Shown here one piece after another: positions 1-33,071 of a stretch of DNA of 33,071 bases (positions within the stretch are counted from its first letter, which is position 1; each line of letters opens with the position of its first letter). Source of the stretch: Opitutia bacterium (lineage in GTDB: Bacteria > Verrucomicrobiota > Verrucomicrobiia > Opitutales > UBA953); assembly GCA_947456525.1 (NCBI GenBank), contig CANGRI010000010.1:1-33071 (forward strand), in the 5' to 3' direction. A program made the translations under genes and the position numbers. The notes under the pieces are model-generated. The model saw only the letters and a program-made list of their open reading frames with translations. It had not been told where the DNA came from and ran no database searches.

Positions 1-4
1 CCCC

Positions 5-208
5 ATGGACTCCAAGCTTCACGATCTCGAAGAACGCATCGCCTTCCTGCAGCGCCACGTGGAGCAGCAGGACCGGGCCATGCTCGAGCTTTCCCGCGAG
101 GTCTCGAAGCTTTCCGATCGTCTGGCCCGCACCGAGGCCAAGCTGACCCAGACGGCCGATGCCGGCGACCAGGCTCCGCCCGCCGACGAGCGCCCGCCGC
201 ACTGGTAA
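5..208 (+). CDS. slyX: SlyX family protein
   Basis: A 67-residue, highly charged protein that is almost entirely a predicted coiled coil: heptad-like hydrophobics run from about residue 5 to 48 (LEERIAFLQRHVEQQ, then LSDRLARTEAKL). It ends in a proline-rich tail finishing PPHW. Length, coiled coil and the PPH-aromatic ending match the SlyX family (about 70 aa), whose molecular role is not established. The ATG at 5 is so near the window edge that upstream context is invisible. The following membrane-protein gene starts 50 bp later on the same strand, so co-transcription is possible. Identification rests on the overall pattern, since no catalytic motif exists to check. Confidence 0.8.
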   Translation: MDSKLHDLEERIAFLQRHVEQQDRAMLELSREVSKLSDRLARTEAKLTQTADAGDQAPPADERPPHW

Positions 209-258
209 GGGAAGGTTTTAGCATTTGAAGGCCTCCGGGGCTCGCCTAGGCTGTCGGC

Positions 259-675
259 ATGATCCTCGCCGCCGACACCGCCGCCAGCGCCGTCAACGAC
301 TCGCTGACTTATCTGGAATATGGCATCTATTTCGTCGTCTCCCTCGCCGTGACAATCTGGGTCGGCCGGACGCTCTTCCGCAGCGGCCGCCCGTTCCTCC
401 TCGAAGCCTTCCATGGCGACGAGACGATGGCCGACTCGGTCAATAATCTGCTGATCATCGGCTTCTACCTGGTGAATGCCGGCTTCATGCTCCTCTTCCT
501 TTCTTCCAAGGAACACCCGAAGACGGGCATCGAGGTCGTCGAACATCTCAGCAAGTCGGTCGGCGTGGTGGTCGTCGTCCTCGGCGTGATGCACTTCATC
601 AACCTCGTCGTCCTGAACGCCCTGCGCACCGGTGCGAACGCCGGTCGCCCGCCCGCGCTCCCGCCGAAGGCCTGA
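259..675 (+). CDS. Small integral membrane protein, function unknown
   Basis: A 138-residue protein with about three hydrophobic segments: roughly residues 18-40 (YLEYGIYFVVSLAVTIWVG), 66-82 (LLIIGFYLVNAGFMLLF) and 103-122 (VGVVVVVLGVMHFINLVVL). It finishes with a short basic, proline-rich tail that is likely cytoplasmic. I do not recognise a catalytic motif and cannot name a family with confidence. The ATG at 259 is chosen because it leads straight into the first hydrophobic stretch; no Shine-Dalgarno is visible. It lies between slyX and the SRAP gene, with only 13 bp before the latter, so the three may form one transcript. Confidence 0.7.
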   Translation: MILAADTAASAVNDSLTYLEYGIYFVVSLAVTIWVGRTLFRSGRPFLLEAFHGDETMADSVNNLLIIGFYLVNAGFMLLFLSSKEHPKTGIEVVEHLSKSVGVVVVVLGVMHFINLVVLNALRTGANAGRPPALPPKA

Positions 676-688
676 GTCGACCGAACGC

Positions 689-1390
689 ATGTGCGGCCGC
701 GTCACCCAGTTTTCTCGCTGGGAAGAAATCGTGAAGAGCCTGGGAGCCCCGCCGGCGGGGGTCTCTCCGCGTTATAACATCTCGCCGGGCACGCCGCTGG
801 TCTCCGTCCGCCGGGAGCAGGGCGTCCTCCGCACCGAAGCGTTGCCTTGGGGTTTCGTGCCCGCCTGGGCGCCGGCCGACGAACAGGAAGGCCATGCCAA
901 CGCCCGCGCCGAAGGCATCTTCGACCGGCCGACTTTCCGTGATTCCGCCCGGCACCGTCGCTGCGTCATCCCGATCGACGGCTATTATGAATGGAAGACG
1001 GAAGGCAGGCTGAAGTCTCCGTACTATTTCCGCGCCGCCGATGGCGGCCCCTTGGCGGTCGGCGGCCTATGGTCGCTCCACCTCGCCGCCGATGGCTCGC
1101 ATCGGCGCACGCTCTGCCTAGTCACGGTCGCGCCGAATCGTGAAGCGGGTGAAGTGCATTCCCGCATGCCGATCCTCTTGGCGGGCGCGGACCGGCAGGC
1201 CTGGCTTTCCGAGAAGGCTTTCGCCGCGGAGGATTTCGCGCGCCTCGCCGTCACGGCACCCGACCGGACGCTTTCGATGCATCGCGTCTCGCCCGACGTG
1301 AACCGCGTGGCCATCGACGACGAAAGACTGGTACGACCTTTGGTCGGCGCGATGGACCAGCCTGACTTCTTCGGGGATTTGCTTGGCTAA
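689..1390 (+). CDS. yedK: SRAP-domain (YedK/HMCES-type) abasic-site shielding protein
   Basis: SOS-response-associated peptidase family protein, 233 aa. Known members form a thiazolidine DNA-protein crosslink with abasic sites in single-stranded DNA through Cys2. The ATG at 689 is chosen over an in-frame upstream start because it yields MCGR, placing the catalytic Cys at position 2 as the mechanism requires. Other expected residues are present: Asn71 in NARAEGI, Glu101 in GYYEWK and His157 in HSRMPILL. The length is typical of the family. The protein acts on DNA in the cytoplasm. Its neighbours, a membrane protein and a cupin, do not suggest a specific pathway, and no LexA-like box was recognised upstream. 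Confidence 0.9.
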   Translation: MCGRVTQFSRWEEIVKSLGAPPAGVSPRYNISPGTPLVSVRREQGVLRTEALPWGFVPAWAPADEQEGHANARAEGIFDRPTFRDSARHRRCVIPIDGYYEWKTEGRLKSPYYFRAADGGPLAVGGLWSLHLAADGSHRRTLCLVTVAPNREAGEVHSRMPILLAGADRQAWLSEKAFAAEDFARLAVTAPDRTLSMHRVSPDVNRVAIDDERLVRPLVGAMDQPDFFGDLLG

Positions 1391-1417
1391 CGCGGTGTTT
1401 TTGGACAGACCTCAGGC

Positions 1418-1819
1418 ATGGCCGAGCCGTTGCACACCCCTAAGACCGTGGAGAAACCGTGGGGGCGTGAGGTCTGGTTCGCCGATCAGGCCGCGTACGC
1501 CGGCAAGATCCTCGAAGTGAAGAAGGGTTGCCGTCTCAGCCTCCAATATCACGAGCGCAAGACGGAGACGCTCTTCCTCCTCTCGGGCAAGATGGTCCTC
1601 ACTTTCCGCGCCCTGGCCGCCGGCGAGACGCCCTCCGCCCAGCTGATCACCGAAGCCCACCGCCATGTCTGGCTGCCCGGACAGACGGTCCATATCCCGG
1701 TCCGCACGATCCATCGCTTCGAGGCCCTCGAGGACAGCATCCTGCTCGAATCCTCCACGCCCGACCTCACCGACATCGTCCGCCTGCAGGATGATTTCTC
1801 GCGCCCCGTCCGCGACTGA
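1418..1819 (+). CDS. Mannose-6-phosphate isomerase type II-like cupin
   Basis: A 133-residue single-domain cupin. The N-terminal KPWGREVWFA motif and the following GKILEVKKG/LSLQYH block are hallmarks of the C-terminal isomerase domain of bifunctional type II phosphomannose isomerase/GDP-mannose pyrophosphorylases; here that domain stands alone. Metal-ligand candidates are the His in QYHERKTE and the His in TIHRFEA. The family interconverts fructose-6-P and mannose-6-P or binds related sugars. It sits 14 bp before a ROK sugar kinase, which supports a hexose-phosphate role. If active, it could feed GDP-mannose to the gmd/fcl genes far downstream, but that link is inference. No guanylyltransferase domain is attached. 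Confidence 0.8.
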   Translation: MAEPLHTPKTVEKPWGREVWFADQAAYAGKILEVKKGCRLSLQYHERKTETLFLLSGKMVLTFRALAAGETPSAQLITEAHRHVWLPGQTVHIPVRTIHRFEALEDSILLESSTPDLTDIVRLQDDFSRPVRD

Positions 1820-1833
1820 CCCTTCCCCTTCCT

Positions 1834-2796
1834 ATGCGTAAAGTTTTGGCCTTTGACCTCGGCGGCACCAAGTTCGCCTTCGGCGTCGTCAACGAAGACG
1901 GCACCGTCCTCGGCTCAGGCCGCGTCGAGACGTTCGCCGAAAAAGGCCCGCAGCAGGCTTGCGAACGCGTCGCCGAAGCCGCCCACGTACTCCTCTCGGA
2001 ACTGAAGCTCAAGCCGGTCGATTTCGTCGCGATCGGCATCGCTTCGCCGGGCCCGCTCGACATCGCCCGCGGCTGCGTCGACGGCTCGCCCAATCTCCCC
2101 GGCTGGACCGGCTTCTCGATCACGGATTTCCTGAGCGGCTCCTTCGGCGGCCTCCCCGCGCGCATCGACAACGACTGCAACGCCGCCGCCCTCGGCGAAT
2201 ACCGCTTCGGCGCCGGCAAGGGCAAGCGGAACGTCGTCTACATCACCGTCTCCACCGGCATCGGCGGCGGCGCGGTCATCGACGGCCGCCTGATGCGCGG
2301 CTCCAACGGCAACGCGGCCGAGCTCGGTCATATTCCTCTCACGATGGACGGTCCGCGCTGCGGCTGCGGCAACCCCGGCTGCTGGGAAGTCTACGCCTCC
2401 GGCACCGCGATCGCCCGTCGTACCCGCGAAGCGCTCGCCGCCGGACGTCTGTCGAGCATCGTCAAGTTCGCCGGCAGCATCGAGCAGGTCACGACGCACC
2501 ACCTCTTCCAGGCGATGGCCGAAGGCGATGCGCTGGCCAAGGACATCTGGGCCGAGTCCATCAACTACCTGGGCCGCGGCCTCGGCGCGGTGATCAACAC
2601 CTTCAATCCCGACGTGATCGTGGTCGGCGGCGGCGTGACCGCGGCGGGCGACGCGCTCTTCGTCCCGATGCGCAAGAGCGCCAACAGCTACGCTTTCCCT
2701 CGCCTCTCGGCGGTCTGCACGATCGTTCCGGCCGGCTTGGGCGGCAACGTCGGCGTGGTCGGCGCGGCGGCCTGCGCGTTCGAGCACGTCAGCTGA
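1834..2796 (+). CDS. ROK family sugar kinase (glucokinase/fructokinase type)
   Basis: A 320-residue ROK-family kinase that would phosphorylate a hexose with ATP in the cytoplasm. The phosphate-binding motif DLGGTK is at residues 8-13, the catalytic Asp is Asp114 in IDNDCNAAALGE, and the second ATP motif STGIGGG is near 140-146. The ROK zinc site is intact: Glu164-x-x-His166 followed by Cys176, Cys178 and Cys183 in CGCGNPGC. Glu/His spacing fits glucokinase-type members, but substrate cannot be fixed from motifs. The ATG follows a pyrimidine-only leader (CCCTTCCCCTTCCT) directly after the cupin stop. Adjacency to an isomerase-like cupin suggests a small sugar-phosphate operon. Confidence 0.9.
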   Translation: MRKVLAFDLGGTKFAFGVVNEDGTVLGSGRVETFAEKGPQQACERVAEAAHVLLSELKLKPVDFVAIGIASPGPLDIARGCVDGSPNLPGWTGFSITDFLSGSFGGLPARIDNDCNAAALGEYRFGAGKGKRNVVYITVSTGIGGGAVIDGRLMRGSNGNAAELGHIPLTMDGPRCGCGNPGCWEVYASGTAIARRTREALAAGRLSSIVKFAGSIEQVTTHHLFQAMAEGDALAKDIWAESINYLGRGLGAVINTFNPDVIVVGGGVTAAGDALFVPMRKSANSYAFPRLSAVCTIVPAGLGGNVGVVGAAACAFEHVS

Positions 2797-2815
2797 TTCC
2801 GCTTCCGCCGTCGTG

Positions 2816-3544
2816 ATGCGCGTCTCCGTCGTCATCCCGGCGTTCAACGAAGAAAAGCTCCTCCCGGCGACGCTCGCCGCCATCCGCTCGGCGGCCGGCG
2901 CTTTCGAACGGCGCGGCTGGACGTGGGAGTGCGTGGTCTGCGATAACAATTCCACCGACGGCACCGCGGCCTGCGCCCGCGCGGCCGGGGCGACCGTCGT
3001 CTTCGAACCGGTGAACCAGATCGGCCGGGCCCGCGACGCCGGCGCCCGCGTAGCGACGGGCGACTGGCTCGTCTTCATCGACGCTGACTCGACGCCTTCG
3101 GCGGCGCTCTTCCACGCCATCGCCGAACAGATCGCCTCAGGCCGCGCGCTCGGCGGCGGCAGCACGGTCGAACTCGAGCCCGGCACGCCGCGCTATGCGC
3201 GCTTCGTCTGCGGACTCTGGAACCTATGCAGCCGCGTCGCCGGCTGGGCCGCCGGTTCCTGCGTCTGGGTCGAGGCCGCCGCGTTCCGCGCGGCCGGAGG
3301 TTTCGGCACCGAACACTACGCCGGCGAGGAGGTGTTCCTCAGCCGTCGGCTGAAGTCCTTGGCGCGTCGTTCCGGCCGCAAGTTCGTCATCCTGGCGGTC
3401 GCCCCGCTGCTCACTTCTTCACGCAAGCTGAAGCTCTATACGCTCACCGAAGCGGCTCGGTTCTTCTTCCGGATGCTCTTCACCGCCGGCCGCGCCGCGA
3501 AGCGACCGGAGAACTGCGATATCTGGTACGACGGTCGCCGGTGA
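2816..3544 (+). CDS. Glycosyltransferase family 2
   Basis: A 242-residue GT-A fold glycosyltransferase. The start VSVVIPAFNEE, the nucleotide-binding region CDNNSTDGT (about residues 43-51) and the metal-binding DAD in FIDADS (near 89-93) are classical family 2 features. An acidic GEEVFLSRRL block near residue 171 fits the catalytic-base region. There is no transmembrane segment apart from a weak hydrophobic stretch around 140, so the enzyme is probably cytosolic or membrane-associated. A GTG lies one codon upstream of the chosen ATG at 2816, giving an ambiguous start. It follows the ROK gene by 19 bp. Donor and acceptor sugars cannot be read from sequence. Confidence 0.87.
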   Translation: MRVSVVIPAFNEEKLLPATLAAIRSAAGAFERRGWTWECVVCDNNSTDGTAACARAAGATVVFEPVNQIGRARDAGARVATGDWLVFIDADSTPSAALFHAIAEQIASGRALGGGSTVELEPGTPRYARFVCGLWNLCSRVAGWAAGSCVWVEAAAFRAAGGFGTEHYAGEEVFLSRRLKSLARRSGRKFVILAVAPLLTSSRKLKLYTLTEAARFFFRMLFTAGRAAKRPENCDIWYDGRR

Positions 3545-3550
3545 GCGCGC

Positions 3551-4213
3551 TCAGAGCCGCTGCCGCTTCCACTTCGGGATCGGGAACACGGTGACCTTGT
3601 CCGAACGCACCTCGACGTCGTCGCGGTGCCGTAAGGCCTTGGCCTCAGCGTCGGTGACGATCTCGTAGTGGCGCGCGGCGGTGATGAGGTCGGCGATCTC
3701 CCAGCAGTCCTTCGGGTTGTTCACCCATTTCTCCGCCGGCAGCCGGCTGAGGTCGTACGGCTTGGAATAGCTGCGCAGGGTCTTGCGCGGGCCCTTGGCG
3801 TATTCGTGGAAGTACGACATCGCGAGCTCGCGGACGCTCCGGTAGACCGGGTCGCGCCAGCGGAGGCAGACATAGTTGGTCTTGGAGATGGCGCCCCACT
3901 TGCCGTTCACGCGGAAGGGCGCGATCACATGGTCCATGTCCTGGTGCGCGCTGAAGTCCAGCAGCAGGGGAGGGTGGCCTTGCAGCCAGAGCGCGAAGGC
4001 GGCGACCATCGCGCCTTCGATGCAATGCGCCCGGCGATGCTTCAGCGTCTGCTCGACCGACCGGGCGGTGTCGCCCTCGGGCTCGAAGTTCTGCGGGAAA
4101 TCGACGAGGAAGTCCTGGATGGCTTTCGGCGAGGACAGGCGCGCGAGCGTGCGGGCCGCCGGCAGGCTGAGGCCGCGCTTCTGGGCGAGTCGGATCCGGG
4201 CGGCGAGCGACAT
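3551..4213 (-). CDS. Transglutaminase-like cysteine protein
   Basis: A 220-residue protein read leftward, converging on the glycosyltransferase with only 6 bp between stop codons. A transglutaminase-like catalytic arrangement is visible: Cys64 in HCIEGAMVAAFALW, His95 in DMDHVIAPF and a candidate polar third residue, Asn113, in SKTNYV. The Cys sits at the start of a helix and the His lies about 30 residues later, as in papain-fold transglutaminase-like domains. The C-terminal third (WVNNPKDCWEIADLITAARHYEIV) is not recognised. There is no signal peptide, so the protein is probably cytoplasmic. The family includes peptidases and amidases, and the substrate is unknown. Confidence 0.65.
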   Translation of the reverse strand: MSLAARIRLAQKRGLSLPAARTLARLSSPKAIQDFLVDFPQNFEPEGDTARSVEQTLKHRRAHCIEGAMVAAFALWLQGHPPLLLDFSAHQDMDHVIAPFRVNGKWGAISKTNYVCLRWRDPVYRSVRELAMSYFHEYAKGPRKTLRSYSKPYDLSRLPAEKWVNNPKDCWEIADLITAARHYEIVTDAEAKALRHRDDVEVRSDKVTVFPIPKWKRQRL

Positions 4214-4314
4214 GGCTCAGGTCTATCCATCCGGCCCCGTTCCTCAAGGAGCGAGTGCGCCCCGCTTTCGGATTGGCTAACCGGGCCGCCTCCGTTTCTT
4301 CTCCTTCGTCCGCC

Positions 4315-4527
4315 ATGCCGATCTTCGATTACACTTGCGCCGACTGCGGCAAGACCAGCGAACTGCTCGTCCGCAGTTCTCAGGACAAGCCGGCCTGCCC
4401 GCACTGCGGCTCGGCCAAGCTCGAGAAGCAGCTCCCGATGGTCGCCGTCAAGGGCTTGAAGTCCGATCACGTGCATTCCCATGGCTGCGGCTGCGGCAAA
4501 CCTAGCGGCGGCTGCGGAGGTAACTGA
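4315..4527 (+). CDS. FmdB-type zinc ribbon protein with Cys/His-rich tail
   Basis: A 70-residue FmdB/CxxC zinc ribbon protein. MPIFDYTCADCGK gives the first knuckle (Cys8, Cys11) and CPHCG the second (Cys28, Cys31), which should bind one zinc. After the ribbon comes a tail rich in His (52, 54, 56) and Cys (58, 60, 67) with glycine, typical of several FmdB-like proteins and likely metal-binding. The internal ATG at 4315 is chosen because the family begins MPIF/MPTY; an earlier in-frame ATG would add 20 unrelated residues. The stop is directly followed by the M50 protease start, so the pair is probably translated from one message. Its function is unknown beyond a proposed regulatory role. Confidence 0.88.
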   Translation: MPIFDYTCADCGKTSELLVRSSQDKPACPHCGSAKLEKQLPMVAVKGLKSDHVHSHGCGCGKPSGGCGGN

Positions 4528-4528
4528 G

Positions 4529-5176
4529 ATGGACCCCCAGACGCTTCGCGACGGGCTGCTTCAGCTCATCCTGCTGATCATCTCGATCGGTCTGCACGAG
4601 TTCGGTCATGCCTGGATGGCGGACCTGCGGGGCGACCCGCTTCCGCGGCTCCAAGGGCGCGTGACGCTCAACCCCTTCGCCCACGCGGACCCCATCGGCA
4701 CCATCGCCCTCCCGGCGGTCATGATCTTCCTAAGCCCGGGCTTCGGGCTCATCGGCTGGGGTAAGCCCGTCCAGATTTCCCTGCCCAATCCGAAGACGCG
4801 CCGGATGGATGATATCTATATCACCCTGGCCGGACCGGCGATGAACCTCGTGCTCTGCCTCATCCTGGCGGTCATCGGCGGTCTGGGTAACTTCGATCCC
4901 AAGACGCAGATGGTCATCATTCACTTCTTGGTCAGCGGCATCTATCTCAATGCAGGCTTGGTCGTCTTCAACCTCATCCCGATTCCGCCCTTGGATGGGT
5001 CCCGCCTGGCGCTGCGCCTCGGTCTTTATTCCGAGGAGGTCTTCCTCTCCCTTGCCCGCTGGGGGTTCATCATCCTGATCGTCCTTGTCAACCTGCCGCC
5101 GTTCCTCCGGGTCATGCATGCGGGCATCATCCTGCTGGCCTCGCCCTGGCTCGGCCTCTGGGATCTGCTCTCCTGA
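4529..5176 (+). CDS. Site-2 protease family (M50) membrane metalloprotease
   Basis: A 215-residue intramembrane zinc protease. The zinc motif HEFGH (His23, Glu24, His27) lies in the first membrane helix, and the third ligand is Asp156 in the NLIPIPPLDG motif of a later helix. About five hydrophobic segments are visible. The protein lacks PDZ and CBS domains, placing it with the short M50 group often annotated as site-2 protease rather than RseP. Start choice: the ATG at 4529 follows a rare clear Shine-Dalgarno in this window (GGAGG at 4516-4520). It is tightly coupled to the FmdB-like gene. The substrate is unknown. Confidence 0.9.
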   Translation: MDPQTLRDGLLQLILLIISIGLHEFGHAWMADLRGDPLPRLQGRVTLNPFAHADPIGTIALPAVMIFLSPGFGLIGWGKPVQISLPNPKTRRMDDIYITLAGPAMNLVLCLILAVIGGLGNFDPKTQMVIIHFLVSGIYLNAGLVVFNLIPIPPLDGSRLALRLGLYSEEVFLSLARWGFIILIVLVNLPPFLRVMHAGIILLASPWLGLWDLLS

Positions 5177-5226
5177 TCGGCCACCAGAGGCTTGCGTATC
5201 GGCGGTCTTCGGGCGAACCTCGGGCC

Positions 5227-5619
5227 ATGCAAACCCTCGGCGAACGTCTCCAAGAAGCCCGTCAGCGACTGGGCGTGACCCTCCGCGAAGCCGCGGAATT
5301 CACGAAGATCCGGACCGACTACCTCCAGGCGATGGAGGCCAACCAGTTCGAATCCATCCCGCTCGCCGATGTCTACAAGCGCGGCTTCGTGAAGGTCTAC
5401 GCGAAGTACCTCCGACTCGACGACGAGAAGGCCGGCGCCGATTTCAACACGCACCATTCCGCCAAGGCCTCCCGCCGCCCGCTCGAAGCCGGCGCCGACG
5501 AGGACGCGGCCTTCGAGCCCGAGCCGCGCGGCAATCCCATCACGGTGAGCCGCGACATGCTGATCTACGGCATCATCGGCATCGCGGTGATCGCGATCAT
5601 CATCGCGTTTTTTATCTAA
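5227..5619 (+). CDS. RodZ-like helix-turn-helix membrane protein, N-terminal part (frameshifted gene)
   Basis: The first 130 residues of a RodZ-type protein. Residues 3-75 form the HTH domain (LGERLQEARQRLGVTLREAA, then TKIRTDYLQAMEANQF and KRGFVKVYAKYL), which in RodZ contacts MreB rather than DNA. A linker is followed by one transmembrane helix (about 110-130, LIYGIIGIAVIAIIIAFF). Translation stops two codons after a run of six T at 5608-5613. RodZ-like proteins normally continue with an extracytoplasmic domain; that sequence is present immediately downstream but in the -1 frame. As written the product is a membrane-anchored HTH domain without the outer domain. Whether this is a sequencing error, a mutation or recoding cannot be told here. 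Confidence 0.85.
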   Translation: MQTLGERLQEARQRLGVTLREAAEFTKIRTDYLQAMEANQFESIPLADVYKRGFVKVYAKYLRLDDEKAGADFNTHHSAKASRRPLEAGADEDAAFEPEPRGNPITVSRDMLIYGIIGIAVIAIIIAFFI

Positions 5620-6032
5620 GCTCGTCCGCGGCCAAGCGGACGCAGCCGAAGCCGGTCGCGGAGGTTGTCGTCCCGGTGCCGCCGCCGAGCCGGCCTCACC
5701 AGATCACGCTGACTTCGGTCAAGGCGGGGGTGCGCTACCAGGTCATCGAGCTTAATACCGGCGAGTCTCCCGGGCTCGGCATGCTTTCGCCCCGCGACAA
5801 GCCGGTCGTCATCAACGTCAAGGGTCCGAGCGAGCTGCGCTCTTCCGCGGTCGAGAACCTGCGCGTCCAGATCGACGGCGTGCCGTTCCCGATCCCGTCC
5901 TCCGTGACGGGCGCGATGTTCGTGGCCTTGCCCGACACCTTTACGTCGCCTCCTCCGCCCAAGGCGGCCACGGCTTCCGCGGGTCAGGCGACCAAGGCCG
6001 CCGCCCCGAAGACGAAGGCCAAGGGTCGTTGA
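5613..6032 (+). pseudogene. RodZ-like extracytoplasmic domain, displaced to the -1 frame
   Basis: After the six-T run, the -1 frame is open for 139 codons and has the strongly G/C third positions of the surrounding genes. It reads YLSSSAAKRTQPKP directly after the membrane helix, then a beta-rich stretch (ITLTSVKAGVRYQVIEL, then VVINVKGPSELR, then LRVQIDGVPFPI) and an Ala/Pro/Lys-rich end. No plausible start codon or leader precedes it, so it is best read as the continuation of the RodZ-like gene. Joined by one -1 step at the T run, the full protein would be 268 aa with HTH, transmembrane and outer domains in the expected order. The outer domain is not conserved enough for me to name. Confidence 0.75.
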
Positions 6033-6079
6033 GCCGAGGGGGTTGACCGTCCGTCGGCCCGGGGTTATCTCTTGGTCCA

Positions 6080-6697
6080 GTGCCTCCGCGCCTCGAACAA
6101 CGCGTCCTCGTCCTTAACCGTCTCTGGCAGCCGGTTAACATCGTCGGCGTGCTGCGCGCGATGAGCTTGCTGTTCCGCGGGCGCGCCTCGGCGATCCACG
6201 CCGATCCCTCCGGCCATCGCGTGATGAGCGCCGAGGAATGGATGCGCTTCTCCGTCGAGACGCCGCCGCCCGCCGGCCAGTCCGTCCGCACGACATGCAT
6301 CGTGCTGCGCGTCCCTCGCGTGCTCCTGCTCGGCGAATACGACCGCGTGCCGCGCCGCGAGATCCGCTTCTCCCGCCGCAACGTCTACCTGCGCGACGCG
6401 AACACCTGCCAGTACTGCGGCCGCCAGTTCCGCGACGAGGAACTCAACCTCGACCACGTCGTCCCGCGCGACATCGGCGGCAAGACGAACTGGGAGAACA
6501 TCGTCACGGCCTGCGTGCGGTGCAATTCGCGCAAAGCCAACCGCCTCCCCGAACAGGCCGGCATGACGCTGCGCCATCCGCCGACGAAGCCGAAGTGGCG
6601 CCTGGTCGTGGCGTCGTCGCTCTCCGCCGACGAGGTCGAAGCCTGGAAGGAATTCCTCGAGGTCACGCCCGCCGGTCAGCTTCCCTGGAGGAACTGA
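6080..6697 (+). CDS. HNH endonuclease family protein
   Basis: A 205-residue protein of the common bacterial type that opens with VLVLNRLWQPVNI and carries an HNH nuclease domain at about 105-155. Structural zinc cysteines appear as CQYCG (110, 113) and CVRCN (145, 148). The catalytic core is Asp125-His126 in LDHVVPRDIGG, Asn140 in NWENIV and Asn149. These stand-alone HNH proteins occur widely and their cellular substrates are not established. The start used is GTG at 6080, preferred because the VLVLN motif follows within ten residues; the next ATG would remove it. The gene converges with the tRNA-Gly genes. Confidence 0.88.
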   Translation: MPPRLEQRVLVLNRLWQPVNIVGVLRAMSLLFRGRASAIHADPSGHRVMSAEEWMRFSVETPPPAGQSVRTTCIVLRVPRVLLLGEYDRVPRREIRFSRRNVYLRDANTCQYCGRQFRDEELNLDHVVPRDIGGKTNWENIVTACVRCNSRKANRLPEQAGMTLRHPPTKPKWRLVVASSLSADEVEAWKEFLEVTPAGQLPWRN

Positions 6698-6713
6698 GCG
6701 GCGGTGATTTCCT

Positions 6714-6787
6714 TGGTGCGGGTAACCAGATTCGAACTGGTGTATCCACTTTGGAAGAGTGGTGTCCTACCACTGAACGATACCCGC
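6714..6787 (-). tRNA. tRNA-Gly (anticodon TCC)
   Basis: Read on the minus strand, the acceptor stem GCGGGTA pairs with TACCCGC. The D-arm is GTTCAGTGGTAGGAC, the anticodon stem CCACT/AGTGG encloses loop CTTCCAA (anticodon TCC), and the T-arm holds GTTCGAATC. The CCA end is encoded at 6714-6716. The discriminator base is A (plus-strand T at 6717), whereas bacterial tRNA-Gly usually has U. Its body is nearly identical to the neighbouring tRNA-Gly(CCC), suggesting tandem duplication with anticodon change. Confidence 0.95.
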
Positions 6788-6803
6788 GTGGCCAAGGACG
6801 CTT

Positions 6804-6832
6804 ACTATTCCCAGCCGTCCGCCCGGGGTCAA
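6804..6832 (-). promoter_or_regulatory. Possible promoter for tRNA-Gly(TCC)
   Basis: On the minus strand, TTGACC (plus 6827-6832) is a good -35, followed after 17-19 bp by AATAGTAA-like sequence (plus 6802-6809) that could serve as -10. The tRNA begins about 15 bp further on. The same TTGACC hexamer precedes the other two tRNA genes at similar distance. This is motif-based only. Confidence 0.4.
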
Positions 6833-6863
6833 GCCTGCCCATCGGCCTGACGGCCGTTTCGGG

Positions 6864-6934
6864 AGCGGGTAACCAGACTCGAACTGGTGTCACCACTATG
6901 GGAAAGTGGGGTCCTACCACTGAACGATACCCGC
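6864..6934 (-). tRNA. tRNA-Gly (anticodon CCC)
   Basis: On the minus strand, the acceptor GCGGGTA pairs with TACCCGC. The anticodon stem CCACT/AGTGG encloses TTCCCAT (anticodon CCC) and the T-arm holds GTTCGAGTC. The discriminator is U as usual for bacterial tRNA-Gly, but the next three bases read CCC rather than CCA, so the CCA end would have to be added after transcription. It lies 76 bp upstream of tRNA-Gly(TCC) on the same strand. Confidence 0.95.
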
Positions 6935-6952
6935 GTCGTCCGGAACACGGGA

Positions 6953-6981
6953 TTCCTAATTCCCACCCGGCCCGCGGTCAA
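6953..6981 (-). promoter_or_regulatory. Possible promoter for tRNA-Gly(CCC)
   Basis: On the minus strand, TTGACC (plus 6976-6981) and TAGGAA (plus 6953-6958) are separated by 17 bp, with the tRNA starting about 18 bp beyond the -10. The -35 overlaps the last codons of the DUF421 gene, so the tRNA may be expressed from its own promoter as well as by read-through. Confidence 0.4.
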
Positions 6982-7493
6982 GCGTCCGACTGGGTGTGGA
7001 CGACGGTGATCGAGCCGTTGGTCTCGAGGATGACGTGCTTGGCATTCTCGATGTTCGCGCACCCGGCGGCCCGCAGCGCGGCCATGAGTTCGTGGTGGGT
7101 GATCTTCTCGCCGTGCAGGTTCTTCTCGAGGACGTAGTTGTCCTTCACGAGGAAGACGGGCCGGCCCACGAGCAGACCTTCGACGAACTTGGAACGGCGC
7201 GAGAGCAGCGAGACGCCCCAGTTCAGCGTGACAAGGGTCGCGGCGATGAGCAGGCCGCCCCCGAGGCTGTTATCCCCGCCGTTCATGGAGTTCTGGACGG
7301 CGTTGCTCAGGATGAGCAGCAGGATGAAGTCGAACGGCGCGAGCATGCCGACCTGACGACGCCCGGTGATCCGGATGAGGACGATGAGGAAGACGTACAC
7401 GACGATGCCGCGGAAGACCATTTCGTACCAGGAAAGGGACGGCATGAACATGGTGCTCCAGGAGAACGCGGCGGGGGTGGCTTGGGCGAGCAT
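6978..7493 (-). CDS. DUF421 (YetF-like) membrane protein
   Basis: A 171-residue DUF421 family protein. It has three hydrophobic helices in the first half, including GIVVYVFLIVLIRITGRRQVGML and DFILLLILSNAVQNSM, the two most recognisable blocks of the family. A soluble domain follows, with the typical VEGLLVGRPVFLVKDN and HELMAALRAAGCANIENAKHVILE. The start at 7493 is preferred over an upstream in-frame start that adds a basic, non-conserved 17-residue extension. In Bacillus, YetF-like proteins are linked to sporulation and membrane functions; the role here is unknown. The gene is read towards the tRNA-Gly pair. Confidence 0.88.
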   Translation of the reverse strand: MLAQATPAAFSWSTMFMPSLSWYEMVFRGIVVYVFLIVLIRITGRRQVGMLAPFDFILLLILSNAVQNSMNGGDNSLGGGLLIAATLVTLNWGVSLLSRRSKFVEGLLVGRPVFLVKDNYVLEKNLHGEKITHHELMAALRAAGCANIENAKHVILETNGSITVVHTQSDA

Positions 7494-7573
7494 GCGGGCA
7501 TCGTGCCCTTCTTTCGCCAGACCGCCACTCCGTTTGCGCTTCACGCTGGGCCGAGTTCCGTCATCCTGCGCCC

Positions 7574-8758
7574 ATGGCTCGCACCGCCCGTTCCTCCGCC
7601 CCTGCCGTCCGCGACGTGCTGATGATGGCGACCCCTTCCAAGAACGCCGACCTGCGCTGGTTCGGCGGCTTCCACGCCTCCGACCCGTTCCCGGCTTTCT
7701 CGGCCGGCGGCCGGCGCATCGGCCTGCTGCCCGGCATGGAGGTCGGCCGCGCCAAGGAGGAGTCCGCCTTCGACGAAGTCCTGAATCTCACGGCGATCAT
7801 CGGCGATCTCCGCAAGACGAACCCGAAGGCCGGGGTCGCCGACGCGATCGTCTTCGCGGCGCTCCAGCAGGGCATCCACCGTTTCCGCGTGCCGGCCGAT
7901 TTCCCGGTCGGGCTCTACGTACGTCTCCGTGAACTCGGCCTCGAACTCCATCCGGTCGGCGCCCAGCATAACGAACGCGGTACGCCCGAACTCTTCCCCG
8001 CCCGCCAGGTGAAATCCAAGGCGGAGCTCGCCGGCATCCGCGCCGGCAACGTCGCCGCGGTCGCCGGCTTCAAGGCCGTGGAGAAGGTCCTCGCGGAAGC
8101 CAAGGCCGACAAGAAGGGCGTGCTGCAGTGGCAGGGCAAGACCCTCACGGCCGAGATCCTGAAGGAAGAGGCGCAGGTCGCGATCCTCCGCCGGGGCGGC
8201 CTGTGCGACATCGGCCTGATCATCGCCCCGGGCGACCAGGCGGTTGATTGCCACTGTTCCGGCTCGGGCCCGGTCCGCGCCAACGAGCTCATCGTCTGCG
8301 ACATCTACCCGCGCCACATCGCCTCGCACCATTACGGCGACATGACCCGCACCTACCTCAAGGGGAAGGCCAGCGCGAAGCAGCGCAAGATGGTCCACGC
8401 GGTGCTCGAAGCCCAGCGCCGCGCCATCAAGGCCATCCGCGCCGGCGTGACGGGCGCCAAGGTGCACACGGTGGTGCAGGACTATTTCAAGTCCCTCGGC
8501 TACAAGACCGGCCTGGTGAAGGGCGTCTACGTGGGCTTCTTCCATGGCACGGGCCACGGCCTCGGCTACGACATCCATGAGGATCCGGCGCTCTCGACGC
8601 GCAACCCGCTCCCGCTCGTCGCGGGCAACGCGGTGACGGTCGAGCCGGGTCTCTACTATCCCGGCATCGGCGGCTGCCGCTTCGAAGACTGCGTCGTGGT
8701 CACGAAGAAGGGCTGCGAGTTCCTCTCCTCCCATCCCTACGATTGGGAGATCGCCTGA
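7574..8758 (+). CDS. M24 family metallopeptidase (Xaa-Pro aminopeptidase type)
   Basis: A 394-residue cytoplasmic peptidase with a creatinase-like N-terminal domain (about 1-150) and a pita-bread catalytic domain (about 150-394). All five di-metal ligands are visible: Asp243 (VCDIYPR), Asp256 (GDMTRT), His328 (HGTGHGLGYDIHED), Glu357 (TVEPGLYY) and Glu371 (RFEDCV). This pattern fits aminopeptidase P/prolidase-like enzymes cleaving X-Pro bonds; the exact specificity cannot be assigned. It starts at ATG 7574 in a leader without Shine-Dalgarno, divergent from the DUF421 gene. A small DUF2103-like gene follows after 2 bp, so the two are likely co-expressed. Confidence 0.92.
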   Translation: MARTARSSAPAVRDVLMMATPSKNADLRWFGGFHASDPFPAFSAGGRRIGLLPGMEVGRAKEESAFDEVLNLTAIIGDLRKTNPKAGVADAIVFAALQQGIHRFRVPADFPVGLYVRLRELGLELHPVGAQHNERGTPELFPARQVKSKAELAGIRAGNVAAVAGFKAVEKVLAEAKADKKGVLQWQGKTLTAEILKEEAQVAILRRGGLCDIGLIIAPGDQAVDCHCSGSGPVRANELIVCDIYPRHIASHHYGDMTRTYLKGKASAKQRKMVHAVLEAQRRAIKAIRAGVTGAKVHTVVQDYFKSLGYKTGLVKGVYVGFFHGTGHGLGYDIHEDPALSTRNPLPLVAGNAVTVEPGLYYPGIGGCRFEDCVVVTKKGCEFLSSHPYDWEIA

Positions 8759-8760
8759 GC

Positions 8761-9057
8761 ATGGCCAAAGGGCGGGGCAGGGCGGGCACGCATACGTCGC
8801 TGACGGACGCCGCCCGTCCCGTGGCCGAAGCCCTTGAGCGTCATGGCCGCGTCTCCCGCGGGGTCATCAGCGCGCGCGTCCGCGCGAGCACGCTCTCGAT
8901 CAAGATCATGAAGCTCGGCGGCGGCCTGCGCGTCACGGTCGTCTCGAAAGGCTCACGCCAGGAACTTCACGTCTACGGGATCACGTCCGAACGCGCCGGC
9001 GAGATCCTTTCAGGCCCAGACTTCTCGGGCTACAAGCTGAACTTCGCGGATGCCTGA
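8761..9057 (+). CDS. Small DUF2103-like protein
   Basis: A 98-residue basic protein. The segment THTSLTDAARPVAEALERHG, followed by a beta-strand-rich region with KIMKLGGGLRVTVVSKGSRQELHVYGITSE, resembles DUF2103 proteins, which are described as predicted metal-binding, but I cannot verify the ligands. There is no transmembrane helix or signal peptide. The ATG at 8761 directly follows the M24 peptidase stop; an alternative start six codons upstream would overlap that gene. Its own 3' end overlaps the pabB start by 8 bp, so peptidase, this protein, pabB and pabC appear to form one operon. Function is unknown. Confidence 0.6.
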   Translation: MAKGRGRAGTHTSLTDAARPVAEALERHGRVSRGVISARVRASTLSIKIMKLGGGLRVTVVSKGSRQELHVYGITSERAGEILSGPDFSGYKLNFADA

Positions 9058-10519
9058 CGCGCCGGTCATCCTCGCGGAGGTCACGGCCGCCGATTGGTCC
9101 GCCGCCGGTCCGGGCTGGACGCACCTGCCGTATCTCGCGCGTTTCCGCGCCGAACGCCTGCCGCTTTCCTGGGACGGCTTCTTCACGGGCCGTCATCATG
9201 CGGTCCTCGAGAGCGGCCGCTCGGGCAGCCTGACGATCGCCGTGCCCGCCGCGGCGCGCGCGACGGTCTTCTTCGCCGATGGCCGCGTGGTCATGCACGC
9301 CGAGGATGGCGCCCACGAGGAAGCCTCCGAGAAGCCCCTCGACTATCTGCGCCGCTGGTCGCGCGAGGTCCGCGCGCCCCGCTTGGCCGGCTGGCCGGCC
9401 TTCCAAGGAGGACTCATCGCGTTGCTCGGTTATGAGCTCGCGACGCAGTTCGAGCCGGTGAAGTCCGCTCCCGCCGACGTCCGCGCCCCGCTCGCCGCCT
9501 TCCTGGAGGCCCATGAGGCGTGCGTGTTCGATTCCGCGAAGCATGAGCTCACGGTGCTGGTGCTCTGTCCGGTAGGCTCGCCGAACTCGGCCTTGCGCGC
9601 CGCCCGCGCCCGCGCCCTCGACCTCGCCGCCCGCTGGGATGCGACGTGCGCGCAGGCCGCGCCGACGCTTCCGCCCGCCGGTCAGCCGGCGAAGCCGCTC
9701 GCGCAGTCGCTGGACGAACCTGCTTTCGTCCGCGCGGTCGGCCGTTGCCAGGAATACATCGCCGCCGGCGACACGTATCAGGTGAACCTTTCCACGCGCC
9801 TCGAAGTCGCGCCGGTCGACCCGCTGCTGGCCTACGAGGTCCTGCGTTCGGCGAATCCTTCGCCTTACATGGGCTTGGTCCGTCTGCCCGGCGCGACGCT
9901 CGTCTGCGGCTCGCCCGAACTCCTCGTCGACGTCTCGGCCGGGAAGATCGCTTCCCGCCCGATCGCCGGTACGCGTCCGCGCGGCGCCGACGAGGCCGCC
10001 GACCTGGCTTGGGCGAGGGAGCTCTCCGGCGACACGAAGGAAAAGGCGGAACACCTGATGCTCGTCGACCTGCTCCGCAACGACGTCGGCCGCGTCTCGC
10101 GACCGGGCACGGTGCATGTGCCGGAATTCATGGCGGTGGAGCGTTACTCTCACGTGATGCATCTCGTCTCGCAGGTCGAAGGCGAGCTGCAGGCTTCCGC
10201 CGGGCCGGCCGACGTCATCCGCGCGCTCTTCCCCGGCGGCACGGTCACGGGCGCGCCGAAGGTCCGCACGATGCAGGTCATCGCCGAACTCGAACCGGTC
10301 GCGCGCGCCTACTACACGGGCTCGCTCGGCTGGATCGGCGCCACGGGCGACCTCTGCCTGAACATCGTCATCCGTTCCCTTTGGTCGGCGGACGGCCGCA
10401 CGTTTATCCAGGCGGGTGCCGGCGTCGTCGCCGACTCCGTTCCCGCCCGCGAATACGCCGAGAGCCTCCGCAAGGCCCAGGCCCCGTTGCTCGCCGCCGC
10501 CCGCGCGGCGCTCCCATGA
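9050..10519 (+). CDS. pabB: Aminodeoxychorismate synthase component I (PabB-like chorismate-binding enzyme)
   Basis: A 489-residue chorismate-utilising enzyme that would convert chorismate to 4-amino-4-deoxychorismate in folate synthesis. The catalytic domain spans about 220-480, with CQEYIAAGDTYQVNLS, SPELLV, PIAGTRPRG, LMLVDLLRNDVGRV and FPGGTVTGAPK. Residues 304-308 read PIAGT, whereas E. coli PabB has lysine (PIKGT) at that place and anthranilate synthases have alanine, so TrpE-like activity cannot be excluded by motif. The PabB call relies on the overlap with a pabC-like gene (ATGA at 10516-10519). No glutamine amidotransferase partner (PabA) is in view. Confidence 0.82.
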   Translation: MPDAPVILAEVTAADWSAAGPGWTHLPYLARFRAERLPLSWDGFFTGRHHAVLESGRSGSLTIAVPAAARATVFFADGRVVMHAEDGAHEEASEKPLDYLRRWSREVRAPRLAGWPAFQGGLIALLGYELATQFEPVKSAPADVRAPLAAFLEAHEACVFDSAKHELTVLVLCPVGSPNSALRAARARALDLAARWDATCAQAAPTLPPAGQPAKPLAQSLDEPAFVRAVGRCQEYIAAGDTYQVNLSTRLEVAPVDPLLAYEVLRSANPSPYMGLVRLPGATLVCGSPELLVDVSAGKIASRPIAGTRPRGADEAADLAWARELSGDTKEKAEHLMLVDLLRNDVGRVSRPGTVHVPEFMAVERYSHVMHLVSQVEGELQASAGPADVIRALFPGGTVTGAPKVRTMQVIAELEPVARAYYTGSLGWIGATGDLCLNIVIRSLWSADGRTFIQAGAGVVADSVPAREYAESLRKAQAPLLAAARAALP

Positions 10520-11319
10520 GCCGTGTCTGCCGCAACGGCGTCCTCGCCGAGGGCGACGCCTCGCCGGGCACGTTCCCCGCCGGCGCGGCCTTCTTCGAAA
10601 CGATCGCCCTGCGCGCCGGCCTGGCCGAGTGCCTGGACGATCATCTCGACCGCCTCCGCGCAGGAATGTCCCGGGCCGGCTTGGCTTCCGGCCCGCTCGC
10701 CGCCGGCGACCTCGCGGCTTGGCGGGAGGCGCTCTGCCTCCTCGGCGGCCAAGAAGGCGTGCTGCGCCTCGTCGTCGGCCCCGACTTCGAGGAGCTCGGC
10801 CTGCGCGCGCTGCTGCCCGCTCCCGAGGTCTTCCGTCTACGTTCGCTCCGGACGCCGCGCGACGCCGCGGAATGGCTGCCGCGTCCGAAATCGACGCCGT
10901 GGGCGAACTCCCTCGCGGCCTCCGTCGAGCTACGCTCCTTGGGCGAAGGCCCGGGCGTCGAGGGCGTGCAGTTCGACGCCCGTGGTTTCGTCAGCGAAGG
11001 GTCGCGCTCGAGCCTGGCGTGGGTCGAGCGCGGCGTGCTCCATGTCCCGGCCGAGTCCACCGGCCGACTGCCGGGCACGGCGCTCGGTCAGCTCGTCCGT
11101 TGCGCCGGCTTGCCGGTGCGCGCGGTCGAGTCAGGGGTGCCGGTCCGCGCCGAAGCGATCTTGGTCCTGCGCTCGACCCTTCCGGGCGGCGCCGCCGCGG
11201 TCGCGCGCTGGGACGACGTCGACGGGTGTCCGCTCTGGTCGGGCGATCCGGCCGCGGCGCGTCCGTTGCTCGCGGCGCTCGCCGCGTGGCGGGCTCAGCG
11301 CTGCATCAGCTTCGCGTAG
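10516..11319 (+). CDS. pabC: Aminodeoxychorismate lyase-like class IV aminotransferase
   Basis: A 267-residue fold-type IV PLP enzyme that would release pyruvate from aminodeoxychorismate to give 4-aminobenzoate. Features are AFFETIALRAG near residue 25, Lys125 in RPKSTPW as candidate Schiff-base lysine, and Glu161 in GFVSEGSRSSLAWV matching the cofactor-contact motif of the class. PTGRLPGT-type loop sequence appears as STGRLPGTALGQLV. The sequence is rather divergent, so branched-chain or D-amino acid aminotransferase activity is an alternative. It is translationally coupled to pabB by a 4-bp overlap. Its 3' end overlaps a convergent membrane-protein gene by 25 bp. Confidence 0.8.
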   Translation: MSRVCRNGVLAEGDASPGTFPAGAAFFETIALRAGLAECLDDHLDRLRAGMSRAGLASGPLAAGDLAAWREALCLLGGQEGVLRLVVGPDFEELGLRALLPAPEVFRLRSLRTPRDAAEWLPRPKSTPWANSLAASVELRSLGEGPGVEGVQFDARGFVSEGSRSSLAWVERGVLHVPAESTGRLPGTALGQLVRCAGLPVRAVESGVPVRAEAILVLRSTLPGGAAAVARWDDVDGCPLWSGDPAAARPLLAALAAWRAQRCISFA

Positions 11320-11675
11320 ACCGGCAAGGCCGTCGCGAGCACGAGCAGGCCGAGGAAGACGACGCTCACGAGCGCGGAGAAGCACGTCGCGACGAGGAGC
11401 TTGGCCATGCGCACGACCGGCTCTTCGTCTTGGCGCAGGTGCGCACGGGCCGCGTAAGCGGTGATGGCGAGTCCGACGACGAGCAGCAGGCCGAGCGCGC
11501 CGGTGAAATGGTTGAAGTAGAAGCCGGTCAGGCCGGGCAGGGTGCCGGCTTCGCCATGCAACGTCGCGGCGAGGATGGGCTGCGAGCGGAAGGCGATCGC
11601 TCCGGCGGCGGCGGGCAGGGCGGCCGAAAGGAATACGGCCAAGGCGGAGACGATCTGGAGCTCGCGTGGGGTCAT
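11295..11675 (-). CDS. Small multi-pass membrane protein, function unknown
   Basis: A 126-residue protein with about three hydrophobic helices: residues 7-30 (VSALAVFLSAALPAAAGAIAF), 53-72 (FTGALGLLLVVGLAITAYAA) and 90-118 (LLVATCFSALVSVVFLGLLVLATALPVY). I do not recognise a family. The ATG at 11675 is chosen because an upstream in-frame start adds an acidic, non-hydrophobic extension in the intergenic region. It is transcribed towards pabC and its last eight codons overlap the pabC 3' end. Its start is 87 bp from the divergent CNNM gene, so a divergent promoter region lies at 11676-11762. Confidence 0.65.
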   Translation of the reverse strand: MTPRELQIVSALAVFLSAALPAAAGAIAFRSQPILAATLHGEAGTLPGLTGFYFNHFTGALGLLLVVGLAITAYAARAHLRQDEEPVVRMAKLLVATCFSALVSVVFLGLLVLATALPVYAKLMQR

Positions 11676-11762
11676 GGAAGCATCATTTCGAGGCGGTTCC
11701 GCGGGGTCAACGCCGGGATTCTCCCTCGCCAAACACGGCCCTCCGCCCTATGCAGGACGGAC

Positions 11763-12860
11763 ATGGATTCAGCGTGGTATCTCTGGCCGGTCTTCATCCT
11801 CCTCAACGGCAGCGCGGCGGGCATCTCGCTCGTGGCCGGGGTGGTCTCCGCCCTCTCCCATGCCGAGCTCGAAGAGCTTCGCCGCCAGGACGCCAAGGCC
11901 GCGGTCTCGATCGAACGCTCCCGCGGCGACCAAGGCAACACGCTCGCGGCCTTCGAGGTCCTTTCCGCCGCCTTCGTCGGGATGAGCGCCTTGCTCGGCG
12001 GTTTCCTCGTCGGCGCCCGCTTCCTTCAGCGCATGGCCGAGAGCTGGCAGGTGGGCCTCCTCACTTCGCTGGCCTTCATCGCCGTCTCCTTCGTGATGGC
12101 CTGGCTGACGATCATGCTTCCCCGCAAGGTGGGCATGCATTTCCGCATCGGCCTCGCCCCGCGCATCGCATCCTCCCTGAAGCTGGTGCGCGGCGCCGCC
12201 AAGATCCTCCGCACCTTCGGCAAGCTCCATGACTCGCTCGCTCCGCCCGAGGAGCCTGGCGTCGACCGCGCCGATGCCGACATCGGCAGCCTCGCCCAGG
12301 CGGCCGCCCGCGAAGGCAAGATCACCCAGGCCGAGAGCAACCTCGTCGCCAATGCGGTCCGCCTCGACGACATCCCGGTCTCGCAGGTGCTCACGCCGCG
12401 TCCCGTCGTCACGGCGATCGAGGCCGATCTCACCGTCGCCGACGTGCTCCGGCTCTACCCGAGCGTCCCGCACGGCCGCATGCCGGTCTGGGAGCAGAAT
12501 CCCGATCGCATCGTCGGCGTCGTCCGCCGCCGCGACATCCTCAAGGCCGCCGGCGAGAACCGCCGCGAAGTCCGCATCCGCGAGCTCATGGGCAAGGCGC
12601 ACATCGTCCCCGAGAACGCCACGCTCTCCGACGCCTTGCACGACCTCGTCCGCGCGCATCAGCACCTCGCGGTGGTCGTCGACGAGTTCGGCGCCTTCGC
12701 CGGCGTGATCACGCTGGAAGACGTCTTCGAGTCGCTCCTCGGCGTCGAGATCTACGAGAAGGACGATCCGCATCCGGACATGCGTGAGCTCGCCCGCCAG
12801 CGCGGCCACCGCGTCGGCCGCCGCCCGGGCTCCGACAATCCTCCGAAGGCCGGCCCATGA
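11763..12860 (+). CDS. CNNM (DUF21) transmembrane domain with CBS pair, CorB/hemolysin-like
   Basis: A 365-residue membrane protein of the CNNM/CorB family, which is associated with magnesium homeostasis. Residues 1-130 hold the transmembrane domain with helices near 5-28, 63-85 and 97-118 and the family's Pro-Lys turn in IMLPRKVG. A cytosolic linker precedes two CBS motifs (about 205-320: VSQVLTPRPVVTAIEADLT, VVVDEFGAFAGVITLEDV), which bind adenine nucleotides. The protein ends soon after the CBS pair and lacks the CorC_HlyC domain that closes many bacterial members. The stop overlaps the lgt start (ATGA), so the two are co-translated. The ATG at 11763 starts the first helix. Confidence 0.85.
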   Translation: MDSAWYLWPVFILLNGSAAGISLVAGVVSALSHAELEELRRQDAKAAVSIERSRGDQGNTLAAFEVLSAAFVGMSALLGGFLVGARFLQRMAESWQVGLLTSLAFIAVSFVMAWLTIMLPRKVGMHFRIGLAPRIASSLKLVRGAAKILRTFGKLHDSLAPPEEPGVDRADADIGSLAQAAAREGKITQAESNLVANAVRLDDIPVSQVLTPRPVVTAIEADLTVADVLRLYPSVPHGRMPVWEQNPDRIVGVVRRRDILKAAGENRREVRIRELMGKAHIVPENATLSDALHDLVRAHQHLAVVVDEFGAFAGVITLEDVFESLLGVEIYEKDDPHPDMRELARQRGHRVGRRPGSDNPPKAGP

Positions 12861-13660
12861 TCGCCTCAGCCCTCGCCTATTGGACGCACGACCTCGACCC
12901 GGTCGCCATCCATTTCCCGCAAGGCTGGGGCCTGCATGGCGTGCATTGGTACGGCCTCGCCTACGCGGCCGGCTTCATGGTCGCGGCCTATCTGCTCGGC
13001 CGCTGGCGCCGCGCCGGGCTCACGCCGGTGCGCGACGTCCATGACGAGTCCGCGCTGATCACCGCGGTGATGGTCGGCGTGATCGCCGGCGGCCGCCTCG
13101 GCCACGTCCTTCTTTATGCCCGCGCCGAATTCCTCGCCGACCCGCTGATGGTCTTCCGTGTCTGGCAAGGCGGCATGGCCAGCCATGGCGGCTTCCTCGG
13201 CGTGCTCCTCGCCGGCCTCTGGTTCGCGCGTCGCGCCAAGGCCGACTTCCTTTCCGTGGGCGACCTGCTCTGCGCCCTCGCGCCCGCAGGCATCCTCTTC
13301 GGCCGTCTCGCCAACTTCGTGAACGCCGAGCTGGTCGGCGATCCTTCGTCCGTCGCCTGGGCGGTGATCTTCCCTCATGACGGCGCGATGCCGCGTCATC
13401 CGTCGCAGCTCTACGAAGCCTTCGGCGAAGGCCTCCTGCCGTTGCTCTGGGTGCTCGTCCGGTACCCGCGTCGCCTTCCCCCCGGCCGTCTCGCCGGCGA
13501 ATTCCTCCTGCTGTATTCCGCCGCCCGCATCGTCTGCGAGTGCTTCCGCTCCGCCGAAGACGGTTACGTGCTCGGTCTCACGGCCGGCCAGTTCTGGACC
13601 TTGCCGCTCGCCGTCCTCGGGCTCTTCCTGGTCTTCCGCTCGCGCCGCACGGCTGAATGA
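12857..13660 (+). CDS. lgt: Prolipoprotein diacylglyceryl transferase
   Basis: A 267-residue inner-membrane enzyme that transfers diacylglycerol from phosphatidylglycerol to the lipobox cysteine of prolipoproteins. Motifs seen: VHWYGLAYAAGF near the start, GGRLGHVLLYA, GGMASHGGFLGVL (matching the conserved His loop), the Lgt signature GRLANFVNAELVG at about 149-161, and RHPSQLYEAFGEG. Seven hydrophobic segments fit the known topology. Start is ATG 12857, overlapping the CNNM stop. Together with the Kdo genes this supports a diderm cell. A DegT aminotransferase follows 42 bp later. Confidence 0.95.
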   Translation: MIASALAYWTHDLDPVAIHFPQGWGLHGVHWYGLAYAAGFMVAAYLLGRWRRAGLTPVRDVHDESALITAVMVGVIAGGRLGHVLLYARAEFLADPLMVFRVWQGGMASHGGFLGVLLAGLWFARRAKADFLSVGDLLCALAPAGILFGRLANFVNAELVGDPSSVAWAVIFPHDGAMPRHPSQLYEAFGEGLLPLLWVLVRYPRRLPPGRLAGEFLLLYSAARIVCECFRSAEDGYVLGLTAGQFWTLPLAVLGLFLVFRSRRTAE

Positions 13661-13702
13661 TGTTGCCCGTGCGGGCGGACGGTGGGAGAAGCCATCTGCG
13701 CC

Positions 13703-14866
13703 ATGACGAACGTCCCGCTCCTTGATCTCGGCCCGCAGAACCGCGCCCTCGAGGCCCAGTTCGAGACCGCTTTCCGCGAGGTCCTCCGCTCGAACATGTT
13801 CATCATGGGTCCGCGCCTCGAGGCGTTCGAGAAGGACTGCGCCGCTTTCCTCGGCGTGAAGCACGCGCTCGGCGTCTCCTCGGGCACCGACGCCTTGCTC
13901 CTCGCGCTCATGGCGCTCGATGTCGGCGAGGGCGACGAGGTCCTGCTGCCGTCCTTCACCTTCTTCGCCACCGCGGGCTCCGTCGCCCGTCTCGGCGCCG
14001 TCCCGGTCTGGGTCGACGTCAATCCGCACCACTTCAACATCGACCTCGAGGACGCCGCCCGGAAGGTCGGCCCGCGTACCCGTGCGATCATGCCGGTGCA
14101 CCTCTTCGGCCAGTCCGGCGACCTCGACGCGCTGCAGGCCTTCGCCTCCGCCCACAAGATCCGCGTGATCGAGGACGCCGCCCAATCGATGGGCGCCCGC
14201 TGGAAGGGACGCAGCACGATGTCGGTCGGCGACTTCGGAGCCACGAGCTTCTTCCCGTCCAAGAACCTCGGCGGCATGGGCGACTCCGGCCTGGTCACGA
14301 CGCAGGACGACGCCCTCGCCGAGCGTGCGCGCATCCTGCGCGTCCACGGCATGCAACCCAAGTATTACCACCGCGAGGTCGGCGCCAACTTCCGCATGGA
14401 TCCGCTCCAGGCCGCGATGCTGCACATCAAGCTCCCGCACCTGCCGGAATATAACTGCGCGCGCGCCGGCAACGCCAACTTCTACCACGCCGCGCTCAAG
14501 GGCTTGGCCGGCATCGCCGAGAACCGGCCGGGCGCCGACAAGGCCGCCAAGATCCTGCTGCCCGTCGACTTCTCCGGCCAGGGCATCTGGAACCAGTTCA
14601 CGCTCCGCGTCACCGGCGGCCGCCGCGACGCGCTCAAGGCCTTCCTCCTCGCGCGCAAGATCGGCTGCGAGATCTACTACCCGATCCCGTTGCACCGTCA
14701 GCAGTGCTTCGCCGGCCAGACCTACCGCGGAGCCGACAGCGTCAAGGTTTCCGAACAGCTCTCTTCCGAAGTGCTCAGCATCCCGATCTTCCCGGAACTC
14801 GCCGCCGAGCAGCGCCAGTGGGTCGCCGACTCGCTCGCCGATTTCGCAGCGGGGAAGGCGGAGTGA
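13703..14866 (+). CDS. DegT/DnrJ/EryC1/StrS family aminotransferase
   Basis: A 387-residue PLP enzyme of the sugar aminotransferase family. The Schiff-base lysine is Lys187 in FFPSKNLGGMGDSG, and other family blocks are GVSSGTDALLLAL (about 61-73), LPSFTFFATAGSVARLGAVPVWVD (82-110) and IEDAAQSMGARW (158-170). Members transfer an amino group to a nucleotide-linked keto-sugar in the cytoplasm, as in WecE, VioA, ArnB or WbpE. The sugar cannot be told from sequence. The ATG at 13703 is preferred over a GTG seven codons earlier because the family starts MxxVPLLDL. It is the last gene before the repeat-rich half and may belong functionally with the polysaccharide locus. Confidence 0.9.
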   Translation: MTNVPLLDLGPQNRALEAQFETAFREVLRSNMFIMGPRLEAFEKDCAAFLGVKHALGVSSGTDALLLALMALDVGEGDEVLLPSFTFFATAGSVARLGAVPVWVDVNPHHFNIDLEDAARKVGPRTRAIMPVHLFGQSGDLDALQAFASAHKIRVIEDAAQSMGARWKGRSTMSVGDFGATSFFPSKNLGGMGDSGLVTTQDDALAERARILRVHGMQPKYYHREVGANFRMDPLQAAMLHIKLPHLPEYNCARAGNANFYHAALKGLAGIAENRPGADKAAKILLPVDFSGQGIWNQFTLRVTGGRRDALKAFLLARKIGCEIYYPIPLHRQQCFAGQTYRGADSVKVSEQLSSEVLSIPIFPELAAEQRQWVADSLADFAAGKAE

Positions 14867-15244
14867 GCCTGAGGTAGGGACGTGATTACCATCGCGTCCT
14901 CCCTTTAAATCTTGTTTTTGGGTAGGGTCTAGCATCTCTGCTCGACCGCGGCCGACCAAGGATGGTCAGCCCTACCAAGAAACATTTTCGGGTCCCAGGT
15001 CTCGGCCCACAGGTCTCAGGTACGGTTTATCAGGTGCAGGTGCGGGTACGGGGCAAAATTCAGATCCTGAACCTGTACCCGAACCTGAATACCTGAACCC
15101 GGCTCCCGACTGCCGAGACCCGAGACCCGAGAAGTTTCCCAGCTCTAGCCCTAGCTCTGGCCCTAATTTAACCTTTGCACTGCCCTTAATCTGGCCAACC
15201 AGCCAACTGGTCAACGGATCAACTCGCGCGGCTTCGCGCCGCGC
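14867..15244 (+). repeat. Repeat island 1 between DegT gene and glutaredoxin-like gene
   Basis: No coding sequence is seen. The island contains the 56-bp double hairpin at 14921-14976. A stretch of short tandem words follows: GGTCCCAGGTCTCGG-type at 14991-15027 with its inverted counterpart CGAGACCCGAGACCCGAG at 15114-15132, and CAGGTG/CGGGTA words at 15031-15050 with complements GAACCTG/TACCCGAACC at 15068-15097. A CTAGCCCTAGCTCTGGCCC tract is at 15145-15165. It closes with inverted octamers CTGGCCAACCAGCCAAC at 15191-15207, continuing to about 15226. The island lies between two convergent genes. Confidence 0.85.
14921..14976 (+). repeat. 56-bp REPIN-like double hairpin, type with GGTCGAGCA stem
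   Basis: GGTAG, a 9-bp stem (GGTCTAGCA/TGCTCGACC, one mismatch) with 4-nt loop, a 2-nt linker, a second 9-bp stem (GGCCGACCA/TGGTCAGCC, one mismatch), then CTACC. A near-identical copy is at 27152-27207. Confidence 0.85.
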
Positions 15245-15580
15245 TCAGAAGAACCGAATCGTCTTCACCCGCATCTTCTCGTGCTCGGCATCGGTGCAAG
15301 GCGCGTCGATCGGTACGGCGGGGGCCTTGTCGTTCGGCACCACGAGCTTGTTCGCGAGGAGGTACTGTTCGACCTCGGCGCCGGAGATGTCGGGCAGCAT
15401 GACGCCGTCGATCTCGACGCACGGGGAAAGGCGCTGGCCGCTCTTCTCGACCATCTCGGCGTAGTTCGCCGGGTTGTTGATGATGTCGACGTCCTGGTAG
15501 GTCAGGGCGTACTTCGCCATGATGGCGCGCACGCCGTTGCTCCAGCCGCAGCTGGGTTTGAGGTAACAACGGATGTTCAT
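15245..15580 (-). CDS. Glutaredoxin-like protein with CGWS active site
   Basis: A 111-residue thioredoxin-fold protein. It begins MNIRCYLKPSCGWS, so the active site is Cys11-Gly-Trp-Ser14, a monothiol-like pattern rather than CPYC. The cis-proline of the fold is Pro53 in RLSPCVEIDG, followed directly by a second cysteine, and the GSH-loop equivalent is LPDISGAEVEQYL. The C-terminal 30 residues, with Cys95, are an extension beyond a minimal glutaredoxin. Start is ATG 15580, giving the canonical beta-strand beginning. It would use glutathione or another thiol in redox or Fe-S work; the natural substrate is unknown. It follows the response regulator gene by 31 bp on the same strand. Confidence 0.8.
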   Translation of the reverse strand: MNIRCYLKPSCGWSNGVRAIMAKYALTYQDVDIINNPANYAEMVEKSGQRLSPCVEIDGVMLPDISGAEVEQYLLANKLVVPNDKAPAVPIDAPCTDAEHEKMRVKTIRFF

Positions 15581-15611
15581 GCCCGTACCAATGCGGGCCT
15601 TCCGGAGGGAA

Positions 15612-16382
15612 TCAAGCCCGACGCGGCTTTTTACCATCCTTGGCGCCGCCGTTCGCGGTCGCGGGCTCGTACCAATAGCCGATGCCGTGGATCGTCCGCA
15701 GGCAATCGAGCGACTTGCCATGGTCCGCGTAGGCGTCGCGGATCTTGGCGATGTATTGGTCGAGGGAGCGGCTGCGGATGTCCGCATGCACGCCCCAGAC
15801 GGCATGGATCAGGCTGTGCCGGCTGATGATCACGCCGGGGTTGGCGTGAAGGTGGTAGAGGATGCCGAGTTCCTTGCGGCCGAGCTTGCGCTTCTTGTTG
15901 CCGAAGACGATCTCGAGCCGCTCCGGATGCACTTCGGCTCCGTTGAAGAGGAAGACGCCGGTGCCGAGCGCGGCGTTGACGGTGAGTCGGCTGTCGCCGG
16001 CGGTCTCGCTGCGGCGGAGGACGGCGCGGATGCGCGCGACGAGTTCGTCGGGGTGCGGGGGCTTGCCGATGAAATCGTCGGCGCCGGCTTCCAGCGCCTG
16101 CGCCACGTGATGTCCTTCGCGTTGCGCGGAGAGGAAGATGACGGCCGGCGAGTGGCTCAGGCGGCGGATCTTGTCGAGCACCGCGAGTCCGTCCAGGTCC
16201 GGCAGGTTCGGGTCGAGCAGCACGAGGTGCACGTACGACTCTCCCACGAACTTCAAGGCGGTGGCGCCTTTGTGGAAGACTTGGGTGGAGAGGCCGGCGT
16301 TCAGGAGTTGATCGGCGAGCGAGGCGGCGAGGCTACGATCGTCTTCAATGATGACCACCAGTGGCTTCTGCTTGGGGCTCAT
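15612..16382 (-). CDS. OmpR/PhoB-type response regulator (orphan)
   Basis: A 256-residue two-domain regulator. The receiver domain (about 8-122) has acidic residues Glu13, Asp14 and Asp15, phosphoacceptor Asp57 in LVLLDPNLPDLDG, and Lys107 in GKPPHP. The winged-helix output domain (about 140-240) includes RKLGRKELGILYHLHANPGVIISRHSLIHAVWG and the wing DCLRTIHGIGYWYEP. It should bind DNA when phosphorylated. No sensor kinase lies nearby in the window, so its partner is elsewhere. Start is ATG 16382. A divergent small membrane-protein gene starts 95 bp away, so 16383-16477 holds regulatory DNA for both. The target genes are unknown. Confidence 0.92.
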   Translation of the reverse strand: MSPKQKPLVVIIEDDRSLAASLADQLLNAGLSTQVFHKGATALKFVGESYVHLVLLDPNLPDLDGLAVLDKIRRLSHSPAVIFLSAQREGHHVAQALEAGADDFIGKPPHPDELVARIRAVLRRSETAGDSRLTVNAALGTGVFLFNGAEVHPERLEIVFGNKKRKLGRKELGILYHLHANPGVIISRHSLIHAVWGVHADIRSRSLDQYIAKIRDAYADHGKSLDCLRTIHGIGYWYEPATANGGAKDGKKPRRA

Positions 16383-16477
16383 GCAGAATCAGGGAGGGGG
16401 TAAGACTAGGGGTATTCACTTATGTAAAAAAGACCGCGAGGTTGCCAAGCCTCATTAAAAGACTAATTATAATAGAA

Positions 16478-16660
16478 ATGAGCGATGTCCCCGAGCCTTC
16501 CGCCGCCCGCAAGTGGTGGATCCGCGCCTTCCTGGTGCTCTTCGTGCTGTCGGCCTACCTGATCACCTGGTGGGGTTACAAGCAGCAGCAGCTCCATGAC
16601 CCGAAGTCGGACGGCAAGCCCAAGGACCCGATCGCCGACCAGAGCCTCTTCGGGCGCTGA
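16478..16660 (+). CDS. Small single-helix membrane protein
   Basis: A 60-residue protein with one transmembrane helix at about 14-33 (WIRAFLVLFVLSAYLITWWG), a short N-terminal segment and a charged, proline-containing C-terminal tail (KSDGKPKDPIADQSLFGR). No family is recognised. The ATG at 16478 begins just 5 bp after TATAAT (16468-16473), with TTGCCA at 16442-16447 (20-bp spacing, longer than ideal), so the message could be nearly leaderless. It is divergent from the response regulator, which could control it. Coding status rests on the helix and on codon usage. Confidence 0.6.
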   Translation: MSDVPEPSAARKWWIRAFLVLFVLSAYLITWWGYKQQQLHDPKSDGKPKDPIADQSLFGR

Positions 16661-16698
16661 TCCGTCCGAGGGGGGTGGACGGGGGTATTTCTAAAAAC

Positions 16699-16726
16699 TT
16701 GACCAGAGGGACTTCGTTCCTAAGTT
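16699..16726 (+). promoter_or_regulatory. Possible promoter for tRNA-Glu
   Basis: TTGACC at 16699-16704 and TAAGTT at 16721-16726 are 16 bp apart, with the tRNA starting 17 bp after the -10. The -35 hexamer is identical to those upstream of both tRNA-Gly genes. The -10 is weak. Confidence 0.4.
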
Positions 16727-16743
16727 CCTCGTTTCCACCGACC

Positions 16744-16821
16744 GCCTCCTTCGTCTAGCCCGGTCCAGGACACCTCGTTTTCACTGAGGTAACTGGGGTT
16801 CGAATCCCCAAGGGGGCGCCA
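16744..16821 (+). tRNA. tRNA-Glu (anticodon TTC)
   Basis: Acceptor stem GCCTCCT pairs with AGGGGGC (one T-G pair). The D-arm has TCTAGCCCGGTCCAGGA, anticodon stem CCTCG/TGAGG encloses loop TTTTCAC with anticodon TTC, and the T-arm holds GGTTCGAATCC. The discriminator is G and CCA is encoded at 16819-16821. These features match bacterial tRNA-Glu. Confidence 0.95.
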
Positions 16822-16838
16822 GGTGGAAGCTTTTCAGA

Positions 16839-16875
16839 TCGACCTCTCCGCAAGGGGAGGAAGGTCCTTTATTTC
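16839..16875 (+). terminator. Likely Rho-independent terminator after tRNA-Glu
   Basis: CCTCTCC and GGGGAGG (one G-T pair) form a 7-bp stem around a GCAA loop, flanked by GA.../...GGTC, and are followed by CTTTATTT. The position 20 bp after the tRNA CCA end fits its terminator. The T-run is short and interrupted. Confidence 0.5.
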
Positions 16876-16904
16876 CGAGTTACTCACATTGTCCCTTGCG
16901 TAGG

Positions 16905-16920
16905 TTCAAAAATTATTGAA
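16905..16920. promoter_or_regulatory. AT-rich palindrome upstream of GbsR-type regulator, candidate operator
   Basis: TTCAAAAATTATTGAA is symmetric at 14 of 16 positions and stands out in this GC-rich DNA. It lies 37 bp upstream of the regulator ATG. MarR/GbsR-family proteins often bind such inverted repeats in their own promoters, so autoregulation is plausible but unproven. Confidence 0.4.
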
Positions 16921-16957
16921 ACATCAGGAAGCCCCCAGCCTGCCTAGGCCAACCCTG

Positions 16958-17479
16958 ATGAAGCCCCCCTCAGAAAAGTCCGCCGGAAGGCGTAAAAGCC
17001 GCCCTTCTTTTGAGCCCCTTCAGCCGCATGAGATCGAGCTGGCCGATTTCTTCGTGCGCATGGCCGGAATCCTCGGCGTCCCGCGTTCGGTGGCCGAAAT
17101 CTACTCCTTGCTCTATGTTTCCTCCGGCCCCTTGGATTTCGACCATATCCAAGGGCGGCTTGGGATGAGCAAAGGCTCTGTCAGTCAGGGACTTAAGTTT
17201 CTGCGTGACCATGAGATGATCCTCTCGGTCAAAGAGAAAGGCGCCCGTCGCGAACGCTGGCAGCCGACACCTTCTTTGGCCGCTTCCCTCGTCGCCCTCC
17301 TGCGCAGCCAGGTCCTTCCCGCCCTCGAGCAGGCCCAACCTTCCCTGCAACGCGTCCTCGCCGACGTCCAAAAACTCGGCGCCCAGCCCGAAGTGATCGA
17401 GCGCCTATCCCGGCTCAATCGCTGGAACAGCCGAGCCCTCGAGCTCGCGCCTTTGCTCCTCCCGCCTCCGGGAGCCTGA
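16958..17479 (+). CDS. GbsR/MarR-type transcriptional regulator
   Basis: A 173-residue winged-helix regulator. The region about 25-95 reads FFVRMAGILGVPRSVAEIYSLLY followed by FDHIQGRLGMSKGSVSQGLKFLRD, the recognition helix arrangement of the GbsR branch of MarR-like proteins. The rest is helical and probably forms the dimer interface. In Bacillus GbsR responds to choline; here the ligand is unknown. The ATG at 16958 is preferred over a TTG 14 codons upstream, which lies inside a 16-bp palindrome. It is the first gene before the polysaccharide locus and on its strand, but a 560-bp repeat island separates them, so control of that locus is only a suggestion. Confidence 0.85.
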   Translation: MKPPSEKSAGRRKSRPSFEPLQPHEIELADFFVRMAGILGVPRSVAEIYSLLYVSSGPLDFDHIQGRLGMSKGSVSQGLKFLRDHEMILSVKEKGARRERWQPTPSLAASLVALLRSQVLPALEQAQPSLQRVLADVQKLGAQPEVIERLSRLNRWNSRALELAPLLLPPPGA

Positions 17480-17614
17480 CCCTTTCTGCCGGCTCGGCCG
17501 GTGACAGTCCGATCCACCCGTACGTGCACGCGAAAATCGCCTCCACGTGCGGTAGCCTGCCAGGGTAGTTAATTAATAGGCGAAAGCGGATAGCGGTTGG
17601 CGGTGAGACATTTT

Positions 17615-17757
17615 CGGGTGACGGGTGACAGCCACAGTTGTCAGCGACTCAGGAGTCGGCCTCTCGGCCATCAGCCGCAGGAACCTGGAGCCGGCTGCCG
17701 AAAGCTGAACGGCTGACACCCGAATGGCTGATGCCCCGGTGGCCGGCACCTGTCACC
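17615..17757 (-). repeat. MITE-like element, full copy in reverse orientation
   Basis: About 143 bp bounded by CGGGTGACGGGTGACAG and its counterpart CACCTGTCACC. Read in reverse it aligns along its length with the full copy at 21691-21834, including GGCCACCGGGGCATCAGCC and GGTTCCTGCGGCTGATGGC. Confidence 0.8.
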
Positions 17758-17838
17758 AATGAGGATAGGTGATAGCGGTTAGCGGTTAGGACAAATCAAA
17801 GGGCAACCAGAGACCGGATAATTGGTTGGATGTCTTGA

Positions 17839-17894
17839 GGTAGGGCGGGCTCTCCGAGCCCGCCGAACAGACGGTTCGGAGAACCGTCCCTACC
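17839..17894 (-). repeat. 56-bp REPIN-like double hairpin
   Basis: GGTAG, stem GGCGGGCTC/GAGCCCGCC with loop TCC, a 4-nt linker, a second stem (GACGGTTC/GAACCGTC plus one mismatched outer pair) with loop GGA, then CTACC. It is opposite in orientation to the copies at 23177, 28942 and 31400. Confidence 0.88.
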
Positions 17895-17904
17895 AAAGAG
17901 GCAG

Positions 17905-17933
17905 CTATGTCGTGACGCGGTCCCGACCCTACC
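17905..17933 (-). repeat. Single GTAG hairpin (type GTCGGGAC), reverse orientation
   Basis: On the minus strand, GGTAG is followed by GGTCGGGAC-CGC-GTCACGAC, an 8-bp stem with one mismatch and a 3-nt loop, ending CATAG. Confidence 0.82.
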
Positions 17934-18039
17934 TATTACAGCCACCCTCACCCGTTCTCATCCTCTGTCATCCGTCATCTGTCCTGCGCAGTCATCTTCA
18001 TCTTCCCACCCGCTAACCGCCACCACCTTTCTTCTCCCC

Positions 18040-18477
18040 ATGCGTATCGCCATCACCTCCGGCTACTTCGACCCCATGCATCGGGGCCACCTCGAGCTGC
18101 TCGAACTTTCGCGCGCCCAAGGCGACGCCCTCTGGGTCATCGTCAATACCGACGCCCAGGCGGCCCTCAAGAAGGGCAAGGCCTTCATCGATCAGGATAC
18201 TCGCCTGGCGGTGACCTCGGCCCTCCGCGTCGTCGACCGCGCGGTGCTTTCCGTCGACACCGACGGCTCGGTCTGCGCGACGCTCGACTGGCTCATCGGC
18301 GAGGCGAAGGCCCAAGGCCATGAGGCCGTCTTCTGCAAGGGCGGCGACCGCAACGCCGGCAACATCCCGGAGATGGTCGTCCTGACCAAGCACGGCGCGA
18401 AGCTCATCGACGGCCTCGGCGCCAAGATCGACAGCAGCTCCCGCATCATCGCCGGCGCGAAAAAGCCTTCCGCCTGA
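18040..18477 (+). CDS. Cytidylyltransferase-like nucleotidyltransferase (TagD/HldE-C type)
   Basis: A 145-residue HIGH-type nucleotidyltransferase. The motif [10 protein letters not shown] places the two nucleotide-binding histidines at 14 and 17, [12 protein letters not shown] is the sugar-phosphate loop seen in HldE/RfaE C-terminal domains, and SSSRII matches the final ISSTxI-like motif. Relatives make CDP-glycerol or ADP-heptose, so an activated precursor of a surface glycan is the likely product; which one cannot be decided. It is first in the run of polysaccharide genes, 29 bp before gmd. The ATG follows the pyrimidine-rich leader CCTTTCTTCTCCCC with no Shine-Dalgarno. Confidence 0.82.
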
Positions 18478-18506
18478 ATCCCCGCCCCTCTAATCCCTCT
18501 CCCATC

Positions 18507-19568
18507 ATGAAAAAGCGCGCGCTCATCACCGGCATCACGGGCCAAGACGGCTCCTACCTCGCCGAGTTCCTCCTTGGCAAAGGTTACGAGGTCCATGGCC
18601 TCATCCGCCGCTCCTCCTCCTTCAACACCTCGCGCATCGAGCACCTCTACATGGAGGACCTGGTCCGCGACATCCATACGAAGAAGATCCAGCTGCACTA
18701 CGGCGACCTCGGAGACTCGACGAACCTCATCCGCCTCATCGGCGACGTCCAGCCCGACGAGATCTACAACCTCGGCGCGATGTCGCACGTGAAGGTCTCG
18801 TTCGACATCCCGGAATACACCGCCGACACCGACGGCATCGGCACGCTCCGCTTGCTCGAGGCCATCCGCATCCTGAAGATGGAGAAGAAGGTCCGCATCT
18901 ACCAGGCCTCCACCTCCGAGCTCTACGGCAAGGTGGTCGAAGTGCCGCAGTCGGAGACGACGCCGTTCTACCCGCGCAGCCCCTACGGCGTCGCGAAGAT
19001 CTACGCCTACTGGATCACCCGCAACTACCGCGAGGCCTACGGGATGTTCGCCTCCAACGGCATCCTCTTCAACCACGAGTCCGAGCGCCGCGGCGAGACG
19101 TTCGTCACGCGTAAGATCTCCCTCGCGGTCGCCAACATCGTGCACGGCCGCCAGGACTGCCTCTACCTCGGCAACCTTTCCGCGCAGCGCGACTGGGGTT
19201 ACGCCCCCGACTTCGTGCAGTGCATGTGGCTCATCCTCCAGCACAAGCAGCCCGATGACTTCGTGATCGCGACGGGCAAGATGTACACGGTCCGCGAATT
19301 CTGCACCCACGCCTTCCGCCGCGCGGGCATCGAGCTCGACTGGCAGGGGGCTGGCGCCGAAGAGAAGGGCGTCGACCGCAAGTCGGGCAAGACCCTCGTC
19401 GCCGTCGACCCGCGCTACTTCCGCCCGACCGAGGTCGAGCAGCTCCTCGGCAATCCGGCCAAGGCCGTCCGCGAGCTGGGCTGGAACCCGCAGCAGACTT
19501 CCTTCGAGCAGCTGGTGCAGAAGATGGTCGACCATGACCTGAAGCAGGTCGCCCACGCCAACCGCTGA
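18507..19568 (+). CDS. gmd: GDP-mannose 4,6-dehydratase
   Basis: A 353-residue short-chain dehydrogenase of the extended type that converts GDP-D-mannose to GDP-4-keto-6-deoxymannose using bound NADP. The cofactor loop [14 protein letters not shown] is at 9-22, [11 protein letters not shown] gives the NADP-phosphate contacts, the catalytic Thr136/Glu138 lie in [10 protein letters not shown], and Tyr160-x3-Lys164 is in [29 protein letters not shown] is the substrate-binding block specific to GMD. The length matches the family. The stop overlaps the fcl start, so the two GDP-fucose enzymes are made together. The leader is pyrimidine-rich (CTAATCCCTCTCCCATC). Confidence 0.97.
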
Positions 19569-20509
19569 TGGATCGCGCCGCCAAGATCTACGTCGCCGGC
19601 CATCGCGGGATGGTGGGCTCCGCCATCGTCCGCGCGCTCCGCGCCGCGGGCCATACGGACATCGTCACGCGCACGTCGGCCGAGCTCGACCTCCGCGACG
19701 GCGCCGCGACCCGCGCGTTCTTGGCCTCGGAGAAGCCGGCCTACGTCGTCATGGCGGCCGCCCGTGTCGGCGGCATCAAGGCCAACGCGGCCCAGCCCTA
19801 CGACTTCCTCTACGATAATCTGGTGATGGCGGCCAACGTCATCGAAGGCTCCCGCCTCGCCGGCGTCCGCAAGCTGCTCTTCCTCGGCTCGAGCTGCATC
19901 TATCCCAAGCTCGCGCCTCAGCCCATCCGCGAGACCTCTCTTCTCACGGGCCCGCTCGAGGTCACCAACGAGGCTTACGCCGTCGCGAAGATCGCGGGCA
20001 TCAAGCTCTGCGACCATGCCCGCGCCCAACATGGTTGCGACTTCATCAGCGCGATGCCCTGCAACCTCTACGGCATCGGCGACAATTTCTCGCTCGAGAA
20101 CTCCCACGTGCTGCCGGCGATGATCCGCAAGATGCACGAGGCGAAGCTCCGCGGCGACGCCACCCTTCGCCTCTGGGGCACAGGGACGCCGCTGCGCGAG
20201 TTCCTGCACGCCGACGACCTTGCCGAGGCCTGCCTGATGCTCCTGGACCGCTACTCCCAGCCGGGCCACATCAACGTCGGCTCGGGTGAAGAGCTCACCA
20301 TCCGCGACCTCGCCGAGCTCGTCGCGCAGGCCGTGGGTTTCACCGGCCGCCTGGAATTCGATCCGTCGATGCCCGACGGCACGCCGCGCAAGCTGATGGA
20401 CGTCTCCCGCATCCGCTCCCTCGGCTGGAAGCACCGCATCACGATGGCCGAAGGCATCCGCGGCGCCTACGCCTGGTATCTCGCGCATTCGGACGAAGCG
20501 CGGAAGTAA
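19568..20509 (+). CDS. fcl: GDP-L-fucose synthase
   Basis: A 313-residue epimerase/reductase that turns GDP-4-keto-6-deoxymannose into GDP-L-fucose with NADPH. The Rossmann motif GHRGMVGSAIVRAL lies at 11-24, VGGIKANAAQPYDFLYDNL is a family block, the catalytic Ser108 is in LGSSCIYP, and Tyr137-x3-Lys141 is in EAYAVAKIAG. The length is typical. Start ATG 19568 shares one base with the gmd stop, which fixes the start and implies coupling. With gmd, it shows that the cell makes activated L-fucose, presumably for the glycan built by this locus. The GDP-mannose supply genes (manB/manC) are not in view. Confidence 0.96.
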   Translation: MDRAAKIYVAGHRGMVGSAIVRALRAAGHTDIVTRTSAELDLRDGAATRAFLASEKPAYVVMAAARVGGIKANAAQPYDFLYDNLVMAANVIEGSRLAGVRKLLFLGSSCIYPKLAPQPIRETSLLTGPLEVTNEAYAVAKIAGIKLCDHARAQHGCDFISAMPCNLYGIGDNFSLENSHVLPAMIRKMHEAKLRGDATLRLWGTGTPLREFLHADDLAEACLMLLDRYSQPGHINVGSGEELTIRDLAELVAQAVGFTGRLEFDPSMPDGTPRKLMDVSRIRSLGWKHRITMAEGIRGAYAWYLAHSDEARK

Positions 20510-20605
20510 GCCGCAAAGTTAGTTGACCGGTTGACCAGTGGGCCGGTTGGCCAGAACTACGATGAGAGTATTGAGTATGGAGTATCGGGGGAGTACTTGT
20601 CTTGA

Positions 20606-20631
20606 GGTAGGGTCAGCACTGCGTGCTGACC
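20606..20631 (+). repeat. Single GTAG hairpin (type GGTCAGCAC)
   Basis: GGTAG followed by a perfect 9-bp stem, GGTCAGCAC/GTGCTGACC, with a 3-nt loop TGC. It has the same architecture as the other GTAG hairpins with an unrelated stem sequence. Confidence 0.8.
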
Positions 20632-20642
20632 TAGATGCATCG

Positions 20643-20668
20643 GGTAGGGGCGCGACGGTGTCGCGACC
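20643..20668 (+). repeat. Single GTAG hairpin (type CGCGAC)
   Basis: GGTAGG is followed by CGCGAC-GGT-GTCGCG, a perfect 6-bp stem with imperfect outer pairs. It lies just 11 bp after the previous hairpin. Confidence 0.65.
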
Positions 20669-20855
20669 TTTGGAGAATAGACGGACGCATCCTCCGGTCC
20701 CCCTTTGAGTTAATGCCGCTCCCTCCGGCCAACTGGCCAACCGATCAACTGATCAACTCTGTCTTAGTCAGAGCCTCCAAGCCTCTGGTCAACTGAGCCT
20801 CTCCGCCTCCCCTTGTCCACGTGCCCACGTGCCAGCTTGCCCCCTATTTAATCCC

Positions 20856-21593
20856 ATGTCCTCCGTCACCCTTTGCATTCCCGCCCGCATCGCCTCCACG
20901 CGCCTGCCGCGCAAGGTCCTGCTCGACCTCGGCGGTAAGCCGGTCGTTCAGCATGTCTGGGAACGCGCGAAGCAGGTGCGTCAGGCCAGCCGAGTGGTCT
21001 TGCTCGCCGATTCGGAAGAGGTCGCGACGGTCGCCCGCGGTTTCGGCGCCGAGGTGCTGATGACCGATCCGTCCTGCCCGTCCGGCACGGCCCGCATGGC
21101 CAGCGTCATCGACAAGCTACCGGGCGAATTCTTCCTCAACGTCCAGGGCGACGAACCGTTCATCCAGCCTGACCTCCTCGACGGGCTCATCACGCGTTGG
21201 AAGGAGACGAAGTGCCCGCTGGTCACCGCGGTCTCGAAGATCCATGCGACCGAACGCCTCCTCGCGTCGAGCGTGGTCAAGGTCGTCCGCGCCGAGAACG
21301 GCGAAGCGATCTACTTTTCGCGCAGCCCGATCCCGCACCTCCGCGGCGTCGATCCTTCCGAATGGGTCAAGCGCCGCGACTACTGGGTGCACATCGGCGT
21401 CTATGGCTACGACCGCGCCACGCTCGCCGGCTACGCTCAGCTGACGCCGACCGACCTCGAGGCCGTCGAATCGCTCGAGCAGCTCCGCTTCCTGGCCCAC
21501 GGCCTCACCTTCCAGACCGTCGTCACCGATTATCATCCCGTCGCCATCGACACCCCTGAGGATCTCGAGGCCGCGCGGCGGCTCTTGGCATAA
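20856..21593 (+). CDS. kdsB: 3-deoxy-manno-octulosonate cytidylyltransferase
   Basis: A 245-residue enzyme that activates Kdo with CTP to CMP-Kdo for lipopolysaccharide inner core or Kdo-linked capsule. The nucleotide-binding start IPARIASTRLPRK is at 8-20, the metal-binding QGDEPF at 97-102, and YFSRSPIPH and HIGVYGYDRATL follow at expected places. The length is typical of KdsB. The ATG at 20856 is chosen because an upstream ATG would add nine residues inside the repeat-derived leader. The gene stands alone between two repeat islands, with AT-rich sequence (CTATTTAATCCC) and no Shine-Dalgarno ahead of the start. Confidence 0.95.
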   Translation: MSSVTLCIPARIASTRLPRKVLLDLGGKPVVQHVWERAKQVRQASRVVLLADSEEVATVARGFGAEVLMTDPSCPSGTARMASVIDKLPGEFFLNVQGDEPFIQPDLLDGLITRWKETKCPLVTAVSKIHATERLLASSVVKVVRAENGEAIYFSRSPIPHLRGVDPSEWVKRRDYWVHIGVYGYDRATLAGYAQLTPTDLEAVESLEQLRFLAHGLTFQTVVTDYHPVAIDTPEDLEAARRLLA

Positions 21594-21641
21594 AGATGCG
21601 CCGTTAGTTGACCGGTTGGCCAGTGGGCCAGGGATGCAAAG

Positions 21642-21670
21642 GGTAGGGTCGGGACCGCGTCACGACCTAG
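21642..21670 (+). repeat. Single GTAG hairpin (type GTCGGGAC)
   Basis: GGTAG, GGTCGGGAC-CGC-GTCACGACC (9-bp stem, one mismatch), ending CTAG. In this copy the outer pair is intact, unlike the CATAG-ending copies. Confidence 0.82.
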
Positions 21671-21690
21671 GTGTCTCGTAAAGACCGTTT

Positions 21691-21834
21691 CAGGTGACGG
21701 GTGTCGGCCACCGGGGCATCAGCCCTTCGGGCGTCAGCCGTTCAGCCATCGGCAGCCAGCGCCAGGTTCCTGCGGCTGATGGCTGAGATGCCGATTCCTG
21801 AGCCGCCGACGCCCAGGCCCTTCACCCGTCACCT
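21691..21834 (+). repeat. MITE-like element, full copy with 12-bp terminal inverted repeats
   Basis: It is bounded by AGGTGACGGGTG (21692-21703) and its exact reverse complement CACCCGTCACCT (21823-21834). It carries internal short palindromes such as GCCCTTCGGGC and has no coding potential. About 144 bp long; a full reverse copy lies at 17615-17757 and half copies at 23045, 28810 and 31269. Confidence 0.82.
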
Positions 21835-21970
21835 AGAATTAAATTCCCCAGCCAATCATCCGGTCTCCGGCTTCCCTTTGAGTGAAGCCCGCTGCTTCGC
21901 CTCTCTTCAATCCAGTCCTCCACTCTGCCCTCAACGCAGTCATCGATTCCGCCCTCTCTTCTTTCCCACC

Positions 21971-22945
21971 ATGACCACTCCCCTCGACTCCGCCCGCGCG
22001 CTCCTGCAGACCGAAGCCTCCGCGCTCGCCGAACTCGCCACGCGTCTCGACGGCTCCTTCACGAAGGCCGTCGACCTGATCGCCGCGCACCCCGGCAAGG
22101 TCGTCCTCTGCGGCGTCGGCAAATCCGGCCTCATCGGCCAGAAGATCGCCGCCACGCTTTGCAGCACGGGCACGCCCGCCATCTTCCTGCATGCCGCCGA
22201 TGCGGTGCATGGCGACCTCGGCATCCTCCAGCCCGGCGACCCGGTCGTGCTCATCTCCCGCTCGGGCACCACTTCCGAGCTCGTCCGTCTCATCCCGGTC
22301 CTGCGTTCCTTCAAGTCTCCGCTCATCGCGATCGTGGGCAACACGCAGTCGCCGCTCGCGACGCAGTCCGACCTCGTCCTCGACATCGGCGCCCGTCCGG
22401 AAGCCGATCCGCTCGGACTGGTCCCGACGACCAGCGCGCTCCTCACGCTCGCCCTCGGCGACGCCCTGGCGGCGGCCTTGATGACCAAGCGCGGCTTCGG
22501 TCCGTCCGATTTCGCCCGGTTCCATCCCGCCGGTCAGCTCGGCCGCAACCTCACGCTCACGGTCGGCGAAGCGCTCCAGCCGCTCGAACGTTGCGCCTGC
22601 GCGAAGCCCGGCGACCTGCTCCGCGACACGGTCATCGCGATGACCCGTCACCCGCACGGCGCCGCCTGCGTCCTCGCCCCTGACGGCACGCTCGCCGGTC
22701 TCATCACCGACGGCGACCTCCGCCGCGCGCTCGGTCGCGGCGTCGACATCAATACGGCCCGCGCGGCCGACATCATGACGGTCAATCCCGTGCGCGCCCA
22801 CGCGCCGATGTCGCTCGGCGAAGCCGCGCGCATCATGGAAGACCGTCCTTCGCAGATCTCCGTGCTGCCCGTCACCGACGCCGCTTCCAACCGCTGCCTC
22901 GGCCTCGTCCGCATCCACGATATCTATCAGGCAGGGATTGTTTGA
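21971..22945 (+). CDS. kdsD: D-arabinose-5-phosphate isomerase with CBS pair (KdsD/KpsF family)
   Basis: A 324-residue enzyme that makes arabinose-5-phosphate from ribulose-5-phosphate, the first step to Kdo. The SIS domain spans about 30-180, with VVLCGVGKSGLIGQKIA (Lys51), SRSGTTSEL (97-105), EADPLGLVPTTS and catalytic-region His185 in RFHPAGQLG. Two CBS motifs fill 205-324 (GDLLRDTVIAMTRHPHGAA, LAGLITDGDLRRAL). The length is normal. Whether it serves lipopolysaccharide (KdsD) or capsule (KpsF) is open, but kdsB next door supports a Kdo role. The start at ATG 21971 follows the pyrimidine tract CCTCTCTTCTTTCCCACC. Confidence 0.93.
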   Translation: MTTPLDSARALLQTEASALAELATRLDGSFTKAVDLIAAHPGKVVLCGVGKSGLIGQKIAATLCSTGTPAIFLHAADAVHGDLGILQPGDPVVLISRSGTTSELVRLIPVLRSFKSPLIAIVGNTQSPLATQSDLVLDIGARPEADPLGLVPTTSALLTLALGDALAAALMTKRGFGPSDFARFHPAGQLGRNLTLTVGEALQPLERCACAKPGDLLRDTVIAMTRHPHGAACVLAPDGTLAGLITDGDLRRALGRGVDINTARAADIMTVNPVRAHAPMSLGEAARIMEDRPSQISVLPVTDAASNRCLGLVRIHDIYQAGIV

Positions 22946-22963
22946 ATCGAGGGCAACAGGGTG

Positions 22964-22984
22964 GGACAGCACCACGTGCTGTCC
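22964..22984 (+). repeat. Perfect hairpin GGACAGCAC just after the kdsD-like gene
   Basis: A 9-bp perfect stem GGACAGCAC/GTGCTGTCC with loop CAC, 18 bp after the stop codon. It is preceded by GGGTG rather than GGTAG, so it looks like a diverged member of the hairpin family. There is no T-run after it, so it is not an intrinsic terminator. Confidence 0.7.
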
Positions 22985-23044
22985 TAAGTGCAAAAGTGCA
23001 ACCGGTCTGCGGCCTGTGCAAAAATGAAAAAGCAAAACGCCTTT

Positions 23045-23132
23045 CAGGTGACAGGTGACGGCCAACTGGGCATCTGCTTTTCGGGTATCAGCCGTTCAGC
23101 CATCGGCAGCCGGCGCCAGGTTCCTGCGGCTG
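23045..23132 (+). repeat. MITE-like element, half copy
   Basis: The left part of the element (CAGGTGACAGGTGACGGCC through GGTTCCTGCGGCTG) breaks off exactly where the other half copies do and joins TAATGGGTAGGG of the next hairpin. Confidence 0.78.
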
Positions 23133-23137
23133 TAATG

Positions 23138-23166
23138 GGTAGGGTCGGGACCGCTTCACGACATAG
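23138..23166 (+). repeat. Single GTAG hairpin (type GTCGGGAC)
   Basis: GGTAG, GGTCGGGAC-CGC-TTCACGAC, ending CATAG. It carries one extra change (GCTTC for GCGTC) compared with other copies. Confidence 0.8.
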
Positions 23167-23176
23167 TTGCATCTAA

Positions 23177-23232
23177 GGTAGGGACGGCTCTCCGAGCCGT
23201 CCACTCGGCGGGCTCGGAGAGCCCGCCCTACC
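23177..23232 (+). repeat. 56-bp REPIN-like double hairpin
   Basis: GGTAG, perfect stem GGACGGCTC/GAGCCGTCC with loop TCC, linker ACTC, perfect stem GGCGGGCTC/GAGCCCGCC with loop GGA, CTACC. All four arms pair fully. Confidence 0.9.
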
Positions 23233-23384
23233 TCAAGACACCTCGCGCCCTCCGGCTCTCGTGTCCTCGTTCGCCCGTTGCCTCCCTTGCCCTGCTCATC
23301 AACTTGTCAACCGGCCAGCTAGTTCGTCTTCGCATCTGAGCCTCCGAGCCTCTGTTCAACCAATTCTCGCGCTCGTCATCCTCC

Positions 23385-25052
23385 ATGTCCTCCCACCCCA
23401 AATTCACCTCGCGTGAACTGACCGTGATGATCCTCGCCGGATTCATCCTGGTGCTGGCTCCGTTGGGCTGGGGCGGTGTCGTGCTCTGGACGGTCGCCGC
23501 GGCGTTGGGCTTCGCCGTCGCCGCCTTCGTCGCGACGGTCGCCGAGGCGCGCACGCAGCGGCTCGCGATGGTCGCGTGGTTCCTCGGCTTGCTGCTCGGG
23601 CTCTATGGCGCCTCCGCCGAAGGGGCCGCGCCTTGGACTTATCGTTGGCTCGACTACGTCAGTTTCCCGTTCTGCGCCCTCGTCGGTTCGTCGGTCGCCT
23701 TCCTCCTGTTGTCGCGCGACCTCGCCTCGCGTCCGGCGGCCGAGATCCGCCGCGAGCTGTTCCGCTCGGTGCCATTCTGGGCCGGCGTCGCGCTTTTCGC
23801 CTATTTCGCGATCCAGGACTTCAACGCATGGGGCGTGGTCGTCGACCGCGAGGCTTTCTGGGCCAAGCAGGGGCTGCCCGGGATCGACGTCGGCAAGTTC
23901 GACGTCCGTCCGCTCCCTTATCTGCGTTGGCTGCCCTCCGGGCTGAACGCTCCGTTCTCCGCGGCCGATACCACCCAGCCGCCGATGAACGCCTGGCGTC
24001 AGATGATGTCGCTCGCCGCGCCTTGGCTGCTGCTGTGTTCGCTCCTGGTCGGTCTGCGTCGCCGTCGCGCCTATGTCTTGCTGGGCTGGATCACGGTCTT
24101 CGCCGCCTGTGGCGTCGGGATCTTCGGCTTCCTGAACCAGCAGTCCAATGGCACGATCTTCGGCTACCCGGTGCCTTATAACACGACATGTTTCGGTCCG
24201 TTCATGAGTCGTAACCACGCCGGGGTCTACCTCTACCTGCACGCCGCTCTCGCCCTCGGACTCACGTTCTGGCACATCCGTCGGGCTGGCGCGAACGCCT
24301 TGCGCGGCGGCCCCCACCTCGTCGCGGCCTTCCTGGCCTTCGGGCTGGCGCTGCTCTCCGCGCTGACCGGCAGCACCGCCGCCGCCGCCGCGGTGCTCGC
24401 GCTCTTCGTGCTCGCGCTACCCCTGGTCTATTGCTTCGGCTTCCCGGGTTCGCGCGGTTCGCGCCAGAAGATCGTCCTCGTCACGGGGGCCGCGATGCTC
24501 TTCTCGGCCTTGGCCATCCTCCTCGCGACCGACCTCCAGCCGATCGTCGAGCGTTTCAAGATGAAGGCGGCGACCTACCAGAAGGCCGGCACGGACGACC
24601 GCGCGCCGCTTCGTCGCGCGACGTGGTCCCTGATCGAAGACGCGGGCTGGAAAGGGCGCGCCTGGGTAGGTTACGGCGCGGGCTCCTATTGCTGGATCTC
24701 GCCGCCCTACCAGGCGAAGCAGAAGGAGCTCCAGAAGGACGGCCGGCTTTTCTACCGCGCGGTGCATGCGCATAACGATTGGCTCGAGATGCTGGCCGAC
24801 TGGGGGGTGCTCGGCCTGCTCCCGGTATTCGTGGCGCTGGCTTGGCTGGGCCGACGCCTCGTCCGCGCTTTCCATGGCGGCCATCCGGAGACGCTGCCGC
24901 TCGCGCTCGGCCTGCTCTTCCTGATGGCGCATGCCTGGGTCGACCTCCTCGTCTGGTTCACTCCGCTGATGTTCACGGCCGGCTTCGTCGTCGCCGCGAT
25001 GACCTGTCTCACGGATCAGTCGTCTTCCGAACAAAGCCGCGAACTTACCTGA
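23385..25052 (+). CDS. O-antigen ligase / polymerase family membrane protein
   Basis: A 555-residue polytopic protein with about eleven hydrophobic segments. It has a large periplasmic-type loop near the C-terminus containing GYGAGSYCWISPPYQ and HAHNDWLEMLADWGVLGLL (His461, His463, Glu468). That H-x-H-N-D-x-L-E block is the hallmark of the Wzy_C/WaaL superfamily, which polymerises repeat units or ligates glycan to lipid A core at the outer face of the inner membrane. Ligase and polymerase cannot be told apart by sequence alone. Start is ATG 23385 after CGCTCGTCATCCTCC. The bi-domain dehydrogenase begins 2 bp after the stop. Confidence 0.88.
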   Translation: MSSHPKFTSRELTVMILAGFILVLAPLGWGGVVLWTVAAALGFAVAAFVATVAEARTQRLAMVAWFLGLLLGLYGASAEGAAPWTYRWLDYVSFPFCALVGSSVAFLLLSRDLASRPAAEIRRELFRSVPFWAGVALFAYFAIQDFNAWGVVVDREAFWAKQGLPGIDVGKFDVRPLPYLRWLPSGLNAPFSAADTTQPPMNAWRQMMSLAAPWLLLCSLLVGLRRRRAYVLLGWITVFAACGVGIFGFLNQQSNGTIFGYPVPYNTTCFGPFMSRNHAGVYLYLHAALALGLTFWHIRRAGANALRGGPHLVAAFLAFGLALLSALTGSTAAAAAVLALFVLALPLVYCFGFPGSRGSRQKIVLVTGAAMLFSALAILLATDLQPIVERFKMKAATYQKAGTDDRAPLRRATWSLIEDAGWKGRAWVGYGAGSYCWISPPYQAKQKELQKDGRLFYRAVHAHNDWLEMLADWGVLGLLPVFVALAWLGRRLVRAFHGGHPETLPLALGLLFLMAHAWVDLLVWFTPLMFTAGFVVAAMTCLTDQSSSEQSRELT

Positions 25053-25054
25053 CC

Positions 25055-27112
25055 TTGCGCCAGATCGTCCAGCATCTGGGCTCGGGCCGTACCGAGCTCC
25101 TCGCCGTCCCGGCGCCGGGACCGCGTCGCGGCCGCCTGCTCGTCCGCGCGACGCGTTCGCTCGTCTCGCTCGGCACCGAACGGATGCTCGTCGAGTTCGG
25201 CCGCGGGGGCTGGCTCAGCAAGGCCCGCCAGCAGCCGGAGAAATTCCGCGCGGTGCTCGCGAAGGTGCGCTCCGAAGGATTCTTCGCCACCGTCGCCGCG
25301 GTCCGCGGCAAGCTCGCGCAGCCGATCCCGCTCGGCTACTGTCATGTCGGCGAAGTCCTCGATGCGGGCGACGTCCCCGGCTTCGCCGCCGGCGATCGCG
25401 TGGTCTCCAATTCTCCGCACGCCGAAGTGGTGTCGGCTTCGCCGGCCTTCGCCGCCCGGATCCCGTCCGAGGTTTCCGACGAGCAGGCGACGTTCACGCC
25501 GCTCGCCGCGGTCGCGCTCCAAGGGCTTCGGCTGATCGACGCCCGTCCCGGCGATGCGGTGGTGGTCATGGGTCTCGGGCTGATCGGCCAGCTCGCCGTG
25601 CGTTTGCTCCGCGCCCGCGGCGTCACGGTCGTCGGCATTGATCCTGATGAAGCGAAGCGCGCCGCCGCCAAGCAGGCCGGCGCCTTGGTCCCCGATTTAG
25701 GCACGCCCCTGACCACGCTCGTTACGGGCGGCGCGGCGGGCGTGCTGATCACGGCCACCACCTCTTCTGACGAACCGGTCAATCAGGCCGCGCGCCTCTG
25801 CCGCCGCCGGGGTCGCGTGGTCCTGGTGGGCGTCACGGGACTCACGCTTAATCGCGCCGACTTCTACGAGAACGAGGTGACCTTCCAGGTCTCGCGCTCC
25901 TACGGCTGCGCCGATGCGTCCGATCCTTCCTCGGCGCGCGCCAATTTCGACGAAGTCTTGGCGCTGATGGCCGCGGGCGCACTCGACATCGCCCCGTTGC
26001 TGACCTCGACCCACTCCTTCGCCGACGCGCCGAAGATCTACGACGACCTCCGTCGCCCCGGCTCCTACGGCCTGCTGATCGAATATTCCGTCCCGAACGA
26101 ATCCCTCGTTCGGACATTGCCCGGCGGGGATGGGGATAGCCGCACTGCCGGCGGCATCGGGATCATCGGGTGCGGCAACTTCGCCGCCCGCGTTCTCGTG
26201 CCGGAGCTCCATCGCCAAGGGGCTTCACCTTCCTTCTTCGTCTCCGCCAACGGGCTGACGGCCAAGCTGCTCGCCGGGGCCGCCGCGACGGCGACCACCG
26301 ACGTGACCGCGTTGCTTGACGACCCGAAGGCCTCGACAGTCTTCATCGCGACCCGCCACGCTGAGCACGGCGAACTCGTTCGCGCGGCGCTCCGGGCCGG
26401 CAAGCATGTCTGGGTCGAGAAGCCGCTTGCGCTGACCGAAGCCGACCTCGACGCGACCATGGCCGTCGCGCGTTCGTCTTCGGGCCTCCTCGCCGTCGGC
26501 TTCAACCGTCGTTTCGCCCCGCTTGCCCTTCGCCTGCGCGCCGTCTTGGCCAAGAGCAAAGATAGCTATGGGGCCTCCATCTTGATCAATGCGGGTCGCT
26601 TGCCGGCCGACCACTGGACCCTCGATCCGAGGCAGGGCGGGGGACGCATCGTCGGCGAGGCCTGCCATTCCGTCGACTTGCTCCGCTACGTGATGGGCTG
26701 CCCGATCGCCGAGGTGCGTCCGTTATCCCGCGATACGGACGGTCAGGACGGCGGCTTCTTCTCGCTCACTTTCGTCAACGGCCGGCAGGCGTTCCTGAAT
26801 TATCGCACGGATCTTCCTGCCGAGCACCCCAAGGAAAAGGTTATGGCTGCCGGGAATGGCGGCTGGACCGTCGACCTGGATAATTGGCGTTCCATTCGTA
26901 GCCCCGGCTCAACCTACCCCGACCTCCATCAGAGCCTGCCCGGGGCATTTGCTTGGCCGGCTTGGCTCGGCGGCCCCGCTCGTGGCAAAGGCCATGCGGA
27001 AGCGCTCGCCGCTTTCCTCTCCGCCGTCCGCACCGGCGGCCCCGCCCCCGTCTCCCTCGACGAGATCGAAGAAGTCTCGAGATGGAGCATCCGGATGCAG
27101 GGAATGAAGTGA
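25055..27112 (+). CDS. Bi-domain oxidoreductase: MDR-type dehydrogenase fused to Gfo/Idh/MocA
   Basis: A fusion of about 685 residues. Residues 1-350 form a medium-chain dehydrogenase-like domain with VRATRSLVSLGTERMLVEFGRGG and the nucleotide loop VVMGLGLIGQLAV (about 169-181), but the usual catalytic zinc cysteine motif is missing. Residues 362-685 form a Gfo/Idh/MocA domain with GIIGCGNFAARV and WVEKPLALT (EKP near 453). This architecture is common in bacterial glycan clusters beside heparinase-like genes; its reaction is not established, though NAD(P)-dependent sugar oxidation is expected. TTG 25055 is the proposed start, because homologues begin near RQIVQHLGSGRTEL, no ATG is nearby, and it follows the ligase stop by 2 bp. 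Confidence 0.85.
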   Translation: MRQIVQHLGSGRTELLAVPAPGPRRGRLLVRATRSLVSLGTERMLVEFGRGGWLSKARQQPEKFRAVLAKVRSEGFFATVAAVRGKLAQPIPLGYCHVGEVLDAGDVPGFAAGDRVVSNSPHAEVVSASPAFAARIPSEVSDEQATFTPLAAVALQGLRLIDARPGDAVVVMGLGLIGQLAVRLLRARGVTVVGIDPDEAKRAAAKQAGALVPDLGTPLTTLVTGGAAGVLITATTSSDEPVNQAARLCRRRGRVVLVGVTGLTLNRADFYENEVTFQVSRSYGCADASDPSSARANFDEVLALMAAGALDIAPLLTSTHSFADAPKIYDDLRRPGSYGLLIEYSVPNESLVRTLPGGDGDSRTAGGIGIIGCGNFAARVLVPELHRQGASPSFFVSANGLTAKLLAGAAATATTDVTALLDDPKASTVFIATRHAEHGELVRAALRAGKHVWVEKPLALTEADLDATMAVARSSSGLLAVGFNRRFAPLALRLRAVLAKSKDSYGASILINAGRLPADHWTLDPRQGGGRIVGEACHSVDLLRYVMGCPIAEVRPLSRDTDGQDGGFFSLTFVNGRQAFLNYRTDLPAEHPKEKVMAAGNGGWTVDLDNWRSIRSPGSTYPDLHQSLPGAFAWPAWLGGPARGKGHAEALAAFLSAVRTGGPAPVSLDEIEEVSRWSIRMQGMK

Positions 27113-27448
27113 GAGTATTGAGAATAGAGTATCGGGAAAGTGATGGCTTTGGGTAGGGTCGAGCATTCTTGCTCGACCGTGGCCGACCAAGGATGGTCAG
27201 CCCTACCAAGAAATATCTCGGTTCCCAGTTCTCAGCCATCAGGTCTCTGGTAAGGGTTATCAGGTGCAGGTACGGGGGTGGGGTAAAATATGCGCCCCCG
27301 GCCGATCATCCGGTCTCCGGTTCCCCCTTGAGTTAATTCCGCAGCGATCCTTGGCCACTGGTCAACTTGTCAACCGGCCAGCTAGTTAGTCTCTCCGGCC
27401 AACAGGCCAACCGATCAACTGATCATCCCTGCCTCTCCTCTTAATAAA
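27113..27448 (+). repeat. Repeat island 6 between bi-domain dehydrogenase and wecC
   Basis: No gene. The order is GAGTATTGAGAATAGAGTATCGG (27113-27135, like 20564), 56-bp double hairpin (27152-27207, like 14921), GGTTCCCAGTTCTCAG and CAGGTGCAGGTACGGGGG words (27210-27280, like island 1), GATCATCCGGTCTCCGG module (27304-27320) with TTGAGTTAA, inverted 8-mers CAACTTGTCAACCGGCCAGC (27364-27383) and GGCCAACAGGCCAACC (27400-27415), then GATCAACTGATCA. The AT-rich CTCTTAATAAA precedes the start. Confidence 0.85.
27152..27207 (+). repeat. 56-bp REPIN-like double hairpin, type with GGTCGAGCA stem
   Basis: GGTAG, perfect stem GGTCGAGCA/TGCTCGACC with loop TTCT, 2-nt linker, stem GGCCGACCA/TGGTCAGCC (one mismatch) with loop AGGA, CTACC. 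It matches 14921-14976 in length and nearly in sequence. Confidence 0.88.
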
Positions 27449-28672
27449 ATGTCCTCCCTCTGCGTCCTCGGCCTCGGCTATATCGGCCTCCCGACCGCGT
27501 CCATCTTCGCGACGAAGGGACGCCGCGTGCTCGGCGTCGATGTCTCGGCTTCGGTGGTCGAGACGATCAGCAGCGGCCGCATCCATATCCAGGAGCCCGA
27601 CCTCGACGTGCTCGTCCGCGCGGCGGTGCAGTCCGGTAATCTCAAGGCCGCCACCAAGCCCGCCGCGGCCGACGTCTTCATCCTCGCGGTGCCGACGCCT
27701 TTCGTCGTTTCCGCCGACGGCGCGCGCAAGCCGGACCTTTCGTTCGTCGAGGCCGCCGCCCGCTCCATCGCCCCGGTGGTCGCGTCCGGCAACCTGATCA
27801 TCCTCGAGTCGACCTCGCCGGTCGGGACGACGGAGAAGGTCAAGGGATGGCTCGAGGCCGAGCTCGCGCAGCTGGGCCGCAAGGTCGACGGCTTGCTCTA
27901 CGCGCACTGCCCGGAGCGCATCCTGCCTGGCCAGATGCTCAAGGAACTCGTCTCCAACGACCGCATCTGCGGCGGCCTTACTTCGGCTGCCGCCGAGAAG
28001 GCCCGCGACCTCTACGCAACCTTCTGCACGGCGCAGATCTTCCTGACCGACGCGCGGACGGCCGAATTGGCGAAGCTGACCGAGAACGCTTATCGCGACG
28101 TGAACATCGCCTTCGCCAATGAGCTCTCGCTGATCTGCGACAAGCTCGGCATCGACGTCTGGGAACTCATCCGCCTGGCGAACCGCCATCCGCGCGTGAA
28201 GATCCTCCAGCCCGGCCCTGGCGTCGGCGGTCACTGCATCGCGGTCGACCCTTGGTTCATCGTCGACGCCGCTCCGGCCGAAGCGCGCCTCCTCCGCACG
28301 GCCCGCGAGGTCAACGACTCGAAGCCGCCCCATGTCGTCGCCCAGGTCCGCGCCGCCGCCGGACCGGGCGCCGTCGTCGCCTGCCTCGGTCTCGCCTTCA
28401 AGGCGAACGTCGACGACCTCCGCGAATCGCCCGCGGTCGAGATCGCCGCGCACCTCGCCGCCGCAGGACTGAAGGTGCTCGCTGTGGAGCCGCACGTGAC
28501 CACCTTGCCCGAAGCTCTGCAGGGCAGGGCGGAACTCGTCCCGCTTGCCGATGCGCTTGCCCGCGCCTCCGTCGTCGTGCTGCTCGTCGACCATCGCTCC
28601 TTCGCCGGCCTCACGCTTGCGCAGATTGCCGGCAAGAAGCTGATCGACACGAGAGGGATGGTCCGGGCCTGA
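27449..28672 (+). CDS. wecC: UDP-N-acetyl-D-mannosamine dehydrogenase
   Basis: A 407-residue UDP-sugar dehydrogenase that oxidises UDP-ManNAc twice to UDP-ManNAcA with NAD. The N-terminal Rossmann motif is CVLGLGYIGLPTASIFA, PTPFV and ILESTSPVGTTE follow, and the catalytic cysteine is Cys263 in GVGGHCIAVDPWF. AHCPERILPGQMLKELV and LTENAYRDVNIAFANEL are typical of the WecC/WbpA group. The ManNAc assignment over other hexuronates is supported by wecB in the same locus. Start ATG 27449 follows AT-rich CTTAATAAA. It is separated from its partner wecB by a heparinase-type gene and two repeat islands. Confidence 0.93.
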   Translation: MSSLCVLGLGYIGLPTASIFATKGRRVLGVDVSASVVETISSGRIHIQEPDLDVLVRAAVQSGNLKAATKPAAADVFILAVPTPFVVSADGARKPDLSFVEAAARSIAPVVASGNLIILESTSPVGTTEKVKGWLEAELAQLGRKVDGLLYAHCPERILPGQMLKELVSNDRICGGLTSAAAEKARDLYATFCTAQIFLTDARTAELAKLTENAYRDVNIAFANELSLICDKLGIDVWELIRLANRHPRVKILQPGPGVGGHCIAVDPWFIVDAAPAEARLLRTAREVNDSKPPHVVAQVRAAAGPGAVVACLGLAFKANVDDLRESPAVEIAAHLAAAGLKVLAVEPHVTTLPEALQGRAELVPLADALARASVVVLLVDHRSFAGLTLAQIAGKKLIDTRGMVRA

Positions 28673-28730
28673 AGGCCCGACGCGTGAGTTGATCAGTTGA
28701 CAAGTTGGCAAGTTGACAAGGGATGCAATG

Positions 28731-28756
28731 GGTAGGGATGCAATGACATCGCATCC
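28731..28756 (+). repeat. Single GTAG hairpin (type GGATGCAATG)
   Basis: GGTAG followed by GGATGCAATG-A-CATCGCATCC, a 10-bp stem with one non-Watson-Crick pair and a one-base centre (so in practice a larger loop). It has the same GTAG foot with another unrelated stem. Confidence 0.7.
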
Positions 28757-28809
28757 GCTCGCTCAAGGGGAGACCGGAAACCGGAATGTTAGCTTGGGGC
28801 ATTTTCTTT

Positions 28810-28897
28810 CAGGTGACGGGTGTCGGCCACCGGGGCATCAGCCCTTCGGGCGTCAGCCGTTCAGCTCTCGGCCGCCGGCTCCGGGTTCCCGCGGCTG
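28810..28897 (+). repeat. MITE-like element, half copy
   Basis: CAGGTGACGGGTGTCGGCC through CGGGTTCCCGCGGCTG, stopping at the same internal point as 23045-23132 and followed by CAATGGGTAGGG. Confidence 0.78.
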
Positions 28898-28902
28898 CAA
28901 TG

Positions 28903-28931
28903 GGTAGGGTCGGGACCGCGTCACGACATAG
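28903..28931 (+). repeat. Single GTAG hairpin (type GTCGGGAC)
   Basis: GGTAG, GGTCGGGAC-CGC-GTCACGAC, ending CATAG. It is identical in core to 31140-31168 and 31361-31389. Confidence 0.82.
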
Positions 28932-28941
28932 TTGTATCTTA

Positions 28942-28997
28942 GGTAGGGACGGTTCCCCGAACCGTCCGCTCGGCGGGCTCGGAGAGCCCGCCCTACC
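28942..28997 (+). repeat. 56-bp REPIN-like double hairpin
   Basis: GGTAG, perfect stem GGACGGTTC/GAACCGTCC with loop CCC, linker GCTC, perfect stem GGCGGGCTC/GAGCCCGCC with loop GGA, CTACC. Compared with 23177, the first stem has a compensatory C-to-T / G-to-A change that keeps pairing. Confidence 0.9.
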
Positions 28998-29155
28998 TCA
29001 AGACACCCCCGCCAATCATCCGATCTCCGGTTCCCCTTAGAGTTAAACCTCTGTCTCCCATGTCCACTGGTCAACTTGTCAACCGGCCAGCTAGTGATCT
29101 CCTCCGTTCAACTGATCAACTAGGTCTTTAATCCATTCAGATCTTCAGGCTTCAG

Positions 29156-31090
29156 GTGCTCCTTCCTCTCCTCCATCACCTCGGTCCGACCTGGCTGGCC
29201 AAGCGCCTGCTCTGGTCCGTGGAACGGCGCCTAGGTCTGCTGGAATATCGCATGCCGCGGCAGCCATGGTCGGCGTACGGGTTGACGGAAGAAGCCGCCG
29301 CGACGTGGCGGACGCGCGCGCCGTATCTTCCCCTGGGTCGGTTGTCTCGCGCCGATCTGTCGCGCCAGCTCGAAGGCTGGGCCGTGGCGTGCGGGCATTC
29401 GCCGGTCGCCGAATCCGATGCCTTCGGCCGCGGCTTCGCCCGCGTCTTCTCCGGACCCCTCATCGAAGTCGGCCGTCCGCCGCGTTGGACGCAGAACGTC
29501 CTCACGGGCGGCTCGGTCGATCCTTCGCCTCATTGGTCGCACTGCTCGGATGCCGGCGTCGAGGACATCAAGGGCGTCTGGGAGCTCTCCCGCTTCGCCT
29601 GGGTCTATCCTCTCGTCCGGGCCTGGGTCATCGATGGCGACGCCCGCCACGTCGAACGTTTCTGGACCACGGTCGAGGACTGGAAGAAACAGAACCCGCC
29701 GAACCGCGGCCCGCAGTGGATGTGCGGACAGGAAGCCTCGTTCCGGCTGATTGCCCTCACCTTCGGCCTTCAGGCCTTCCGCCATCATCCGTCCACGACG
29801 GACGCGCGCCTCGTCCTCGCCTCGCGCGTCGCCGAAGCCACGGCGGAGCGTATCACGGGTCATTTCCATTACGCGCTTTCCCAGCAGAACAACCATGGCG
29901 TCGCCGAAGCCATCGGGCTGATGACCGCCGGCGTGTTCTGGCCGACCTTGCCGGGCGCCGCCGATTGGCGTCGTCGCGGTCGTAGCGCCCTCTGGCAGCA
30001 GGTCGACGCCTTGATCGGACCTGACGGCGGATTCAGCCAGCACTCGACGAATTACCACCGTCTCCTCCTGCAGCTGCTCGTCTGGGCGGAACTCGTCTGT
30101 CGGGCCGCCGGCTCGACGCTCCCGGCGCCCGTTCGCCGCAAGGCCGCCTTGGCCACGGACTTCCTCGCGTCGCTGATGGAAGCAGACGGCACGGTGCCGC
30201 GCTATGGTGCCGACGACGGCGCCGACCTCTTCCCGTTGAGCGGCTGTCCTTTCGAGGACTTCCGTCCCGCCGTCGGCATGGCGCTCGCGTTTTTCAAGGG
30301 TGAGCGCCTCCCCTCCGGCCCTTGGGACGAGGCCGCGTTGCTCCTGCTCGGGCCGCTCGCCGCCAGCGCCGCGCCGGCGATCCGGTCCGCCGCCGATTAC
30401 CGCGACGCCGGCGTCGCCGAACTTCGTCATGCGCGCGGCACGTTGTTCTTCCGAGCTCCCACCGTCTTCCGCTCGCGGCCGTCCCACGCGGACCAGCTGC
30501 ATGTCTCGCTCCGCTGGGACGACGAATGGATCGCCGAAGACCCCGGCAGCTATTCCTACAACGCCCCCGGCGGCTGGGACGGCCTCGCTGGCTCCCGTTT
30601 CCACAACGTCGTCACCGTCGGCGACCAGGATAGCATGCGCCGCGTCCGCCGCTTCCTCTGGCTGCCCTGGACGACGTGCTCCCTCCGCCGGTCTTCGGAT
30701 GAGATCAGCGCCGCGCACAACGGGTTTTCTGGCTACAAGGTCAGCCGGCGCGTCATGAAGGTCGCGCAAGGCTTTGTGGTGGTCGACCGCGTGACCGGCC
30801 TGCTGAAGCAATCTGGGAAATGCACGCTTCGCTGGCACGGCCGTAAGCGCGCCGGCCTCGAGCAGCTGACCGTCGCCTGCTCCGCGCCATCGACCGAAGA
30901 CGTCGTCACCGCGCTGCCCGACGGCGGGGAAGGGTGGCATGCTTCCCGTTATGGGTCCAAAGATCCCGCTTGGTGCCGCCGCATCACCGCGACCGGCGAC
31001 AAGGTCACTTTCGTCACCGCCGTCGGCTGCTCTCTCCGTCTCGAAACCGACAGTTTCTTCGTGGACGGGGAAGAGTATTCGCTCGAGTGA
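29156..31090 (+). CDS. Heparinase II/III family polysaccharide lyase-like protein
   Basis: A 644-residue protein. The first half is the helical toroid domain with family blocks MCGQEASFRLIALTFGLQAF, QQNNHGVAEAIGLM (Asn245-Asn246-His247 region, the likely active-site helix) and GGFSQHSTNYHRLLLQL near 290-305 (candidate catalytic Tyr/His). The second half is the beta-sandwich heparinase domain (HADQLHVSLRWDDEWIAEDPGSYSYN). No signal peptide is evident. Such proteins in glycan clusters are thought to cleave uronate-containing polymers, perhaps trimming or clearing the locus product, which fits wecB/wecC uronate synthesis; this is inference. GTG 29156 is the start because the next ATG (at 29251) removes conserved sequence. 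Confidence 0.88.
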   Translation: MLLPLLHHLGPTWLAKRLLWSVERRLGLLEYRMPRQPWSAYGLTEEAAATWRTRAPYLPLGRLSRADLSRQLEGWAVACGHSPVAESDAFGRGFARVFSGPLIEVGRPPRWTQNVLTGGSVDPSPHWSHCSDAGVEDIKGVWELSRFAWVYPLVRAWVIDGDARHVERFWTTVEDWKKQNPPNRGPQWMCGQEASFRLIALTFGLQAFRHHPSTTDARLVLASRVAEATAERITGHFHYALSQQNNHGVAEAIGLMTAGVFWPTLPGAADWRRRGRSALWQQVDALIGPDGGFSQHSTNYHRLLLQLLVWAELVCRAAGSTLPAPVRRKAALATDFLASLMEADGTVPRYGADDGADLFPLSGCPFEDFRPAVGMALAFFKGERLPSGPWDEAALLLLGPLAASAAPAIRSAADYRDAGVAELRHARGTLFFRAPTVFRSRPSHADQLHVSLRWDDEWIAEDPGSYSYNAPGGWDGLAGSRFHNVVTVGDQDSMRRVRRFLWLPWTTCSLRRSSDEISAAHNGFSGYKVSRRVMKVAQGFVVVDRVTGLLKQSGKCTLRWHGRKRAGLEQLTVACSAPSTEDVVTALPDGGEGWHASRYGSKDPAWCRRITATGDKVTFVTAVGCSLRLETDSFFVDGEEYSLE

Positions 31091-31139
31091 GCACTCGCGC
31101 GCAAGTTAACCAGTTGGCCAGTTGGCAAGGGGTGCAATG

Positions 31140-31168
31140 GGTAGGGTCGGGACCGCGTCACGACATAG
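31140..31168 (+). repeat. Single GTAG hairpin (type GTCGGGAC)
   Basis: GGTAG, GGTCGGGAC-CGC-GTCACGAC, ending CATAG. It lies about 50 bp after the heparinase-type stop codon. Confidence 0.82.
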
Positions 31169-31268
31169 CGGCATCTAGCCTCACAAATTTTCGGGTGTAA
31201 GGTGGCAGGATAACATTCACTCAAAGAGAGACCGGGAACCGGGAGGTTTGCTTCGGTCATCATTCTCT

Positions 31269-31353
31269 CGGGTGACGGGTGACGGCCACCAGGGCATCGG
31301 TCTTTCGGGTGTCAGCCATTCGGCCTTGGCAGCCGGCTCCAGGTTCCCGCGGA
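31269..31353 (+). repeat. MITE-like element, half copy
   Basis: CGGGTGACGGGTGACGGCC through AGGTTCCCGCGGATG, followed by TAATGGGTAGGG. More diverged than the copies at 28810 and 32963 but with the same end point. Confidence 0.75.
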
Positions 31354-31360
31354 TGTAATG

Positions 31361-31389
31361 GGTAGGGTCGGGACCGCGTCACGACATAG
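31361..31389 (+). repeat. Single GTAG hairpin (type GTCGGGAC)
   Basis: GGTAG, GGTCGGGAC-CGC-GTCACGAC, ending CATAG; a second copy within the same island. Confidence 0.82.
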
Positions 31390-31399
31390 TTGCATCTAA

Positions 31400-31455
31400 G
31401 GTAGGGACGGCTCTCCGAGCCGTCCGTTAGGCTGGCTCGGAGAGCCTGCCCTACC
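31400..31455 (+). repeat. 56-bp REPIN-like double hairpin
   Basis: GGTAG, perfect stem GGACGGCTC/GAGCCGTCC with loop TCC, linker GTTA, stem GGCTGGCTC/GAGCCTGCC (one mismatch) with loop GGA, CTACC. Confidence 0.88.
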
Positions 31456-31673
31456 CAAGGCACCCTAGCCAATCATCCGGTTCCCCTTTGAGTCAGTGTT
31501 CGGTCTCCCTTGTCCACTGGCCCACGTGCCAGCTTTTCCCCTGCGACTCCCTCGCATCACCTTTGCACTGTCCTTAGTCCGGCCCTCCGGCCAACTGGCC
31601 AACCGATCAACTGATCAACTCGGTCTCTCCCCTTGTCCTCGTGCCCCCGTGCCAGCTTTCCCCTGAACTAAAA

Positions 31674-32822
31674 ATGCCCTCCCTCGCCCTCATCGTCGGA
31701 ACTCGCCCCGAGTGCATCAAGCTCGCGCCGGTGTTCGCCGAGCTGCGTCGGGCGGGCAAGGTGCGTCCGCTCCTGGTCTCGACCGGCCAGCATCGCGAAC
31801 TCCTCGACCAGGCGCTCGCCTCGTTCGGTCTCAAGCCGGATCTCGATCTCGGGCTCATGCAGCCCGGCCAGTCGTTGCCCGAGCTCACGGGCCGCGTGCT
31901 GGCCGGCGTCTCCGCCTGGCTCGCCGAAGCGAAGCCCGCCGCGGTCCTCGTGCAGGGCGACACCACCACCGTCCTCGGCGCCTCGATGGCGGCCTTCTAC
32001 GCCGGCATTCCTGTCGGACATGTCGAAGCCGGCCTGCGAACCGACGACCTTCGGTCGCCGTTCCCTGAGGAGATGAACCGTCGCGTGACGTCGACGCTCG
32101 CCCGCTGGCATTTCTGTCCGACCGAACAGGCGAAGGCCAATCTGCTGCGCGAGGGCATCTCCGCCGTGCATTGCCATGTCACCGGCAACACCGTGATCGA
32201 CGCCTTGCTCGCGACCCGTGCCCGCATCGGCGCATTGGAAGCCGCTGCCGTCGGCGCCCGCCTCGGCATCGCCCCGACGTTCGTCGCCAGCCACCTCGCC
32301 ACCCCGACGTCGCGCTGGATCCTCGTCACCGGCCATCGCCGCGAATCCTTCGGCCCCGGCTTCGAGAATCTTTGCCGCGGCATCCGTCAGCTGGTCGACG
32401 CCCATCCCGATCTCGGCGTCGTCTATCCGGTGCACCTCAACCCGCAGGTCCAGGAGCCGGTGCGCCGTCTACTGGGCGGCCACCCGCGCATCGCGCTCGC
32501 CGCCCCGGCCGCCTATGAGGATTTCGTCTGGCTCATGGATCGTTCGTCCTTCGTCCTGACCGATTCCGGCGGCGTGCAGGAAGAAGCCCCTTCGCTCGGC
32601 AAGCCCGTGCTCGTCATGCGCGACAATACCGAACGCCCCGAAGGCCTCGCGGCCGGCACGAGCGAACTCGTCGGCACCGACCCAGCCCGTATCGTCGCCG
32701 CCGCGTCTCGTCTCCTTTCCGATCCGGCCGAATACGCCCGCCGTTCCCAGCTCCGTAATCCTTATGGCGATGGCACCGCCGCCGCGAAGATCGCGCGGGT
32801 GATGGAGTCGGCGCTGAGTTAG
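31674..32822 (+). CDS. wecB: UDP-N-acetylglucosamine 2-epimerase (non-hydrolysing)
   Basis: A 382-residue GT-B fold enzyme that interconverts UDP-GlcNAc and UDP-ManNAc, the substrate of WecC. Family motifs in order: GTRPECIKLAPV (10-20), QGDTTTVLGAS near 93, GHVEAGLRTDDLRSPFPEEMNRR near 118-138, GNTVIDALL, TGHRRESFGPGFENL and SGGVQEEAPSLGKPVLVMRDNTERPEGL. The length is typical. The ATG at 31674 is chosen over one 11 codons upstream, which would add residues encoded by the repeated CGTGCCAGCTTTCCCC leader. AACTAAAA precedes the start with no Shine-Dalgarno. It is the last gene visible; the locus probably continues beyond the window. Confidence 0.95.
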   Translation: MPSLALIVGTRPECIKLAPVFAELRRAGKVRPLLVSTGQHRELLDQALASFGLKPDLDLGLMQPGQSLPELTGRVLAGVSAWLAEAKPAAVLVQGDTTTVLGASMAAFYAGIPVGHVEAGLRTDDLRSPFPEEMNRRVTSTLARWHFCPTEQAKANLLREGISAVHCHVTGNTVIDALLATRARIGALEAAAVGARLGIAPTFVASHLATPTSRWILVTGHRRESFGPGFENLCRGIRQLVDAHPDLGVVYPVHLNPQVQEPVRRLLGGHPRIALAAPAAYEDFVWLMDRSSFVLTDSGGVQEEAPSLGKPVLVMRDNTERPEGLAAGTSELVGTDPARIVAAASRLLSDPAEYARRSQLRNPYGDGTAAAKIARVMESALS

Positions 32823-32913
32823 TTGACCCGTTGATCAGTTGGCCGGTTGGCCAGAGGAAATACGTCGTTAGTTGACCGGTTGAAAAGTTGGCAAGTTGAC
32901 AAGAGATGTAATG

Positions 32914-32942
32914 GGTAGGGTCGGGACCGCGAAACGACAGTG
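32914..32942 (+). repeat. Single GTAG hairpin, decayed copy
   Basis: GGTAG, GGTCGGGAC-CGC-GAAACGAC. Two changes in the right arm weaken the stem. Confidence 0.7.
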
Positions 32943-32962
32943 CTGTATCGTAAAGACCGTTT

Positions 32963-33071
32963 CAGGTGACGGGTGTCGGCCACCGGGGAATCAGCCCTTC
33001 GGGTGTCAGCCGTTCAGCCTTCGGCAGCCGGCTCCGGGTTCCCGCGGCTGATGGCCGAGATGCCGACTCCC
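32963..33071 (+). repeat. MITE-like element, cut by the window end
   Basis: CAGGTGACGGGTGTCGGCC through GCGGCTGATGGCCGAGATGCCG. It continues past the point where half copies stop, so it is probably a full copy. Confidence 0.78.

Follow-up and report, generated by a model that had tools for sequence, protein, structure and literature searches.

The 56-bp doublets in the window, by which we mean the whole stretch of 33,071 nt analysed here (contig C10 of a 1.8 Mb assembly that is 65% complete), are very probably REPINs copied in trans by class-specific RAYTs. RAYTs, also known as TnpA_REP, are single-strand Y1/HUH transposases related to IS200/IS605. The assignment is based on the anatomy of the doublets, their copy number, conserved loops combined with covarying stems and the presence of RAYTs with the same flanking hairpins. 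It is further based on the RAYT tree, in which each REP class has one branch, and on a gene gap that is occupied by different REPs in different relatives.

Six doublets are present in the window, each exactly 56 bp in length and with GGTAGGG...CCCTACC ends. Four of them belong to family A and two to family B; the two families are equal in length and have unlike loops and linkers. No strand is assigned to them:

14921-14976, REPIN of family B; its hairpins are common to the flanks of RAYTs L097 and L099
17839-17894, REPIN of family A, based on anatomy and folding
23177-23232, REPIN of family A, the element under study; its 26-nt half GGTAGGGACGGCTCTCCGAGCCGTCC recurs unchanged at the flanks of RAYTs L115 and L253
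27152-27207, REPIN of family B, based on anatomy and folding; family B hairpins flank RAYTs L097 and L099
28942-28997, REPIN of family A, based on anatomy and folding
31400-31455, REPIN of family A, based on anatomy and folding

Each doublet consists of two REPs in inverted orientation with the GTAG outermost, and in the REPs of the window this motif sits directly 5' of a short hairpin. Family A features 9-bp stems, 3-nt TCC-type loops and a 4-nt linker, family B 9-bp stems, 4-nt loops and a 2-nt linker. The pattern GGTAGG-N44-CCTACC yielded six matches in the window and none in 200 dinucleotide shuffles, confirming the six 56-bp copies at 14921, 17839, 23177, 27152, 28942 and 31400 named in the original prediction.

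Within family A, the foot is constant, the TCC loop is near-constant and the stems change in pairs. The stem cells are paired in 97.4% of cases, both sides have changed in four of nine pairs and the covariation is 0.353 compared to 0.129 in shuffles, a difference that lends support but is not a probability, as the sequences are related. The compensatory changes that had been noticed in the stems are hence real in this family. Stems that vary next to a constant foot and loop are not in line with MITEs of a DDE transposase or integron attC-like sites, which the inverted-repeat ends, short length and dispersed occurrence of the doublets might otherwise suggest. No target duplication was seen beside the doublets of the window, and a dedicated RAYT is located next to each class, again arguing against such elements, which we regard as a highly improbable explanation.

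When folded as DNA, each of the six doublets beats its own shuffles (z -3.3 to -6.4), either as two hairpins or as a single long hairpin. All six are intergenic, between long ORFs. Good folding of the paired hairpins and the intergenic position of six of six doublets would also be expected of host elements, i.e. bidirectional terminators, mRNA stabilisers or DNA-binding sites, rather than of mobile DNA. That the hairpins are mainly such elements is nevertheless very unlikely, because class-specific RAYTs carry the same flanking hairpins, the RAYT tree tracks the REP class and one orthologous gap holds different families or none (see below). Roles in termination, stabilisation or binding could still be secondary.

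Genome-wide counts were obtained by pattern searches. The pattern GGTAGG-N(34-64)-CCTACC revealed 64-65 doublets in the genome (65 matches on each strand) compared to 8 for the reversed control pattern, so that a copy number too low for mobility, named beforehand as an argument against REPINs, was not observed. The doublets range from ~52 to 73 bp in length and include several further families besides A and B, indicating that a length of 56 bp characterises families A and B but not the doublets as a whole. The original prediction of one 56-bp pattern is therefore correct for the length of the six window copies, but these constitute two families, and the length does not extend to the genome. 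The 26-nt family A half occurs in 13 copies in the own genome, and 30 of the 55 congeneric genomes contain it. Matching contigs of relatives, which include BGOI01000001.1 (Opitutae bacterium BS6) and DKND01000049.1 (Opitutia bacterium UBA7397), relate the genome to freshwater Opitutae and assign the genus to Verrucomicrobiota. Across the 55 genomes, those with more RAYTs tend to have more doublets (Spearman 0.61, compared to 0.31 for the control pattern; both values are uncorrected for kinship and completeness).

The own genome features two short RAYT genes (~150 aa). The frame of gene L078 (G000:C118:790-1233) is open, and the class O unit GGTAGGGTCGGGACCGCGTCACGACATAG is found on either side of this gene; gene L003 (G000:C73:1236-1679) has an in-frame stop near the N-terminus and class D REPINs on both flanks. 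The Pfam model Y1_Tnp gave a single weak RAYT match in the genome; the second gene was found via an alignment of the RAYTs of the genus. The proposed search for a RAYT in the genome thus returned one open and one broken gene. Both classes, O and D, are also present in the window, which harbours at least ten single GGTAGGG-hairpin units of further classes:

14873-14899, plus strand, single REP of class J (GGACGTGATTACCATCGCGTCC); class J flanks RAYTs L095 and L096
17905-17933, minus strand, single REP of class O; the class O unit flanks the open RAYT
20606-20631, plus strand, single REP of class D (TCAGCACTGCGTGCTGACC); class D REPs flank the broken RAYT L003 of the genome
20643-20668, plus strand, single REP tentatively assigned to class K; class K flanks RAYTs L102, L112 and L116
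21642-21670, plus strand, single REP of class O; the class O unit flanks the open RAYT
23138-23166, plus strand, single REP of class O (GGTAGGGTCGGGACC..TCACGACATAG), directly before a family A doublet; the class O unit flanks the open RAYT of the genome on both sides
28731-28756, plus strand, single REP of class H (GGATGCAATGACATCGCATCC); class H flanks RAYTs L088 and L111
28903-28931, plus strand, single REP of class O; the class O unit flanks the open RAYT
31140-31168, plus strand, single REP of class O; the class O unit flanks the open RAYT
31361-31389, plus strand, single REP of class O; the class O unit flanks the open RAYT
32914-32942, plus strand, degenerate single REP of class O

The class O unit stands immediately ahead of family A doublets of the window.

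Other repeats were observed in the same contig. A repeat of ~90-140 nt, rich in GGTGACGGGTGTCGGCC motifs, is located at 23041-23132, 28806-28897, 31264-31355, 21693-21833 and 17617-17757. Some of its copies are inverted, it is often found just upstream of REPs and it has matches in most genomes of the genus; it is possibly another intergenic element family. An imperfect long palindrome, TCGGGTCCCAGGTCTCGG ... CCGAGACCCGAGACCCGA, follows both family B doublets (14988-15140 and 27218-27289). Short-period runs of the AGTTGACCGGTTGGCCAG type occur in both orientations in many intergenic gaps (15190-15224, 20512-20555, 21606-21640, 28678-28721, 31578-31612 and 32812-32855). Two 75-nt copies on the minus strand (6715-6789 and 6862-6936), which are 89% alike, resemble tRNA genes by eye.

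In the 55 congeneric genomes searched, ~50 short RAYTs or fragments were found. At nearly all of the 49 RAYT loci whose flanks were read, GTAG hairpins are located on either one side or both, and these hairpins represent 16 classes. In sister species, L098 and L115 are flanked by exactly the family A hairpins of the window, L097 and L099 by exactly those of family B. The RAYTs show the HUH motif and the catalytic-tyrosine helix, and the motifs PDHxH, FDHR and YxxxNPxRA are conserved. With the NCBIfam model NF047646 ('REP-associated tyrosine transposase', cut-off 80 bits), the RAYTs of families A (82.9) and B (81.9) pass, and those of classes D (74.6) and O (67.1) fall below the cut-off. Mobilisation of the REPINs by a RAYT, as originally predicted, is supported by these family A and B loci, both of which pass the model. 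The related expectation of a RAYT flanked by the same hairpins holds for families A and B in relatives and for classes O and D in the own genome, but a family A RAYT was not detected in the own 65%-complete assembly.

RAYT type matches REP class. Fifteen label changes, the minimum, suffice to place the 16 REP classes on a maximum-likelihood tree of 46 RAYTs, compared to a mean of 36 after shuffling; near-copies inflate this difference, although most classes are nonetheless set apart by long branches. All 13 classes with at least two members form one side of a single branch. Two observations on individual loci were made in addition. At L095 and L096, the hairpins of the class J pairs up- and downstream of the RAYT are ~65 bp apart compared to 2-4 nt in families A and B, indicating that pair spacing is class-specific. 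The public record of locus L129 (CALPIW020000235.1) bears the name Polynucleobacter meluiroseus; its RAYT is 100% identical to that of family A in Opitutae, and this bin is therefore probably mislabelled.

We propose that two GTAG-tagged REP hairpins arranged head to head form a non-autonomous element, and that these REPINs would be copied in trans by RAYTs. Each REP class has its own RAYT type, sited between copies of that class. By analogy with the biochemistry of group 3, the perfect-palindrome type, the folded single strand would be recognised by the RAYT via the GTAG foot and the loop, with tolerance of stem changes that keep the pairing, and would be cleaved and rejoined. Perfect palindromes are the substrate of group 3 RAYTs, and cleavage depends on certain loop bases and the GTAG (PMC8266576). 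The constant foot, near-constant loop and pairwise stem changes of family A are in line with this. For the REP of Stenotrophomonas maltophilia, a loop base was critical and stem changes were partly tolerated in vitro (PMC8266576).

Comparison of orthologous gaps shows how the elements differ between relatives. The gene gap of the doublet at 23177 contains family A doublets in the own genome and in G014, family B doublets in G062 and G029 and other REPs in G069 and G007. In G004, the gap is free of REPINs and the flanking genes are 92-94% identical; a relative of the long palindrome TCGGGTCCCAGGTCTCGG ... CCGAGACCCGAGACCCGA fills it. The gaps display polymorphism only, as a clean junction missing just a doublet was not found, also when an orthologous empty site for 23177 was sought. 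A precise difference of 39 bp was observed for the class O unit (window positions 23138-23176), which is absent in G014 and lies between GGTAGGG direct repeats; it could reflect an insertion or a deletion between the repeats. Because the differences between orthologous gaps extend over longer stretches, recombination may move part of the material.

Family A may be an active or a relic population in its own genome, a question raised by the failure to find its RAYT in the 65%-complete assembly. The home locus of the family A RAYT lies beside gpmI in two congeners. Since neither gpmI nor the neighbour gene was found in the own assembly, the absence of the RAYT there is uninformative. As a sub-case of the REPIN interpretation, family A could have been spread by a RAYT that has since been lost from most lineages, perhaps including its own, with the copies decaying or kept for host functions, e.g. 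at transcript ends. The chances of this are nearly balanced, leaning slightly to the negative. In line with a loss, the family A RAYT was seen in only 2 of 55 genomes compared to 30 of 55 for the family A half, and both genes flanking it were found in 16 congeners with no RAYT between them (two of the contigs end inside the second gene). The home locus without a RAYT is likewise present in G028 and G004 (94-95% complete, with 18 and 9 family A halves), where no family A RAYT was found at this locus or elsewhere in the search; family A thus persists without its RAYT, or the RAYT was missed. Decay of REPs that outlive their RAYT is a published model (PMC3686654), and missing RAYT loci have been described (PMC3733652). 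On the other hand, the gpmI contig and the contig of the neighbour gene in G070 (13 copies) both end within ~100 bp of the gap, and with an assembly break at this position a RAYT could be missed. The exact 26-nt identity kept in many copies also argues against long decay. A test for an association between abundance of family A and an unassembled home locus of its RAYT gave no support (p 0.17).

Outside the genus, the exact 26-nt family A half was found in five of the genomes sampled, which represent two other families in the order. At L253, in another family of the order, a RAYT with ~40% identity to L115 is located between GGACGGCTC-TCC and GGACGCCTC-TCC hairpins, the same stem pair as beside L115, indicating that the hairpin is conserved while the enzyme diverges. 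L259, in another of these five genomes, is a broken RAYT between hairpins of the same GGACGGCTC-TCC / GGACGCCTC-TCC type. Tentatively, and with somewhat more doubt than confidence, we suggest that one genus of ~2-Mb Opitutae genomes hosts an unusually dense radiation, in which at least 16 RAYT-REP pairs take turns at the same gene gaps, the REP sequence is conserved (several families of the order share an identical 26-nt family A half) and the RAYTs have diverged to ~40% identity. If true, this radiation would provide a natural series for reading the recognition code between RAYT and hairpin. Many RAYT-REP pairs with class-specific loops and a matching tree make up a comparative set for determining which residues read which loop, and the same set bears on the fate of a REPIN population after RAYT loss. 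Few mobile elements are long-lived in bacterial genomes, and REPINs, under a domesticated transposase, belong to these few.

Published work already covers GTAG REPs, close head-to-head pairs, hetero-pairs and repeat-specific RAYT loci, including those of Verrucomicrobia (Opitutus terrae; PMC3733652). The GTAG REPs of O. terrae and other bacteria are alike in the foot, stems of 6-9 bp, head-to-head pairs, hetero-pairs with different stems and repeat-specific RAYT loci (PMC3733652). The GTAG-17 pairs of O. terrae are only 1-2 bp apart (PMC3733652), whereas linkers of 2 and 4 nt were found here, in a different lineage with small Opitutae genomes; this comparison is one of anatomy. The REPtron of S. 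maltophilia, with a group 3 TnpA_REP, shares the perfect palindrome, the 3-nt loop and the GTAG (PMC8266576). In contrast, the family A stem comprises 9 bp instead of 8 bp and its loop is TCC instead of GCT. The REPINs of Pseudomonas fluorescens are likewise inverted REP pairs, which are treated as the mobile unit (PMC3116915), but a single genus has more than ten RAYT-REP pairs in circulation in the present case. The number and density of coexisting RAYT-REP pairs in one small-genome genus may be the notable part, and may be of use to specialists.
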